DNA of 64,000 nucleotides from an uncultured Planktomarina sp. (GTDB taxonomy: Bacteria; Pseudomonadota; Alphaproteobacteria; Rhodobacterales; Rhodobacteraceae). This document shows positions 1 through 64,000 of this stretch, piece by piece (position 1 is the first letter of the stretch; every line of letters begins with the position of its first letter). The translations under genes were made by a program, and so were the position numbers. Location of the stretch: positions 62,001-126,000 of the forward strand of contig CAJJBZ010000002.1 in the NCBI GenBank assembly GCA_905182535.1, in the 5' to 3' direction. The notes beneath the pieces are model-generated. The model made no database searches. It was not told where the DNA came from and was given only the letters and a program-made list of their open reading frames with translations.

Positions 1-1
1 C

Positions 2-730
2 GGACCAGTGACTTGGCCGTTCCATGATTTGTTTTGGGTTCATCAAGGCCAAGTTGAGTTGGAATTTCCAGACTTAGAGTGCAAAGAGCTGCTTGACGCG
101 CCGGCAGGGGTTTTGATCTTACCCAACACTGCATTCTTGGGGTACGCCGTAGATGGTTTTGCATCCGCTTCTGTGTGCCACTTCAAATATTCGGGGCGTG
201 ATGTCGTCAGTTTTTGTGCGCCAGGATACCTAGTTGTGCGCCGGGACGAAGGCTTACATGTCCAAAACCAGGTACGACTGGCAATGGAGTTGTCACAAAG
301 TGACGCTTCAGAGACGATGGACAGGCGACAGCGGTTACTTCGATCGATCCTCGACGGGTTTGAGTATCCAGAAAAACGACTACGCAAAGCATCTTTGGGC
401 CCAAAAAACCGATTGACGGCCTCATGGAAGCAAGCAGCTGACCATTTAGAAAGTATGCGGACATTAAGTGATGTTGCCCGCCTTGCTGGTGTAAGCGAAA
501 GCGGGTTTCGAAAACAGCACCGCGAAAATTATACCAAGTCGGCGGGAGATTATCTACGCGACCTGCGCCTAAAAAAAGGTGAAGAATTGTTGGCTACAAC
601 GGGGTTTTCAGTTTCTGAAATTGCACACCTAGTTGGATATCAGCATGGGGAAACCTTTTGTACGGCATTTCGAAAATCACGTGGACTGACGGCAGGGCAG
701 TACCGCCGCTGGTCCAAACCATTCGCATAA
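2..730 (+). CDS. AraC-family transcriptional regulator (5' end outside window)
   Basis: The C-terminal third is an AraC-type double helix-turn-helix. The first helix pair lies around SDVARLAGVSESGFRKQHR and the second around SVSEIAHLVGYQHGETFCTAF, followed by an RKSRGLTAGQYRR tail. The N-terminal part is beta-rich and looks like the cupin-like effector domain of the family. The reading frame stays open to the window edge, so the GTG at position 8 is probably internal and the true start lies upstream. The gene ends 15 bases before a BNR sialidase-like gene on the same strand, so it probably regulates or is co-transcribed with that gene. The effector is unknown; an amino sugar or sialic-acid derivative is an inference from neighbours. 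Confidence 0.85.
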   Translation, partial: GPVTWPFHDLFWVHQGQVELEFPDLECKELLDAPAGVLILPNTAFLGYAVDGFASASVCHFKYSGRDVVSFCAPGYLVVRRDEGLHVQNQVRLAMELSQSDASETMDRRQRLLRSILDGFEYPEKRLRKASLGPKNRLTASWKQAADHLESMRTLSDVARLAGVSESGFRKQHRENYTKSAGDYLRDLRLKKGEELLATTGFSVSEIAHLVGYQHGETFCTAFRKSRGLTAGQYRRWSKPFA

Positions 731-745
731 TTAAAGGGCTTTCAA

Positions 746-1828
746 ATGAAACTAGCGCACGAAATTTTAATCTACGCAAACCCACATCCTCTATTAATTA
801 GTAGGCAAGCAATCTTTCCAGGCATTGTACAATTACCCGACGAAAGTCTGCTCGCCATGTTTTCGATAGGACAAGCGTTTGATGCCGCAGATCATCGAAC
901 CTTTATTAGCAAAAGCTTTGACCTGGGAAGATCCTGGACAGCGCCAAGCCGAATGAACGACCACGAATTTCAGCCAGATCAGATATCCGAAACTCTCAAA
1001 CCGCTCTTGTTAGGTGACGGCAGCTTACTTGCAACTGGCTACGGATTTGTTCGCCCAGACGATATCACACCGATTGTGGACCCAGTCACGTTTGATGTAC
1101 TTTCGCTAAAACATATGGTCAGTAAATCATCCGACAACGGAGCGACATGGGACAAGCCTCGCATCGTAGATATCGGTGGTAGGGCCCTAGAAATATCAGG
1201 CCCATGTATTCAGCTCAAATCGGGGCGCATCCTTGCGGCAGCCCCCCCGTTTCATCTTGGTGTCAATGGCCATGTAGGATGGATTATTTACAGTGATGAT
1301 GGCGGTCAAAATTGGGATCGCCTTTCAACTTTTTTTGAAAGTCCAAATGGAGAAATTGCTGCTTGGGAATGTAGATTGTGCGAAACATCATCCGGGCAAC
1401 TAGCCGTTTTATTCTGGGCTTACGATAATGAAAAAAAGTGCAATTTGAACAACCATATTGTTATTTCAAATGATGGGGGGAAAAATTTTGGGCTGGCGGT
1501 CGACACTGGCATTCGCGGCCAAGCCTCCAACTTAATGCCGTTTGGAGAGGGTAAAATTCTAACGATCCACGCGCATCGTGAAAACCCAGTTGGGCTATGG
1601 GTTCGCAAAGTTAATATCGAAAATGGTGATTTTGAAATTGAAAGTGAAGTTAACTTATTTTCTGATGACACTTTGGGCAGTGACGCTACAGATATTCGCA
1701 AACAATTTGGCAGCCTGAAATTTGGACAGCCGTCGTTGTTACAGCTTTCAAATGGTCAGGTATTGGCAGCTTGCTGGGCGTTTGAGAATTGTCAGCATGT
1801 AATAAAGGGCTTCATGCTTGATCAATAA
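746..1828 (+). CDS. BNR/Asp-box sialidase-like protein, no signal peptide
   Basis: This 360-residue protein has four Asp-box repeats (S-x-D-x-G-x-x-W type): SFDLGRSW near residue 57, SSDNGATW near 128, SDDGGQNW near 183 and a weaker SNDGGKNF near 241. They are spaced as in six-bladed sialidase propellers, and the length suits a single-domain exo-sialidase. The N terminus (MKLAHEILIYANPHP) is not a signal peptide, so it should act in the cytoplasm on an imported glycoside if it is an enzyme. A W-E-C-R segment and an FWAYD segment match W-D-L-R and AWTYD in the second BNR protein at 1864-2982, so the two are paralogues. The start is an ATG after AAAGGG. Sialidase activity is inferred from fold and gene context; I did not verify the arginine triad. 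Confidence 0.8.
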   Translation: MKLAHEILIYANPHPLLISRQAIFPGIVQLPDESLLAMFSIGQAFDAADHRTFISKSFDLGRSWTAPSRMNDHEFQPDQISETLKPLLLGDGSLLATGYGFVRPDDITPIVDPVTFDVLSLKHMVSKSSDNGATWDKPRIVDIGGRALEISGPCIQLKSGRILAAAPPFHLGVNGHVGWIIYSDDGGQNWDRLSTFFESPNGEIAAWECRLCETSSGQLAVLFWAYDNEKKCNLNNHIVISNDGGKNFGLAVDTGIRGQASNLMPFGEGKILTIHAHRENPVGLWVRKVNIENGDFEIESEVNLFSDDTLGSDATDIRKQFGSLKFGQPSLLQLSNGQVLAACWAFENCQHVIKGFMLDQ

Positions 1829-1863
1829 CCGGTTTGGTCATTATTTTTATAATACCCCCACTT

Positions 1864-2982
1864 TCAGACCACAAGCCGCGCAAAGTGCAGATCCATGGCG
1901 CTATGGTCGCCTGCGTAGTAGGCGATTAGCACATCGTCGTCTGGCAAATGTACGGCAAACGGCAATCCAAAACTCCACATTTCCATACCAGCTAATAGGT
2001 CCCCGGTATCCTGGGTGTTCGAATCTTTTGGGAGCGGGTGCTGATAGATGAGAACTTCGCTTTTTGGATCAAACGGCGCATCAATAGCTGGGGAAATACG
2101 GGCACGAATACACTGACCTCCAAAGCGATCCACCCATGCCAAAACTACCCTCCCATCTGAAAGCATGGCCGGCGGGCCAGCCTGGTCGGCGAATCCAAGA
2201 TCCAAAGGCTCTGACCATGAATTCATGTTATCTGTGCTGATGCGCCGATGAATGTTGAGGTACTTTTGTGTGGTGATGTCATACGTCCACGCAAATGTCG
2301 CAACACTACCGCTAGCACCCACGCCACAACGCAAGTCCCAATTAAAAACGCCCGCCGTAACGTCTTCAGCAATTGGTGCGGTCTCGGACCAACTTCGCCC
2401 ATTGTCAAAAGATTGAAATAGGACAGCCCTTTGACGCCATTTTGACGTATCATAATAGTGCTTGTTAGTTTCGACGCTCATAGCCAAAGATCCATCCGCG
2501 AGCTTTAAAATTGGGTTGGTCAGGCTGGGTGGCCCAATGTCGTCTGACATCGGAATTTTTCGCCAGGAGGTCCAGGTGGCCCCTCCATCATGTGAATCTG
2601 CCAATAGGATTGCCATAGGAAGGCATCCCTCGGTCTTCGCATTAAACAAAGGCATTCCAGGGTGCGAGGTGCGGTCGACCCACATGACAGCTGCCAGAAG
2701 ATGATCTGCGCTAATTTCCGTCAGATAGCAAAGTTTTAATGTTCCAAGCTGCCCATCAACAACTGTGTCTATGAATGGATTGGTGGGTTTGCTCCAAGAG
2801 CGACCATTATCGTGGGAACGGGAGAATTCGATTTGTTCTTGGTCGCTGTCTTTGTTATCTCCCACCCGGTACGTGGCCAACAAGTCTCCATTATGTAGAA
2901 TGGTGACAGTCCCAAAGTTAATGCAGGCTCGCGCTGTTCCTACTTCGGCCGAGCTGATCACTCCAGTTTCGACAATCTTCAT
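1864..2982 (-). CDS. BNR/Asp-box sialidase-like protein (second copy), no signal peptide
   Basis: The protein has 372 residues with Asp boxes SHDNGRSW (near residue 56), SHDGGATW (near 130), SFDNGRSW (near 191) and a degenerate STDNMNSW (near 249). It is a propeller of the BNR_2/sialidase type and a paralogue of the 746-1828 product. No signal peptide is visible. It is the last gene of a minus-strand operon with a NagA-like deacetylase and two small proteins; its ATG overlaps the stop of the preceding gene by four bases (ATGA), which implies translational coupling. It converges on the first BNR gene with a 35-base gap. The context points to intracellular processing of a sialylated or nonulosonic-acid-containing substrate, but the exact bond cleaved is unknown. 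Confidence 0.8.
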   Translation of the reverse strand: MKIVETGVISSAEVGTARACINFGTVTILHNGDLLATYRVGDNKDSDQEQIEFSRSHDNGRSWSKPTNPFIDTVVDGQLGTLKLCYLTEISADHLLAAVMWVDRTSHPGMPLFNAKTEGCLPMAILLADSHDGGATWTSWRKIPMSDDIGPPSLTNPILKLADGSLAMSVETNKHYYDTSKWRQRAVLFQSFDNGRSWSETAPIAEDVTAGVFNWDLRCGVGASGSVATFAWTYDITTQKYLNIHRRISTDNMNSWSEPLDLGFADQAGPPAMLSDGRVVLAWVDRFGGQCIRARISPAIDAPFDPKSEVLIYQHPLPKDSNTQDTGDLLAGMEMWSFGLPFAVHLPDDDVLIAYYAGDHSAMDLHFARLVV

Positions 2983-3503
2983 GATTTTTTTACTTTTAGA
3001 TCATCTGGAGTTGGCTCATTAGAGGCCTTCCCTGGCCAGCCCATCAACAATTTTGCGTTCTTCTCAGCCTCAAGAGCCTGGTCTGGATCTTTGAAAACTT
3101 GCATGACGCATTGGGGCTTTTGGCGATCAATAACGTCATACACCAGACTATAACCCAATTTATCCATGATCGGTCCAATCCATCCAGCGCAATGGTCGCA
3201 ATATCGCGCCATCGGCTCAGCGTCATTGTCCATTACTTTGCCAAGGCTCGGACAGGCATTCATCCGCAGTTCCAAGCGGTCTTCATGTAGTTCTAGGTCG
3301 AGGTCACAGTTTTCCTCGATACGGATGTGTTCCCAGTAGTCCCGCATGCCTTCCAGGCCATACTCGCGAAAGGGTTCAAGAGTATGGCGCTCTTGATTTC
3401 GGCTAATTTCCAACCAATAGGCCTGCAAGGCGTCGTCGCCCTGTGTTTCAAGAAACTTAAAGACCTCGTTGTAGAATTTAGTAAAATGGTCGCTAGGTAT
3501 CAT
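2979..3503 (-). CDS. Small cysteine-containing protein, possibly ATC-hydrolase-like (paired copy A)
   Basis: This 174-residue soluble protein has no signal peptide or membrane segment. The first half is helical and charged (EYGLEGMRDYWEHIRIEE); the second half holds NACPSLGKV, then YCDHC with a CxxC pair, then a conserved-looking PQCVMQVF near the end. The pattern C-P...YC...G...C resembles the L-2-amino-thiazoline-4-carboxylate hydrolase-like superfamily (PF14196), which is a tentative assignment from memory of the pattern. It shares that layout with the adjacent 3500-3961 product, so the two look like divergent paralogues. Both junctions use 4-base ATGA overlaps in a NagA-like/small/small/BNR operon. 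No function is established. Confidence 0.7.
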   Translation of the reverse strand: MIPSDHFTKFYNEVFKFLETQGDDALQAYWLEISRNQERHTLEPFREYGLEGMRDYWEHIRIEENCDLDLELHEDRLELRMNACPSLGKVMDNDAEPMARYCDHCAGWIGPIMDKLGYSLVYDVIDRQKPQCVMQVFKDPDQALEAEKNAKLLMGWPGKASNEPTPDDLKVKKS

Positions 3504-3961
3504 TTGCGTCTACCAATGATTTGCCGGCACGCACCTGGAGCGATAATTTCCGTTTTGATCTCGAAAGGGCTGCCATCGGCCATGGCATTATTGGTCTTGA
3601 TAGTTTGATCACAAAAGTGGTCTGAAACCTGCGGTGCAATTTTTTTAACGTGGTGATATGCTGTGCAATGCTTCACCGTTAGAACCACCTCATCGTCTAC
3701 AATTTCAATCTGATAATCCGAGCCTTCACGGGTAAAAAAATGCCGCCAGTGCTTGACCAGCTCACCTGCGTTGCCGGCGATTAAATGACCACGAATATCA
3801 GCGTAAACGTCCTGTCCAACGCGGGTAAAAATCTCATCCATAATTTCGACACCGTAGTTTTCGATAATGAAATCAATTGTGGTGTTGGCTGCGCCGTGAA
3901 AATCCATATGGACGTTCCCAACTTCGTTATAACGAAGTGGTTTATCGTCTTGTTTGATCAT
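3500..3961 (-). CDS. Small protein paired with the preceding one (copy B), function unknown
   Basis: This 153-residue soluble protein reads N-terminal VGNVHMDFHGAANTTIDFI, middle WRHFFTREGSDYQIEIVDDEV, then KHCTAYHHV, DHFCDQT and a C-terminal GACRQIIGRR. The cysteine spacing (C ... FC ... C) parallels NACPS ... YCDHC ... QC in the neighbour at 2979-3503, although the CxxC is reduced to FCDQT here. I infer that the two are paralogues, perhaps subunits of one heteromer. It lies between the NagA-like deacetylase and copy A with ATGA overlaps on both sides. No database family was checked. Confidence 0.7.
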   Translation of the reverse strand: MIKQDDKPLRYNEVGNVHMDFHGAANTTIDFIIENYGVEIMDEIFTRVGQDVYADIRGHLIAGNAGELVKHWRHFFTREGSDYQIEIVDDEVVLTVKHCTAYHHVKKIAPQVSDHFCDQTIKTNNAMADGSPFEIKTEIIAPGACRQIIGRRK

Positions 3962-5136
3962 GGCTTACGCTCATAAACTTGCTTGCCACCAACATAGGTG
4001 GCATTTACCGCAAATGTACTAGGATCAAGCAATGAAAAGTCAGCCAATTTCCCAGTTTCGACGCTGCCCATCTCGCGTTCGAGCCCAAGCACACGGGCCG
4101 GAATTAGCGCACTGGCGATGGCCGCGCGGGTCAAGCCCGCTCCACTAAAAGTCAGAAAATTCAACATGGCCTCATGTGAGGTCAGGGAAGATCCACAAAG
4201 GCCACCTCTGTCATCCTTTACGGCTTTGCCCTTCTCACTGGTCAGCCAATAGCCAGGGTACGCTTCAAAGCGCGCGCCCTCACGGCCCGCGAACTTGATA
4301 GAATCAGTTTCTAAGAAAACGCGGTCCGATGGCAGCTGTGCTAGCAGCTTCACCAGCTTGGGATGAACATGAATTCCATCACAGATTAGCCCCAACGGAA
4401 GACCAGATTCTGCGATCAGCGCATCAGGCAAAGAAAATTGATGCACACCGCTACCGTCTGGCGGTAGGGAGGCGGTGACATTGTACATATGCGTAACTGC
4501 ATCGATACCCCACGATACATAACGCGAGATATCATCCGCCAACGCACAGCTGTGACCTAGGTGCACGGACACGCCGACCTGTTTCATAAGTCGTATAAAG
4601 GCTTCCGCACCTTCAAGCTCAGGAGCCACTGTTACGGCCAGCAGATGACCGTCGGCGGCATCAATTATTTCATGGGCAAGGTTAAGTGTAGGAAGCCGCA
4701 AGTTCTCTGGGTTATGCGCACCAGGTGCTCCGAAACAAGGCCCTTCGCTATGGATGCCCAATACGCGTGCGCCATTTGCTTGGCCACATTGTCCAGCCAA
4801 ATCTGAAAGTACTGATGCCATCTTTTCAGGAGCCAATGATCCAATTGTTGGCAAAAAGCCAGTTACGCCGTGAGCTGGCAAAAGGACTGAGCTGTCCGCA
4901 ACACATCCAGGCGTTGGTTCATGATAAAAATTTACATCAAACCCGTGCTGCAATAGGTCGATCATGCCCGGGAATATAATTTGCCCAGCACCATCGATAA
5001 TTCGCCAGTCCGTACCAGTAGGTGAAGCAGGATCCAAAAGCGCGGAAATTCGATCGTCTTCTATCACTAAATCTTTGAGTACTGGCCCCGTTGGAGTTAT
5101 GATTGTAACGTTCGTCCATTTTTGTTTTACTTGCAT
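3958..5136 (-). CDS. NagA-like N-acetylglucosamine-6-phosphate deacetylase family amidohydrolase
   Basis: This 392-residue amidohydrolase has the NagA signature layout: IIFPGMIDLLQHG at the barrel entry, HSEGPCFG (HxEGP), HLGHS, VTHMYNV in place of HLFNAM, CDGIHVHP, and LETDS in place of the usual TDAM. The family deacetylates GlcNAc-6-phosphate. The altered motifs (HMYN, TDS) and the presence of a second, more canonical NagA at 27032-28205 suggest a different acetamido-sugar substrate. It is the first gene of an ATGA-coupled operon with two small proteins and a BNR sialidase-like protein. Its promoter is shared divergently with the SDR at 5200, and the intergenic region carries a motif also found at 13116. 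The ATG start is supported by the abrupt upstream end of the open frame. Confidence 0.82.
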   Translation of the reverse strand: MQVKQKWTNVTIITPTGPVLKDLVIEDDRISALLDPASPTGTDWRIIDGAGQIIFPGMIDLLQHGFDVNFYHEPTPGCVADSSVLLPAHGVTGFLPTIGSLAPEKMASVLSDLAGQCGQANGARVLGIHSEGPCFGAPGAHNPENLRLPTLNLAHEIIDAADGHLLAVTVAPELEGAEAFIRLMKQVGVSVHLGHSCALADDISRYVSWGIDAVTHMYNVTASLPPDGSGVHQFSLPDALIAESGLPLGLICDGIHVHPKLVKLLAQLPSDRVFLETDSIKFAGREGARFEAYPGYWLTSEKGKAVKDDRGGLCGSSLTSHEAMLNFLTFSGAGLTRAAIASALIPARVLGLEREMGSVETGKLADFSLLDPSTFAVNATYVGGKQVYERKP

Positions 5137-5155
5137 GAACCTACCAATCCTAATA

Positions 5156-5169
5156 TGTTATTATATTAA
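5156..5169. promoter_or_regulatory. Candidate operator shared with 13117-13130
   Basis: TGTTATTATATTAA lies in the 63-base divergent intergenic region between the NagA-like operon and the SDR/GntR/RidA genes. A 13-of-14 match (TGTTATTATGTTAA) occurs at 13117 in the other divergent intergenic region of this half of the island. The core GTTA...TAAC is an imperfect inverted repeat. The adjacent GntR-type sensor regulator (5943-6953) is the natural candidate binder. The AT-rich sequence could instead simply be a -10 region. Confidence 0.4.
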
Positions 5170-5199
5170 CGATGTAGGCTGAAACTTCAAGGTGCAATA

Positions 5200-5961
5200 A
5201 TGACAAAGAAATGCGTCTGTGTGACGGGCTCGACCCAAGGAATTGGATTTGCAATTGCAGAGGCGTTCGCCAAAACAGGTGCGCGGCTTGTAATCAATTC
5301 TCATGAGCCCAATTCTACATCAGTTCGCGCCTTGGCAGAACTGACAGAATGCCATTTTGTCCAGGCAGATTTGTCAAGCGCTGAGGGCGCCACCTCCTTT
5401 GTCGAGCAGGCACATCAAAAATTAGGTTCGCTTGATACGCTGGTCAATAACGCTGGAATTTTCAACGATAGTGACTTTGGGACACTCGATGAAACACTTT
5501 TTGACAGTGCCTTTAACTTGAACGTTAAAGGCTATTTGTTCGCAGCGCAGGCGTTTTGTGCAAAAGTTCGAGCTGATCAGGACGGTGCCTCGATCATTTG
5601 TATTGGGTCTACAAATTCAGTCTCTGCCGAAAAAAATAGTGTTATTTATGACAGCACGAAGGGCGCTATATTGATGATGGTACGCTCGCTAGCAGTTTCG
5701 TTAGCTGACCGGGGAATTCGCGTCAACGGGGTCGGACCAGGCATCATTCAGACACCTCTGACCCAACCCGGACTTGATAAAGGTAAGACCTGCACAGTCC
5801 TAACTAGGCAAATTCCACTAGGTCGGATCGGAAAACCAGAAGATGTTGGGGGCGCTGCAGTTTTCCTTGCGTCACCTGAAGCACGCTATATAACCGGGCA
5901 AATGATTTATGTAGATGGTGGAATTATTGCGCGCCAAATATCATGGGACGAACCAGTTTGA
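5200..5961 (+). CDS. SDR-family NAD(P)-dependent oxidoreductase
   Basis: This 253-residue classical SDR has the cofactor loop TGSTQGIG near residue 9, NNAG near 87, catalytic Ser in CIGSTNS, YDSTK (YxxxK) near 150, the PGIIQTP segment after beta-6, and the C-terminal YITGQMIYVDGG typical of FabG-like members. AAGGTGC before the ATG serves as ribosome-binding site. The 3' end overlaps the start of the GntR regulator gene by 19 bases, so the two are co-transcribed. Substrate is unknown; in this island a sugar or sugar-acid hydroxyl is likely. Confidence 0.85.
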   Translation: MTKKCVCVTGSTQGIGFAIAEAFAKTGARLVINSHEPNSTSVRALAELTECHFVQADLSSAEGATSFVEQAHQKLGSLDTLVNNAGIFNDSDFGTLDETLFDSAFNLNVKGYLFAAQAFCAKVRADQDGASIICIGSTNSVSAEKNSVIYDSTKGAILMMVRSLAVSLADRGIRVNGVGPGIIQTPLTQPGLDKGKTCTVLTRQIPLGRIGKPEDVGGAAVFLASPEARYITGQMIYVDGGIIARQISWDEPV

Positions 5962-6953
5962 CCAAAAATCTATCCCCACGCCACCTACAGCTACGTGCGA
6001 CGCTTTTTAGACGCTGGAAAACCCGTGGGTTAAAACCGGGCGCTAGAATTGAATCTCAAAATGAAATTGTCAAACTTTCAGATTTTTCACTTATTACAGT
6101 AATGAAAACGCTCAAAGACCTCGAAGCAGAAGGCGTAATTCACAGGCAAGTTGGTAAAGGATCGTATTTGGTCACAACTCCCTGGGCCGAATTGTACTGG
6201 CGCATTGGATTTTTCTATAATCGCGATATTGTGGGTGGGGGAATTTTTGACAACGCGTTTTATACGCGCATGGTGGTCGCAATTGAAAAAGGCGTTGTTT
6301 CCGACGGGCACGAGTTCGTACTGGGCAGTTTTACTCATGAAACAATGCCAATCAACCTTTGGGACGCGCTGGATGCAGTCATTCTGACGGGGATTACCGA
6401 TGAGACTAAAACTCTTGGGCTTGCGGAAACGACAAGCCAGGTTAGCCTGATAGACCTATTTCCAGACGCTTTACCATTTCACAGCTTTCGGCTTGATTTC
6501 ACGACCCCATTTAAGGACATGTTTAAGGAATTTCGAGGCAAGCCCTACAAGTACCTGTATTTGGATTCAGAAATTTTGTCCCGTGAACAAGCCGTCCGTC
6601 GCAAAGGATTTCATGACGCGCATCAGGCAATTGATCCAGACGCAGAAATTTCTACAATCACAGTAAATCAAGAAGTTGGGCTTGACGATACAGATGAGCT
6701 TTTGGCTGCGATTGCTGAATTCAAGCCTGACGTTGTTTGCGGCTATGTGCACAGAAATTGGCGCGATCTAATTCAGGCCCAATTTTCTCACAATATAGAG
6801 GTCTACGGGTACGCATTGGATTCAGAGAAACCAGGGTTTGTCGTTAAGACAGCGGAATGGATGGACCAGGTTCTGCCCGAAGTCTATGAGCACCTCACGA
6901 ACCGACAATCCAAAAAAGAGCACGGCGTATACCCGGCAAAATTTGTTCACTGA
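5943..6953 (+). CDS. GntR-type winged-helix regulator with LacI/PBP1-like sensor domain
   Basis: This 336-residue protein has an N-terminal GntR winged helix (GLKPGARIESQNEIVKLSDF, then TVMKTLKDLEAEGVIHRQVG, then GKGSYLV). A long C-terminal domain follows that alternates strands and helices in the periplasmic-binding-protein style (YLYLDSEI, RKGFHDAHQAI, AAIAEFKPDVVCGYVH), as in AraR-type regulators. Such proteins usually bind a sugar or sugar phosphate and release a repressed operator. It overlaps the SDR stop and is followed 22 bases later by a RidA gene. The shared 14-nt motif at 5156 and 13117 is its candidate operator. Ligand is unknown. Confidence 0.8.
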   Translation: MGRTSLTKNLSPRHLQLRATLFRRWKTRGLKPGARIESQNEIVKLSDFSLITVMKTLKDLEAEGVIHRQVGKGSYLVTTPWAELYWRIGFFYNRDIVGGGIFDNAFYTRMVVAIEKGVVSDGHEFVLGSFTHETMPINLWDALDAVILTGITDETKTLGLAETTSQVSLIDLFPDALPFHSFRLDFTTPFKDMFKEFRGKPYKYLYLDSEILSREQAVRRKGFHDAHQAIDPDAEISTITVNQEVGLDDTDELLAAIAEFKPDVVCGYVHRNWRDLIQAQFSHNIEVYGYALDSEKPGFVVKTAEWMDQVLPEVYEHLTNRQSKKEHGVYPAKFVH

Positions 6954-6975
6954 CTAAAAACCAACAGGAGTACAC

Positions 6976-7368
6976 ATGTTAAAAATAGTTACCGAAGGCG
7001 CAAAGTCCAACCTTCCATTTAGTCCCGCAATAATCGCCGGCGACCTCATGTTTGTGTCGGGGCAAGCTTCAGTTGATTCTGAAATCGGTACGATTATTTC
7101 AGGTACCTTCGAAGAAGAAATGCGACGGTCGATCGAAAATTTACGCTCGATTTTAGTGGCAGAAGGCCTGTCGTTAGATAACGTGATAAATATAAAATCT
7201 TATGTAGCCCAGCAAAGCGATTTGCCCTCATACAACAAGATATATGCTGAATATTTTACAGCGCCACTACCAACACGAAGCACAATCATGGGTGTTCTCG
7301 GGACAATGTTAAAGTTTGAGTTGGATGGCATCGCTTGTGTTTCTACAACGCGCCAGCAGGCTTCATAA
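6976..7368 (+). CDS. RidA/YjgF-family enamine/imine deaminase
   Basis: This 130-residue protein matches the RidA fold: GDLMFVSGQ near residue 22, LRSILVAEGLSLDNVINIKSYV in the central helix-strand, PLPTRSTI with the substrate-binding Arg, and FELDGIA with the catalytic Glu. The family hydrolyses reactive enamines/imines made by PLP enzymes; the island encodes two aminotransferases and a PLP-type DSD-like enzyme. CAGGAG lies upstream of the ATG. It is the last gene of the SDR-GntR-RidA run and converges on the DSD-like gene with a 13-base gap. Confidence 0.85.
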   Translation: MLKIVTEGAKSNLPFSPAIIAGDLMFVSGQASVDSEIGTIISGTFEEEMRRSIENLRSILVAEGLSLDNVINIKSYVAQQSDLPSYNKIYAEYFTAPLPTRSTIMGVLGTMLKFELDGIACVSTTRQQAS

Positions 7369-7381
7369 ACGTAACACCAGT

Positions 7382-8653
7382 TTAAAAGTAGGTCAGGATA
7401 CCATCAATCACATCATAGTCATCGGTAACTATCGGAATAAAACGCCATTTATCAAAGGCAGTACAGGGGTGTGAAATACCCGAACAAATCATGTCACCTA
7501 CTTGCCAACTCGTGTCCGCGCCCAAGCGGACATAAGCGTGTTGATCATTTGTATTGAATATCTCGCATTCGCCGACGTCCATAAAACCTGAGCCTGGTCG
7601 AAACCGTTTAAACGGAACTGGAAGGCCAGCATCAAATGGTACGTCTCGCTTTCCCATTGTCAGGAACCCCAAATGTGGTTCAGGAATGGACTGGACGTAT
7701 GACCAGACTTCCAACGCAGGACGAAATTCCGAATACCACTGACGATTTGGATCAAGCCGAGCATTTTCTTGTGCGCTTCGGTATGCGCCATGATCGTTGG
7801 TCAGGTAACAACCACTTCGCAACAAAACCCGGACTGGTATCGAAATATCAAGAGACTTGAAACGCTCTGCAATGATGTCAAAGTGGGACGAACCGCCGCC
7901 AGTCAGGATGAACTCATCTAGGTCATGGTACGCCGATTGTGGAATGGCGCGAACAATATCAAGGATGAGATTCGCGTAGATAGCCACAGGTGTGGCGCTT
8001 TTATCTAGCCCCGGGATTGCACCCTCAAACGCACCAACACCGCAGAACTTAAATCGGTCAGGACGCTTTGAGATTTCACTTATTACCGCCAGTGCTTGGC
8101 TTCTATCACGTAAACCGGTGCGACCACCCATTGCTCCCACTTCAACCAAAACACCAATCGGCCGATTTTGGGATATACCGCGCAGCGATCGCTCAATATT
8201 TTCAATTTGACCAATCGAATCCACAAAGCAGAAAAACTCAAACTCTGGGTCGGCATTGATCTCAGATACAACAGTTTGGACGTTGGATTTGCCGATCAAT
8301 TGATTGGCGAGAACGATGCGATCTATTCCGTATTTACGCATGACTTGAATTTGATTGACCGTTGCCGCCGTGATACCCCAAGCGCCACACCTTATTTGTT
8401 CATCAAACAACTGTGGGCTCATGGTCGTCTTACCATGAGGTGCCAATGATAAGTCATTTATGCTTAGGTAATTAGCAAATAGATCAGCGTTGTAGTCAAG
8501 ATTTGCACGCTTTAGCACCATCAATGGTAAGGGCATATCTTCACGAAGAACATTCCAATTTTTATCTGCGATCTTATCAAGCGCGAACGGTTCGCTCGTT
8601 CCTGGGATACCCTTGGTGCGCCCATCAAGAAAAGTTTGCCTTATTGAGTCCAT
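7382..8653 (-). CDS. D-threonine aldolase / D-serine dehydratase-like PLP enzyme
   Basis: This 423-residue protein resembles the alanine-racemase-type fold III PLP enzymes called DSD1-like or D-threonine aldolase. PLPLMVLKRANLDYNADLF at the N terminus is followed by SLAPHGKTTMSP, where the Lys is the expected Schiff-base residue. Further markers are GVLVEVGAMGGRTGLR, LTGGGSSHFD (phosphate-binding glycines) and a C-terminal metal-site-like SHPCTAFDKW with His and Cys. The open frame runs back to 8851 across the upstream HpcH gene, but that part reads as out-of-frame coding and is not real. I place the start at the ATG at 8653, with 8674 possible. It sits 10 bases after the HpcH/HpaI aldolase stop. 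Confidence 0.8.
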   Translation of the reverse strand: MDSIRQTFLDGRTKGIPGTSEPFALDKIADKNWNVLREDMPLPLMVLKRANLDYNADLFANYLSINDLSLAPHGKTTMSPQLFDEQIRCGAWGITAATVNQIQVMRKYGIDRIVLANQLIGKSNVQTVVSEINADPEFEFFCFVDSIGQIENIERSLRGISQNRPIGVLVEVGAMGGRTGLRDRSQALAVISEISKRPDRFKFCGVGAFEGAIPGLDKSATPVAIYANLILDIVRAIPQSAYHDLDEFILTGGGSSHFDIIAERFKSLDISIPVRVLLRSGCYLTNDHGAYRSAQENARLDPNRQWYSEFRPALEVWSYVQSIPEPHLGFLTMGKRDVPFDAGLPVPFKRFRPGSGFMDVGECEIFNTNDQHAYVRLGADTSWQVGDMICSGISHPCTAFDKWRFIPIVTDDYDVIDGILTYF

Positions 8654-8663
8654 ATTCAATGAA

Positions 8664-9473
8664 TTAAATCCCATCAAAGGCGGACAACATCTTATCTGCA
8701 TACTTCGTAAGCGCCAAAACATCAGCACCAATGTTGAGTAAATTGTAGCCCATGTCCACATAGGGGGCGACCGAAGCAGGGTCAGCCACAGTGGCTGCAA
8801 TCTTGTTGTGCTTTCGTGCTGCTGTCGCAACCTGTTTCCGCATACGGACAATCTCTGGATGGTTCAGTTGACCGGGTATGCCCATGGCAACAGACATGTC
8901 ACCAGGACCAAAGAATAAGGCGTCAACTCCCTCCAATGCGGCAATTTCATCAATATCATCCATGACCTCTGGATCTTCAATTTGGTACAAGGCAAAGCGT
9001 TCGCGATTTGCTGTTTCAAGATAGTCTTGAAATTCTACGCGTGTGAAGAGCGCATCATTGTTGCCGCCGTCCACTGGACGCTTTCCAACAGGCGCAAACT
9101 TTGTCATGTCACGCACGTTTATGGCATCAGCTAAGTTCATCACGTGCGGTACAATTAAGCCAGCCGCATCCATCTCTAACGGCCGGATGTAGTCGCTGTA
9201 GCTGCCACGGGATACCCGCACTATAGCGTCTACATCGTAGATTTTTGCTGCACGAATTTGATGCTCCATCGATTCATAGCTGCCAGAACAATGTTCACTG
9301 CAAAGCCAGATTGCATCTGGTTGCGCCATCGCAAAAATCTCAGCTACTTTTGCATCGTTGGTGTTCAGTTTCAGTACGCGAGCAACTTTGCCATCGCGAA
9401 TGGTGCGCAAAACCCGACTTTCACGCATTCTATAGTCAGAAGGTTTACCTGCGGAATATTGTTCTTGTGACAT
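8664..9473 (-). CDS. HpcH/HpaI aldolase/citrate lyase family protein
   Basis: This 269-residue TIM-barrel protein has family landmarks: MAQPDAIWLCSEHC where relatives carry D-x-EH, IVPHVMN (acidic-metal loop region), ALYQIEDPEVMDDIDEIAA (Q-IE metal ligands), and FFGPGDMSVAMG (GPxDLS). These class II aldolases cleave 2-keto-3-deoxy sugar acids or similar to pyruvate plus an aldehyde. The Cys-flanked SEH and loss of the usual D before EH are atypical. The start is supported by GAGGA 7 bases before ATG. It lies in a minus-strand series (Gfo, SDR, Gfo, SDR, HpcH, DSD-like) that could form one route ending in pyruvate. Confidence 0.82.
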   Translation of the reverse strand: MSQEQYSAGKPSDYRMRESRVLRTIRDGKVARVLKLNTNDAKVAEIFAMAQPDAIWLCSEHCSGSYESMEHQIRAAKIYDVDAIVRVSRGSYSDYIRPLEMDAAGLIVPHVMNLADAINVRDMTKFAPVGKRPVDGGNNDALFTRVEFQDYLETANRERFALYQIEDPEVMDDIDEIAALEGVDALFFGPGDMSVAMGIPGQLNHPEIVRMRKQVATAARKHNKIAATVADPASVAPYVDMGYNLLNIGADVLALTKYADKMLSAFDGI

Positions 9474-9498
9474 GATTTTCCTCGTTCAATAAAGATAA

Positions 9499-10285
9499 TT
9501 ATTTGGCAGTGTATCCGCCGTCGACCGGAATATTAGTTCCTGTAATGTATGCGGACGCGTCAGAAGCCAAAAATATAATTGCGCCCTTCAAGTCAGTATC
9601 GTTGGCCATACGTCCTAATTGCGTTCTGGCGGAATAATTTAGCAATGAATGGGGCCGGTTGGCCAGCTTCGTAGCCACCCGGCGAAAGACAGTTAACGCG
9701 AACATTTTCGGGGCCAAGGACGCTCGCGGCCCAGCGGGTAAAATTGATCATACCACCTTTTTCGAAGAAGTAGATTGGCGAAGGGTCTGGCATCATGTCA
9801 GTGCCCAGGTAGTTATCCATTTCTACGCCGACAATACCCATCATTGAACTAATATTGATGATCGATCCTGACTTTTGTGCCTTCATGTTCTGTGCAAAAA
9901 GATAGGTAATCTTGAATAATGCGGAAGCATTGACGTGAAGGCTGATGTCATAGGCATCCAAGTCATGCGCCCACCCATCATGCGCCGACCGCGTGACCGC
10001 GTTATTTACCAAAATATCGCATGTTCCACATTGCTTTATTATATCAGCGTGAACTTTCTCAATGGATGCGTCCAAGGAAAGATCAAGGTGCATCGCGGTC
10101 ACATCATAGCCGCGATCGCGCAGCTTTTGCGCGACTGCTTCCAGTGCTTCGACCCCGCGCGACGCAATGAAAGTTTTTGCGCCAGCTTCAGCCAGCGCCT
10201 CAACAATTTGGCGTCCGTAAAGTCCAGCTCCACCAGTAACAAGCGCAATTTTTCCTTTGAGTGAAAATGTATTTAGAACTGACAC
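9499..10285 (-). CDS. SDR-family oxidoreductase, interrupted by one-base frameshift
   Basis: The reconstructed product has 261 residues, normal for an [13 protein letters not shown] is the cofactor loop, followed by NNAVTRS, NISSMMG and YFFEK (YxxxK), then [12 protein letters not shown]. The frame then changes and the family C terminus LGRMANDTD...[20 protein letters not shown] is read in the next frame. Removing one base from the TTT at 9638-9640 (AAA on the coding strand) joins FIA to [11 protein letters not shown] smoothly. The start is GTG with GGAG 8 bases upstream, and that GGAG overlaps the stop of the preceding Gfo/Idh/MocA gene. A sequencing error is more likely than decay, given the intact active site. 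Confidence 0.78.
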
Positions 10286-10290
10286 GGTGG

Positions 10291-11280
10291 TTACTCCAAA
10301 TCTTTCAAGTAAATTATTTTTCCACCTTGTTCGCGGCTTTCAATGCCAGCGATGACAAGTTGCATAAGCTCACGGGTTTCTTTCCAGGGCACGGGTGGGG
10401 TACCCAACCGCAAATAATCAACAAAGGACGCCAGCTGGGCTTTGAAGGCGTAGAAACTGTCAGCCATCCGCAGCTGCACACCGCCATGCGTACCGGCAAG
10501 CGTCATCATTCCGGCTCCCCCCGCCAAATTGTAAATGTTGACTAGATTGATATCGATGTTGTCGCGATGGCGCAGGTGCAAAATATTTCGTTCAACGTGA
10601 CCTGTATTCTGGACAGAGATAAAGCCTGGCCCAACGATTGGATAGACTGCCTCCAATGAGTGTATTCCATAGGTTTCCCAACTCTTGGCCATCGTGAAGT
10701 TAACGTATTCTAATTTACCCAGCTCATGCGTCGCCTGGTGGTATGGCGCGAATTCTTTTGCGAAGCGCATCGCCGAAGAGCTAATCAACGGATGGCCAGC
10801 ATTCACCCAATCTGAAAATATGGCTAAGTCACGCCTAGTGTTACACATTGGTTTGTCGACAAAAATTGGTATGCCCGCTTCAACAAACGGCCGGCAACGC
10901 TCGACATGCTCTTCGCCTTTGTCTGTGGCAACGAGCACCGCGTCAACGTTGCCTATGACGTCTGTTGCGTCGGATACTACAGTATCAATCTTGGCAACCT
11001 TCGCAACCAATTCCGCGTCCGCTGGATCATCTGTCCAAACATGCGTGACCTCCGCACCGTCAATCCCAAGAGTGTGGGAGGGTTGTTTGGAAATATAATC
11101 ACGAATACCGGGATAGGGGCATTGTGCCAATGCCACCGCATCGTAACGACCATTAAGAATGATACTCCAAGAATACGGGTGACCGTTTCCCTCGGTCATA
11201 CCCAGCATTGCCAGTTTAATTGGAGCTCTTACTATTGGAAATTTTGGCATCGCTACTTTCATACTCACCATGCGGTCCAT
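10291..11280 (-). CDS. Gfo/Idh/MocA-family dehydrogenase
   Basis: This 329-residue protein has an N-terminal Rossmann segment IKLAMLGMTEGNGHPYSW, then DAVLVATDKGEEHVERCRPFVEAGIPIFVDKPM, where VDKP replaces the usual EKP, and SSAMRFAKEF. The C-terminal part carries YGIHSLEAVYPIVG with a candidate catalytic His. These enzymes oxidise or reduce sugar hydroxyls with NAD(P). The gene overlaps the upstream SDR by 16 bases; the ATG at 11262 is an alternative start two codons before the conserved region. It belongs to the same minus-strand operon as two SDRs and another Gfo-type enzyme. Confidence 0.83.
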   Translation of the reverse strand: MDRMVSMKVAMPKFPIVRAPIKLAMLGMTEGNGHPYSWSIILNGRYDAVALAQCPYPGIRDYISKQPSHTLGIDGAEVTHVWTDDPADAELVAKVAKIDTVVSDATDVIGNVDAVLVATDKGEEHVERCRPFVEAGIPIFVDKPMCNTRRDLAIFSDWVNAGHPLISSSAMRFAKEFAPYHQATHELGKLEYVNFTMAKSWETYGIHSLEAVYPIVGPGFISVQNTGHVERNILHLRHRDNIDINLVNIYNLAGGAGMMTLAGTHGGVQLRMADSFYAFKAQLASFVDYLRLGTPPVPWKETRELMQLVIAGIESREQGGKIIYLKDLE

Positions 11281-12059
11281 CCACCATCGATAGGAAGTGT
11301 GTGCCCAGTGATGTAGCTTGCCGCGTCAGATAATAAAAAGGCAACTGGGCCGGCAGTCTCATGATTCTGGCCAACACGCCCAAGCATCGTATCACGTTCA
11401 AGGTTTTTAATAAATTCATCTGGTAAATTCAGTTTCTCAACATTTGGGAAGGGGCCAGGCGCAACCGCATTTACACGAATGTTTTGGGGGCCAAAATGAG
11501 ATGCCAGATAGCGTACCATCTGAATCATTCCCGCTTTTCCAGCCCCGTACTCGATTGGATTTCGCGTAAGGCCATGGGGATAGTTGGCCTGGTTGGGAGA
11601 AACCAGGCCAAACATGGATGAATACATAACAATACTTCCCGCACCCTCCATGTACTTCGCAGCTTCACGAGCCATCAGGAACGGGCCCGTAAGGTTAAGA
11701 TTATTAGCAAGGTCAAAATCGTCACTGGTCAGGTCTTGGATTTCTTTTCCAGAGGCGCCTGATGTTGCGTTGACCAACCCATGCAACCTGCCAAAGTGAT
11801 TCACACTGGCAGTTACATAGTCAACGATTGATTTTTCGTTTCCTATATCAAGTGGCAAGCCAATAACCTTGGCATCGTGTGAATTGACGCAGATTGATTG
11901 GATAGCTTGATCCAATTGTTCTTGATTAGTGTCACCGATGCAAATATTTGCACCTTCAGCGAAGAGAAGTTTGCAAAGAGGTACGCCCAGATATCCAGCC
12001 CCTCCAGCAATCAATATCGTTTTTCCTTTTAGGCTTTTCAAAGGTCCAATCCCACTCAA
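11265..12059 (-). CDS. SDR-family NAD(P)-dependent oxidoreductase
   Basis: This 264-residue classical SDR has IAGGAGYLGVPL as cofactor loop, VNATSGAS in place of NNAG, MYSSMFG with the catalytic Ser, EYGAGKAG (YxxxK), NAVAPGPFPN and a C-terminal YITGHTLPIDGGW. It resembles the frameshifted SDR at 9499-10285 in layout (SSMxG before a long insertion and ending in VDGG/IDGG), so they may be paralogues. The start appears to be TTG overlapping the upstream Gfo stop (TTGA), consistent with coupling. Substrate is unknown. Confidence 0.84.
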   Translation of the reverse strand: MSGIGPLKSLKGKTILIAGGAGYLGVPLCKLLFAEGANICIGDTNQEQLDQAIQSICVNSHDAKVIGLPLDIGNEKSIVDYVTASVNHFGRLHGLVNATSGASGKEIQDLTSDDFDLANNLNLTGPFLMAREAAKYMEGAGSIVMYSSMFGLVSPNQANYPHGLTRNPIEYGAGKAGMIQMVRYLASHFGPQNIRVNAVAPGPFPNVEKLNLPDEFIKNLERDTMLGRVGQNHETAGPVAFLLSDAASYITGHTLPIDGGWTAW

Positions 12060-13043
12060 TAGTCCAGCTCAATAATTCTGCGTTCATCCCATGACTGCTT
12101 AGCGGAAAGTGCAAGCCGAAGGTTCAATTCTGCGTCTTCCAATGTAGCCAGATGGCACGGCCCACCTTCCAGTGCATCCATCATATAATTAGCTTGCATT
12201 GCAAAGCGCGCTTGATGCGCTTCCATAGGTACCAAGCCATCCATGAAGTCACAAGTTTGGGCAGGAATAGCTGCATCGCTGTTGCGATAGATCAATTTGG
12301 AGTGGTCGAGCATTAAATTGCCAGTCGTACCTATAAATTCTTGCTGGTTGGTGTTTGGCTTTTGAAATTGGTTAATAACGATGTTTGCCATGGCCCCACT
12401 TTCAAAACGGACGTTGATCAGACACGTGTCTTCAGTCTGCGTACCCTGCAGGACCAACCGGTCATACATGCAACTGACGTTCTTGGGTCTACCTACTATC
12501 CAGATCAACATGTCAAACAAATGGCTTGCCGCATCTAGAATTGCACCACCACCCATCTCAGGCCTTGCATAGTATGTAGATTGAAAATCAGGTCGATATT
12601 TTGGAAACTCTTGAGAAGAATTCATATAGATGAGTTTTAAGTCACCAATACACTCGCGGCGCAACTGCTGCAACTCGTCCGCTACCCGCCGCGTAAACCC
12701 CACCCGGGCAAGTAAGTTTTTGGCCCTCACTTTTTCAAGGACAACGTGAACTCCTTCCATGGAAACCGACAATGGTTTTTCGACCATAAAAGGTAGAGTC
12801 TGCGGCGATACACTTTGTCATCAAGGGCAGATGGGTATGGGCGGGTGCGCAAATGACGGCTAAATCAAATGACTTTAAATCCACCTCATCTATTCGCTGA
12901 TATTTATTAACCAATGCGAATTTTTGGGCCATATCCGTGCTCTTTTTATCATCTGGCTCGACAACAGAAAGCCTGGCACGCCCAGTTTGGGTGTAGCCCT
13001 TGATATGTCTCAGTCCAATGCCGCCGGCACCAATAATCAGCAC
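12056..13043 (-). CDS. Gfo/Idh/MocA-family dehydrogenase, interrupted by one-base frameshift
   Basis: The reconstructed product has about 328 residues. The N-terminal fragment has MLIIGAGGIGLRHIKGY (Rossmann loop) and VICAPAHTHLPLM; the remainder starts VEKPLSVSMEGV (the EKP motif) and continues to GGGAILDAASHLFDML with the catalytic region, ending LALSAKQSWDERR. Dropping one base from the run of four A at 12788-12791 (TTTT on the coding strand) joins CIAADSTF to MVEKPLSV. The listed start is GTG; AGGAG lies 15 bases upstream, so an upstream non-ATG codon or a base error at the start is possible. It is the first gene of the operon running down to 7382 and is divergent from the RraA-like gene. 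Confidence 0.77.
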
Positions 13044-13116
13044 GTTATGGATGAAGTTCTCCTAGGATTTTTATTTTAAAATCAGTCTAACAGCAGTTTG
13101 ACTCTTAAATATAACT

Positions 13117-13130
13117 TGTTATTATGTTAA
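13117..13130. promoter_or_regulatory. Candidate operator shared with 5156-5169
   Basis: TGTTATTATGTTAA lies in the 162-base divergent region between the Gfo/SDR/HpcH operon and the RraA-like gene. It differs at one position from the motif at 5156. Just upstream, ATAACTTGTTAT at 13111-13122 is a perfect inverted repeat overlapping it. The paired occurrence in the only two divergent promoters of this half of the island suggests one regulator, most simply the GntR-type sensor at 5943. Confidence 0.4.
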
Positions 13131-13205
13131 TAGGATATTTAGGCATGTCAACCAATATGGCATACTAACTATTAGGCGAGATAAAGAGGTCTTGGGGGCG
13201 GATTC

Positions 13206-13880
13206 GTGCATAAAAGTAAAGATGATGGAGACGTTCTTAGTCGCTGCAAATCACAGCTTTCTACAGCTGCCATTGCTGACGCTCTCGATTCTTTTGGACT
13301 TCACAATCAGGTTTTGCAGCCAGGACTTGTTGCATTGGACACGTCACAGATTCTGTGCGGTTTCGCCCGCGTCGGCCTATACATGCCTATTTATCACGAC
13401 GACGAAGATGTCCGTGTATATGAACAAGAAATTGCACTTGTTGATAGCCTTCTTCCTGGTGAAGTGGCAGTGCTCGTTTGCCATGGAAACCTTCGGATCT
13501 CCCCTTGGGGGGAGCTATTATCTGAAAGGTCAACGCATCTTGGTGCGGCTGGTTGCCTGACGGATGGATGTGTCCGCGATTCTCCACAAATTAGGAATTT
13601 GGGTTTCCCAGTCTATGCCGGTGGGACAAACCCTTCAGACACCAAGTATCGTGGAAAAATGATGATGTCAGATGTCCCTGGTGAGATTGGTGGAGTTTCA
13701 GTTTCACGAGGTGACCTAATATTTGGTGATCCAGATGGAAAAATTCTTTCTACTGCTGATTTCGTGGACAGGGTCGTGGAAAAAGCACTTATTAAAGTAA
13801 GCACAGAAAATACAGTGCGCGATGAAATTCGTATGGGCGAGGCGCTAGTAGATATTTTTGAACGCCACAAAATTCTTTAA
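13206..13880 (+). CDS. RraA-like / 4-hydroxy-4-methyl-2-oxoglutarate aldolase family protein
   Basis: This 224-residue protein has STAAIADALDSFG at the N terminus, GELLSERSTHLGAAG (family GELL...A...G loop) and TDGCVRDSPQIRNLGFPVYAGG, carrying the D-G-x-x-R-D metal/substrate motif. PDGKILS lies near the end. The family includes pyruvate-yielding class II aldolases as well as RraA RNase regulators; in this catabolic setting an aldolase or decarboxylase role is more likely. The start is GTG with GGGGGCGG 5 bases upstream. It is divergent from the Gfo/SDR operon and lies upstream of the FCD regulator and transporter. Confidence 0.8.
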   Translation: MHKSKDDGDVLSRCKSQLSTAAIADALDSFGLHNQVLQPGLVALDTSQILCGFARVGLYMPIYHDDEDVRVYEQEIALVDSLLPGEVAVLVCHGNLRISPWGELLSERSTHLGAAGCLTDGCVRDSPQIRNLGFPVYAGGTNPSDTKYRGKMMMSDVPGEIGGVSVSRGDLIFGDPDGKILSTADFVDRVVEKALIKVSTENTVRDEIRMGEALVDIFERHKIL

Positions 13881-13958
13881 ATTCGATATCTAAAATGGAG
13901 GGTAGTTAAATATTATTTTGGATAAAAACTGAGGGTCAAGGAGCTAGTTTATGATATT

Positions 13959-13972
13959 TTTGGTCGACCAAA
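13959..13972. promoter_or_regulatory. Perfect palindrome TTTGGTCGACCAAA, candidate FCD/GntR operator
   Basis: A 14-base perfect palindrome of the TNGTNNNACNA form that FadR/FCD-type GntR regulators recognise lies just before the FCD regulator gene. It ends one base before an ATG at 13974, leaving no room for a ribosome-binding site there. This argues that translation starts further down and that the site is an autoregulatory operator, possibly also controlling the transporter operon. Confidence 0.55.
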
Positions 13973-14042
13973 GATGACTATCTTGACTCCAAACATCACT
14001 GATGGTCTGCTAGATACTTATAATTCTGAGGGGATTAAGCAA

Positions 14043-14753
14043 ATGGCGGCGGATGGCACAGCAACAAATATAGCCAGCGAATTGGCGAGCGATGTCCATA
14101 GCGGGCTGTTGCGTCCCGGTGACATGTTCCCCTCGGAACGTAACCTATGTGAACGATTTGGCGTTGGCCGGAGTATTGTCAGAGACGGAATGACCATTTT
14201 GCATGGTATGGGTCTCGCCGATCATACCAAGGGAACCCGCCCGCGTGTAGCAATTCCCACATTGTCACGTGTGATGCTTGGTGCGTCTGACGCTGCCCAG
14301 TATTTTTTTAAAGATAATGAAGGCCGCGCGCATTTACAGCAAGCTCGGCTCTTCCTTGAAACAAGCATGGTGCAGTATGCAGTTCAGAACGCCTCAAATG
14401 CCCAAATTGCAAAAATGGTTGGTGCCGTAGAAGAATGCGACGCGAACTTGGATAATATTGCCAGTTTCCGGAATGCGGATGTAAAATTCCACCACGCATT
14501 AGCCGAAGTACCAGGCAACCCAATTTTTGTAGCCCTGCATGAGACGTTTGTGGATCGCTTAATGAAGAGAGCTCCAATTAAGGATAACCATTTGGCCCAC
14601 AATCAAATCAGCAACGAAGGGCATAAAGAAATTGTTTCCGCTATTTTAGCCAAAGACACAGATGCTGCAGTTCGGTCTTTAACGGAACACTTAGTGCGAA
14701 ATAACGAAACGTTTTTACATCGTTCTCTCACCAACAAGATTGTAAAAACTTAA
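14043..14753 (+). CDS. FadR/FCD-subfamily GntR transcriptional regulator
   Basis: This 236-residue protein has a GntR winged helix (LLRPGDMFPSERNLCERFGV then GRSIVRDGMTILHGMGLAD). An all-helical FCD effector domain follows with the expected metal-ligand pattern: FRNADVKFHHALAEVPGNP and, near the end, HLAHNQISNEGHKEIVSAI. I start it at the ATG at 14043, which has GAGGGG nine bases upstream. The in-frame ATG at 13974 abuts the palindrome at 13959-13972 and lacks a ribosome site. The nearest downstream genes are the ABC transporter, so it probably controls uptake of the island's substrate. Confidence 0.83.
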   Translation: MAADGTATNIASELASDVHSGLLRPGDMFPSERNLCERFGVGRSIVRDGMTILHGMGLADHTKGTRPRVAIPTLSRVMLGASDAAQYFFKDNEGRAHLQQARLFLETSMVQYAVQNASNAQIAKMVGAVEECDANLDNIASFRNADVKFHHALAEVPGNPIFVALHETFVDRLMKRAPIKDNHLAHNQISNEGHKEIVSAILAKDTDAAVRSLTEHLVRNNETFLHRSLTNKIVKT

Positions 14754-14791
14754 CAATACCAGGCTAATAAGCCATAACCAACGGAGGAATA

Positions 14792-16414
14792 ATGTTTGAT
14801 AAAATTTTAGGAGTTGCGCTCGCAGCGGCCTTGCTTAGTGCAGGACCAAACCCTGCGACAGCGCAGGCCATTAACAGCGAACCACTGTCGGATCCCCGAG
14901 TTCGTCAGGCGATTGCATATGCAATTGATATGGATACGATTGTTGAGACCCTTTTCGAGGGCAAGGCGATTGCCGCTGACAGTATGTTGCCTAATGGACC
15001 GTTCAAGCCTGACGGTTTAAACCCGTACGCCTATAACCCGGACAAAGCGCGTGAGCTTTTAGCCGCTGCAAACTGGGACTCCAGCCGAGAACTGGATATG
15101 GTTTATTACTACGGCGACCAACTGACCGCTGACCTGATGGCCACTTTGCAGGCCTATCTGGGCGATGTGGGTGTCAAGATGACATACCGCAAATTGGAAG
15201 GCGATGTCGGCGCACAACTTACAACAAGACCAACCAATCCGGTCGATGGCACTTCCAACATTGCCTGGGATTTGGGCTACGGTGCTGCCGCGGCAACGGC
15301 TTTGCAGGAGTATTATAACCCCTACAAAACCGGTGGGACCTCTCACACGCCAAGCGACCCAAACTTGGATGGCATGATTGATGCAATCAATGCGACGGCC
15401 GATCCGGACAAACAGCGCCCTGCCTATTTCGAACTTCAGAAATACTGGAACACGAAATTGGACACTCTTCCTCTCTATTATCAGCAACTCTTTATATATG
15501 AGAGCAATAAGCTTAATCGGAATGGCGGTAGCTATGGTAACGAACAGTACAACTATGATACTGGCATCGTTAATTGGACAATGGAGCCTGACGCAAACGG
15601 CAAACAGATTATGCGAACAAACACAGCGCCTCCGCAATTCTTCGAACTTCCATGGGCAAACCTGGGTATTTGGATCACCTCGAAAGTTGTCTTTGATAAA
15701 CTGTTGTCTGCAGACGGGTCTCTTTCTGTTAATGGCGGTCAGCTTGCTGAAAGCTATTCAGTTGGTGCAGATGGCATGTCCGCCAGCTTTACTCTTCAGG
15801 ACGGTCTTACATGGCATGATGGTTCGGCTTTGACCGTTGGCGACGTTGCATGGAGCATCAAAACAGCGTTGCGGGTTCCACAGATTCATGCGGTTGTAGA
15901 AAACACGTTCACTTCCATCGAAGGTGGCCAAGCCTATCGTGATGGAGATGCAGATGACATCAGCGGGATTTCGACGGATGGCAACACGATCACGTTGACC
16001 ATGTCCAAACTTGATCCAAATATGCTGTTGACGTTTACTCAGTTTGCAATCTTGCCTGAGGCACATCTTGGTGACGAAGACCCGTTGCAGTTGCAGCAGT
16101 CATCGTTCTGGCAAAAACCGATTGGGTCTGGTCCGTTCAGAATCGAAGAAGTTCAGATGAACGACTTTGTGCGTTACGTTCCATTTGAAAACTATCACGG
16201 CGGAGTTGCTAAGATCGACGAGATCATTGCTACCCCTAGCCTTGATGGCGACGGTAACTTGTTGAAAAATGCTGGTGCTGGACAAATGGACTATGGCTTT
16301 ACCAAAAATGTTGCGGATGTGGCCGCACTTGAAGCAATGGCCCACATGCGGGTTATTGCAGCAGACATTCCGTACACACGGATGATATGGTTCAATAAGT
16401 TCCCTCGTAAGTAA
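14792..16414 (+). CDS. Periplasmic solute-binding protein (SBP_bac_5, DppA/OppA type) with circularly permuted domain order
   Basis: This 540-residue protein has a Sec signal peptide (cleavage near ATAQA at 22-26) and belongs to the peptide/opine/nickel binding family, but the family blocks are rotated. PLSDPRVRQAIAYAIDMDT (normally about two-thirds into the protein) is at residues 31-49, right after the signal. The usual N-terminal lobe is in the second half: LAESYSVGADG near 318, TLQDGLTWHDG near 334, IGSGPFRIEE near 444 and IWFN near 532, where the chain stops. The old C terminus joins the old mature N terminus around residues 264-282. The binding protein at 55800-57399 has the normal order. 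Start supported by CGGAGG. It heads the transporter operon. DppA-type SatABCD systems import sialic acid in Haemophilus ducreyi, which fits the downstream nan/nag genes. Confidence 0.85.
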   Translation: MFDKILGVALAAALLSAGPNPATAQAINSEPLSDPRVRQAIAYAIDMDTIVETLFEGKAIAADSMLPNGPFKPDGLNPYAYNPDKARELLAAANWDSSRELDMVYYYGDQLTADLMATLQAYLGDVGVKMTYRKLEGDVGAQLTTRPTNPVDGTSNIAWDLGYGAAAATALQEYYNPYKTGGTSHTPSDPNLDGMIDAINATADPDKQRPAYFELQKYWNTKLDTLPLYYQQLFIYESNKLNRNGGSYGNEQYNYDTGIVNWTMEPDANGKQIMRTNTAPPQFFELPWANLGIWITSKVVFDKLLSADGSLSVNGGQLAESYSVGADGMSASFTLQDGLTWHDGSALTVGDVAWSIKTALRVPQIHAVVENTFTSIEGGQAYRDGDADDISGISTDGNTITLTMSKLDPNMLLTFTQFAILPEAHLGDEDPLQLQQSSFWQKPIGSGPFRIEEVQMNDFVRYVPFENYHGGVAKIDEIIATPSLDGDGNLLKNAGAGQMDYGFTKNVADVAALEAMAHMRVIAADIPYTRMIWFNKFPRK

Positions 16415-16432
16415 TTAGAGTGATCCAAGAAT

Positions 16433-16460
16433 CGGGGGCGCAGCGCGTGTTGCGCCCCCG
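16433..16460 (+). promoter_or_regulatory. Intra-operon stem-loop between binding protein and permease genes
   Basis: CGGGGGCGCA at 16433-16442 and TGCGCCCCCG at 16451-16460 form a perfect 10-bp GC-rich stem with an 8-base loop, 19 bases after the binding-protein stop. No T-run follows, so it is probably an mRNA-stabilising hairpin or partial attenuator that keeps the binding protein more abundant than the membrane parts, as in other ABC operons. Confidence 0.65.
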
Positions 16461-16495
16461 GTCGAACTGCTTCTCAAAAATATGGAAAGCTAAAC

Positions 16496-17455
16496 ATGCT
16501 TATATATATTATTCGTCGTGTGCTGATTTTTATCCCCATGCTTTTGGTGATTAGTTTTCTGGTCTATGGCGCTTTAGAACTGACCCCTGGCGATGCAGTT
16601 TCCGCATTGATCAACCCCGAAGTCTCCGGTCGCCTGACCGAAGCCCAGTTCAACGAATTGCGTGAAGCTTATGGTTTGAACAAGTCTTTTCTCGCGCGGT
16701 ACGGAATTTGGCTCGCCAATGTCTTTCAGGGCAATTTCGGGCATTCCCTAGCGGGTGGCGTACCGATTTCGACAATATTTCTGGACAGATTGCCTGCGAC
16801 GCTAGAGCTGTCAGTGGTTGCCCTTTTGTTTTCCACTATTATGGGCTGCATCCTGGGTACATTTAGCGCTCTCAAGCGTGGCTCGATTGCCGATAGCAGC
16901 CTTACTGTGGTTGGTATGTTGGGTGTATCGATCCCTGAGTTTTTCTTTGGTCTGGTTGCCCTTTTGATATTTGCACTGAATTTGGGTTGGCTGCCTGTCG
17001 GCGGCCGCCTTTTGCCTGGGTATGATTCAATCTGGGATCGGGCTCCCCACATAATTATGCCTGCTATGGTCCTGTCTTTGATGATGACCGCCGGCGTGAT
17101 GCGTTACGCGCGTTCGTCAATGTTGGATGCGTTGAGCAAAGAATTTATCAAGACGGCGCGATCAAAGGGTCTACCAGAATGGCGCATCAACTTGATGCAT
17201 GGATTTCGCGTAGCCCTGACGCCTGTTGTGGTCCTCATCGGGTTCCGCCTTCCTTTGCTGATTGGTGGTTCAGTGATTATCGAGCAGGTCTTTCAATGGC
17301 CTGGAATTGGCAATGCGTTTATCGCAGCAGTTCGCGGCTCTGACTATCCACTGGTGATGATGATCGCCCTATTTTCGGTATTTTCCGTGCTGCTGGCTAG
17401 TTTAGTGATTGACGTGCTGACGGCTTTGATCGATCCGCGCGTTCGATTAAATTAA
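16496..17455 (+). CDS. ABC transporter permease, DppB/OppB type
   Basis: This 319-residue inner-membrane permease has an N-terminal helix MLIYIIRRVLIFIPMLLVIS, PGD in TPGDAVSALINPE, and a periplasmic stretch including LARYGIWLANVFQGNFGHSL. Four to five further helices follow, with the EAA-type loop EFIKTARSKGLPEWRINLMHGFR contacting the ATPase. Together with the next three genes it forms a complete dipeptide-type importer with the permuted binding protein. It starts 81 bases after the binding-protein gene, past a GC-rich hairpin. Confidence 0.9.
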   Translation: MLIYIIRRVLIFIPMLLVISFLVYGALELTPGDAVSALINPEVSGRLTEAQFNELREAYGLNKSFLARYGIWLANVFQGNFGHSLAGGVPISTIFLDRLPATLELSVVALLFSTIMGCILGTFSALKRGSIADSSLTVVGMLGVSIPEFFFGLVALLIFALNLGWLPVGGRLLPGYDSIWDRAPHIIMPAMVLSLMMTAGVMRYARSSMLDALSKEFIKTARSKGLPEWRINLMHGFRVALTPVVVLIGFRLPLLIGGSVIIEQVFQWPGIGNAFIAAVRGSDYPLVMMIALFSVFSVLLASLVIDVLTALIDPRVRLN

Positions 17456-17466
17456 GGGGGCACTAA

Positions 17467-18381
17467 ATGGTTTCACGTTCACTTAACAAAAAATTCGATA
17501 AAATTCTGGCTCGTGAAGAGGCGGGAAATTTAACTTCCAAGACTGGTAACAGATCCCTGCGGAAAATGATGAATAATCGTTTAGCGGTTGTCGGTCTGAT
17601 CTTGTTCAGTATCATCCTTTTCACCGCAGTTTTTGCACCGCTGATAACCAGCGCTGATCCCATGAAGATTAACCTTCGTAATATGTCGCAACCACCATCG
17701 TGGGAACACTGGTTTGGCACCGATAAAACTGGTCGTGATGTCCTCGCGAGGGTCCTCTATGGCGGTCGAGTTTCAATTCTTGTGGGCCTGGGGAGCGGCA
17801 TTATATCTGCGATTATTGGCGTTCTGATTGGAGCCTACACTGGATACAAGGGCGGGTGGTTGGATGTAATCGCTTTGCGTGTTTCCGAATTATTCATGTC
17901 TTTCCCACAAATCATTCTTGTACTTCTGTTGGTCTCAATCATCGGTCAAAGCCTAATCAATCTGATGATTATTTTCGTGCTCACCGGATGGGGTGGTATG
18001 TATCGAATGGCGCGGGCGCGAATGCTTTCGCTCCGCGAGGAAGAATACGTGCAAGCCTTACAAAGCTTCGGTCTGTCAACTCCAGTTATTTGCTACAAAC
18101 ATATCCTGCCCAATGCCTTGGGACCGATCATGGTGAACATTACGCTGTCGACTGCAGCCTTTATTTTGGCCGAGGCTGGCCTAAGTTTCCTGGGTTTAGG
18201 TGTGCCTGCTCACATTCCGACCTGGGGCAATATCTTAAATGTCGCTCAGGAAATCCGCGTTTTGCAGAATTACTGGTGGATGTGGTTACCAGTAGGCGCG
18301 ATAATTTCGCTTTTTGTTCTAAGTGTTAATTTCATTGGGGATGGTTTGCGTGATGCAACCGACCCGTCGCAGCAGGGTTAG
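17467..18381 (+). CDS. ABC transporter permease, DppC/OppC type
   Basis: This 304-residue permease has a cytoplasmic N-terminal tail followed by a first helix LAVVGLILFSIILFTAVFAP, the HWFGTDKTGRDVLARVLYGGR signature of DppC proteins, and the EAA loop EEYVQALQSFGLSTPVICYKHILPN. AEAGLSFLGLGVPAHIPTWG precedes the last helix. Its start lies 11 bases after the DppB-like gene and GGGGG precedes the ATG. It is the partner permease of the 16496 product. Confidence 0.9.
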   Translation: MVSRSLNKKFDKILAREEAGNLTSKTGNRSLRKMMNNRLAVVGLILFSIILFTAVFAPLITSADPMKINLRNMSQPPSWEHWFGTDKTGRDVLARVLYGGRVSILVGLGSGIISAIIGVLIGAYTGYKGGWLDVIALRVSELFMSFPQIILVLLLVSIIGQSLINLMIIFVLTGWGGMYRMARARMLSLREEEYVQALQSFGLSTPVICYKHILPNALGPIMVNITLSTAAFILAEAGLSFLGLGVPAHIPTWGNILNVAQEIRVLQNYWWMWLPVGAIISLFVLSVNFIGDGLRDATDPSQQG

Positions 18382-18385
18382 TATT

Positions 18386-19399
18386 ATGCAAGCAGCACAT
18401 GACATAGCGCTCAGCGTCAAAGACCTAAAAACTTATTTTTACACCAACAATCGCTGCAATAAAGCAATCAACGGCGTATCTTTTGAAATCCGCAAGGGCA
18501 AGACATTATGCGTTGTGGGCGAAAGCGGTTGTGGGAAAAGTGTGACGGCTTCAACTATCATGCAATTGTTGCCAGCACTTTCCCGTATCGAGCAGGGACA
18601 AGTTACATACCACAGCGACAACGGCGACGTTGAAATTGAAAAGCTAGAACGCGATGGGCAAGAAATGCGCGCAATTCGTGGCTCTGAGATTGCGATGATA
18701 TTTCAGGATCCAATGACCGCGCTGAACCCAGTTTATACAATTGGTTTCCAGATTGGCGAAAGCCTGAAATATCACACTAATCTGAATTCGAAAGAAATCC
18801 GAGAAAGAACCATCGATCTACTCCGCGATATGGGGATATCTCTTCCCGAAATGCGGGTCGACGATTATCCGCATCAATTTTCTGGCGGGATGCGCCAGCG
18901 TGCGATGATTGCGATGGCCATGTCCTGTAATCCGAAGATCTTGATCGCCGATGAGCCTACGACCGCACTTGACGTCACCATTCAGGCGCAGATTTTTGAG
19001 CTAATGGAAAAGCTGAAGACCGAACATGAAACGGCGATCATGCTGATCACCCATGACATGGGCGTGGTGGCAGAATTGGCAGACGACGTTGCGGTCATGT
19101 ATATGGGTAACATTGTAGAAGCTGGAACCGTAGACCAGGTTTTGCGTAATCCTGTACATCCATACACACGTGCACTGCTTGATTCCATTCCGGTTTTGGG
19201 CAAGGGTAAAGACCAGATTATTTCACCTATCTCCGGCTCAACCCCAGACCCTTATAATCGTCCTATCGGATGTCAATTTGCCCCACGCTGTTCTTATAAA
19301 ACCGACGTATGTGACGTAATGCCCGAAGAGGTTAACGTGGACAAGACGCGCCGTGTAATGTGCTGGAATTATAAGGATTTGTTGCCAAATGGGGAATGA
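18386..19399 (+). CDS. ABC transporter ATP-binding protein, DppD/OppD type
   Basis: This 337-residue ATPase has Walker [10 protein letters not shown]-loop [12 protein letters not shown], signature FSGGMRQR, Walker [13 protein letters not shown] and switch His in LITHDMG. The oligopeptide C-terminal domain carries a Cys-rich motif [15 protein letters not shown] start at the ATG at 18386, five bases after the permease stop, rather than at the longer in-frame ATG at 18323 that lies inside the permease gene. The stop overlaps the next ATPase by 11 bases. Confidence 0.9.
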
Positions 19400-20402
19400 T
19401 GACGATCACATACTAAGATTGCGTGGGGTCAAGACCCATTTTCCTGTAAGGGCAGGTCTTCTGAAGCGCACAGTAGGACACGTGAAGGCCGTCGATGGCG
19501 TTGACTTAGATGTTCGTCGTGGAGAGGTTTTGGGCTTAGTAGGCGAGAGCGGTTGCGGTAAGACCACCTTGGGCAAGTCAATTTTGCGGCTAGTTGAGGC
19601 GACGGAGGGTGAAATTTCTTATTCGTCGGGCGACGAAGAAACCAATTTGGCGACTTTGAACAACGACGAGATGATCCCGTTCCGCAAACGCCTTCAGATT
19701 GTTTTTCAGGACCCCCACTCATCTTTAAATCCTGCCTTCACGATATTTGGATCGCTTCAGGATCCATTGAAGAAATATGGGGTAAAGACTAAAAAAGAGC
19801 GACGCAAAATCATAGGTGACCTGTTGGAAGCTGTGAACATGCGCCGCGAATACATGGACCGCTATCCGCACGAGTTTTCCGGCGGCCAGCGCCAGCGGAT
19901 CGGCATAGCTCGGGCTCTAAGCGTCGAACCCGAACTGATTGTCTGCGATGAGGCGGTCAGTGCGCTTGATGTTTCTATCCAAGCACAAGTTCTTCAGTTG
20001 TTGATGAAGCTGAAAGAAGAACGAAACCTGACCTATATTTTCATCACTCACGATCTTAGCGTCACGGAATACATTTGCGATCGGATCGCCGTTATGTATC
20101 TTGGGCGCATTGTTGAACTGTGCCAATCTGAAGATCTGTATTCTAATACGATGCACCCCTACACAGAGGCGCTTTTGTCGGCCATCCCAGTGGCTGATTT
20201 GGACAAGCAAACCAAACGGATTGTCCTAGAGGGCGACGTGCCAAGCCCGGTTAACCCACCGAGCGGCTGTCCATTTCATCCAAGATGCCCCAAGGCTTTT
20301 GACAAATGCAAATCTGATGTGCCTACCCTGAAACGCTATGTCGTTGATGGGAGAGACCATTTTGCATCCTGCCACCTAATTAAAATTCCTGAAACCCCAT
20401 AG
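19389..20402 (+). CDS. ABC transporter ATP-binding protein, DppF/OppF type
   Basis: This 337-residue ATPase has Walker [10 protein letters not shown]-loop [12 protein letters not shown], signature FSGGQRQR, Walker [13 protein letters not shown], and FITHDLS. The C-terminal oligopeptide motif is [14 protein letters not shown]. Walker B reads DEAVSALD, as is common in OppF proteins. It is the last transporter gene, coupled by overlap to the DppD-like gene; the N-acetylneuraminate lyase-like gene follows 60 bases later, linking uptake to catabolism. Confidence 0.9.
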
Positions 20403-20462
20403 ACGGTTGATCGCCAGATTATGAAACCCATAGGATCCAAATAGCCATGAACGGAAAATATA

Positions 20463-21392
20463 ATGCCAAAATTTGATCTGAGCGATGCAAAGGGTGTCAT
20501 TCCCGCACTGATTACACCCTTTGATGAAAATGAACACTTTGACGAAACGCGGATGCGCAGCTGTGTTGATTTTCTGATCGAGCGAGGTGTTGGTGGGCTG
20601 TATACAACCGGAAGCACCGGCGAGACGTTCTTGATGTCACCTGATGAACGTGCATTTGTCGTTGAAGTTGTTGTTGATCAGGTTGCAGGACGAATTCCAG
20701 TGATAGCCCATGTGGGCGCAATTGGTACCCATCTGTCGGTGGACCTAGCCCAAAAGGCGCAGGCCGCTGGTGTAGATGCGATATCCTCTGTGCCGCCTTT
20801 TTATTGGCCTTTTACACCTGATCAGGTAGTTAATTATTATACAGACCTGACCAAATCGACTGACCTGCCCATGGTGGTTTATAATATACCTCTTGCTGGG
20901 ATGTTGGGCTTTGACCAGATCGCAAGGCTTGCTGCCATTCCAGGTGTTGGCGGAATTAAATACACGGCGCCAACGGTATTTGATTTTTTACGCATTAAGG
21001 AAGAAATCGGTGCGGACTTTCGCATTTTTTCCGGGTCCGATGAATTGGCAATGGCTGGTCTTGGGTTTGGTGCGGACGCAATCATCGGGTCTTTTTACAA
21101 TTTGATACCTGAGGTTTTTATTGCTCTTTCTGAAGCTGTTGCCAAGAATGACATGGCTCTTGCAAAAGAGTTGCAGGCAACAGCAAACGCGATCATTTTC
21201 TTTTCGCTGAATTATTCGGCGACCGCCGTCATCAAGCGCGGTATGGCATGGCAAGGGGCGGATGCAGGGTATTGTCGAAGGCCATTTGATAATTTTTTTA
21301 CCAAAGGGGAAGAGGAAAGTCTAAAAACCGCGTGGCGTAAACTCAAGCAAGATCGAAATATTAACGGCGTCGCGTTTCTAGACGTCCTCTAA
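20463..21392 (+). CDS. nanA: N-acetylneuraminate lyase-like aldolase (DHDPS/NAL family)
   Basis: This 309-residue class I aldolase has TTGSTGETFLMSPDER (carboxylate-binding GSTGE), VVYNIPLAGM with the catalytic Tyr in the YNIP form typical of sialic acid lyases, GGIKYT with the Schiff-base Lys, and IIGSFYNLIPE late in the barrel. NAL cleaves N-acetylneuraminate to N-acetylmannosamine and pyruvate. NanE-NanK, NagB and NagA downstream supply every later step to fructose-6-phosphate, which supports the assignment. GGAAAATATA precedes the ATG. The family also includes dihydrodipicolinate synthase and keto-sugar-acid aldolases, so a related nonulosonic acid remains possible. Confidence 0.78.
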   Translation: MPKFDLSDAKGVIPALITPFDENEHFDETRMRSCVDFLIERGVGGLYTTGSTGETFLMSPDERAFVVEVVVDQVAGRIPVIAHVGAIGTHLSVDLAQKAQAAGVDAISSVPPFYWPFTPDQVVNYYTDLTKSTDLPMVVYNIPLAGMLGFDQIARLAAIPGVGGIKYTAPTVFDFLRIKEEIGADFRIFSGSDELAMAGLGFGADAIIGSFYNLIPEVFIALSEAVAKNDMALAKELQATANAIIFFSLNYSATAVIKRGMAWQGADAGYCRRPFDNFFTKGEEESLKTAWRKLKQDRNINGVAFLDVL

Positions 21393-21416
21393 TCCAGTTT
21401 CTCGAGGCCCTTGGAA

Positions 21417-22722
21417 ATGGGTAAGGGTCAACGCCTCTACACAAAAGCTAAGACCCTCATTCCCGGAGGGAATATGCTATTATCCAAACGTCCAGAAATG
21501 TTTTTGCCAGACCAGTGGCCGGCATATTATAGTCGCGCTAAGGGCTGCAGTGTCTGGGATTTAGACGATGCAGAGTATATTGATATGTCGATCATGGGCG
21601 TTGGGGCCAAATGTCTTGGGATATGCGCATCCCAAAGTTGACGAAGCCGTTCGAAACAGCATCGGCGACGGAAATCTGTCCACACTCAATGCGCCCGAAG
21701 AAGTCGCTTTGGCCGAACGCTTGGTGGACTTACATCCTTGGGCCGATATGGCTCGGTTCGCGCGAACCGGTGGAGAGGCAAATGCCATTGCTATACGTAT
21801 TGCACGCGCAGCTAGTGGCCGCGACAACGTAGCAATCTGTGGATACCATGGTTGGCACGACTGGTATTTGGCAACAAACCTGAGCGATACTGGCAAACTG
21901 GATGACCATCTACTTCCAGGGCTGGATCCAACTGGTGTTCCCCAAAACCTAAACGGTAGCACGCACCCATTTCGCTATAATGATTTTGAGGGGCTTGTTT
22001 CGCTTGTTGAAGAAAAAGACATCGGCACCATTAAGATGGAGGTGATGCGGAACCAGCCACCTAAAGGATTATTTCTTCAAAAGATCCGTAAGCTTGCAAC
22101 AGACCGTGGCATCGTTTTAATCTTTGACGAATGCACGTCGGGCTTCCGGCAAAATTTCGGTGGTCTGCATCTAAATTTTGGCGTGTCACCAGACATGGCG
22201 GTCTTTGGTAAAGCACTTGGAAATGGCTACGCTGTGACCGCAGTTCTAGGCAAACGCGATATTATGCAAGCGGCCCAATCGACTTTTATATCCAGTACAT
22301 TTTGGACAGAACGTATCGGTTCGATTGCTGCTTTAGCTACACTTGATGTGATGGAAGAAGAGAAACCGTGGGATGGGATTATAGCTGTTGGGAATGGTAT
22401 TACGCAGCGCTGGCATGAGTTGGGTGCAAAGTATAAATTGCCAATTTCAACTAGCGGCATACCGTCTCTGAGCAGCTTTACGTTTAATAGTCCAAATAAT
22501 TTGGCTTACAAAACTCTGATAACCCAACAGATGCTGACACAAGGGTTTCTAGCGGCAAGCAGCGTCTATGTCTGCACAGAGCATACTCAAAAAATCATAG
22601 ACGACTATTTCGCGGCGTTAGAGCCAATATTTGCGCTTATTCAGGAATGTGAGGGCGGTCGGGATATCATAGATGAGCTTAATGGACCGGTTTGCCATAG
22701 CGGCTTCAGTCGCCTCAATTAG
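21417..22722 (+). CDS. Class III aminotransferase (GSA-aminomutase-like), interrupted by one-base frameshift
   Basis: The reconstructed protein has about 434 residues. AKTLIPGGNMLLSKRP opens the protein. The frame breaks at VGAKCLG, and dropping one A from AAA at 21609-21611 restores VGANVLGYAHPKVDEAV. Later motifs are RTGGEANAIAIRIARA (PLP phosphate loop), YHGWHDW, LIFDECTSGFR (Asp to pyridine N) and VFGKALGNGYAV (PLP Lys), as in glutamate-1-semialdehyde aminomutase-type enzymes. It lies between the NAL-like gene and a class IV aminotransferase. The amino acceptor is unknown; an amino-bearing sugar or keto acid of this pathway is an inference. The ATG at 21417 is preferred to the TTG at 21411. 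Confidence 0.78.
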
Positions 22723-22762
22723 GTTAGGCCGTGTCAGCCGTCTTTTAAAAAAGGGAAGTTAG

Positions 22763-23674
22763 ATGTTTGAACGACAAGTTTATATTTCTGGGACCATGGT
22801 TCCAGAGTCGCAAGCTCGAATATCCATTTTTGATAGCGCAGTTATGTTAGGCGATACGGCTACGGAATCTACGAGGACGTTTGGGCATCATCCATTCAGG
22901 TTGGCAGAACATATAGATCGGCTTTATAAGTCTCTAAAAGTAATGCGAATTGATCCTGGTATGGATGCCACTGAAATGTTGCAGACGACTCAAAACGTGC
23001 TCCAGGCCAACTTGCAATGTTATGCCCCCGACCAGGATTGTTGGATTGTCCACAACATTTCTCGTGGACTGTCGGTTCCAGGTTCTGACCCAACCCTAAC
23101 CGGCAGCGGCGCTACAGTTATGATTTTCACCCAGCACATGTGCTTACGCAGTTGGGCACAATTTTACACCGATGGCTGCCACGCAGTGACGTCTATGAGC
23201 CGAGCAGTTCCGACCCAATCGCTGGATGCCCGGATAAAAAATCGAAGCCGGCTCGCTTATACGTTGGCAGAATCCGAGGTCAAATTAGTTGATCCTTTGG
23301 CGCAAGGCGTAATTCTGGATATCCACGGTAATGTTTCGGAAAACAAAGGCGGAAACATATTTGTCGTATCTGGAGGCGTTCTTAAGACACCAACAACAGC
23401 CAATTGTTTGGCCGGCATGAGTCGCGCTACTGCATTAAAGCTTGCGGATGGAATGGGTATTCCTGCAGTCGAAACTATTCTGCAGCCGTATGATTTAGCA
23501 ACGGCTGACGAACTATTTTTCACCAGTACTCCCTATTGCATCATGCCAGCAACGCGTTTTAACGGTTTGCGCGTTGGAGATGGAACGGTTGGTCCAGTCA
23601 CGATACGACTTCTTAACGCTTGGAGCGAAATGGTCGGCTTAGACATAGTGAAGCAAGCACAGGATCAACTATGA
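22763..23674 (+). CDS. Class IV aminotransferase (branched-chain / D-amino-acid aminotransferase-like)
   Basis: This 303-residue fold IV PLP enzyme has SIFDSAVMLGDTATESTRTF at the N terminus, FRLAEHIDRLYKSL, SLDARIKNRSRLAYTLAE with the PLP Lys, DIHGNVSENKGGNIFVV with the conserved Glu, and ADELFFTSTPYCIMPATRFNG near the C terminus. GGGAAGTT precedes the ATG. The stop overlaps the next gene by ATGA. With the class III aminotransferase it provides an amino-transfer pair inside the sialic-acid-type operon. The substrate cannot be read from sequence. Confidence 0.85.
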   Translation: MFERQVYISGTMVPESQARISIFDSAVMLGDTATESTRTFGHHPFRLAEHIDRLYKSLKVMRIDPGMDATEMLQTTQNVLQANLQCYAPDQDCWIVHNISRGLSVPGSDPTLTGSGATVMIFTQHMCLRSWAQFYTDGCHAVTSMSRAVPTQSLDARIKNRSRLAYTLAESEVKLVDPLAQGVILDIHGNVSENKGGNIFVVSGGVLKTPTTANCLAGMSRATALKLADGMGIPAVETILQPYDLATADELFFTSTPYCIMPATRFNGLRVGDGTVGPVTIRLLNAWSEMVGLDIVKQAQDQL

Positions 23675-24639
23675 CTAGGAATCTGAATTCCATCACAGAC
23701 CACAAGCCTGCCCAAGACCCCGTTGGTATAGATCGACCTACTGGCATTTGGGGCGCGGTCTTGCTACCACTAGACAACAGTGGGGGGATAAACTGGACCG
23801 CTCTGACTGAAGAGTTAGAAATCCTTTGCGAAACCGATCTCGCAGGGATCTACAATAACGGATCTGCTGGTGAATTTCATAATCAGACAGATGCTGAGTT
23901 CGACAGGATTGCAGATACCGTCTCTGACGTTGCACGGAAATTCGGTAAGCCGTTTCAGATTGGCGTAAGTTGCACGAACCCGCGTGTCGCTAAGCAACGG
24001 CTCGAGCGTGTTCGTGAACTTGGGGCTACTGCAGTTCAGTTCACACTTCCCGACTGGTGGCCACCTTCATCATGTGAAGTTTTTCGATTTGTAGAAGGAA
24101 TGCAATGTTCCGCCCAAGATACCCCGTTAGTAATTTATAACCCACCTCATGCCAAAGTACGGCTTTCGCTTAGTCAGCTTTACGAACTACGATCAGTTGC
24201 GCCTGGGCTGGTCGGTGCAAAACTATCAGGTGGTGACAGTGATTGGTACGAACAACGTCGTAAACTTGGATTGGATTTTTCGGTGTTTGTGCCTGGCCAC
24301 ACAGTTGCATTTGGTCGACCACAAGGAGCTGACGGATCCTATTCGAATGTTGCATGCCTGAGCCCAAACGGCGCAGTTCGACTGTGGAATTTGGCTGGCT
24401 CTGATCCCGATGCGGCACAAGCTCTCGAAATTCGTATCCAAATTTTTCTGAAAAAATTTGTACTTCCATTGGCAAAAAGAGATGGTTTATCTGATCCCGC
24501 TCTGGATAAATTATTGACCGCAGCCGGTGGGTGGGGGCCAGTCGGCCCAGCGTTATTATGGCCGTATTCTTCTGCTACAGCTGATGACGTTAGTGCAATT
24601 TCTCGCGCTGCTAGGAAGTCTATTCCAGAACTATTTTGA
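23671..24639 (+). CDS. DHDPS/NAL-family aldolase, second copy
   Basis: This 322-residue protein has a divergent version of the family motifs: IYNNGSAGEF in place of GSTGE, LVIYNPPHAKV with the catalytic Tyr, and LVGAKLSGG with the Schiff-base Lys. The insert LPDWWPPSS has no counterpart in the NAL-like paralogue at 20463. The open frame extends back to 23620, but the ATG at 23671 overlaps the aminotransferase stop by four bases and gives a normal family N terminus. It probably cleaves a different keto-deoxy sugar acid or acts on an intermediate made by the aminotransferases; this is inference. Confidence 0.8.
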   Translation: MTRNLNSITDHKPAQDPVGIDRPTGIWGAVLLPLDNSGGINWTALTEELEILCETDLAGIYNNGSAGEFHNQTDAEFDRIADTVSDVARKFGKPFQIGVSCTNPRVAKQRLERVRELGATAVQFTLPDWWPPSSCEVFRFVEGMQCSAQDTPLVIYNPPHAKVRLSLSQLYELRSVAPGLVGAKLSGGDSDWYEQRRKLGLDFSVFVPGHTVAFGRPQGADGSYSNVACLSPNGAVRLWNLAGSDPDAAQALEIRIQIFLKKFVLPLAKRDGLSDPALDKLLTAAGGWGPVGPALLWPYSSATADDVSAISRAARKSIPELF

Positions 24640-24674
24640 CCGTGTCATCAATTTTACTACAGGAGACAGGACTA

Positions 24675-26288
24675 ATGCAAAAGATACTTTCTATCAGGAC
24701 AGCATCAATTCTGAAAAAATTGAAAGGTGGTTTAGTCGCATCCTGTCAGCCAGTAGATGGCGGCACCCTGGATCATCCAAAGATCGTCACGGCCATGGCA
24801 CAGGCTGTAATTTCCGGCGGTGCAGTTGCGGTTCGCATTGAGGGCGTCGAAAATTTAAAGGCAGTAAGACAAGTAATCACCGCGCCAATCATTGGAATTA
24901 TAAAATCAGACAGCAACTCGTCACCGGTGCGCATTACAGTTTTCCTAGATGACGTAAAAAAACTAGTTCAGGCTGGTGCCGACGTTGTGGCTTATGATGC
25001 GACCGATCGCTTTCGTCACGATAGTCGTGATGAAATTTTGAAGGCCATACTTGATGCAGGCGTAATTGCGATGGCCGACTGCTCAACTTTGGCTGATTGC
25101 GAAAAAGCACGGGACGATGGTGCAAATATTATAGGCACAACGTTATCAGGTTACACGCGAGAAACAGAGAAAAACAGCAGAAATCCTGATTTTGAGCTGA
25201 TCCGGCAAGCTAAAAAATTGGGTGTCTTTGTTATGGCCGAAGGCCGCTTTAACACGCCAGAATTAGCCTCACGTGCTATTAGGGCCGGCGCAGATGCTGT
25301 CACTGTTGGCACCGCACTAACAAGGCTTGAGATTATAACAGCGCGTTTCGCAAAGTCTATTCATTGCGCTAACAAGAAAAGCAAACTAAACGGATTTGCC
25401 GTTGATTTGGGAGGCACAAAAACGGCAGTAGCAAAGATTGAATCCGGAAAAATATTCAATGTAATTGAACGCAAAACGATTGGTACTGCAAGTTATGGCA
25501 CTCATCTTAAACTTATTGCCGAGATGCTCTCTAAATTGGGTTATAGGAAGGGCGATCAGTTGGGTGTGGCCGTGACGGGGCGTGTCGATGAGGAAGGAAG
25601 ATGGTATGCTGTAAACCAAAGTACATTGGGAAAATTTTCATCTGCACCCCTTCAAACTGATTTGATCAAAAATATTGGGCCTAGCTCCGTTATCAATGAC
25701 GCTTTGGCGGCGACACTAGCCGAGCATCAATTGGGGTCTGGTGAGGGTCACCAAAATTTTGCTTTCATTACTATTTCTACTGGCGTTGGCGGTGGGCTAA
25801 TTTTGAATGGACGTTTACACACGGATGCCAGCGGTCTTCCTGGCCATGTCGGATTTTCTTCCTCACTGTTTGGCAATAAGCTCTGTAATTCTGGTCGATA
25901 TGGCACTGTCGAAAGTGTTGCCAGCGGAAATGCAATTGCATCAGCTGCAGCCGCGATAGGATATCCTGATGCTGACGCCCGTGCAGTTTTTAAGGAAGCA
26001 AACGCTGGCGTGGCTTGGGCCGTTGAATTAGTGGATAGATCAGCAAGCGCGATTGCCGAATTGACGGCTGATCTTGTCACAATCCTTGGGATCACAAAAA
26101 TAGCGTTTGGGGGAAGTATTGGCCTGGCTGACGGCTATCTAGATCGCATTCAGAAACACTTGCATGCCATGCCAAACTTGTTTCAAGCTCAACTTGTTAC
26201 CGCAGACTTCGCTGCACATGGCCCGCTAATGGGTGCGCTACTCAATACTAATAGAGAAAAAACTGATGAAAATACTCATTTTACCTGA
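24675..26288 (+). CDS. nanEK: Fused N-acetylmannosamine-6-phosphate 2-epimerase / N-acetylmannosamine kinase
   Basis: The protein has 537 residues. Residues about 1-225 are a NanE TIM barrel: LVASCQPVDGG at the start, PIIGIIKSD, GADVVAYDATDR, IMADCST-like AMADCSTL, IIGTTLSGYT, VMAEGRFNTPE and AVTVGTALTR. From about 236 a ROK kinase begins with AVDLGGTKTAVAKI, followed by STGVGGGLILNG and LPGHVGF. The ROK zinc site is reduced: relatives have CxCGxxGC, here CNSGRYGT keeps only one Cys. NanE-NanK fusions are known in sialic acid clusters. The start at 24675 follows AGGAGACAGG; the longer TTG start at 24636 lies in the preceding gene. The stop lies 23 bases inside nagB. Confidence 0.88.
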   Translation: MQKILSIRTASILKKLKGGLVASCQPVDGGTLDHPKIVTAMAQAVISGGAVAVRIEGVENLKAVRQVITAPIIGIIKSDSNSSPVRITVFLDDVKKLVQAGADVVAYDATDRFRHDSRDEILKAILDAGVIAMADCSTLADCEKARDDGANIIGTTLSGYTRETEKNSRNPDFELIRQAKKLGVFVMAEGRFNTPELASRAIRAGADAVTVGTALTRLEIITARFAKSIHCANKKSKLNGFAVDLGGTKTAVAKIESGKIFNVIERKTIGTASYGTHLKLIAEMLSKLGYRKGDQLGVAVTGRVDEEGRWYAVNQSTLGKFSSAPLQTDLIKNIGPSSVINDALAATLAEHQLGSGEGHQNFAFITISTGVGGGLILNGRLHTDASGLPGHVGFSSSLFGNKLCNSGRYGTVESVASGNAIASAAAAIGYPDADARAVFKEANAGVAWAVELVDRSASAIAELTADLVTILGITKIAFGGSIGLADGYLDRIQKHLHAMPNLFQAQLVTADFAAHGPLMGALLNTNREKTDENTHFT

Positions 26289-27042
26289 TAAAACCGCAGC
26301 CGTATCCTCTGCTGCAAGAACGCTCGCTGACAAAGTCAGAGACCAACCAACTGCAATTCTTGGGCTCGCAACAGGGGAGACAATGATTCCGCTTTATCGT
26401 GCGATATTAGAAATCTCGGTAACCGAATTTCTATCATTTTCCAAGATTTCAACGTTTAACTTAGATGAATATGTTGGTCTTCCTTTTGACCATTCAGCTT
26501 CATTCCGTACGTATATGCAGAATTGGCTATTTCAACACGCAGATTTCAATCCAGAGCTCACTCATTTTCTGGATGGCGATGCCAAGGATCTAATTTTGGA
26601 AACCAGTCGTTATGAAAAACTGATCGCTGATGTTGGTGGCATTGACTTGCAATTGCTGGGAATCGGCGAAAATGGCCACATTGGTTTCAACGAACCATCT
26701 TCGAGTCTGGCTTCAAGAACCCGCATTAAGACTTTGACCAAAACTACCCTTGAGGCAAACAAGATCCACTTCAAAGACATAAAAAAAATGCCACTATATT
26801 CACTGACAATGGGCGTCGGCACAATTTTGGATAGCCGCCAGTGCGTTCTTTTAGCGACTGGCTCAAAGAAAGCATCTGCAGTTGCGCAGATGATAGAGGG
26901 TCCAGTAACCGCTACCTGCCCTGCGTCAGCACTGCAATTTCATCCAAACACTCTAGTCATTCTTGATGACCAGGCTGCCCGTGACCTCAAAATGCGTGAC
27001 TATTACGAATATGTTCATCCTGGAATAAATAATGTTACGTAG
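26266..27042 (+). CDS. nagB: Glucosamine-6-phosphate deaminase
   Basis: This 258-residue protein has all the NagB landmarks: LGLATGETMIPLY, TFNLDEYVGL, LLGIGENGHIGFNEP with the catalytic Asp/His/Glu environment, and a closing HPNTLVILDDQAA. It converts GlcN-6-P to Fru-6-P plus ammonia in the cytoplasm. I start at the ATG at 26266 inside the end of nanEK, giving MKILILPDK, the usual family N terminus, rather than at 26233. The stop overlaps nagA by 11 bases, so nanEK-nagB-nagA are tightly coupled. Confidence 0.92.
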   Translation: MKILILPDKTAAVSSAARTLADKVRDQPTAILGLATGETMIPLYRAILEISVTEFLSFSKISTFNLDEYVGLPFDHSASFRTYMQNWLFQHADFNPELTHFLDGDAKDLILETSRYEKLIADVGGIDLQLLGIGENGHIGFNEPSSSLASRTRIKTLTKTTLEANKIHFKDIKKMPLYSLTMGVGTILDSRQCVLLATGSKKASAVAQMIEGPVTATCPASALQFHPNTLVILDDQAARDLKMRDYYEYVHPGINNVT

Positions 27043-28205
27043 AGAGACGAGAAAATGCCCCATCCAATTTGTTTTCGCAAAGACGCTTTTCGATGGTGGG
27101 CTCGAACCGAGGTTTAACATCCTTATAGAAATTGAGAATGGGCGGATAAAGAGCCTTTGCGGTCTCAATGAAAAAGACGTTCCTCTTAATGCACTCAACG
27201 CCCCAATCGTGGCGCCTGGTTTTATTGATATCCAAATCAATGGTGCGATGGATCGACAATTCACAGATGATCCAACGCTTGAAGCCATAGAGGCGATCGC
27301 AACCGGAGCCCGCCAAGGCGGCACGGCCCACGTTCTTCCAACTTTCACGACGGCACCTGGCGAAACATACCTAACGGCACTGAGGGCCGTTGAAAAAGCA
27401 GTTACAATAGGTGTTCCCGGGGTTTTAGGAATGCATCTTGAGGGTCCGTTCTTAAGTCCTAAAAGACCAGGCATTCATTCCGTGGACAATATACGACCAT
27501 TAGAAGATCAAGACATCAAAAATTTAGGTGAATTCAAGGGCGGTAAACTGCTCGTAACAATAGCACCCGAACACCAAGCCGATGGGATGCTCAAAAAATT
27601 GGTAGCAACGAAAGCGATCGTGTTCGCTGGCCACAGTGATGCGACAGAAAGCCAAATCAGGATTGCGGAAGTAGGTGGTTTAGTAGGAGCCACCCATCTC
27701 TTTAACGCAATGTCTCAGATGACAGGGCGTGCGCCAGGTATTGTCGGTGCTATCTTATCGTCAACTTCGCTTGCGGCAGGAATTATCGCTGATGGACACC
27801 ACGTATCTTGGTCAAACCTAGCGGTCGCCGCACGATTATTACCAGATCGACTTTGCCTAGTCACGGACGCAATGAGTACGCTGGCAGGGAAAAACACCCA
27901 ATTCTGTATTCATGGGAAAACCGTCAGGTTGAAAGATGGCAAAATTACGGATGATAATGGTCGATTAGCAGGTGCACATATTGCCATGGATGAATGCGTT
28001 CGTAACACAATTCGATATGCGAATGTTACGCCGGCGAGGGCAGTTGCAATGGCATCCAAAAACCCAGCAAGCGTGCTGGGATTACATCAAGAACTTGGTT
28101 CGATCAAGGTTGGGTACAGGGCATCACTAACAATTTTCAATAAAGACATGGAGACATCAGCCGCTAAAGAACGGCGAAATAATCAAAGCAGAAATGCCCG
28201 TCTGA
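27032..28205 (+). CDS. nagA: N-acetylglucosamine-6-phosphate deacetylase, C-terminal frameshift
   Basis: Canonical NagA motifs are present: APGFIDIQINGA, GMHLEGPFLSP, FAGHSDATE, THLFNAMSQM, IIADGHHVS and LVTDAMSTLAG with the catalytic Asp. The uninterrupted frame continues to 28258 with a lysine/asparagine-rich tail unlike the family. The next frame instead reads LKNGEIIKAEMPV and a stop at 28205, the expected NagA ending, so one extra base is likely around 28150-28170. The reconstructed length is about 390 residues. It removes acetate from GlcNAc-6-P. Last gene of the operon; the ATG overlaps the nagB stop. Confidence 0.88.
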
Positions 28206-28400
28206 ATTACAATTTTGAGCAAGAACTCACACATGATAAAATGCAGTGCTACTTCTAGATTTTATTATTGCCTATAGACGTCACCTTTTCTTAAGCAATC
28301 CGTCAGGCTTTAGGTGGCCGTGGCCCCTGCAAACAGGTCCTATCAATTACTCCCATCGAGATGGTTGCAATCTAAGAAGGCACCAGCAAAGACTAATAAA

Positions 28401-29186
28401 CTATTTTCCTGTAAACGTTGGCGTTTGTTTTGCTAGAAATGAAGCAATTCCAGCTGGTCCGTCACTAGTTCGCATCGCGTCAGCTATGGAGCGCGTCTCG
28501 CGATCTAGCTGGGTTTCCAAGCCATCAGAAAATGCTGTATCGAGCAGTCGCTTGACGCCACCATAAGCCGCAGTTGGTCCAGCCGCGATGTGTCTTGCTA
28601 TTGATTGCGCTTCTGGCAGCACCTCTGCTGGCGCAACAACTTTGTTCACGAGCCCCCAATCTAGCGCCTCTTGCGCTGTAAGAACACGGTTAGTGAGCAT
28701 TAATTCTTTGGCGCGCAACAGACCAATATGTTTTGCCAGATAATAAGTAGATGAGCCATCAGGGGTTAGTCCTGATGCTGTATACGCCGAGACAAACTTG
28801 GCCTTTTCAGATGCGATCACATAATCACCGGAGAGGGCCAGCGAAAACCCACCGCCGCCAGCAGTGCCATTCAGTGCCATAATGACCGGCGCGTCGATAT
28901 GGGCGAAGCGCGACAAACCTGCATGCAACATCGTCGCCATTCGGGTCAGATGAGCATGTTTATCAGGCGCTGCATCCATCTCAGCTAAATCGCCACCGCC
29001 GCAAAACATTTTACCAGCTCCAGTTATGATAACAGCACGAACATTGGCGGCGCCACAGCGAACGCTAGCGTCAAACAGTTCCTCTGCGAGCTGCGCGTTC
29101 AGCGCGTTAGCGGGGCTGTCTTTTCGATCAAGCGTAATAGTTGCGATGCCATCGGCAAACTCAAATTTCAATGTTTCATAATTCAT
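28401..29186 (-). CDS. Enoyl-CoA hydratase/isomerase family protein
   Basis: This 261-residue crotonase-fold protein has DSPANALNAQL, AVIITGAGKMFCGGGDLAEM (oxyanion hole 1), ALNGTAGGGGFSLALSGD (oxyanion hole 2) and SGLTPDGSSTYYLAKHIG. The Asp in the LTPD segment, where hydratases carry Glu, resembles PaaG-type isomerases. It is the last gene of a three-gene operon with a nitronate-monooxygenase-like protein and an HxlR regulator. The acyl-CoA substrate is unknown. Confidence 0.87.
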   Translation of the reverse strand: MNYETLKFEFADGIATITLDRKDSPANALNAQLAEELFDASVRCGAANVRAVIITGAGKMFCGGGDLAEMDAAPDKHAHLTRMATMLHAGLSRFAHIDAPVIMALNGTAGGGGFSLALSGDYVIASEKAKFVSAYTASGLTPDGSSTYYLAKHIGLLRAKELMLTNRVLTAQEALDWGLVNKVVAPAEVLPEAQSIARHIAAGPTAAYGGVKRLLDTAFSDGLETQLDRETRSIADAMRTSDGPAGIASFLAKQTPTFTGK

Positions 29187-29195
29187 TGGTTATCC

Positions 29196-30191
29196 TTATG
29201 TAGCGGCAGATTTGATGTGAGAGAGCATGCCTTCTAGGCGTGTTCGGATGAGAATTTCCGCCTCTGCCATAATCTCATCAATCAGTTCTTTACAGGTTGG
29301 AATATCGTGGATCAGCCCAGCAACCATGCCACAGGACCAGGCGCCTACATCCATATCACCGTCAATCATCACCTTAGGATATACACCCGCGACATCGGTC
29401 AGAATATCCTCAAAGGTGATAGCGCTGCCCTTAGCTTTTTCCACGGTCAGAACACGTTCAACGGCTGGATTATTCAGTACGCGTTCGGTATTACGCAAGG
29501 GGCGCATTATTAAGCGGGTATCGAGTTCGGACGCCGCTACAATAGCGTCTTTGACGTTTTGGTGAATCGGTGCCTCTACTGTCGCCATGAACCGGGTGCC
29601 CATGTTCACGCCATCGGCTCCCATTGCGAGCGAGGCCACCAATGACCGCGCATCAGCCTGCCCACCGGAGGATACGAACGGGATTTCCAGCTCATCTGCA
29701 GCACGGGGCAAAAGGATCATGTTGGGTATGTCGTCCTCACCCGGATGCCCGCCACATTCAAAGCCATCTACCGACACGGCGTCGCAGCCGATTTCCTGGG
29801 CTTTCAGGGCGTGGCGGACCGAAGTGCATTTGTGGATTACCTTGATACCCGCGTCTTTAAGGTAAGGCATGACCTGCACCGGGTTGCGACCTGCAGTTTC
29901 GACGACCTGTACGCCACCTTCGATGATGGCTTTTACGTAGCCGGGGTAGTCAGGCGAACTGACAGTTGGCAAAAAGGTCAAGTTAACCGCAAACGGCTTG
30001 TTCGTCATCTCATTACACCTAGCTATCTCATTCGATAGATCTGCTGGTGTTTTCTGGGTAAGGCCAGTAATGGTCCCAAGGCCGCCAGCGTTTGAAACTG
30101 CAGCTGCCAGTTCGGCAAAACCCACGTAATGCATACCACCCTGAATAATCGGGTGCTCTATACCAAAAAGGTCTGTTATCCGGGTCTTCAT
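29196..30191 (-). CDS. NAD(P)H-dependent flavin oxidoreductase / nitronate monooxygenase-like
   Basis: This 331-residue FMN-dependent TIM barrel has HPIIQGGMHYVGFAELAAAVS at the N terminus, DAVSVDGFECGGHPGEDD with the catalytic His of the GGHxG region, FVSSGGQADARSLVASLAMGADGVNMGTRF (FMN phosphate site) and a C-terminal GMVAGLIHDIPTCKELIDEI. Family members oxidise nitronates or act as enoyl reductases. It shares an ATGA junction with the HxlR gene upstream and lies 9 bases before the enoyl-CoA hydratase gene, so a joint role in acyl-CoA metabolism is plausible. Confidence 0.87.
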   Translation of the reverse strand: MKTRITDLFGIEHPIIQGGMHYVGFAELAAAVSNAGGLGTITGLTQKTPADLSNEIARCNEMTNKPFAVNLTFLPTVSSPDYPGYVKAIIEGGVQVVETAGRNPVQVMPYLKDAGIKVIHKCTSVRHALKAQEIGCDAVSVDGFECGGHPGEDDIPNMILLPRAADELEIPFVSSGGQADARSLVASLAMGADGVNMGTRFMATVEAPIHQNVKDAIVAASELDTRLIMRPLRNTERVLNNPAVERVLTVEKAKGSAITFEDILTDVAGVYPKVMIDGDMDVGAWSCGMVAGLIHDIPTCKELIDEIMAEAEILIRTRLEGMLSHIKSAAT

Positions 30192-30667
30192 GTATGTCTC
30201 CTGGCAGCTTGCCGCTCACGTTCATAAGATACTGTTAGTACAGCCCTAGCATCACGCGCACCCATTGCCTGCCCGCAATCTGGGCAAGTTATTTGCGGTT
30301 GCGTAAGATGCCCACAGCCTTTGTGCACAATCTGAACTGGCGCATCACCATCACCAAGCCAGAAGTCGCCCCACTGCTTTAAGGCAATGATTACCGGCCA
30401 AAGGTCGCAGCCCATTGTCGTCAGACGATATTCACTGCGAGGCGGATGTTCAGAATAGGCTTCACGCCGGATGACCCCTAGCGTTTCCAGCTTTTTCAAA
30501 CGTCCTGCCAAAAGGTGTGACGACATGCGGGTCTGACGCAGAAAATCATCAAAACGGCGCGTCCCTAGAAACATTTCACGCAGGATCAGGATGGTCCATT
30601 CATCGCCCACCTGGGCCACAGCGCGTGCGATAGAGCAAGATTGCAGGGGAAGATCGGCACGGCTCAT
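30188..30667 (-). CDS. HxlR-family winged-helix transcriptional regulator
   Basis: This 159-residue protein has CSIARAVAQVGDEWTILILREMFLGTRRFDDF followed by MSSHLLAGRLKKLETLGVIRREAY and the wing PPRSEYRLT, the standard HxlR/MarR-like fold. A Cys in the first helix (LQSCSIA) matches the redox or ligand-sensing Cys of the family. The C-terminal extension carries CPDCGQAMGARDAR, a zinc-ribbon-like CxxC. It is the first gene of the operon and probably represses it; see the GTTACTTT repeats upstream. Confidence 0.87.
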   Translation of the reverse strand: MSRADLPLQSCSIARAVAQVGDEWTILILREMFLGTRRFDDFLRQTRMSSHLLAGRLKKLETLGVIRREAYSEHPPRSEYRLTTMGCDLWPVIIALKQWGDFWLGDGDAPVQIVHKGCGHLTQPQITCPDCGQAMGARDARAVLTVSYERERQAARRHT

Positions 30668-30672
30668 AATAT

Positions 30673-30720
30673 GTTACTTTAATTTATGAATTCACTCACT
30701 TCTATTTTTAAAGTTACTTT
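30673..30720. promoter_or_regulatory. Direct GTTACTTT repeats upstream of the HxlR operon
   Basis: GTTACTTT occurs at 30673-30680 and again at 30713-30720, 40 bases apart, i.e. about four helical turns, directly in front of the HxlR gene. HxlR regulators commonly bind repeated sites in their own promoter. Binding is an inference. Confidence 0.35.
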
Positions 30721-31095
30721 TTGTCAATGCCTCGCATTGCAACTAGACCAAGCCAGACAAACCCCCAAGCATCCCTTGTCAATAAGTATCACGACGCCAA
30801 TGCATGACCCCTGCACGAATGATTATAAAACCAATTTATTTTTTAATGGGAGCAGATAACTTAATTAACTTTCATAAAAACACTAGCCGCTTGTCTGTCA
30901 AACCTAAATAGCACTAAACATAATTAAGCATTTCAGAGGGGACCCAAAGCCGAACTGAGCAGCCACCATATGGGATCCATCTCTCTCGACTGAAGTCTGG
31001 GAAACACCACTAGTTTAAAAGATTCCAGCAAAACTGGATTGCTTTTTAGAGCAGAGGAGTTAATTCTTGACTAGCTTAATAAGGAAAATAAAATT
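30721..31095. other. Intergenic region without supported gene
   Basis: AT-rich sequence between the divergent HxlR operon and the CBS gene. No open frame with family features was seen in either strand. AAGGA at 31081 serves the TTG start of the next gene. Confidence 0.5.
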
Positions 31096-31634
31096 TTGTC
31101 CACAAAATCTGATAGACCAGGCAACCGCTTAATGGACCGGCCTGAATACCGGTTGAAACAACAACCATTAACCTGCGACCCTGAAACTAGTGTATTTGAT
31201 GCCGTTTTAGCGATCTATCACGATCAGGGCCGGTAATAGTCATCGACAATCTAAAAAAAGTAATAGGCGTTTTCACTGAGCGCGATGTTATGAACAAGAT
31301 TGTAGGTAAAGAATTGGATGCGCGCGCAACCCTCGTGAAAGATATTATGACTGCAAATCCGCGAGTTGCAAACGAGACCGATGATTTAATTGACTGGCTT
31401 CGGATAATGTCAAACGAACGGTTTAGGCGACTGCCCGTAGTAGATGAAAACGGCCATATCAAAGCAGTGTTTACGCAGGGCGACTTCGTCTCTTACACTT
31501 GGCCAGACTTGATGTACCAGGTGAGATCATTGGCAACAGCAACTGTGAGTAAAAACTGGGCCACTTTTCTGATAGGTGGGGGTATAGCATTATATTCTTT
31601 GGTAATGGTTGCAGTAGTTAAAACACTAAGTTGA
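31096..31634 (+). CDS. Two-CBS-domain protein with C-terminal membrane helix, interrupted by one-base frameshift
   Basis: The reading frame from TTG 31096 (AAGGA ten bases upstream) gives LTCDPETSVFDAVLAIYHDQG, then stops. The next frame continues PVIVIDNLKKVIGVFTERDVMNKIVG, a clean CBS motif. Adding one base to the GGG at 31227-31229 restores one protein of about 179 residues. The second CBS repeat is VKDIMTANPRVANETDD to RRLPVVDENGHIKAVFTQGDFVSY. The C terminus FLIGGGIALYSLVMVAVVKTL is a single membrane anchor. CBS pairs bind adenosyl nucleotides; an anchored sensor role is inferred. Confidence 0.72.
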
Positions 31635-31663
31635 TCCAAAGCGATTATTAATTAATAATATAA

Positions 31664-31697
31664 AGTCCCACTCAAAATTATAATTTTGAGTGGGACT
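31664..31697. terminator. 34-bp perfect palindrome, likely terminator
   Basis: AGTCCCACTCAAAAT at 31664-31678 and ATTTTGAGTGGGACT at 31683-31697 form a perfect 15-bp stem around TATA, flanked by AT-rich sequence. It lies 30 bases after the CBS gene stop and 84 bases before the HAD gene. The position and structure fit an intrinsic terminator. Confidence 0.7.
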
Positions 31698-31780
31698 AAT
31701 AATATAGGTGATTCCAGCTAACTGCGCAGGTGACAACAAAAATTACACTGCAGATGTGAACAACACGAAAGGTCAAAGTC

Positions 31781-32446
31781 ATGAAGCTTAAAGCGATTCT
31801 CTTCGGATCCATTGGCACTCTGATTGAAACATCTGAAATTCAGAGACGTGCATTCAACCAAGCGTTTTCAGAAGCTAAACTGGGTTGGGACTGGGACGTC
31901 GAAATATATCGGGAGATGCTTGCCAAGTCAGGAGGTCTCCTAAGAATACAAGATTTTGCTAAAAAAAACGGCACACTAGTAGATGTGAACCAGTTGCATC
32001 AACGCAAAACTGAGATATTCAACACTTTTATGAACGAAAAAAGCATACCACTTAGATCAGGCGTATCAAATATTATCAACTATGCAAAAGACCACAGTTT
32101 AAAACTAGGATTTGTAACTACTACATCTGAAGCCAACGTTAACGCAGTATTTCGTACCCTTAGTGATAACATTATGAGATCTGATTTTAACTTTATTAGC
32201 AACGGATCCATGGTCACAAAACCAAAGCCAAGCCCTGATATCTATCACAAAGCCTTAACTAGGTTATGTTTAGATCCGCAAGAGTGTATCGCAATTGAAG
32301 ACACAGCAATCAGCATGAAAGCTGCGTTAACTGCTAATATCCGATGCATTGCTTTCCCGGGAGAATTTGCACAAAAAAATGATTTCAATGGCGCACTATC
32401 CGTTACAAAAAAACTAACTCCTGATATTTTACACCCAAACGACTAG
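31781..32446 (+). CDS. HAD-superfamily (CbbY/beta-PGM-like) protein lacking the catalytic Asp pair
   Basis: This 221-residue protein aligns by eye with HAD-IA/CbbY proteins: cap domain after the first strand, LGFVTTTSEANVNAVF (motif II), VTKPKPSPDIYHKAL (motif III Lys) and CIAIEDTAISMKAALTANI (motif IV). The nucleophile motif is altered: ILFGSIGTLIETSE stands where DxDGTL is expected, so both aspartates are replaced. It should not work as a normal HAD phosphatase. A non-catalytic binding role, or a specialised subfamily, is likely. AAAGG precedes the ATG. Confidence 0.8.
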   Translation: MKLKAILFGSIGTLIETSEIQRRAFNQAFSEAKLGWDWDVEIYREMLAKSGGLLRIQDFAKKNGTLVDVNQLHQRKTEIFNTFMNEKSIPLRSGVSNIINYAKDHSLKLGFVTTTSEANVNAVFRTLSDNIMRSDFNFISNGSMVTKPKPSPDIYHKALTRLCLDPQECIAIEDTAISMKAALTANIRCIAFPGEFAQKNDFNGALSVTKKLTPDILHPND

Positions 32447-32766
32447 GAAGCCTGCCAAACGTTATACGGCATAGATAGCAATGTTTGGCGACCTCTCTTG
32501 CTGATATTCTGGGCGCCACCGCCTACGGGTGGAGGTCCGTACTAGTAACACAAGCCGGGCTTTTTGTAGGCACAGATATGATGCCCGGCATTGATCGATC
32601 TGACCTGAGAGCAGACTGGGTCCTAGAAAGAATATAAATGGTGAGGATATCTAGGACAACTGCATTTAATTGAGGATCGTCATTCAGCAGAGTTGTTGCA
32701 CCAGGCATCAGGCCATTGGGAAATATAACGGGAGTTTGAAATATTCTGTCTGAATGTAATTGGTAC
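32447..32766. other. Convergent intergenic region with a stem-loop
   Basis: No gene is supported here. GCCAAAC at 32454-32460 pairs with GTTTGGC at 32483-32489 just after the HAD stop and could end transcription. The remaining sequence has frequent stops in all frames apart from an antisense frame entering from the neighbouring gene. Confidence 0.45.
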
Positions 32767-33789
32767 TTATAGCTTGGGGCCAAAGCGGTTCGAAAATGGC
32801 TTCTCGTTTGATGATAAAAATAATAACTTTCGAACTTTTTTAATATTAAGCGTAAGTATTCCATATATATCTAGAAAAGGCTTAATATACATATCACCTA
32901 TCGTCTTGGGTCCACTCTCAGTCAATCCAAGGCCGTAGGTAATATCTTTCTCGGCTTCGGATAAATGAAGCGACCCAAAGAGCCAGTCCCAAATTGCTAA
33001 CGCCGCACCAAAATTTTTATCGTGATGCTCTTCGGCAACTGAATGGTGCAATTGATGCTGGGCTGGTGAGATGAAAACATGTTCCAAAAACTTCCAATAT
33101 CCAATGCTTATGTGTGAATGTCGAAGATTAGACCCAGCCATATGAAAAAAGAAGACTAAAATATTTACACCAACAATCGTATAGAGATCCACAATATTAC
33201 CGAAGGCAAAGATAAAGGTAGAGATGACAATGCCCTGTGCGACAGCACTACGCAGACCATATAGTATTCCCTCAGCCGGATGTACGCGATAGACGGTAAT
33301 AGGCGTCATAGTCTCAGCTGAGTGGTGAACTTTGTGAAATGCCCACAATACGGGCCAGCGATGCATCCAGCGATGTAAAAAATATTTAGTAAAATCGTCA
33401 GCAATAAACATACTCAAAGAAAACAGCGCCACCACAAAGGTTTTATTAGCATCTGAAAACTGCCCCGAATGAACGATATTTTGCCGATGGAGCTCATAAA
33501 ATATAAAAGTTGCAATCGCGATCTGGGTGATGAGTAAAGGCGAAACCAAAAGTGAAAAGGCTCGATTAATGAAAAAGAGTTTATAGTCTATTCGCGCAGA
33601 CTTTGAAAAAAATACTTTGTGATTAAATATTTGAGCGTGGGCAGTTTTCAATGCACTACGGCGCACTGCTACCAGCCACACGTAGGCAATAATGAGGGAT
33701 AACCCGAGATAGCCTACAAATATTCTTTTTTTGGGATCAATGAAGTCAGATAAAAAATCATTGAATATCTCAGTATATTCCATCTTCAC
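32767..33789 (-). CDS. Sterol desaturase / fatty-acid hydroxylase superfamily protein
   Basis: This 340-residue integral membrane di-iron protein has the histidine boxes HRWMH, HKVHH and HQLHH, plus an extra HSHIS segment, set among four or more hydrophobic helices (GYLGLSLIIAYVWLVAV, FVVALFSLSMFIADDF and others). WDWLFGSLHL after the last box is typical of the superfamily. These proteins hydroxylate or desaturate lipids such as sterols, ornithine lipids or carotenoids using oxygen; the substrate is unknown. It is downstream of a DUF4856-like gene on the same strand, separated by a GC-rich hairpin. Confidence 0.87.
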   Translation of the reverse strand: MKMEYTEIFNDFLSDFIDPKKRIFVGYLGLSLIIAYVWLVAVRRSALKTAHAQIFNHKVFFSKSARIDYKLFFINRAFSLLVSPLLITQIAIATFIFYELHRQNIVHSGQFSDANKTFVVALFSLSMFIADDFTKYFLHRWMHRWPVLWAFHKVHHSAETMTPITVYRVHPAEGILYGLRSAVAQGIVISTFIFAFGNIVDLYTIVGVNILVFFFHMAGSNLRHSHISIGYWKFLEHVFISPAQHQLHHSVAEEHHDKNFGAALAIWDWLFGSLHLSEAEKDITYGLGLTESGPKTIGDMYIKPFLDIYGILTLNIKKVRKLLFLSSNEKPFSNRFGPKL

Positions 33790-33804
33790 CCCTACATGAC
33801 AGTA

Positions 33805-33834
33805 CTGGGGGGCCAGTATTTTCTACCCCCCCAG
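33805..33834 (-). terminator. GC-rich stem-loop between DUF4856-like and sterol desaturase genes
   Basis: CTGGGGGG at 33805-33812 pairs with CCCCCCAG at 33827-33834 around a 14-base loop, between the minus-strand desaturase start and the end of the DUF4856-like gene. Lying upstream of 33844 on the + axis, it is 3' of the DUF4856-like gene stop and could end or attenuate its transcript. No T-run follows. Confidence 0.5.
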
Positions 33835-33843
33835 ATATGGGTT

Positions 33844-35256
33844 TTAGTCAGTCTCTGCGTTACTTTGATCGCCAAGCATCTCAGCGAGCGCTCCCAAATC
33901 GGCCAACTGGTCGTTAACACGAGATGCTACTGAAAACTTATCAACCATTAGCTGCTGTACCTTGAGAAGTTGTAGTTGATAGTCATTCCAAGTCATGCGT
34001 TTTTCACGCTTGAAGTCACCGCTTGATGTTACGTCCGTGACATATGAGTTATCCAAGGTTACTGGACCAAATAATATCAAATCATTCATCGTTCCAGCGG
34101 TCTCTCCCAAGTTATTACGACCACTCTGAAGCGCCATTGAGAAGCCCTTCAATTCGCCCCAATGCTTAACATAACCTTTGTATTCCTTGGCTACATCTGC
34201 ATCGTCCTCCTGCATTTTATTGATATCTTTGTAGGCTGAGCCGGCATACTTAAACACGGCTTCAGCTAATACCTGCTCCCATTTAGATTCAATAGTAGAC
34301 GCATGCGCTTTCAATGATGAACGCTGCGCATTCGTCAGTACAGCGCCTTTTGCCGATGTGATCAGTTGGCGACCGTCAAAATAAGCCTGCATTATGGTTT
34401 GGAGGTAACTTGTGCTTTTTGTCCCTGACCGATCGAATGCAGCAGCGTAATATGCAGGGCCAAACACCATTTCTGATTTCAAATCAACAACACCATCACC
34501 ATTGACGTCAGCCGAAGCCATGTCTTTACGTTTCGCAATACCGTAAGCCTGATCAGCAGTTAGAGAAAGTGTGTGTGCCGCAGCACCAAAATAGCCAAAG
34601 CCTTCATCCCAAACGTGCTCTTTGCCCGTATATGGCTTTCCATCCTTATAAGGCTTATTGTTTGGCTTGGTATTAGCCTCAAGTTTTTCATCTAGATAAT
34701 TATCCACCGCTTGGCTGTAAGCCATAGCGCCCATAGTAAACTTGGAAATCAGTTGTGGCCAGTTATATCCATTTTCTGCGTCAACGCCCTTATTGGCGAT
34801 AGATGCACGATCAATCATGTGCAACGCGACTTCACGTCCCTTCATTGATCCTGGCCATGCCATCATTGCCCCGTTGTAAAACTTTCCTTCAATGTTCTTA
34901 CCAGAGGAAATCTCGTTTAGTGTTCCCTGTTTAATAACAAACGCGCCCTTAGTAACGGGTGCCAGAATAGCTTTATTTTTGTCTGATCCTGAAAAATACG
35001 ACAGCATTTCTGCCTTCAGAGTAGCAGAGTTGGCCCCACCGTCACCACGACCAGCCAGAACTTTAAGGCTATCATGCAATACGTGGCGAGCAACTTGACC
35101 TGAATAGGACACCGAGTTGTCTTTATCGCCGCTGTAGCCCTGCAATGTTACTGGAAACGGACCATAACTCGTAGAATGGCCACCTGCATGCACCAAAGAT
35201 ATTGGGAGCACCAAAGCTCCCATAATAGTTGAGTATTTAAGTATATTTTTTAACAT
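33844..35256 (-). CDS. Exported DUF4856-like protein with EF-hand-like loop
   Basis: This 470-residue protein has a Sec signal peptide (YSTIMGALVLPISLVHA, cleavage before GGHS). The start of the mature part, NSVSYSGQVARHVLHDSLK, resembles DUF4856 proteins, which are secreted or lipoprotein-type in marine bacteria. ADVNGDGVVDLKSE near residue 250 is a calcium-binding EF-hand-like loop (DxNGDGxxD). The rest is helical and imelysin-like in texture (YAGSAYKDINKM, LLKVQQLMVDKF). A periplasmic or outer-surface role in metal binding is a guess. AAGGGGACTT precedes the ATG, and AGTCTGAT repeats lie upstream. Confidence 0.75.
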   Translation of the reverse strand: MLKNILKYSTIMGALVLPISLVHAGGHSTSYGPFPVTLQGYSGDKDNSVSYSGQVARHVLHDSLKVLAGRGDGGANSATLKAEMLSYFSGSDKNKAILAPVTKGAFVIKQGTLNEISSGKNIEGKFYNGAMMAWPGSMKGREVALHMIDRASIANKGVDAENGYNWPQLISKFTMGAMAYSQAVDNYLDEKLEANTKPNNKPYKDGKPYTGKEHVWDEGFGYFGAAAHTLSLTADQAYGIAKRKDMASADVNGDGVVDLKSEMVFGPAYYAAAFDRSGTKSTSYLQTIMQAYFDGRQLITSAKGAVLTNAQRSSLKAHASTIESKWEQVLAEAVFKYAGSAYKDINKMQEDDADVAKEYKGYVKHWGELKGFSMALQSGRNNLGETAGTMNDLILFGPVTLDNSYVTDVTSSGDFKREKRMTWNDYQLQLLKVQQLMVDKFSVASRVNDQLADLGALAEMLGDQSNAETD

Positions 35257-35409
35257 AACAAGTCCCCTTTAACTACCTGACTAAAACAGTCTGATTTTAA
35301 CTGAGTATTTTAGTCTGATATATGCAAGTAATTGTCAAGTTAGTTTTTAAAAGTATTTATATTCAACAGCCAATTTGATTAGTCTACTTAAAATGTTAGA
35401 CAGCTAACA

Positions 35410-35613
35410 TCAAGCCTCACTTGGAGCTATTTGTTCCAACTGAGGTAAAATTATGATCAATTCGGTAAAAGCAGATAGGGCTGCTGAAGTATCGTGCCCT
35501 TCACACAGCAGTATCATTTCTGCCTGTGCCAATCCCAACCGGCTACTACGCAATGCTGAGATTGAAGCCATCAAGCTATGTTCATGTTCAATTAAGTACT
35601 TAGAACAACCCAC
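35410..35613 (-). CDS. Small hypothetical protein or remnant
   Basis: A 67-residue frame from GTG contains a helical stretch ALRSSRLGLAQAEMILLCEGHD and AALSAFTELIIILPQLEQI. No family is recognised. The ATG within it (MASISALR) would give 53 residues. It lies in a region with other decayed genes, so it may be a fragment. Confidence 0.3.
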   Translation of the reverse strand: MGCSKYLIEHEHSLMASISALRSSRLGLAQAEMILLCEGHDTSAALSAFTELIIILPQLEQIAPSEA

Positions 35614-35901
35614 GCACTGGGGTAATTAAAGGAAAAAACTGAACGCCGTGCAAATCGCATTTCTTGTAGTGCCAATAAAAGCCTGTCCCCAACACGAGCC
35701 CCCACTTAAATACCAAAATGTTTTCCAGCAGCTTTTGAAGCCAAAATCCAAGTATGCGAAGCCGCAACCGCATATGTTTGAAGGTAAAAACGTGCTATCT
35801 CAAGCAGTGCAACTTCGGTCTGATCTAGTCCTGCTGAATTAAGATGAATTTCTCTCTGGCCGAGCTGTCGGCTACAGTTTCTAGCTTTTCGTGCAGTCAT
35901 T
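35614..35901. other. Remnant-like intergenic stretch
   Basis: A minus-strand frame at 35706-35900 reads as helix-rich protein-like sequence (VALLEIARFYLQTYAVAA) but lacks a recognisable family or ribosome site. With the fragments on both sides it looks like degraded coding DNA. Confidence 0.35.
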
Positions 35902-36335
35902 TTGGATGGTTCAGGTTTTGCTCTTTGGGCATTTCAAGAAATGAAGCGGTCGTCATGGGCAATAAAAAGTTTGGAAAACAGCGTCTATTTTAGTGGGGAT
36001 CCAGGCTATGATGCCCATTACAAAACAATCGGCAACCGGCCAGGCCCGTTCGATGTTGTTTTCATGGATAGTGGCCAATATGATAAACGCTGGCGAGCAA
36101 TACACAATATGCCTGACGAAGTGACCAAAGGGTTTAATGATCTAGGTGGCGCTATCTGCTACCAGCGCTTTGGGCTATGTTTAACATGTCATTGCATAAC
36201 TGGTTCGACCCTGCCGTTGAACTAGCGGTGAGATCCAGACAAAGTAAAATACAAATGATCACACCACGTCTCCGCGAACTGATTTCATTGGACTACCCAC
36301 CACTGTTTGATGAATGGTGGAAAGCCGTAGACTAA
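35902..36335 (+). pseudogene. C-terminal remnant of a metallo-beta-lactamase-fold hydrolase (UlaG/NAPE-PLD-like)
   Basis: The fragment SVYFSGDPGYDAHYKTIG, then FDVVFMDSGQYDKRWRAIHNMP, is the distinctive second half of NAPE-PLD/UlaG-type metallo-hydrolases (GDxGY with metal Asp, then DSGQYD). The frame then breaks near 36170; in another frame the expected ending reads MSLHNWFDPAVELAVRS and RLRELISLDYPPLFDEWW to a stop at 36335. The N-terminal half with the HxHxDH metal site is absent upstream. Unlike the other split genes here, this one lacks half of its domain, so it is a real remnant. Confidence 0.65.
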
Positions 36336-36460
36336 TAGCCTAGCTGAACGATGGGTTTTTAAGGAAAAAGCCAATACTAGACTCCACATCTAGATACTGT
36401 AAGCATCTAGAAATTTTGTTTTACAGCAACTATGCATCCACTCAACTCAAGAGATTGTAA

Positions 36461-37363
36461 TTGGAAAAAAAAGAAAAAATTGATCTTTTTGGAGCAGTAG
36501 CTTTGATTAGTCTCTCTGCTCTGCTGGGCTTAAATCACGTTGTTATAAAGGTTGTAAACACTGGGCTTAACCCAGTTTTTTTTGCAGGGTTAAGATCCTT
36601 GCTAGCATTTTTTTTCCTCATCATTTACTTTAAACTAACCAATAAGAAGCTAGAGTTCTCAAAAGATACAATGGGTATTTCCATTCTAGCTGGAATTATT
36701 TTTGCCTTAGAATTTCTGTTATTATTTCTTGCCCTTGATTTCACAAGTGTAGCCCGCAATTCAATACTCTATTATTCAATGCCTATTTGGGTCACGGTCT
36801 TCGGCCACTTTTTTCTGCCAAATGAGAGGCTAAATTTCTTTAAATCTGTTGGTCTAATTTCTGCTTTTGCGGGTGTATCACTTGCAATCTCAAATAATGA
36901 TGAGACATTTTCTATTCACAACTGGCAACTAATTGGAGATTTTCTTGCTATAATGGCAGCAATCCTGTGGGCAATGATTATCTATCTTGTGAAGGGCACA
37001 AGTTTCAAAGAAGTCCCACCAGAAATGCAGCTCGTTTGGATGGTGATGGTATCTGCGCCAATTTTGCTAATAGCCTCTTTATTTTTTGGTGATTTAGTTC
37101 GAGATTTTCAAATGGTTCACATATGGGGTTTATTGTTTCAGAGCATAGTTGTTGTGGCAGGTGGGTTTCTATTTTGGCTGTGGCTTGCATCAATTTATCC
37201 AGCCTCTAGCGTTGCTAGTTTTTCTTTCTTAAGTCCCATTTTTACAATATTTTTTAGCTGGGCACTTCTTAACGAGACAGTTAATTTTACGTTTATTGCA
37301 GCAGCTATCTTAGTGATATTTGGCTTAGTCTGCATCAATAAGAAAGTTCAAATTAAACATTAA
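36461..37363 (+). CDS. EamA/DMT-family transporter
   Basis: This 300-residue protein has about ten hydrophobic helices in two EamA repeats: ALISLSALLGLNHVVIKVV and FAGLRSLLAFFFLIIYF in the first, LAIMAAILWAMIIYLVKGT and PIFTIFFSWALLNETVNF in the second. The ALLNE segment before the last helix is typical. The likely start is a TTG with AGAG upstream. The substrate is unknown (amino acids, metabolites or drugs in the family). Confidence 0.85.
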   Translation: MEKKEKIDLFGAVALISLSALLGLNHVVIKVVNTGLNPVFFAGLRSLLAFFFLIIYFKLTNKKLEFSKDTMGISILAGIIFALEFLLLFLALDFTSVARNSILYYSMPIWVTVFGHFFLPNERLNFFKSVGLISAFAGVSLAISNNDETFSIHNWQLIGDFLAIMAAILWAMIIYLVKGTSFKEVPPEMQLVWMVMVSAPILLIASLFFGDLVRDFQMVHIWGLLFQSIVVVAGGFLFWLWLASIYPASSVASFSFLSPIFTIFFSWALLNETVNFTFIAAAILVIFGLVCINKKVQIKH

Positions 37364-37540
37364 ATACTCTAAAGAGGGCCCAGAATATTTCTAAGTGTTT
37401 CCCAATTTTTTGAATACTAAGCCCATCACTACACCTCGCACCCCCACCCAGCACCCGCTGTGTCTTTAGCTAACAGAGTGGCTTGCCGGGCAAATGGGGC
37501 TAGGTTAGGGTAGTTTTCTTGGGACATGATGTTGGCCAAA

Positions 37541-38386
37541 TTACTTATGACCCGCAGGAGCTGATCGTATAGTCGCCACTGCAATTCCACCTAGCACTAG
37601 CAAGCCTGCTACCAACAAGCGCAAGGTTAGGGGTTCTGCTAAAAATACTACACCACCACCTACTGCAAGGACAGGCACACTTAATTGTGCAACGGCTGCA
37701 ATCGTTGTGGGCAGTTGAGGGAGTACACGGTACCATACTGCATAACCAAAACCAGACGTCACTGCCCCTGCAAATATTGCTGAGACTATGCCACCCAATG
37801 GCAAGTCACCGTTCGCAAACACCAAAAACACCGCGACGATTGGAAAACATAAGATGAAATGACCCGCAGTTGCCTGCAACGGATCACGCAGCGCCTGCCC
37901 TAGGATTGTATAAACAGCCCACCCCACTGTTGCGGCGATCATGGCCAAGGTTCCCGCCAATGGCACACCTTCCAATTCACTTGGCCATAATAATATTACA
38001 AGGCCAATCAGCGCAAACACAGCCCCGGCCCAGCGCATTTTAGACACTGTTTGGCCCTGGAATATAGCCCAGCCAAACATCATAATTTGTAATAAACCGA
38101 ATAAAATTAATGCACCCATACCTACGCCAAGACTTAGGTAAGCAATTGAGAAACCAATCATATAAGTTGTAAGTGCTAAGGCTCCTTTCCAACGTTTTCT
38201 GATGCTTTCAATAGGTGATTGCCCTTGAATGATTACCAGAAAGCCTAGAGACAAAGCACCCGCTCCAACCCGAATGACCGCAAAGGTTAGCGGGTCCATA
38301 CCATAAGTATTAACACCCACGCGAGTTAAGATAGAATTGACCGCAAAGGCGACCATCGTGAGGCAAACCAGACCAATTAGTTTCAT
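37541..38386 (-). CDS. EamA/DMT-family transporter
   Basis: This 281-residue protein has ten predicted membrane helices in two repeats: MKLIGLVCLTMVAFAVNSIL and FAVIRVGAGALSLGFLVII at the start, MIAATVGWAVYTILGQAL in the middle, and VPVLAVGGGVVFLAEPLTLR with the FLAEPL signature of the second repeat. It converges on the other EamA gene at 36461, but the sequences are different enough that this is not a recent duplication. Substrate unknown. Confidence 0.87.
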   Translation of the reverse strand: MKLIGLVCLTMVAFAVNSILTRVGVNTYGMDPLTFAVIRVGAGALSLGFLVIIQGQSPIESIRKRWKGALALTTYMIGFSIAYLSLGVGMGALILFGLLQIMMFGWAIFQGQTVSKMRWAGAVFALIGLVILLWPSELEGVPLAGTLAMIAATVGWAVYTILGQALRDPLQATAGHFILCFPIVAVFLVFANGDLPLGGIVSAIFAGAVTSGFGYAVWYRVLPQLPTTIAAVAQLSVPVLAVGGGVVFLAEPLTLRLLVAGLLVLGGIAVATIRSAPAGHK

Positions 38387-38738
38387 CTATCCGGTTTGAA
38401 CGGTGATACTATAGATTGCAATCCATCAAAACTGACTAAGGGCTACTGTGGGCCACTAACACCGTTCAATCACCATGGTTGCAAACCTAAATAATAAATC
38501 AGCAAGGATTATTAGAGCGCAGTTATCTGCGCCAGGATGGCTGCCTGAACAACGGCTGAAACGACAACGTCTAGATGGTCATACCAAGGCGCGTATTGCT
38601 CGAGGGCTGGTATAAGGTATCCAAGCTTGATTATAATCTACTCGAGACAGCACTTCTGGTATTAATGAGAAGGCAGCCAAGTCATAGAATGATGCAAATT
38701 AGAAGATCTGATGAGGGAAGAAGTGGGATGAGCAACCA
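38387..38738. other. Intergenic region with coding-like remnant
   Basis: Plus-strand sequence near 38490-38610 reads protein-like (SAPGWLPEQRLKRQRLDGHTK then ARIARGLV) before a stop, with no start or ribosome site. It looks like a degraded fragment of an unidentified gene. Nothing else is supported. Confidence 0.35.
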
Positions 38739-39227
38739 ATGCTAGAGGCTACAAATAAGTTGAAATATATCCCATTCGAAAACTTCAAGATTGGGCAAAA
38801 ACAGAATTTTGGTGCCTATGAAGTCACCGAGGAAGAAATCATAGAATTCGCAAGTAAGTATGACCCCCAGTTCTTTCATCTTGACCACGCGGCCGCAAAA
38901 CAATCTCTGTTCGGTGGGCTATGTGCCAGTGGCTGGCATACTTGTGCCATGACAATGTCAATGATGGTAACTAACATGGACGCAAATGGTCGGTCACTAG
39001 GTTCACCAGGAATCGACAGCCTTAGATGGCTTCGACCAGTTTTCCCAGGAGACGTATTATCAGTGCAGATGGAAGTTTTGGATACGATTCCCTCAAAAAG
39101 TCGTCCAAACATTGGCGTGGTTGTTAGTAAAGTCTCTGTAAGTAATCATAAAGAGGACGTGGTGATGGAATTTACCAGCAAGGGAATTTTCTCCAGAAGC
39201 GAAGACGGATTAGGAGGAGAAGAATAA
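38739..39227 (+). CDS. MaoC-family dehydratase
   Basis: This 162-residue hot-dog-fold protein has EEIIEFASKYDPQFFHLDHAA, then SLFGGLCASGWHTCAM, the MaoC/R-hydratase signature with the catalytic Asp and His. LRWLRPVFPGDVLSVQMEV follows. Members hydrate enoyl-CoA or similar thioesters. A strong GGAGGAG lies at its 3' end and serves the following, now decayed, glyoxalase-fold copy at 39229, indicating an original two-gene operon. Confidence 0.87.
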   Translation: MLEATNKLKYIPFENFKIGQKQNFGAYEVTEEEIIEFASKYDPQFFHLDHAAAKQSLFGGLCASGWHTCAMTMSMMVTNMDANGRSLGSPGIDSLRWLRPVFPGDVLSVQMEVLDTIPSKSRPNIGVVVSKVSVSNHKEDVVMEFTSKGIFSRSEDGLGGEE

Positions 39228-39228
39228 A

Positions 39229-39425
39229 ATAAAATTAGATTTTCAACATATACAACATGTGTCTGAGGTTGTTAATCTAATAGATGAATTCTACACGGGT
39301 ACCCTAGGATTATCCGATATCTCCCACCCTCCTCCCAAGACCAAAAGAGAACAAAGCGTTTAGTTATAGTCATAAGATAAAGTTTGCTGCTGATGGTCAA
39401 ATGCAGATGGACCTCTATTGCTTCA
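39229..39425 (+). pseudogene. Decayed 5' fragment of a VOC (glyoxalase-fold) gene, copy of 41959-42471
   Basis: The sequence follows the first ~165 bases of the VOC gene at 41959 almost base for base in places: the GTGTCTGAG and TTCTACACG blocks and GATGGTCAAATGCAGATG are shared. The ATG has become ATA, the middle carries indels and a stop, and homology ends near 39425. It directly follows the MaoC stop with a good ribosome site. It is a partial duplicate or the decayed original of the intact gene 2.7 kb downstream. Confidence 0.75.
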
Positions 39426-39666
39426 ACCCCTGATATAAGAACGGCCACTAAGTGTTTTTACTTAGGCCTCCCATTTACTGTTTTAAATTGTACTGGCAGG
39501 TTCTTGTATTCGACATTTATCTTTGGATGATTGGCTAGAGATATGTCAGTGACTTTTAGCTCTGCACTTAGCTAGCATTGCGCCTAATGCATGGCGGCAA
39601 TTCTTTATTGTATGATGATATTAGGGCTAACATCGGCCATAAAAGAAGCAGAGAAAGGAAATTATA

Positions 39667-39888
39667 ATGCTTAGAGAAATATTTAAATCAATGGTCGTAT
39701 CCCGTCAGGCTTCCGCTTCATACGAAGCTATGCGGTACATGACAAACAGCCAATTGGGAGACATTGGCTTTACTCGTGATAACTATATTGAAGGTATAAA
39801 GGCCCGTATCTCAGCAGAGCTGGACGCAGAAGATGCAAAGGCAATGTCAGCAGCGCTAGCGAAAATTAACCTACACGCCACAGCTTGA
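39667..39888 (+). CDS. DUF1127-like small protein
   Basis: This 73-residue protein contains YEAMRYMTNSQLGDIGFTRD, matching the short DUF1127 core (L-x-x-L-x-D-I-G-L/F-x-R), followed by a charged helix. AAAGGAAATTATA precedes the ATG. Alphaproteobacterial DUF1127 proteins of this size have been linked to RNA and phosphate/stress regulation; here the role is unknown. It stands alone between a VOC remnant and a long non-coding stretch. Confidence 0.7.
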   Translation: MLREIFKSMVVSRQASASYEAMRYMTNSQLGDIGFTRDNYIEGIKARISAELDAEDAKAMSAALAKINLHATA

Positions 39889-40344
39889 TTTAGGCTCTGG
39901 TTTTAATGATGCTAGAACCCTCAAAATATTTACGCTGGCAACGGCGACGTCATAGAATAATTCCCCCAATGGGGCTATATTATTTTAACGTCAACGACTG
40001 AGCCCCTAAAACCTGCCTAACGTCTTAATATGGCTGCATCCTTGAGAACGGCTGGTGAAGGGATTGGCGGCATTAGACTAAGTGACTAAGCTGTAGCCAA
40101 GTGATACTTCTAACAGAGCGACAGCTCTCAGTTAGGCAGCATGGTTTAGCGACGTGGATTTACCTAACCCTGAGCTTCGCTGAAGGTCGTCTCTGGACTA
40201 TTTTTGCAAACCAAACATCATTAAGTCTTTGCCACTCGCTGTAGTCGCCCTCAGCATCAAAGGCTTCATCGTGATCTACCGACTTCAGCCGGCTATCATC
40301 AATTCCTTAAAAGAGTATGCATCTCAGTGAATGGTGTTAAGTCA
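39889..40344. other. Intergenic region without supported gene
   Basis: No open frame with ribosome site was found. A minus-strand stretch around 40210-40290 reads protein-like (ITMKPLMLRATTASGKDLMM) with stops on both sides and may be a degraded gene. No inverted repeats marking an insertion sequence were found. Confidence 0.35.
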
Positions 40345-40977
40345 CTAGCTTTCCATAGTTTCGATGGTTTGCACTTCCGGTTTTGTTTCCAAGTAGGATT
40401 GTCTGGTTTTGTGGAAATCCCAATAGTTTTTGAGATTGGGATGTACAATTTTCCAGTTAAATCTAGGAAACCTAAGATCCAGGTACTCCAAACATGAAAA
40501 CACGCTGATATCTGCTATTGTGAAGTGGTCTCCTACAAAAAATTGTTCGGCGCCCAGATAAGAAGACAAATATTTCATACCTTGATAAATTTTGGTTGCT
40601 TGCCTGTCTATCCAATCGCCACTCCGCAGTTTTTCCAATCTGACATTCTCTAAGAAGATAAGGACTAACGCATCAGAAACTCCATCTGCCACTGCCTCCA
40701 CTAACTTCGCACCAACATTTTCAGTGGGCGATTCTGGGTAGAAAAGAGGATTTGGAAAGCGATTGTCTAAATATTGAACAATAACTTTACTATCAAATAG
40801 TGGTTCGTTTCCATCCTCAATCAGAATTGGGATTTTGCCAAGTGGGTTCAGATTTTTCGTGAGTGTGTCTCTGTTCCAAGGGACATCTATGATTTCTTCA
40901 AATTCAACATTTTTCTCGCGCAGAACTACTCGTACCTTGCGTGCGTATGGACTAGGTGTGGCGATAATGAGTTTCAT
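40345..40977 (-). CDS. Glutathione S-transferase family protein
   Basis: This 210-residue protein has an N-terminal thioredoxin fold with SPYARKVRVVLREKNVEF, NPLGKIPILIEDGNEPLFDSKVIVQYLD (glutathione gamma-glutamyl site with P-I and D-S), and an all-helical C-terminal domain with FVGDHFTIADISVFSCLEYLDLR (the N-capping box). Substrates include electrophiles or peroxides. It is a single gene; the nearest neighbours do not explain it further. Confidence 0.88.
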   Translation of the reverse strand: MKLIIATPSPYARKVRVVLREKNVEFEEIIDVPWNRDTLTKNLNPLGKIPILIEDGNEPLFDSKVIVQYLDNRFPNPLFYPESPTENVGAKLVEAVADGVSDALVLIFLENVRLEKLRSGDWIDRQATKIYQGMKYLSSYLGAEQFFVGDHFTIADISVFSCLEYLDLRFPRFNWKIVHPNLKNYWDFHKTRQSYLETKPEVQTIETMES

Positions 40978-41251
40978 AATTTAGCAACATAGGACCACCT
41001 GATAAATTATTCTAGCAGTAGCGTGAGCAGTTATTAAATATCTTTTAATATATATGACCTTTGTTAGAAGCAGTGACACACGGTTTTTCTGGTGAAGTTA
41101 ATAAAACTTGAGTGTACTTAAGAAAAACCCAGAAGGTTCGCCAAACTGACTGGAACACACTATGAAAGTACAATGGTTGTGGGCGTTGCTGCTAACTACA
41201 CTACCACAGCCGAAGTATTTAATGTCCAAACAGAGAAATATGGAATTATAA

Positions 41252-41359
41252 ATGAAAAATAAGAAATTAATTGAAAAAGTGGCTACCGTTATTATTTTAC
41301 TGGGGCTGGGATGGGTGGTTTATGTCAACTTTGGTTTATTCTGTTGCACTTCTTTTTGA
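41252..41359 (+). CDS. Possible 35-residue single-pass membrane peptide
   Basis: ATG at 41252 opens MKNKKLIEKVATVIILLGLG followed by WVVYVNFGLFCC and a short tail: one hydrophobic helix with lysine-rich N terminus and a CC pair. It abuts the stop of an even shorter frame (41162-41251). The ribosome site is weak. The rest of 40978-41447 contains no supported gene. Confidence 0.3.
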   Translation: MKNKKLIEKVATVIILLGLGWVVYVNFGLFCCTSF

Positions 41360-41447
41360 CAATGGCATAGAGAATTTTTTAAACTACTTGAGTAGTATCA
41401 CAGCAAAAATTATATTGGTTTAATAATAGTAAATCGGAGCATTGTAT

Positions 41448-41900
41448 ATGAGGCTGCCACTGACCCCTTTAACACTCAGAGCAGCATTATTTACGCTTCT
41501 AACTCTGTTGATAATTCCAAAAGATGCATTAGCAGAAACTGTTCAGATTGAGTTTACCGAGTTTGACACATTTAGTATAGAAGTTGTGCATATTGATGTT
41601 GGAGACACTGTAGAATGGTTGCCAAAGAATTCCGGCCACAATGTGGAGTTCATTGCGGGACCTCAGATGAATGCGCTTCCAAAAAACTCTAAAATGGACG
41701 ATTTTCACTCTGTGGTATTCAAAACTCCTGGGATTTATTTGTATGGTTGCACACCACATCTAAATATGGGCATGTTGGGTCTAATTGTAGTGGGTAACGA
41801 TTTACATAATTTAGAAAAACTAGGTAATGTTAAATTATCTCGCATTGCTAAATCAGTATTAGAAGATTTAATAAAAATTGCTAAATCACATTCTGAATAA
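41448..41900 (+). CDS. Pseudoazurin/plastocyanin-like cupredoxin
   Basis: This 150-residue exported protein has a signal peptide (LRAALFTLLTLLIIPKDALA). The type I copper site is visible: His in NSGHNVEF, then Cys and His in YGCTPHLNMGM and the axial Met in the same loop, the pseudoazurin C-T-P-H-x-x-M-G-M arrangement. It is a small periplasmic electron carrier. The C-terminal helix pair (LSRIAKSVLEDLIKIAK) is as in pseudoazurins. I start at the ATG at 41448, eight bases after CGGAG, instead of the TTG at 41442. Confidence 0.85.
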   Translation: MRLPLTPLTLRAALFTLLTLLIIPKDALAETVQIEFTEFDTFSIEVVHIDVGDTVEWLPKNSGHNVEFIAGPQMNALPKNSKMDDFHSVVFKTPGIYLYGCTPHLNMGMLGLIVVGNDLHNLEKLGNVKLSRIAKSVLEDLIKIAKSHSE

Positions 41901-41958
41901 TCGTAGTCGGTTTCAAGATAGAGTTTTCAACGCAGTTCTTCAGGAATAAAAGAATAAA

Positions 41959-42471
41959 ATGAAACTTGAATTTCACCATATAAACTTCGTGTCTGAGGAT
42001 GTTGATCGCCTACACGATTTCTACACGAATACTCTAGGACTGTCCAATATTCCTATTACATCTTTCCCAAGACCAGACGAGACCAAAGAGACTGGTTATA
42101 GTGGCAAGATAAGGTTTGCTACTGATGGTCAAATGCAGATGCACCTCGCTGAAAAGAACTTGGATGTCGCTTTCAAACACGGTGAGGTAATTAATCCTGT
42201 AGAGCGAGGGCATATAGCGTTCCGGACGGATGACATAGAAGCCTTCATGGCAATGTTAGATGGCAAGGGTATACCTTATTCAAACTACGGCACTGCTTTC
42301 GCCAAAGAGTGGCATCAGGTATTTTTTCACGATCCTGAAGGAAACATTGTTGAAGTGCATCAAGAGGTAATATCTGAACAAACAATTAATAAAACCACGA
42401 CCCAAGGAATAGATGATGGTGAAATAATAACAGACCGAAGTGTTTGGGGTGGTTTGTTTGGAGGAGGCTGA
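41959..42471 (+). CDS. VOC-family (glyoxalase/bleomycin-resistance fold) protein
   Basis: This 170-residue protein has HHINFVSEDVDRLHDFYTNTLGL at the start (first VOC module with His metal ligand), MQMHLAEKN (Glu/His region), GHIAFRTDDIEAFMAMLDGKG (second module) and VFFHDPEGNIVEVHQE with the closing Glu. These metal-dependent proteins include lyases, epimerases and dioxygenases. A decayed copy of its first third lies at 39229 beside the MaoC gene, so the two genes once formed a pair. Confidence 0.85.
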   Translation: MKLEFHHINFVSEDVDRLHDFYTNTLGLSNIPITSFPRPDETKETGYSGKIRFATDGQMQMHLAEKNLDVAFKHGEVINPVERGHIAFRTDDIEAFMAMLDGKGIPYSNYGTAFAKEWHQVFFHDPEGNIVEVHQEVISEQTINKTTTQGIDDGEIITDRSVWGGLFGGG

Positions 42472-42583
42472 ATGAAGTTGTACTCTAGTGCCGGAGAGAG
42501 CCTGAGTTGTGCCACTACTACTTCCATGATCATCCATGGTGTGCACCCCCACATCAAGACTTTGAGCACCAACATAAACTGCG

Positions 42584-43392
42584 CTATTTCGACTTCAGTA
42601 ATCCACCATTTTGTCTTATTGAATTCACTGTAGCTAAAACTGTAGCGAGGCGTTTTTCATCTGGTGGATGAGTGCCCCAGAATGACAATTTTCCAGCTGA
42701 TGTGCGAGTGCTTTCCGGGCGTGCGAAAAACTGTGCGCCTTTTACCGGATCGTATCCCGCTAATTGCGCAATGTAGGTGCCCAGTGTGTCACTTTCTAAC
42801 TCGTAGGCTTGAGAGTATGATTTAGCACCTATCGCGGCACCAATTCTGCCCAACTTCCATCTGCATAATATGCACCTGCTGATGAAGAATAAGCACTCCC
42901 ATAAGCCGTGATCGCACCCAAGATAATGGCACCAGTCAGAGCCTGTTTTTTTTGTTTTTCGATGTGCCGGCCAATTAAGTGACCAAACTCGTGGCTCATA
43001 ACAAATGCCACTTCATCATCACTTTCTGTATCTTGTAGTAGCGGCATCGACATTCGAATTGACGGGGTACCTTTTCTATAAGTAAAATACGCATTACGAA
43101 CAGACATCTTAGTATCAATACTAATATCAACGTCACAGATAAAGTTTTTGATGTCAGATGTCACCTCTTTACAAACCTTCTGACCCGCCGGCTTTACACG
43201 TAGCATTACACGACTAAACCGATTTTCTGCAGCAGTGGAAGATAGTGTAGTGCGAGAAGTATTGCTCCGGGCATCTTTAAACATTTGAGCGCCACCTGCT
43301 CCTGATTTGGCAGCTTTAGGAATTTCGAACGTTGTTCCACATCCACTCAACAACCCTACACTAACGATTACTGCAACCAAAGCCCTACGCAT
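42584..43392 (-). CDS. M48-family zinc metalloprotease lipoprotein, interrupted by one-base frameshift
   Basis: The N terminus is a lipoprotein signal (VSVGLLSGCGT, lipobox LSGC). FVMSHEFGHLIGRHIEKQ contains HExxH. The frame ends at YADGSWAELVPR, while the next frame continues GRIGAAIGAKSYSQAYELESD, with the third zinc ligand Glu, to the M48 ending THPPDEKRLATV. Adding one base to the GGG at 42848-42850 (CCC on the + strand) gives SWGRIG and a 269-residue protein of normal size. It probably works in periplasmic protein quality control. Confidence 0.78.
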
Positions 43393-43810
43393 TTAATCTT
43401 CTCCATTAGTATCAGAGTCAAATTGGCAGACCACCAAAGTCTTTGCAAACAACAATCGTGTAATGAAGCCTCCGGCAGAAAGTTTGGAGGGCTTACAACG
43501 CATCTGAGAGGCCAACCTAAAGCAGGGGCGGCAGATTGAAAAGAAGCTAGTAGCCCAGAACCACGAAGCGAAGGTAAAGCTTAAGGTTCTGGGCTAGCTT
43601 AAGCGGCTAGAAAACCAGTGGGGCGCTGCGCGCCTTATGCCTGAGAGATCAGGAATGCATATAAACAAGCTAGGCTAACAGCCTATTTTAAAAAGTATCT
43701 GATCTGACTAACTTATATATTTTCCAAAATAATTGTAGGAACACAAACCAAGAAAATAAAGCCTAACTTAAAAAGATCCGTTGTTATTTTGCGTTGTAGC
43801 CAGCAGAACA
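43393..43810. other. Intergenic region with a 12-bp inverted repeat
   Basis: TAGCCCAGAACC at 43551-43562 and GGTTCTGGGCTA at 43585-43596 form a perfect 12-bp stem with a 22-base loop; AAGC/GCTT extends it across a TAG bulge. It may be a terminator for a neighbouring transcript or a structured RNA element. No protein-coding frame is supported. Confidence 0.45.
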
Positions 43811-45031
43811 TTAAATGCTCAATGACAAATTTTTATTGCGTCTTCGTACTGACAAAATTAGGATTACCCCAGCTAGTGAAGATGCCCACATCAGTATCAA
43901 TAATGGCATCTCAGTACTTCCAGGTACTAGAATTGCTCCCGCCACTGTTGAGAGACCCGCGCCTCCAGCTATTGAGATGGATCCGCCCAAACCGGAAGCC
44001 GCACCAGCTAAATGCGGGCGTATGGACAACATTCCAGCTGTGGCGTTCGGTATACATAACCCATTGCCCAAGCCAACAAAAACCATAAAACCAAAAAAGC
44101 TTTCTACGCCGCCATAATCTAAATATGACAATGCTACGGATAATGTCATCCCAATAAGTATAATATTCAATCCATATAAGATCATTGCATCGATACCAAA
44201 TCGTACTGTATAGCGTCCTGAAATGAAATTTCCTGCAAAATATCCAATTGCTGGCGCACCAAAATAAATACCTAATTTTTCGGGACTAAGGTTAAATACA
44301 ACAGAACCAACAAACGATCCACCACCAAGATAAGCAAAAAATGCACCGCCACCAAAGGCTGATGCCAAGCAATAACCCCAGAAACGTCTCGAGGCTAGTA
44401 ATTCAGGGTATTCCTTAAGTTGCTTTTGAAACCCTTCCGTGTTCGGTAGAGCTGTCTCGCCTTGATCAAAATAAGTCACAATCCAAATCAAGGTGCCAAC
44501 GCCGCCTATCATCCAAAAGTTTGCCTGCCACCCAAACCAATTATCCAAAAACCCACCCAATGCAGGAGCAAACATTGGTGTAATCGCCATTCCCATAGAA
44601 ATGTAGGCTATCTTTGAGCCGGATGTTTGTGTGTCAGTAGTGTCACGCACTATTGCACGGGACAGTACCATTGCGCAGGCGGCAAACGCTTGAATGGCTC
44701 GCAGGGACATGAAAACCGCAGTGCTTTGAGCAAATACACAGGCAAAACTGGCAAAAATAAAGATACCTAGAGACCATAATAACGCTGGCCTACGTCCAAA
44801 TTTATCCGACAACGGGCCAACTAAAATTTGCAAAACTGCGCTAGAACCCAAATAAATTGCCACAGACAATCCCATGATCGCAGTTGTTGTACCAAAATGC
44901 AGTGCCATACTCGGTAGGCTCGGTAAAAAACTGTTCATTGCCAGCATCGAAATGCTGGCGAGAAGTACCAAGGTAAACATACTTGGTTGGGTCTTACTGT
45001 CAAAAAAACGCGATTGAGGAAATTCCACCAT
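43811..45031 (-). CDS. Bcr/CflA-family MFS drug exporter
   Basis: This 406-residue protein has twelve predicted membrane helices. Motif A GPLSDKFGRRP lies between helices 2 and 3, SRAIVRDT after helix 4 is characteristic of Bcr/CflA proteins, and MAITPMFAPALGGFL is the drug-exporter motif C region. The start has only a weak ribosome site. It lies upstream of no related gene; its natural substrate is unknown. Confidence 0.88.
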   Translation of the reverse strand: MVEFPQSRFFDSKTQPSMFTLVLLASISMLAMNSFLPSLPSMALHFGTTTAIMGLSVAIYLGSSAVLQILVGPLSDKFGRRPALLWSLGIFIFASFACVFAQSTAVFMSLRAIQAFAACAMVLSRAIVRDTTDTQTSGSKIAYISMGMAITPMFAPALGGFLDNWFGWQANFWMIGGVGTLIWIVTYFDQGETALPNTEGFQKQLKEYPELLASRRFWGYCLASAFGGGAFFAYLGGGSFVGSVVFNLSPEKLGIYFGAPAIGYFAGNFISGRYTVRFGIDAMILYGLNIILIGMTLSVALSYLDYGGVESFFGFMVFVGLGNGLCIPNATAGMLSIRPHLAGAASGLGGSISIAGGAGLSTVAGAILVPGSTEMPLLILMWASSLAGVILILSVRRRNKNLSLSI

Positions 45032-45171
45032 TGCAGCGCGCTAATCCATTTACAAAGCCTTGTCCATGCAAGGCCTAAGCTGATAGCAGGTTTCATCCAA
45101 TTAAGCTTTTGTTTGACCTCCATTACTGATCGTCGCCCATGTACTAAGACGTATTTTTTCATCAGATAATG

Positions 45172-45811
45172 CTACATAATAGTTGTAATTTTCTTCGCTA
45201 GTGCCGTTCCTAAGGTTTGATGAGCTTCTTTTTCAAAATGCACACCGTCAACTGGTGATGTCGCAATGACGTCACCAGCATCAAAGAATTCGATGCCCCA
45301 CTGGGATAGCAATTTCTGAATATAAATCGCCTAATTGCTCTGAAAGACGATCAGCGCCATAAAAAGAGGCACTGAAGATGCCTGTTACAACAATCGGTGG
45401 CGGCGCAATTAAAAGGGTCTTGTACCCTCTATGCCTACTTTGAAGGTCAGTACTTTGTGAAATTGCCAATAACCCAGAAATTCCTCCTAAAATGTCGCGT
45501 GCAGAATTTCCAAAAAGTGCTTTGCAGTCATTTGTGCCCAGCATTATTGTTAACAGGTCGATAGGTCCGTGAGTGGAAAGTGCAATTTTTAATCCCATCC
45601 ATCCATTCATAAATGACCCCATTATTGGGTCATCAAAACAAGTTGTACGACCAGGCAGCCCTTCTTCGATTAATGACCATTTATCTCCAAGCACCTCTTT
45701 TGCTACGCATGGCCACCTAGTTTTAGCATCAAGCCGGCGATAATCTCCTTGGGCTACTATTGGGCAAGTGCCGTGGGTATTGCTGTCACCGAAGGTCAAT
45801 AAAGTCGGCAT
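45172..45811 (-). CDS. SGNH/GDSL-family hydrolase, interrupted by one-base frameshift
   Basis: The first frame holds LLTFGDSNTHG (block I with nucleophile Ser), EEGLPGRTT (block II Gly) and IMLGTNDCK (block III Asn), then terminates after AIPVGHRIL. The adjacent frame carries IEFFDAGDVIATSPVDGVHFEKEAH with the block V Asp-x-x-His. Removing one base from CCCC at 45296-45299 gives AIPVGIEFFDAGD and a 212-residue protein, standard for arylesterase-type SGNH enzymes. The active site is complete after repair. Substrate is a small ester or acyl group. Confidence 0.78.
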
Positions 45812-46076
45812 AAGAAATCCTTAGAAGTTTTTAACATTAGCTACTGTACCAATTCCAGCATGCGCACGGCACCCTAAGAACGATAATATTTCCATTTTTT
45901 TAGCATTGGGTTTGGATCAATCGTGGTAGGGTGCGCTTCACGTTTTCCCCATGGTTCTCATCCAGACCTCGCAGGTTCCTCCTAGTCATGTTTCCCAACG
46001 GGGGCCACAGTCGCGCCAAAATCTGAACCTGCGCTCCGGCCCACATCCAAAAGCCTAAAAACCCAAACTTAGAATT

Positions 46077-46637
46077 CTAGTCCTTATTGAGCTTCAGACC
46101 TGTAGGAAGCCCATCCATGCTACTGAGGTTTTTTTGTTCCCAGTATGACTGAATCCCGTCTGGCCCTTTGTTGTCGTGCCAGTTTTCTATCGCGGCACGT
46201 TCTCCTTTATAGTCAAATAGAGGGACACCGTAGCCACAGGATGTTTGTACAAGATCAAATTCCAACCTGATGATTTGTCTTGTACCAAGAGGTGTAACGC
46301 CACCGTAATATTTTGAAATCAACTCCTCAAACTCAGGATTTTCCCAACCTACCGAGGTGCCTGTGCCATACAGCCGCATAATTTGTGGAGGCCCAGAAAA
46401 GCTACAAAACATTATAGTTAAGCGACCGTCAGCAAGCATATGTGCAGCGGTTTCATTGCCACTTCCAGTTCTGTCCAAATAGATAACAGAATGATCATCT
46501 ATTATGCGCAGTGCCGAGATCTCACGTGGGGAGATATTCACTCTGCTGTCTGCTGTCGCAGAAGAAACAAAAAAAATATTTTATTGTTGGATGAAATCCC
46601 GCAGGTCTGAATTGAGTGCTTCGAACTGTTTAGCCAT
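46077..46637 (-). CDS. Pyridoxamine-5'-phosphate-oxidase-fold protein with in-frame TAA
   Basis: From ATG 46637 the frame reads MAKQFEALNSDLRDFIQQ, hits TAA at 46581-46583, and continues in the same frame NIFFVSSATADSRVNISPRE and on as a typical flavin-binding split-barrel (VIYLDRTGSGNETAAHMLAD, LTIMFCSFSGPPQIMRLYG, SCGYGVPLFDYKGER). The sequence before the stop is the normal N-terminal helix of these proteins, so a single-codon nonsense change or base error is likely. Without readthrough, translation could only begin at 46541. The reconstructed length is 186 residues. Confidence 0.72.
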
Positions 46638-47134
46638 CTTGATCACTTCCATCGACTGTAGTTAAAGGCATCAATAGATTGTATTGCCTACAGATGACAG
46701 TTGGTCCAAGTTTTTGCAATTACCGCGTTATCGTATGCAGCAGAATGAGCTCGAAGCAGCCTTATTGCTCTATCCTAAATATAAACCCGTGGGCCACGGT
46801 CTGCACTCCTTGAAAATCAGGCACTTGGATCAAGGTACTCGCTAAGGCGTTGGGCCCAGTGTAGAGGCATCACATTTATTAGAAAATTAAATTAAATTAC
46901 TGATAATAAATGATATTAATTTTGGTTTTGTATAAAAAACTACTACATAAACCTTCAAACCCTTGGGCTACACCTAACGCCAACCAGCAAAAATTAATAT
47001 AGACCTTAAAGTGGGTTTTGTCTGGTAGTGAATTAGCTAGAATTGACGATAATGCATTTTGCATCTGATCCCTGTGCATGATAAGTCTAATAAAAAGATA
47101 TTGTCCACTTTATATCAGGTCAGGAATATATATT
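46638..47134. other. Intergenic region without supported gene
   Basis: AT-rich spacer between the minus-strand flavoprotein and the plus-strand SPFH gene. A short antisense frame near 46897-47079 lacks features. The SPFH promoter presumably lies near 47050-47120; no clear -35/-10 pair was chosen. Confidence 0.4.
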
Positions 47135-48160
47135 ATGAATTTAGAAGGTATTTTAAGCATCATTTTTCAGCCCACTATCTGGTTTTTTATTCTGGTTGTA
47201 GTGATCTTACGGTTGTCGATCAAATTTGTGCCCCAGAATATGACCTACCTAATTGAAAGGTTTGGTAAATTTAACTCAGTACAGCATGCAGGGCTTAATT
47301 TTATTATTCCCTTTATTGACCGAGTTTCTGCCAACCGTTCGCTGAAGGAACAGGCTGTCGACGTCGACAGCCAAAGTGCTATCACCAAGGACAATATTTC
47401 CCTCAGTGTTGACGGGGTCCTGTATTTCCGGGTGCTCGATCCATACAAAGCGACCTATGGTGTTGACGATTATGTATTTGCTGTGACCCAACTGGCGCAA
47501 ACGACGATGCGCTCAGAATTGGGTAAGATGGAGCTGGATAAAACTTTCGAAGAGCGCGATTTACTCAACACGAACATTGTTGCAGCTATCAATCAGGCCT
47601 CCGCGGCGTGGGGGGTCCAAGTCTTGCGTTATGAAATAAAAGACATAGTCCCGCCGCAATCAGTAATGCAGGCTATGGAGGCTCAGATGAAAGCAGAGCG
47701 TGTGAAGCGCGCGCAAATTCTGGAATCAGAAGGTGACCGGCAAGCTGCGATCAACCGTGCTGAGGGCAAAAAGGCCTCAGTGGTGCTGGCGGCCGAAGCT
47801 GAAAAAGACGAGCAGGTTCTGCGTGCCGAGGGAGAGGCCAAGGCCCTTGTTGCCGTGGCCGATGCTCAGGCTAAAGCCTTGGTGATGGTAGGTAAAGCTG
47901 CTGATACCCCCTCTGGACAAAAAGCAGTTCAGCTTGAGCTAGCGACCAAGGCAATCCACGCTAAAGAAATGATAGCCAAACAATCATCTCTAGTCTTGTT
48001 ACCCGACGGCGCTACTGATGCCGCTACCGTTGTCACTCAGGCCATGGCAATCATCCAGAAGATCTCCGCTACCAATGCATCTTCCGTTGCAACGCCATCT
48101 TCAGAGATCCAAGGCCAACCATCCCGTAACACCGACACTTCCGGCCCCTGGGATAAATAA
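47135..48160 (+). CDS. SPFH/stomatin-family membrane protein (paraslipin/QmcA-like)
   Basis: This 341-residue protein has an N-terminal membrane helix (IIFQPTIWFFILVVVILRL). The SPFH domain follows, with VPQNMTYLIERFGKFNSVQHAGLNFIIPFIDRV and DNISLSVDGVLYFRVLDPYKATYGV. A long alanine/glutamate-rich coiled coil (RAQILESEGDRQAAINRAEG region) precedes a C-terminal VLLPDGA segment. Such proteins oligomerise into membrane rings. I start at the ATG at 47135 after AGGA; the frame back to 47078 has no ribosome site. The NfeD partner follows two bases later. Confidence 0.88.
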   Translation: MNLEGILSIIFQPTIWFFILVVVILRLSIKFVPQNMTYLIERFGKFNSVQHAGLNFIIPFIDRVSANRSLKEQAVDVDSQSAITKDNISLSVDGVLYFRVLDPYKATYGVDDYVFAVTQLAQTTMRSELGKMELDKTFEERDLLNTNIVAAINQASAAWGVQVLRYEIKDIVPPQSVMQAMEAQMKAERVKRAQILESEGDRQAAINRAEGKKASVVLAAEAEKDEQVLRAEGEAKALVAVADAQAKALVMVGKAADTPSGQKAVQLELATKAIHAKEMIAKQSSLVLLPDGATDAATVVTQAMAIIQKISATNASSVATPSSEIQGQPSRNTDTSGPWDK

Positions 48161-48162
48161 GG

Positions 48163-48636
48163 ATGGACCCGCACAATTTTCAATTACCGCTGGAGCATTG
48201 GCTTTTTATTATCGGAATTGGCCTTTTGGTCATTGAGATTGCCTTTTTTGGCTTTGCTACCTTTGTTTTGTTTTTTGTGGGCATAGCGATGCTCATCGTT
48301 GGCGCGTTGATGGCGTTTGGGGTGCTGCCAGTTGGGATCGATATTGCAATTGGTGCAGTATCCTTGCTGTCAATCTCTGGGGCAGTTCTACTATGGAAAC
48401 CAATGAAAAAAATCCAATCATCAAAAGAGGCGGCCAAGGTGGAAGTAGGCTTTGTTGGGCACCGGTTTCAGGTCCAAACGGATATAGCGCCAGACTTACC
48501 GGGCACCTACACCTATTCTGGCATCGCGTGGACCGTTGTCAGCGATACTGCTATCCAACGATTTACGCAGGTCCAAGTCATAAAGGCAGATGTTGGCCAA
48601 CTCACCGTAACGCCGGCAGAGGTGCTCTCAGACTAG
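48163..48636 (+). CDS. NfeD-family membrane protein
   Basis: This 157-residue protein has three N-terminal membrane helices (LFIIGIGLLVIEIAFFGFAT, FVLFFVGIAMLIVGALMAF, IAIGAVSLLSISGAVLLW) and a soluble OB-fold C-terminal domain (VGFVGHRFQVQTDIAPDLPG to YSGIAWTVVSD). NfeD proteins pair with stomatin-like proteins and modulate membrane microdomains. The two-base gap to the SPFH gene confirms an operon. Confidence 0.87.
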   Translation: MDPHNFQLPLEHWLFIIGIGLLVIEIAFFGFATFVLFFVGIAMLIVGALMAFGVLPVGIDIAIGAVSLLSISGAVLLWKPMKKIQSSKEAAKVEVGFVGHRFQVQTDIAPDLPGTYTYSGIAWTVVSDTAIQRFTQVQVIKADVGQLTVTPAEVLSD

Positions 48637-48899
48637 GCCGCCCTACAGCCTTGGCGACCCAATTACGCCACTTAGTAGCCCCCGCAACCATAGCTCTCAC
48701 CAATACCCCGTCCTACTCACGCCTACCTGGTCGATTACCGGCGCAGGGCGCTCTACTGCCCACGAAAGGTCTAGGTTCCCTTTTTGAGCGATGTCTGAAT
48801 AACAATTCGTTAAAATTAGCAAAATATGCAAATAGTAATGCTTAGAAATATTAATACGCTTGCTTTCAGTTAATTGCTAAATAACAATGTGGAGTCTTT

Positions 48900-49787
48900 A
48901 TGCCCAGTTTGAGTTCAAAAAATAATAGACTAGGCGCTCTTTATTTAGTTGGAGAAATTGCTGCCACATTTTTGCTAGCAAGCATAGTCAAGGTTCTGCA
49001 ACCTGATTTCTCAATATTTATAATTTTGTTTTTTAGGTATTTATTTTGCCTACCACTGCTAGTTGCCTACGCTATTTACACCCGGGGAGAGGACTTCCTC
49101 AGCATTAAAAATATCAGGGGTCTAATTTTACGAACAGGTTTTGGCTTCCTAGGCCTTTTAATGTGGTTTTTAGCGATCTCCAAAATTGATATCAGTCTTG
49201 CTACAGCTCTCCTAATGACAATGCCGATTTTCATTACTGGTCTTTCAATCGTAATTGCCAAAGAGCAGGTTTGTATAAAACGCTTAGCATCAGTTTTAGT
49301 GGGGTTTTTTGGTGTTCTTGTGCTCTTGTTTCCAATAAATCCAGAGCTCAATTTATGGGGCGCTATATTTGCTCTGCTTGGTTCACTATTTGCTGCCTTA
49401 ATGTTTATATATTTAAGAATACTTGGCCGAAGCGATCCATCAGTCTCAACTGCTATTTGGTACAACTCTATAGGTTTAATTTTAGCTGGAATTTTTACTA
49501 GTTTCTTGGGTGGATTTGAACCAATTATCAATCTCTCTGATCCTAACCCGATGTACATTTTTATAGCTTTTGGTGTTCTAGCTAGCTTTCAACAATTCTT
49601 TCTTGCTCAAAGCCATTTTCACGCAGAGGCATCCACTCTTGCGCCCCTTCACTATTTATCTATTCCGTTTGGAGTAGGGGTTGGTATAATATTTTTTGGT
49701 GAAATTATTACAGTAAAATTTTTGATGGGCACTACCATTATTATTGCCTCGACCTTTTACATCTTTCTGGAGGATCGTTTGAAGTAG
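48900..49787 (+). CDS. EamA/DMT-family transporter
   Basis: This 295-residue protein has ten predicted membrane helices in two repeats: GEIAATFLLASIVKVLQPDF and FFRYLFCLPLLVAYAIYT in the first, LWGAIFALLGSLFAALMFIY and HYLSIPFGVGVGIIFFGEII in the second, with FFGEII in the position of the family's F-x-GE motif. GGAG lies upstream of the ATG. Substrate unknown. It is the third EamA transporter of the window. Confidence 0.86.
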   Translation: MPSLSSKNNRLGALYLVGEIAATFLLASIVKVLQPDFSIFIILFFRYLFCLPLLVAYAIYTRGEDFLSIKNIRGLILRTGFGFLGLLMWFLAISKIDISLATALLMTMPIFITGLSIVIAKEQVCIKRLASVLVGFFGVLVLLFPINPELNLWGAIFALLGSLFAALMFIYLRILGRSDPSVSTAIWYNSIGLILAGIFTSFLGGFEPIINLSDPNPMYIFIAFGVLASFQQFFLAQSHFHAEASTLAPLHYLSIPFGVGVGIIFFGEIITVKFLMGTTIIIASTFYIFLEDRLK

Positions 49788-49890
49788 GTACCAAAGCAAC
49801 ATTAATAAGGGATCATTGAGCGTTAATTATCATGTCACCTAACAGGTTTATTTATGGCCATTTCTTATTGAGATCTTTTGGTGAATAATC

Positions 49891-51000
49891 TTAACGAATG
49901 GGTAGAGCAACAACATTTCCACCACGTATATTACCATTAGGTAAAACTACCGTCACAGCTTGGCCTGGGTCCCAAAAGTCTCTGTCTACCATCGATTGGC
50001 CAATATTTTTTTTCAAGCGTGGCGACCATATCCCTGATGTAATTTGCCCAACCTGTCGTTCAGCAGAAAAGACAGGCCAAGGCGTTGAGCACGTCGGACA
50101 CGGATCACCACCAAATGTAATACCTCTAATTTCTCGGTTTACACCCTCAGCAGCAATCTTTTGAAGGGCGGCTCGACCAATGTAATCGATCGAACCATCC
50201 ACAACACAAAACTTACCATGGCCAATTTCAAAAGGATTATTTTCGCGTGTCATCTCATTACCGTATGAAAACAATCCTCCTTCTATTCTCTCAATTAGGT
50301 TAGGGCAGCCTGGTGATATATTAAATGGAAGGCCAGCTTCCCAGATAGTGTCCCAAAGAGCTGAACCCAAGTGACCACCTTGCAGATAAATTTCAAAGCC
50401 ACCTTGCCGAGAATAGCCTGAGCGCGCCATCAATTGGCGCGTACCTTTGAATTCAATCCAGCCGTACTTGAAAAAACCAATATCACGTATTTTTTCCCCA
50501 AAAATAGAAGCTAACAAATCTTCCGCTTTTGGCCCTTGGATGGAAAGCGTGTTAATATCCGGCTCAATTATATCAACATCCATGCCACGCCCAAGTGCTA
50601 AACCCATTGCGTAGAGGAGGACATCACTATCAGCTATTGAAAGCCAGAATTGGTCCTCTGCTAGCTTGAGCATGACTGGATCGTTGATCAGTCCACCTTT
50701 AGCATCGATAATAGGAACATAAAAACAATCACCTATTTTAGCTTTGGCGATGTTGCGAGGGGTCATCCATTGCACGAGTGCAGCAGCATCAGGACCTGTA
50801 ATTTGGACTTGGCGCTGAACTGATACATCCCAAATCTGTACATACTTTCCGTAAGTGCCAGTAGTCTTCCTCTACCGTTGGGCCAAAGCTTTGGGCAGTA
50901 GCATGTGATTAACGACAGAAAAACCACGGACACCGGCTTGTTCCACCCGATCAGTGTATGGTGTACGGCGAATGCGGCGCGACATGTTTAAGCCATTCAT
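49891..51000 (-). CDS. DmdA-like (DMSP demethylase / GcvT-fold) protein, two compensating frameshifts
   Basis: From ATG 51000, RRIRRTPYTDRVEQAGVRGF then NHMLLPKAF begins the protein. A missing A in AAA at 50885-50887 shifts frame to GPTVEEDYWHLRK, and an extra base at 50845 shifts it back to YVQIWDVSVQRQV. The reconstructed length is 369 residues, as in known DmdA proteins. Later segments YVPIIDAKGGLINDPV, LSIADSDVLLYA, LMARSGYSRQGGFEIY and GPGCPNLIERIE are DmdA-like; the family transfers a methyl group from dimethylsulfoniopropionate to tetrahydrofolate. No dmdB, dmdC or dmdD genes are nearby, so a different methylated substrate is possible. It overlaps the transthyretin-like gene by TAATG and is last in the operon. 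Confidence 0.78.
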
Positions 51001-51335
51001 TATGCTGAGCTCCACATTGAATATGAATTTGGGTTTAGAATTACGGGCATGTGGTAATTACCTGTCGGGTCTTCCATCGCAAATCGTAATGCAATCTGGA
51101 AGACTGTCACCGGTACTTTGCGCGCCGCCCAATAGGTTTCTGTATTAAATACTAATTCATATGTTGCTTGAGGATCAATCGCATCTGCAGAGATATTTTG
51201 TAATAAACGGCCCGCGTCATCCATGAAACCTGTAAATAAAATCTTGCTGGTATTCAGATTGGTCAATGTGACTGCAATACCTCCCGCGTGAGTGCCGTCC
51301 GTGCCATTGAGGGTATGTGATGAAATAATTGCCAT
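51000..51335 (-). CDS. Transthyretin/5-hydroxyisourate-hydrolase-like protein lacking the YRGS end
   Basis: This 111-residue protein starts ISSHTLNGTDGTHAGGIAVTL, the HIUase N-terminal motif with its active-site His. It ends YHMPVILNPNSYSMWSSA where HIUases end YHVPLLLSPxxYSTYRGS. The YRGS tetrapeptide needed for hydrolysis of hydroxyisourate is thus changed, so a urate role is doubtful. It has TAATG junctions on both sides, with the ThDP enzyme upstream and the DmdA-like gene downstream, implying coupled synthesis. It could be a binding or modified hydrolytic subunit. Confidence 0.82.
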   Translation of the reverse strand: MAIISSHTLNGTDGTHAGGIAVTLTNLNTSKILFTGFMDDAGRLLQNISADAIDPQATYELVFNTETYWAARKVPVTVFQIALRFAMEDPTGNYHMPVILNPNSYSMWSSA

Positions 51336-53053
51336 TATTCTATCGAAGCCTTGTCGCGTTTGTCAGAAGTTGCAGCAACAATTGGACTAATCACACCGCG
51401 GCACTTTACGTTAACAATTGCAGTTTTGCCACTAGCCATAGCTCTTTTTAAGGCGGGCGCTAATTGATCACGAGTTTCAACTAATTCTCCATGCCCACCA
51501 AGCCCCTCGCACATAGAATGGAACGGAATATCGCGGAAATCGGTGGCAAAGTGTTTGCCGTTTGCAAAAAGACGTTCCTGTTGTTGGCTGATACAATCCA
51601 ATCCTCCGTTATTGTCTATGACAATAGTGATAGGCAGGTTATCTTGGAAGGCCGATTCAATTGATAGTCCACCTGACAAGAATGCGCCATCACCTGAAAT
51701 TACAACTACGTTACTATCTGGGTGTAACGCCTTTGCTGATACTCCAAAGGATACACCAACTCCAAGCAATGAGTAATTGCCCGGATGCATGATCCCAGCC
51801 AGTTTTTGCCCACGCCAACCAGCCATATTTACAGCAATTTCTGACCAAAAATGTGTATTTCCACCATCAAAAATAAGCCAATCATTTTCACTGATTTGCT
51901 CCTGAACATCTAGTGACAGTTGCAGTGGGTGCATTTTTCCAGGCTTGGCTGTTTCTGCGTCAATATGAGTGTACCAGTCATCCACCCAAGCTGCACGTCG
52001 TTCGCGCTGTAGGTCAAACCATGCTGGCCAAGTCTCACCTAACGCCAGCAAGGCGTCAAAAAACGCGCCGGGGTCAGATAGAAGGACTTCGTCGGCTGCT
52101 TGGTTGTACTCCAACTCTTCGTGGCTTCCGTTGATACAAATCAGTGTCTGGTTAGCAGGAAAAAAAGGTGGATTGCCAAAATTCATCTGATTATCTAGGC
52201 GCCCACCAATTAATAAGATCAGATCAGCCTGATGAATGGCGGCCTTGGATGGATGATACTGATGGAAATCGGCTAGCCCCATGTAGGCTTCACATTCTTC
52301 TCCTAGCAGTTTGGAATGGTAGGGAACATTAAAAATTGGTAGGCGCATCTGTTTTCCAACCGCTTCCAACTTATCTTCTGACCGCGACCACCAAATGCCA
52401 TGGCCTCCAATGATAACTGGGCGCTTAGCCTTTTTGACCAAATCGAGGACTAACTCCAATGCCAATGGGTCTGGCCACGCGCGTGGAACTGGGCGATCGT
52501 TACGGTTGAAGGGGCGCTCATGCAGCCCCGCATCCGGTGCGAATGATGAGAACATGATATCGACTGGCAATGATATATGGACCGGGCCTGGGTATCCAGT
52601 TGTTGCGGCTGTCCAAGCGCGGCTAACAAATTCGCTGATGCGTTCTCCATCAGTAATCTGGACCGAATATTTGACCAAAGGAGCCGCAATTGCCACATCG
52701 TCTATTTCTTTGAAACCACCGGCACCTTGTCGTTTTAATGTAGAGGAGCCAGTAATAAAAATAACCGGGCTGCGTTCACCACCTGCTTCCAGCATTGCTG
52801 GCACAGCATTAGCGAAACCTTCTGGCCCAACGAGGCATACCACAGGTTTACGTGTTATCCGCGCGTGGCCATCAGCCAGGTGGCCAGCAATCTGTTCATG
52901 CGGTGTATTAATCACTGGCATTTGACATTCCATAAACCCCTCTAAAGCAGGATTACAGAAACCACCAGACAGGGTAAAGACGTGATCTACACCTTTTTTC
53001 TTGAGTGCATGGGCGAGTAATGCGCCCCCTCTAATGTTTTTGCGCTCAGTCAT
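51335..53053 (-). CDS. Thiamine-diphosphate-dependent enzyme (acetolactate synthase / acyl-CoA lyase-like)
   Basis: This 572-residue protein has three ThDP-family domains. The N-terminal PYR domain has the activating Glu in INTPHEQIAGHLADGHAR. A central domain carries RPVIIGGHGIWW and DLILLIGGRLDNQ. The C-terminal PP domain has GDGAFLSGGLSIESAFQDN followed by VIDNNGG (GDG...NN ThDP/Mg motif). It could be a carboligase or decarboxylase of 2-oxoacids or a 2-hydroxyacyl-CoA lyase. It lies between the FMN oxidase and the transthyretin-like gene in one operon. Confidence 0.85.
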   Translation of the reverse strand: MTERKNIRGGALLAHALKKKGVDHVFTLSGGFCNPALEGFMECQMPVINTPHEQIAGHLADGHARITRKPVVCLVGPEGFANAVPAMLEAGGERSPVIFITGSSTLKRQGAGGFKEIDDVAIAAPLVKYSVQITDGERISEFVSRAWTAATTGYPGPVHISLPVDIMFSSFAPDAGLHERPFNRNDRPVPRAWPDPLALELVLDLVKKAKRPVIIGGHGIWWSRSEDKLEAVGKQMRLPIFNVPYHSKLLGEECEAYMGLADFHQYHPSKAAIHQADLILLIGGRLDNQMNFGNPPFFPANQTLICINGSHEELEYNQAADEVLLSDPGAFFDALLALGETWPAWFDLQRERRAAWVDDWYTHIDAETAKPGKMHPLQLSLDVQEQISENDWLIFDGGNTHFWSEIAVNMAGWRGQKLAGIMHPGNYSLLGVGVSFGVSAKALHPDSNVVVISGDGAFLSGGLSIESAFQDNLPITIVIDNNGGLDCISQQQERLFANGKHFATDFRDIPFHSMCEGLGGHGELVETRDQLAPALKRAMASGKTAIVNVKCRGVISPIVAATSDKRDKASIE

Positions 53054-53110
53054 TGTAATTTATTTACCTCAGATCTTTGCCTCAATTTGTATTGCTGCCA
53101 TTTTTTTAGG

Positions 53111-54283
53111 TCACGCTGCATTTGATGGGGCGCCTGTTTTGTTGAAAATGACATTAGGCCAAATGCCGGTTGTAGAGTTTAGGCCCAATTGAGCCAGCAC
53201 GACGCTGATATCATCTGCAAAGCATTTCAAGAGCGCGTTTAATCCATTAGGACCCTCTGCACCTAAGGCTAACAGCGTTGGCCTACCCAACATTACAAAA
53301 TCTGCACCAAGTGCCAGTGCCTTCACGACATCCTCACCATTGCGAACGCCACTGTCAAATAGCAGAGGAAAGTCTGGGCCCACTGCCGCCCGGATTAACG
53401 GTAAAAGCCATATGGCTGGTGGTACACTATCAAGCTGCCGTCCGCCGTGGTTTGAAACGTATATTGCGTCTGCTCCAAGACCTTGCAGCCGGTGGGCATC
53501 CTTAGCTGATGTTACGCCTTTTACAATAAGTTTGCCTGGCCATTTTTTTCGGAGAATTTTAAAAAACTCCCAATTAGCCCCCCCACGACCGGCCTCTCGG
53601 CTAAACTTCGATATCCCACCACTATCTATATAGTTTTTTGGGCTTGGCACTCCTGCAGATAAGGTCGCAAGCGACCACTTTGGATGGGTTGCAAAATCCC
53701 AGAATGCGCCTGATGTCATTGAAAACGGGAGATTTAAACCATTACGTAAGTCGCGTACCCGGCGTGAGACTTGTGGTACGTCTACGGTTAACACAAGCGT
53801 CTCAAAGCCAGCATTAAATGCACGGTCGACCATAGCCAGTGTCGCCTCAATGGACGTGCCAAAATACAGCTGGAACCAAGCACGCTTGCCTGCCCAGCCT
53901 GCCATATCCTCCATCGAACTGGAGGCTGCAGATGATAGGCATAGCGGAAAATCGAATTTGTTTGCTGCATCAGCTAAAAACTTATCTGCGTTGGGGCACA
54001 CTAGATTACACATCCCCATGGGTGCCACGCCAAATGGCACACTGAATTCACTACCCAAGATCGACGTAGAGAGCGAACGGTGTGAAACATTTTCCATGAC
54101 GCGAGGCTGTAGCATGATATCGTCAAAGGCTGTTTCGTTACGTGCTACACCTACCTCACGACCTGCTGCCCCTTCAATGAAGTCATAGACGAGTCTTGGG
54201 AGGCGTTTCCCCGCTAAACGCCTGGCATCCTCAGTTGAAAATACATGACTCTTTTTTTGGCGCACGTTATAAATTGCCCCCAT
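53111..54283 (-). CDS. FMN-dependent alpha-hydroxy-acid oxidase/dehydrogenase
   Basis: This 390-residue TIM barrel of the lactate/glycolate oxidase family has PRLVYDFIEGAAGREVGVARNE (N-terminal), SVPFGVAPMGMCNLVCP (FMN), RAWFQLYF (active-site Tyr), TLVLTVDVPQVSRR, LIVKGVTSAKDA with the Lys, YVSNHGGRQLD with the catalytic His and Arg, and FDSGVRNGEDVVKALALGADFVMLGRP. It oxidises a 2-hydroxy acid to a 2-oxoacid. The product could feed the downstream ThDP enzyme; that link is inferred from operon order. Confidence 0.88.
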   Translation of the reverse strand: MGAIYNVRQKKSHVFSTEDARRLAGKRLPRLVYDFIEGAAGREVGVARNETAFDDIMLQPRVMENVSHRSLSTSILGSEFSVPFGVAPMGMCNLVCPNADKFLADAANKFDFPLCLSSAASSSMEDMAGWAGKRAWFQLYFGTSIEATLAMVDRAFNAGFETLVLTVDVPQVSRRVRDLRNGLNLPFSMTSGAFWDFATHPKWSLATLSAGVPSPKNYIDSGGISKFSREAGRGGANWEFFKILRKKWPGKLIVKGVTSAKDAHRLQGLGADAIYVSNHGGRQLDSVPPAIWLLPLIRAAVGPDFPLLFDSGVRNGEDVVKALALGADFVMLGRPTLLALGAEGPNGLNALLKCFADDISVVLAQLGLNSTTGIWPNVIFNKTGAPSNAA

Positions 54284-54460
54284 TGGCTATTATTGTATTA
54301 TCCTTTTACAATAATTTAATGTGGTGCGACCAATCTAAAAGCATCCGGAACTCATACGTAAGTTCTATGTGAGTATTAGCACAGTGCGAAAAGCTGATTA
54401 AGGCCTGCCTTTTTAAAGTTTTTGAGGATAGTTGCGTGCGGGACTGATCGCTGGGCAGCG

Positions 54461-55396
54461 TCAGCGGCTCTCTCGGCTGAGCACTATTACTTGATCAACA
54501 CGGTCTTTCAGTTGGTTGGAAAAAAAATCTACAAATTTCAGTGCTTCGCGTGATAAACTTTCACGCTGCGCTGTAACTATGGTGACGAAATATGTTAAAT
54601 TTTGTTCTATTGGCCGAAATACAACTCCCCCCATTCGGACAGCTTGCTCAGCGGAAAAGGGATCAGAAATAGCAAGTACAGATGCCTCGCGGACAAGCGC
54701 TCCAGCAAGTGGCATATTCGCCACCGTTAGGCGTGAGCGAGCTCGCAGTTTGTCCGATAGCCTCGTCTCTATCGACATCATAGCATCTGGATAGGTGTCT
54801 CCAAAGGTTACAAAGGTCTCCGTCTCAGCAAGTTGGTTCAGATCAACAGAACCATACTCACCTGCCAACCAATGATCTTCCGGTATTAGGCATACATAAG
54901 GTACGGATGTTTGATATAAAATTTCAACACCCTGGTGGTCTGCTTCACGACCTACAATGCCAAGATCGATCTGGCGTGTCTGTACGGCATCTAAAATGGC
55001 TGGGGTGTTTCGCGATTGGATCTCAAAACGAATTTCTGGATTTACATTGTACAGTCTACCAATAGCTTTTGGCAGTTCAATCGTAGAAATCGACTGTATC
55101 GCCCCAATGGAGATTACACCACCTTGCGAAGTACGAATTGACTTTGCCAATTCTTCCAAGCGATCAATACCAAAAAACATACCCTCAACACCTTCGTAGA
55201 AATGTCGACCTTCAACCGTTGGCGTTAGGCCTCGTCCCACACGGGCAAACAGTGGAAAACCAACTGCATATTCAAGATCAGCAACTAGCCGGCTAACACT
55301 GGGTTGCGAGATGTGCATCATTTTGGCTGCTCCTGTGATGGAACCCGCCCTAATTGTTGCTCTTAATGCTTCTAACTGGCGTAGATTCACCCTCAC
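54461..55396 (-). CDS. LysR-family transcriptional regulator
   Basis: This 311-residue protein has the LysR helix-turn-helix near LRQLEALRATIRAGSITGAAKMMHISQPSVSRLVADLEYAVG, then the periplasmic-binding-like effector domain with two lobes (GVISIGAIQSISTIELPKAI, IDLGIVGREADHQGVEILY and LTVANMPLAGALVREASVLAI). It lies between the FMN-oxidase operon on the same strand and the divergent ABC transporter, and probably controls both. The start is GTG at 55396. Confidence 0.9.
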   Translation of the reverse strand: MRVNLRQLEALRATIRAGSITGAAKMMHISQPSVSRLVADLEYAVGFPLFARVGRGLTPTVEGRHFYEGVEGMFFGIDRLEELAKSIRTSQGGVISIGAIQSISTIELPKAIGRLYNVNPEIRFEIQSRNTPAILDAVQTRQIDLGIVGREADHQGVEILYQTSVPYVCLIPEDHWLAGEYGSVDLNQLAETETFVTFGDTYPDAMMSIETRLSDKLRARSRLTVANMPLAGALVREASVLAISDPFSAEQAVRMGGVVFRPIEQNLTYFVTIVTAQRESLSREALKFVDFFSNQLKDRVDQVIVLSRESR

Positions 55397-55799
55397 ACCC
55401 CATTCGTTAATTTATGTAATAGACCTCATTCATATCTTTTAGCTATGTGTATTTTGTGTGCCTAAAGCAATGCCTAGAATAGAAATTCTGTCTTTCAGGG
55501 GTCTCAAGACTACGTTTTGCCAGAGCTATTTTTGAGTGCAGGGTGTGCTGTAAAACAGAGGTATGACTAATCTGAATAAATAAATAAATAAATAAATACT
55601 TTTTACCTGCAATTTCGGTTATAGTTGAAATTCAAACTACTGGGGTTTAATTTCGAATTGAAAAATACTCAAATAAGAAATGCAACAATCTGAAATATGT
55701 ATGACGTTTTATTAAGTAATTTTATAACTATTTAACGAATACTAACTGCAGGTTTCAGGGTCTCAGATCAAACAAAGATTAAGTGTCACAAGGGAGTGA
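55397..55799. promoter_or_regulatory. Divergent promoter region of LysR and ABC transporter with AATA repeat
   Basis: This 403-base AT-rich region separates the LysR gene from the binding-protein gene. It contains six perfect AATA units at 55575-55598 and AGGGAG just before the transporter start. No gene is supported within it. A LysR site (T-N11-A type) could not be singled out. Confidence 0.5.
55575..55598. repeat. Tetranucleotide repeat (AATA)6
   Basis: Six perfect tandem AATA copies lie about 200 bases upstream of the binding-protein start. Slippage in such repeats can alter promoter spacing in phase-variable genes; whether this one varies is unknown. Confidence 0.9.
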
Positions 55800-57399
55800 A
55801 TGATGACTAAAAAGTTTATAGCTCAACAGCAAAATAAATTAGCAAACGGGATTATTGGTCGCCGTCAGTTTATGATGTCGGTATTAGCAACGGGTCTGGC
55901 AGTGCCTGCAGTTTTGAGCCTAGCCAACAAAGCGGAGGCAGCAGCACCAAACCGCGGCGGCTTATTCAGAATGGGTCTTGGCCACGGCAGTACTACTGAC
56001 TCACTAGACTCGGCTACCTCTGAGAACCATTTCACTTTGGTGAATGGTTATACGTTTGCAAACCATTTGACCGAAGTTAACAATAATGGCGAGCTGATTG
56101 GCGAATTGGCCGAAAGCTATGAGTCATCAGATGCTCAAAAATGGGTGTTTAACCTTCGGCAGGGTGTTGAATTTCATAATGGCAAAACCCTGACATCTGA
56201 AGATGTCATTGCCTCTTTTAATCATCACATGGGTGAAGACTCCACTTCTGCTGCAAAAGGCCTTTTAGTAGCAGTCAAGTCAGTAACTGCAGATGGAAAA
56301 AACCGAGTAATTTTTGATTTGGAAGCTCCAAACGCTGACTTCCCGTTCATCGTAAGTGATTACCATATTTCTATCCGTCCTGCTGGGGATATGACGTCAG
56401 GCATCGGAACCGGTGGCTACGTTGTGCAATCGTTTGAGCCAGGCGTGAAATGTGTTTTAAAGCGCAACCCGAATTATTGGAAGGAAGGGCGTGCACATTT
56501 CGATGAGGTTGAGCTGTTATCAATTGTTGATCCAACAGCGCGTCAAACTGCTCTAATGAACGGTGACATTGACGGTATGGATCGTGTTGATTTGAAAACG
56601 ATTAATTTGTTTAAGATGAACCCAAATGTGAATATTTTGGAGACTACGGGTACTGCGCACTATACTTTCCCAATGCGTTTGAACGTTGATCCTTTTGGCG
56701 ATTATGATCTAAGAATGGCGTTGAAGCATTCAATTAGACGCCAAGAGCTTGTTGACAAAATTCTACTTGGCTATGGAGCTGTTGGTAACGACCATCCAAT
56801 TTCTACAGCTAACCGGTATCACAACTCTGACTTACCACAGCGTGAGTTTGATGCTGATAAGGCCGCATTCCATTATAAAAAATCAGGCCATTCAGGAAAA
56901 ATTCAGCTTTCAGCAGCAGACGCAGCATTTTCAGGAGCAGTGGATGCGGCACAATTGATAGCAAACTCGGCATCTGAAGCGGGTATTGAGATTGAAGTGG
57001 TCCGCGAGCCAAATGATTGCATACTGGTCAAATGTTTGGAACAACGACGCTAAAGGTTGGTGTGCATGCTATTGGGGTGGTCGTCCAACTGAAGATTGGA
57101 TGTTCTCTGCAGCTTATACAAATGACACAGAATGGAACGATACCAATTGGAAAGGGACCGATGGTTCCAAGCGGTTCAACCGTTTGGTAAAGGAAGCACG
57201 GGCTGAGCTTAATGATTCAAAGCGTAGAGAGATCTACTATGAGTGTCAGCACCTTATCAGTGACGATGGGGGTTCAATAGTTCCATTGTTCAACAGTTAC
57301 GTTGGCGCCAACAGTAAAGCGGTTGCGCATGATGAACAGGTTGCGGCTAACTGGGATACTGACGGCGCAAAATGTGTCGAACGTTGGTGGTTCGCTTAA
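55800..57399 (+). CDS. Tat-exported solute-binding protein (SBP_bac_5), interrupted by one-base frameshift
   Basis: The N terminus carries a twin-arginine signal, GRRQFMMSVLATGLAVPAVL to KAEA. The mature protein follows the usual order of peptide/opine/nickel binding proteins: LAESYESSD, FNLRQGVEFHNGKTL, GTGGYVVQSFE, KRNPNYWKEG, then DYDLRMALKHSIRRQELV. The frame changes at REPND; removing one T from TT at 57017-57018 gives NDAYWSNVWNNDAKGW and a 532-residue protein. AGGGAG precedes tandem ATG codons at 55800 and 55803. It heads the second ABC transporter. Its normal block order contrasts with the permuted 14792-16414 protein. Confidence 0.85.
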
Positions 57400-57464
57400 C
57401 TTTATGCGTTATGCTTAGGCTGGAAACTTCTGGCCTAAGCACCAATCTTTAAGGTAATAAAATT

Positions 57465-58444
57465 TTGCACCCGGTATTAAAAACTGTTCTTGGCCGCCTC
57501 GCCATGGGCGTGATCACTTTGTTTGTCGTATCTATCATAATATTTTCAGCAATGGAGCTATTGCCTGGTGATTTTGGGCAGGCAATTTTAGGTCAGGCTG
57601 CGACTGAAGAAACTGTAGCTGCCTTCGCCGCGAACTTGGATTAGATCAACCTGCAATCGTGAGGTATGGACAATGGGTTGCCGCAGTCCTCCACGGCGAC
57701 TTGGGAACATCTTTTTCTGGGAGGAATGCCTCAGGTGTGAACCGCTCGAGAGAGGTGGTAGATTTGGTAGTGCCACGATTGCGGAACACCTTATTTTTAG
57801 CTTCAATGGCGGCATTAGTTGCAGTCCCATTGTCGCTTGTGCTCGGAATTTCAACAGCCCTGTATCGCAATTCGTTTTACGATCGTTCAGTTAACATGGC
57901 CACTTTAACGACTATTTCGTTTCCAGAATTTTTTGTTGCTTATATTTTAATACTTTTCCTATCTTCACTATATTCAGTGTTTCCGTCCCTTGCTAATGTT
58001 GATGCCGATACCCAGTTTGGTGAGCGTATTTACCGGGCGGCTTTGCCAGCGCTAACTCTTACATTAGTCATTGTTGCCCACATGATGCGGATGACCCGGG
58101 CTGCAATAATTAATTTATTGGCTAGCCCTTATATTCAAATGGCGCGTTTATCTGGGGCTTCGCCGACAGAAGTCATATTAAAACATGCTTTGCCTAATGC
58201 CTGGGCTCCTATCGCTACGGTTATTGCGTTCAACCTAGCCTATTTAGTTGTGGGAGTTGTGGTAGTTGAAGTCGTTTTTGTGTACCCTGGTATTGGCCAA
58301 TTAATGGTAGACGCAGTAGCAAGCAGGGACATCCCAGTTGTTCAGGGCTGCGCTTTGATATTCGCCATGACTTACATCCTTCTCAACTTACTTGCCGATA
58401 TTATTGGTATAGTTACCAATCCAAGATTGCTGCACCCAAAATGA
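57465..58444 (+). CDS. ABC transporter permease, DppB type, interrupted by one-base frameshift
   Basis: From a TTG at 57465 (AAGG ten bases upstream) the frame reads LKTVLGRLAMGVITLFVVS and MELLPGDFGQAILGQAAT, then stops at TAG near 57640. The next frame gives LGLDQPAIVRYGQWVAAVLHGDLG, the regular continuation of DppB permeases. One missing base near 57625 (coding TTCCGCCGC expected) restores AFRRELGLDQ and 326 residues. The EAA loop is PYIQMARLSGASPTEVILKH. GDLGTSF matches the periplasmic loop of family members. Confidence 0.8.
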
Positions 58445-59358
58445 AACCAGAACCTAACACTTATTCAGCTTTAGGCGAGGTTGCCGCAGTACATGAACGG
58501 CGCTCTCTTTGGACACGGATTGTAATAGATTTGCGCAAAGCCCCATTTACAGCGCGCTTTGGCATGGTGGTTATTTTAGCCTATATGCTTGTTGCAATTT
58601 TTGCGCCAGTTTTGGCGCCTTATGGAGAAGCAGAAGTTTTCCCTGAACCTTATGCGCCGTGGAGTTCAATCTATATTTTCGGTACAGATCAAATTGGTCG
58701 GGATATTTTTTCACGGATGATTTATGGCGCAAGAAACACCGTCGGTATTGCAGTTGCAACGACGTTTCTGGCATTCCTCATTGGTGGAGCTTTAGGCCTT
58801 GCTGCAGCAATAAATAGAAGTTGGCTTGATCAAGTCCTCAGCCGCTCAGTTGATGTTTTAATGGCTATTCCTAGCTTGATATTTGCTCTAGTTCTTTTGT
58901 CTATTTTTGGATCAACCGTCACTAATTTGATTTTAATTATTGCGGTATTAGATAGCACTCGAGTATTTCGACTGACCCGTGCGGTGGCGCTGAATGTAGT
59001 AGTGATGGATTATGTTGAGGCGGCGCGCCTGCGCGGCGAGGGGCTTGGCTGGATAATGCGGCGGGAAATTTTACCAAATATTATGCCCCCTCTAATAGCA
59101 GAATTTGGTTTGCGGTTTTGTTTCGTCTTCCTCACCATTGCGGCCCTGTCGTTTCTTGGAGTTGGGATTCAACCTCCAACCGCTGATTGGGGCTCAATGG
59201 TACGTGATAATGCATCGCTGATTATGTTTGCCCAGTATGACCTTAAAGTTGGCTTGACCCCGTTGCTCCCAGCAGCAGCTATAGCGCTGTTAACAGTAGC
59301 TATAAACTTTGTTGTGGATTGGTTTCTGCATAAAACTAGCGGGTTACATGATGAGTAA
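58441..59358 (+). CDS. ABC transporter permease, DppC/OppC type
   Basis: This 305-residue membrane protein has a cytoplasmic N-terminal tail, first helix FGMVVILAYMLVAIFAPVLA, the signature IFGTDQIGRDIFSRMIYGAR, EAA loop DYVEAARLRGEGLGWIMRRE, and AALSFLGVGIQPPTADWG before the last helix. Its ATG overlaps the previous stop by four bases and its end overlaps the ATPase start by about 11. It is the second transporter's DppC-type partner. Confidence 0.9.
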   Translation: MKPEPNTYSALGEVAAVHERRSLWTRIVIDLRKAPFTARFGMVVILAYMLVAIFAPVLAPYGEAEVFPEPYAPWSSIYIFGTDQIGRDIFSRMIYGARNTVGIAVATTFLAFLIGGALGLAAAINRSWLDQVLSRSVDVLMAIPSLIFALVLLSIFGSTVTNLILIIAVLDSTRVFRLTRAVALNVVVMDYVEAARLRGEGLGWIMRREILPNIMPPLIAEFGLRFCFVFLTIAALSFLGVGIQPPTADWGSMVRDNASLIMFAQYDLKVGLTPLLPAAAIALLTVAINFVVDWFLHKTSGLHDE

Positions 59359-60962
59359 TAGGACCAAAAAAGGTGACGTCTTACTGTCAATTAAGGGCCT
59401 AAAGATACAAGGATTTTCTGACGAAAAATGGCATGACATTATTAATGGTATCGATCTCACTCTACATGCGGGTGAGGTGCTTGGCCTTATTGGTGAATCT
59501 GGAGCGGGCAAGTCGACGCTAGGGCTTGCTGCAATGGGTTATACTCAACCAGGATGTCGTATCACAGAGGGCGAGATCATATTTGATGGTGTCGATTTAG
59601 CTAAATTGTCAGATGTTGAAAAGCGCAAGTTCTGGGGTGATCGGATGACGTATGTTGCCCAATCAGCGGCGGCGTCCTTTAACCCTGCGCGTCGGTTGAT
59701 CGTCCAGACTACAGCTTCAACGATACGGGCCGGTATCAAAAATCGTCAAGACGCTTATGATGACGCAAAGCAGTTGTATGACGTTTTAAATTTACCAGAC
59801 CCTGACAATATTGGTGATCGTTATCCTCATCAGGTTTCAGGCGGACAGTTGCAACGGGTGATGACAGCTATGGCAATGTCGCCTCGCCCAGATCTATTGG
59901 TATTTGATGAGCCTACCACAGCACTTGATGTAACTACGCAGGTTGAGGTTTTGGCCTCGATGAGATCGATAGTGCAAGAGTTTAATACAGCGGCAATCTA
60001 TATCACACATGATCTGGCAGTGGTGGCTCAGATGGCTGACGTTATAAAAGTACTTCGCTACGGTTGTGAAGTTGAAGAGGCGCCCACACGCCAAATGTTG
60101 AGCGCACCTAAAGAGGCCTATACTAAATCACTTTGGTCGGTACGGGCACTTGAAAAACCACAACAAACAGCAAAAGCCTCAGTGTTGTCACTCAAAAATA
60201 TTGATGCAAGCTATGGAATTCAAGTATTAAAAGGCGTAGATCTACAAATTTTCAAAGGAGAAGTTTTAGCATTAGTAGGCGAATCTGGTTCTGGTAAGTC
60301 TGTTACCAGTTTAATGCACTGGCCTTTTGCCGCAGTTGTCTGGCACTGTGAAGTTTGATGGGGAGGTCTTGCCGCCGGCGCTTGTAAATCGCAGCAAAGA
60401 GCAAAAACGCCGCATTCAAATGATTTATCAAATGGCCGACACGGCCATGAACCCACGACAAACAGTGCGTGAAATAATTGGCCGCCCACTAGAGTTTTAT
60501 CTTGGAATTCGGGGGGCCGAACAAACCAAACGAGTTATTGAGCTACTCGAGATGATAGAGCTGGATGCCAATTTTATGGAGCGGTTGCCTGGAGAATTAT
60601 CTGGTGGGCAGAAGCAGAGGATCTGTATTGCCCGTGCACTGGCTGCTGAGCCTGAGTTTATAATCTGTGACGAGGTAACTTCGGCGCTGGATCAGATTGT
60701 TCAGGAGGGGATTCTTAAGCTCCTAATGCGGCTACAAGAAGAGTTGGGGCTGACTTACCTTTTCATCACCCATGACATTTCAACCGTCAACGCTATTGCA
60801 GATCAGGTTGTGGTGATGAACCAAGGTGAAGTAGTGGAGCAAGGCTTGAAAACTGAAGTTTTCCAACCGCCACATCCCGACTATACAGCTTTGCTGCTTT
60901 CATCCGTACCAGAGATGGACCCTGACTGGTTAACAAACCTTATCTCTAAGCGTGTAGTATAA
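59348..60962 (+). CDS. Two-domain ABC ATPase (DppD-DppF fusion), interrupted by frameshift
   Basis: Domain 1 has Walker A GESGAGKST, Q-loop YVAQSAAASFNP, signature VSGGQLQR and Walker [13 protein letters not shown]. Domain 2 has GESGSGKS; the frame then breaks at VTSLMHWP and resumes as TGLLPQLSGTVKFDG with IYQMADTAMNP, LSGGQKQR and IICDEVTSALD. One extra base near 60317 explains the break and gives about 537 residues. Such fused ATPases serve peptide-type importers with one polypeptide. The start is ATG 59348 or 59351, overlapping the permease gene. Confidence 0.82.
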
Positions 60963-60975
60963 TTAGTTTTAAGAA

Positions 60976-62965
60976 CTAGCGCTGATGTCTTTTTATGCTC
61001 TCTGAAACCACTTTTTCAAAAACAAGATTATTATTTTCATAAGCCTCTAGTTGGGCTGTTAAGTGGAAATACTCAGAATCTGAGGTCATATTGGCATAGG
61101 TTTCTGTGCGTACCGACCAATCGTCTCGACTATTTTCATAAGTCCAGTGGGTTCGCCCACTCGCGCTTAGCGGATCGTCAGGGTGAATGCTCCACCATTC
61201 GCGTGCGACAGATCCATGCACAAGGCCGTGATCAGAATCTTTGGTGCTCCCAAAATCATCTATAATTTCTAGCGATACAATACCACTATTCATATCAATA
61301 ACTTGACGTCGTTCATTTTGTGTGGGCCGAATTGTTTCAACCTGCCACGGTTGATCTGCCTCTGGGGTAGGAAATATCCGTTCGTCTTGATCCCCGCTTT
61401 TCCGAATAGGAATATTGATTTCTCCAGCGTGTAAAGTAAGTTCAACTGGAACTGGCGACGGCCAAAGCAAGGGCCAATAACAAGTTGAGATTGCCACGCG
61501 GACGCAATGGCCGGCAGGGACCCGATAGGCCATCTGATCTAAGTCTAAAGAAATTTCAAATTCCTCGTCTGGGACTAAAGGTTGTGCAACTGTATGCCCA
61601 TTACGATGGCAAAGGTTCAAAACTCCATAAGTCATTCGAGTTGATGCCCCATCCGGGTGAATGTGGTTCAGGCGTACTGCAATCTGAGCTATCGGTTGAT
61701 CTGAGCTGAGCCTTAGTTTGACTGTTGGAGACCCTATAATATCACAGCGTTCTCCTAGAGGCTTTGACGTAAAGCAGGCCGATAGGGCATCATCATACCG
61801 TTGATCCTCTGGCATTTCTGGACCTAGCCAAATTGCGCAATATTCACCTGCCGCGCCGCCACAGTTTTGTTTAGAAGACACTTTGGTATTTAAGCTGGAT
61901 GGAAGATCTTCCAGATGCCCGCCTGGCTGCATATACCAACGCCTATTTGGGAAACCAGCGGGCCATTTGTCTTCAGTAATCCAATGACCACTGCGTTGGT
62001 CGTACCAGCTTTTTGGGCGGACGCCATCCATCAAATATGCGGTATAGGCTGGGTCTTGCATAACTCCAGTCTCTTGGCCTTTTAGCCATTGGTCCCACCA
62101 CCTAAGAGCTTCTTGTAAAAATCCAATACGTGGTTCGGGCACAGCAAAATGTGGATATTTGTGTACCCAAGGCCCAACAATGCCCTTTACTGGTGCAGTA
62201 AGATTCCGCACCAGATGTGAGACAGTATTTTTATATGCATCACCCCAACCCCCAATTGCTAACGTCGCTGCGGTTATGGACTCATAATTCTCACAAACTT
62301 GAGCCATGCTGCCAGTAGGCGTCCCGGTTTTGGTGGCTTAACCAAGCTATTGGTAAAAAGGGTTCAGCCTCAAGCCGCTCCAGCCACATATTACGCCAAT
62401 CTTCTCCGACCAAAGCCGGGTCTGGCGCGCGCGAGGAATAGGACCACATTGTAGCACCCCAGCCAAGGTTTTCATTCAGTAGGCACCCGCCTTTATAGTG
62501 AATATCATCGGCATATCGGTCAACCGTTGAGCACAGAGTAATAATTGCTTTAAGGGCAGAAGGTTGTCTCGCCGCTACTTGTAGTGCGTTAAAGCCGCCC
62601 CAGCTAATGCCCATCATTCCAACCGCACCGCTGCACCAGGTTTGCTTGGCTAACCATGCAATTATTGCCTCAGCATCTTGTAATTCCTGCTCAGTATATT
62701 CATCTTCCATGATGCCTTGGCTGTCACCATTGCCACGCATATCAATCCGGACACAGGCGTACCCACGTTTAGCAACATATGGATGGGTAAGGCTGTCTCG
62801 GGCAGTAGTTCCATCACGTTTTCGATAGGGCAGAAACTCTAAGATAGCGGGAACCGGTATTGTTTCGGCATTATGTGGCAACCAAATACGTGCTGAAAGG
62901 CGGCAACCATCTGCCATTAAAACAGTCATATCGGGTATTTCGATGATTTTGTTTAAGACAGTCAT
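60976..62965 (-). CDS. CocE/NonD-family alpha/beta hydrolase (X-Pro dipeptidyl-peptidase type), interrupted by one-base frameshift
   Basis: N-terminal fragment: MADGCRLSARIWLPH, EFLPYRKRDGT, GYACVRIDMRGNGDSQG, and the nucleophile motif GMMGISWGGFNALQVA (GxSxGG). The frame ends at YWQHGSSL; the other fragment resumes SVCENYESITAATLAIGGWGDAY, with LAIGGWGD including the family Asp region. The jelly-roll C-terminal domain ends with RVAISTCYWPLLWPSP. Removing one base of TT at 62299-62300 restores GSVCENY and 662 residues. These enzymes hydrolyse peptides, esters or amides; here presumably the imported substrate. Confidence 0.82.
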
Positions 62966-63205
62966 TTTCCACCCAAGTTAACGACTAAGTTTAGCTTACA
63001 TTGCAATAGATCAGAGTTTCATTATCAAGAAAACCTTTGCTTAAAGGATTAGATAATTTCTGGAATATTCAATATGTTTAGCAGCAAACTGACCTTGCTT
63101 AGAAAGTGCTGATTAGGATCCTTATTTTGTATGGGCCAGCTGGCGGCACTAATCTTGATGCCTAAGTTGAAATGCTATCTTAAAACTTACTAATAAGGTT
63201 CCACC

Positions 63206-64000
63206 TCATAAGACGGTGTTTAACAATGTCCCAATACCATCAACAGAAATAGCCAGAACATCATTCAGCTTTAAATACAGCTTTGGCGTGCGGCTGCCGC
63301 CAGTACCGTCTGGAGATCCTGTTGCAATTACATCACCAGGCTGGAGCATAAAGAGTGATGAGGCATAAGAAATTTGTTCAGCAACTGAAAAAATCATTTC
63401 ATTACCTAGGGCAGATTGAACAGTTTTACCGTTCAAAACGACACTTAGGCGTAGCTTTTCGGGCTCTGGCAACGCGTCCGCTGTCGTTATCCAAGGCCCC
63501 CATGCACTAGAGTTGGCGAAATTCTTACCCGCATAGATTGAATGTTTTTGCCACTCTCGAACTGAGCCGTCGTTAAAAGGTGCATAGCCTAGAACATATT
63601 CCATTGCCTCTGCAACCGACACATTACGTGCAGGTTTTCCGATCACAACCGCAATCTCTCCTTCATAGTCAAAGCTGTTTGCAGGTTCACCATGTGGCTT
63701 TTCCAACACCCCACCATGACCAACAAATGCTTCACGCTCCTTGCCAAATAGGATGATATTTTTGGGATCGGGCGGTGCAATTCCATCGACTGGGTATGGT
63801 TTGGGATAGTTCATGCCTACACAGATAACTTTGTTTGCATTAGGGATGGGAGGAAGAAACTTAATTTTCGCGCAAGGCACTGCCGATGAAAAGTTTGAGG
63901 GGATTTTTAACATTTCAAGGCCGTTGGCGTGAAGCAAGTCTCTCAGCGTTGGGTGTCGGGCGATAAGTGCTGCGTTTACTGGAATTACAGTTTTACCTAA
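63206..64000 (-). CDS. Fumarylacetoacetate-hydrolase-family protein (5' end outside window)
   Basis: The open frame runs from the stop at 63206 to the window edge, so the ATG/TTG at 63937 is probably internal. VICVGMNYPKPYPVDG, then SFDYEGEIAVVIGKPARNV (metal-binding E-x-E region), GYAPFNDGSVREWQ and LQPGDVIATGSPDGTG are the FAH C-terminal domain signature. Members hydrolyse C-C bonds of 1,3-diketo acids or decarboxylate or isomerise related compounds. It shares the strand with the CocE/NonD gene, 240 bases away. Confidence 0.87.
   Translation of the reverse strand, partial: LGKTVIPVNAALIARHPTLRDLLHANGLEMLKIPSNFSSAVPCAKIKFLPPIPNANKVICVGMNYPKPYPVDGIAPPDPKNIILFGKEREAFVGHGGVLEKPHGEPANSFDYEGEIAVVIGKPARNVSVAEAMEYVLGYAPFNDGSVREWQKHSIYAGKNFANSSAWGPWITTADALPEPEKLRLSVVLNGKTVQSALGNEMIFSVAEQISYASSLFMLQPGDVIATGSPDGTGGSRTPKLYLKLNDVLAISVDGIGTLLNTVL

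Follow-up and report, generated by a model that had tools for sequence, protein, structure and literature searches.

Evidence for natural circular permutation in a cluster C solute-binding protein encoded beside Dpp-type transporter genes

Introduction

Solute-binding proteins of family 5 (PF00496, cluster C) typically carry their N lobe before their C lobe. Here, we study a gene of an uncultured Planktomarina sp. in which the two parts stand in swapped order and ask whether it encodes a natural circular permutation, i.e., one protein that was cut and re-closed, and whether its product is still a working binding protein. Such a permutation had been proposed in an earlier note made from the DNA letters. 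General routes to circular permutation include duplication with trimming as well as fission with fusion (PMC3320104). Given the results below, we consider it very probable that the protein, termed P0001, arose by a genuine, old circular permutation within cluster C and works as a binding protein. Coordinates refer to the window, that is, the whole analysed stretch of 64,000 nt.

Results

Gene structure and swapped chain order

P0001 is an open reading frame of 540 aa with an ATG start at 14792-16414 (+), which we annotate as a circularly permuted family-5 solute-binding protein based on the ORF, Pfam, an alignment to DppA and a rotation test. All features of the gene and of its operon are on the + strand. 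The ribosome-binding site claimed by the earlier note can be read off the sequence as ggagga at 14783-14788. A putative signal peptide, assigned by eye, covers residues ~1-25 (14792-14866), where the structural model shows a low-confidence helix at residues 5-15. Alignment to relatives places the usual C-terminal half first (residues 31-264; 14882-15583) and the usual N-terminal half last (residues 274-540; 15611-16411). The linker TMEPDANGKQIMR (residues 263-275; 15578-15616), likewise found from alignments, connects the former C terminus with the former start of the mature protein. The translation agrees with the landmarks given in the note, i.e., the C-lobe block PLSDPRVRQAIAYAIDMDT is located at residues 31-49, LAESYSVGADG starts at residue 318, and the protein terminates with ...IWFNKFPRK. 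The binding protein at 55800-57399, which had been named as an internal control, indeed shows the usual order but lacks an intact frame: its ORF stops at 57053 and family-like sequence resumes in another frame. Given this frame loss, the gene at 55800-57400 may be a pseudogene or contain a sequence error.

The Pfam profile PF00496 matches P0001 with 197.5 bits (cut-off 32.4) in two stretches, the best of which places residues 317-535 on profile positions 5-207. When aligned to DppA (8z1z_F), residues 300-487 correspond to chain positions 60-251, while residues 27-103 correspond to 299-376. That is, P0001 is homologous to PF00496/cluster C proteins across both lobes without showing their typical N-lobe-before-C-lobe order and is thus a permuted variant of cluster C rather than a typical member.

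We then rotated the chain, as the note had proposed, using 52 starting points in 10-residue steps, and scored each version against a profile built from 12 usual-order relatives. The unrotated protein yields two domains of about 300 bits each. The maximum is found for rotation at residue 265, for which the two half matches become a single co-linear domain of 622 bits. These scores are far above chance level. Against the same profile, all 42 permuted proteins (see below) are swapped, and the reciprocal test gives the corresponding result for 12/12 usual-order proteins.

Permuted relatives

A scan with one genome per species resulted in 42 loci, 38 of which encode full-length proteins with swapped halves. 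L037 is swapped but frame-broken and L039 is cut at a contig end; the remaining two loci are the close usual-order relative L042 and the distant usual-order protein L046. With the window and three additional genomes (L070-L072) included and identical copies removed prior to counting (e.g., L073, identical to L006), the search for same-order orthologues advised in the note provides 42 distinct full-length permuted proteins including that of the window. Their hosts are Alphaproteobacteria, a few other Pseudomonadota, Spirochaetota, Myxococcota, Bacillota and unplaced lineages. Two of the genes are located on isolate chromosome records, namely those of Devosia rhodophyticola (NZ_CP118247.1) and Breznakiella homolactica (NZ_CP067089.2).

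The subfamily, covering permuted and usual-order proteins, is rare and scattered. In a sample from the window's phylum, it is found in 1/398 genomes, which is the window's own, and among near relatives of the window genome in 2/101, own included. The phylum sample around the spirochaete G004 has 4/296 (G004 included), and the sample around G002 2/291, i.e., G002 itself and one usual-order genome. E-value limits were 1e-40 or 1e-60 in these scans, and for the samples of 398, 291 and 296 genomes just 3-4 candidates per genome were given full scoring. Viral contigs and plasmids showed no subfamily match at the limits used.

The permuted gene is under purifying selection. For the window gene, dN/dS is 0.053 to each of its two nearest relatives, a rough value given a dS of about 1.7; compared with L007, dS is saturated. 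No permutation intermediates, such as tandem or extra half copies, were observed in 54 full-length family proteins, each of which contains each half once.

Some permuted loci show individual features. In Devosia algicola (L037, 3965-5622) the permuted gene is split across reading frames. The ORF of D. rhodophyticola (L008, 3959-5536) starts without a clear signal peptide, such that its start or the upstream frame may be off. Furthermore, L018, L019, L020, L022, L026, L031 and L043 form a permuted subgroup with a shorter usual-N half (match of ~252-254 vs. 266-269 residues).

Usual-order orthologues

Usual-order relatives were found in 12/225 genomes of the order of Proteiniclasticum, its own included. 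This clostridial set comprises L042 (Proteiniclasticum ruminis) and 11 genomes of the same order (L055-L065). After rotation, its proteins are 43-60% identical to the permuted ones (mean 49.2), compared with 17-29% identity of three outgroup proteins to the family. When the halves are treated separately, permuted and usual-order proteins are on average 46.4% and 52.5% identical, while the respective means against the outgroups are 23.3% and 23.9%.

The genes dppBCDF are found downstream in 11/12 usual-order loci; the contig of the twelfth is too short. In those 11 loci, identity to the window is 60-62% for DppB, 63-68% for DppC, 68-72% for DppD and 68-72% for DppF. Within the one-per-species scan, DppB and DppC follow in 40/41 family loci, the exception being L039 with its contig end. 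Since close unpermuted orthologues thus stand beside the same transporter genes, the permutation is visible between near relatives.

Both orders also share conserved residues: 84/509 alignment columns are at least 95% conserved with the same residue in both, 53 of which are common to the outgroup protein L095, and just 7/509 columns differ near-fixedly between the two groups. The note had considered that the new terminus could change hinge motion or ligand choice; this conservation suggests that the ligand was kept across the permutation. A lipobox-like motif, identified by a simple pattern, is present in 12/12 usual-order but only 3/42 permuted proteins.

Breakpoints and predicted structure

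In usual-order proteins, the loop in question reads YTRLFYxNKFxKxDGxxSPLAD with small variations. Permuted proteins end 2-7 residues past the NKF position, and their mature part starts shortly ahead of the LSD/LAD block. At the other junction, the usual C terminus lies 3-5 residues beyond a conserved tryptophan. In permuted proteins this tryptophan (W262 in P0001) is followed by the linker and then by the old mature N terminus. The linker has 13 residues in 39/42 permuted proteins and 10 in three, with a frequent PDxxGK turn.

The structure prediction that the note had called for was done with AlphaFold2 based on an alignment of 35/42 permuted proteins (A1; seven near-copies left out). The single chain of P0001 is modelled with confidence (pLDDT 89.7, pTM 0.84). 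For the usual-order protein L042, with an alignment of 12 sequences, the model is poor (pLDDT 55.6). Two prominent long strands are assigned by DSSP in the P0001 model, namely residues 225-238 (15464-15505) and 519-534 (16346-16393). By alignment, we infer the latter to be the first hinge crossing, which ends directly before the new C terminus such that its onward connection is cut, and the former to be the second, continuous one by which the lobes would still be covalently linked. A Foldseek search with this model gave cluster C proteins among its best 50 matches, with 212-307 columns aligned and TMq values of 0.28-0.37; such a partial alignment fits a permutation but is no proof of lobe packing. 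On the profile level, none of the best 60 of 67 PDB matches is a chain spanning the permuted profile. For the usual-order profile, several PDB chains match in a single long stretch, e.g., 8efz_A over 55-553.

Taken together, the rotation test, the same-order orthologues, the close unpermuted orthologues and the confident model support the natural circular permutation that the earlier note had proposed. The rearrangement may be pictured as follows. The old termini would have been joined through a short turn and the loop behind the first hinge-crossing strand opened, with the signal peptide set ahead of the C lobe. The mature protein would adopt the usual two-lobed shape and close on its ligand, its lobes being covalently linked by one hinge strand out of two while the remaining one terminates at the new C terminus. 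Presumably, the permuted form docks on the same type of permease as the unpermuted one.

Alternative explanations and history

The swapped order could be an assembly or binning rearrangement in this single metagenome-assembled genome, which is incomplete (74.41%, 16 contigs). The same order and the same flanking dpp genes are, however, found in many independent assemblies; the permuted orthologues on isolate chromosome records in particular set this explanation aside, and with the order conserved across independent assemblies we reject it as having next to no probability. Only marginally more credible is a fusion of halves from two different binding proteins, for which the same order of halves would be expected. 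Here, the same usual-order clade is nearest to both halves, and separately computed trees of the halves agree in dividing permuted from usual-order proteins by one change each and in the side of the root, which argues for one protein cut and re-closed instead of two joined. Since the rotated chain furthermore gives one co-linear match, we reject the fusion as well.

The direction of a permutation is less clear. In the trees, one change separates permuted from usual-order proteins when the outgroup is not counted; the binding-protein trees were computed without the broken L037 and the cut L039, and the DppBCDF tree without L016, L039, L046, L086, L087, L090, L092 and the window's second operon. 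Rooting by distant binding proteins, permeases/ATPases, a closer outgroup, or the halves leaves the direction of change unsettled. The subfamily ancestor could already have been permuted, such that the clostridial clade went back to the usual order through a second permutation. In fact, the usual-order clade nests inside permuted rows in the best binding-protein trees for three outgroup sets as well as in the trees of each half and of DppBCDF, and permuted monophyly is observed in only 0% (distant outgroups) and 2% (outgroup L095) of 200 bootstrap trees. Nevertheless, the AU test does not reject monophyly of the permuted rows, with p-values of 0.258 (distant binding-protein outgroups), 0.273 (DppBCDF) and 0.459 (L095, the nearest outgroup found, a usual-order protein of on average 33-34% identity), and the log-likelihood of such a tree is only about 1 lower in each of these comparisons. 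The outgroup branches are moreover very long and able to pull the root. Since the clostridial proteins are similar to L095 in their hinge loop and C-terminal end, and one event is simpler, we favour a single permutation and regard a second one as unlikely. If it were true, one binding protein would have been cut and re-closed twice with conserved residues and permease kept, and the choice of the covalent hinge strand would be nearly neutral in evolution for the cluster C fold.

Operon and likely ligand

The gene of P0001 is accompanied by genes for a Dpp/Opp-type permease and ATPases. The full transporter operon claimed beside it is present downstream, with genes for a DppB-type permease (16496-17455), a DppC-type permease (17467-18381), a DppD-type ATPase (18323-19399; longest ORF, the true start may be further in) and a DppF-type ATPase (19389-20402), assigned by profile search and, for the ATPases, the respective ORFs. 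Profile searches also identify the surrounding genes. Upstream, a GntR/FCD regulator (13974-14753) has NanR as its best NCBIfam model with 190.3 bits, which is below the cut-off of 260. After dppF, a DHDPS-family aldolase (20463-21392) matches best N-acetylneuraminate lyase, with 248.5 bits again below the cut-off (281). Further downstream are genes for a NanE-like epimerase plus ROK kinase domain in one ORF (24636-26288), a NagB-like member of the glucosamine-6-phosphate isomerase family (26233-27042) and a NagA-like amidohydrolase (27032-28258).

The nan-type operon contains further genes. At 21568-23674, it encodes glutamate-1-semialdehyde-aminomutase-like and branched-chain/D-amino-acid-aminotransferase-like proteins, which perhaps serve a modified nonulosonic acid, and at 23620-24639 a second DHDPS-family protein. 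A relative (45%) of the aminomutase-like gene precedes the binding protein in L015, L016, L017 and L044.

Catabolic nan genes within the operon, as in a SatABCD-like importer, are thus found for the window and in part for its relatives. A NanA-like gene directly follows dppF in the window, in 10/10 usual-order loci that reach that far (L074-L083; 48-55% identical to the window's) and in the permuted loci L085 and L087. NanE is present in 27/43 permuted and 11/12 usual-order genomes, with no match in 16/43 permuted ones. It lies within 20 kb of the locus in 16/43 permuted and 10/12 usual-order genomes, i.e., 26/55 family genomes, where contig ends depress the counts. Since NanE is also matched in 5/14 unrelated control genomes, its presence alone tells little.

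Based on the nan-type genes of the operon, the ligand is probably sialic acid or a related nonulosonic acid. Genomes without NanE may import another acid of the nonulosonic class, or the proposal fails there. The nan-type genes might also be incidental and the system serve for peptide or nickel uptake, as with DppA and NikA, whose families are the nearest characterised ones by profile. We think this improbable: the nine NCBIfam matches of P0001 are all far under their cut-offs, and the NanA-like gene after dppF as well as the proximity of NanE speak against it. Sialic acid is hence a more likely ligand of the P0001 transporter than peptide.

Discussion

With P0001 and its relatives, conserved natural permutation of ABC binding proteins would extend to a second fold class. 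As near relatives exist in both chain orders with the same transporter genes adjoining, the two forms are directly comparable and provide a natural test of whether both covalent hinge strands are required in a flytrap binding protein. The group furthermore directs attention to scattered, putative importers of sialic acid, and its chain order escapes annotation based on a domain profile alone.

Among titles and abstract openings of open-access papers, in two cases the top 20 of 144 and the top 20 of 29, we found no cluster C protein with a natural permutation and nothing on SiaEFGI; what was found are engineered cases and TpMglB-2 (Tp0684), the glucose-binding protein of Treponema pallidum. TpMglB-2 is a natural permutation for which the name 'Type Ic / cluster Bc' was proposed (PMC4990184). 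Like P0001, it is a conserved natural permutation of an ABC-importer binding protein that changes the hinge connection; it is described mostly from treponemes and Gram-positives and retains ligand binding (PMC4990184). The two differ in fold, TpMglB-2 being of Type I / cluster B while P0001 is a cluster C protein beside a Dpp-type permease, and in the effect of the cut, which adds a fourth hinge crossing in TpMglB-2 but would open one of two hinge strands in P0001. That is, P0001 shares the permutation that defines cluster Bc without its Type I / cluster B fold, as it matches PF00496 and structures of peptide and nickel binders, and cluster Bc is a parallel case to P0001, not its class. As a possible reason for the permutation, the authors of TpMglB-2 suggested membrane tethering (PMC4990184). 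This does not explain the P0001 type well: the lack of a lipobox-like motif in 39/42 permuted members speaks against tethering as a general reason, although lineage and tethering are confounded in our set.

Within cluster C, DppA, OppA and NikA (PF00496) are homologous to P0001 over both halves but differ by their usual order, low identity, and NCBIfam cut-offs far above the scores of P0001. SatA of Haemophilus ducreyi (5z99, 5yyb, 5za4), the Neu5Ac-binding protein of SatABCD, has domains joined by two beta-strands that act as a hinge (PMC11364026). It is sequence-related to P0001 and binds sialic acid, as proposed here for P0001; among the best 60 of 67 PDB matches to the permuted profile, its match is short and weak, covering positions 36-102 alone, which correspond to chain positions 251-318 at the place expected for the usual order. 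This narrow match, like the permuted genomes lacking a NanE match, counts against the ligand proposal. The closest systems are the usual-order orthologues (L042 and 11 others), which share dppBCDF, the NanA-like gene and, after rotation, about half of their residues with the permuted proteins, and which differ from them in chain order and in the lipobox-like motif. The P0001 group is thus a permuted group within cluster C, while natural permuted binding proteins are already known from another fold class.
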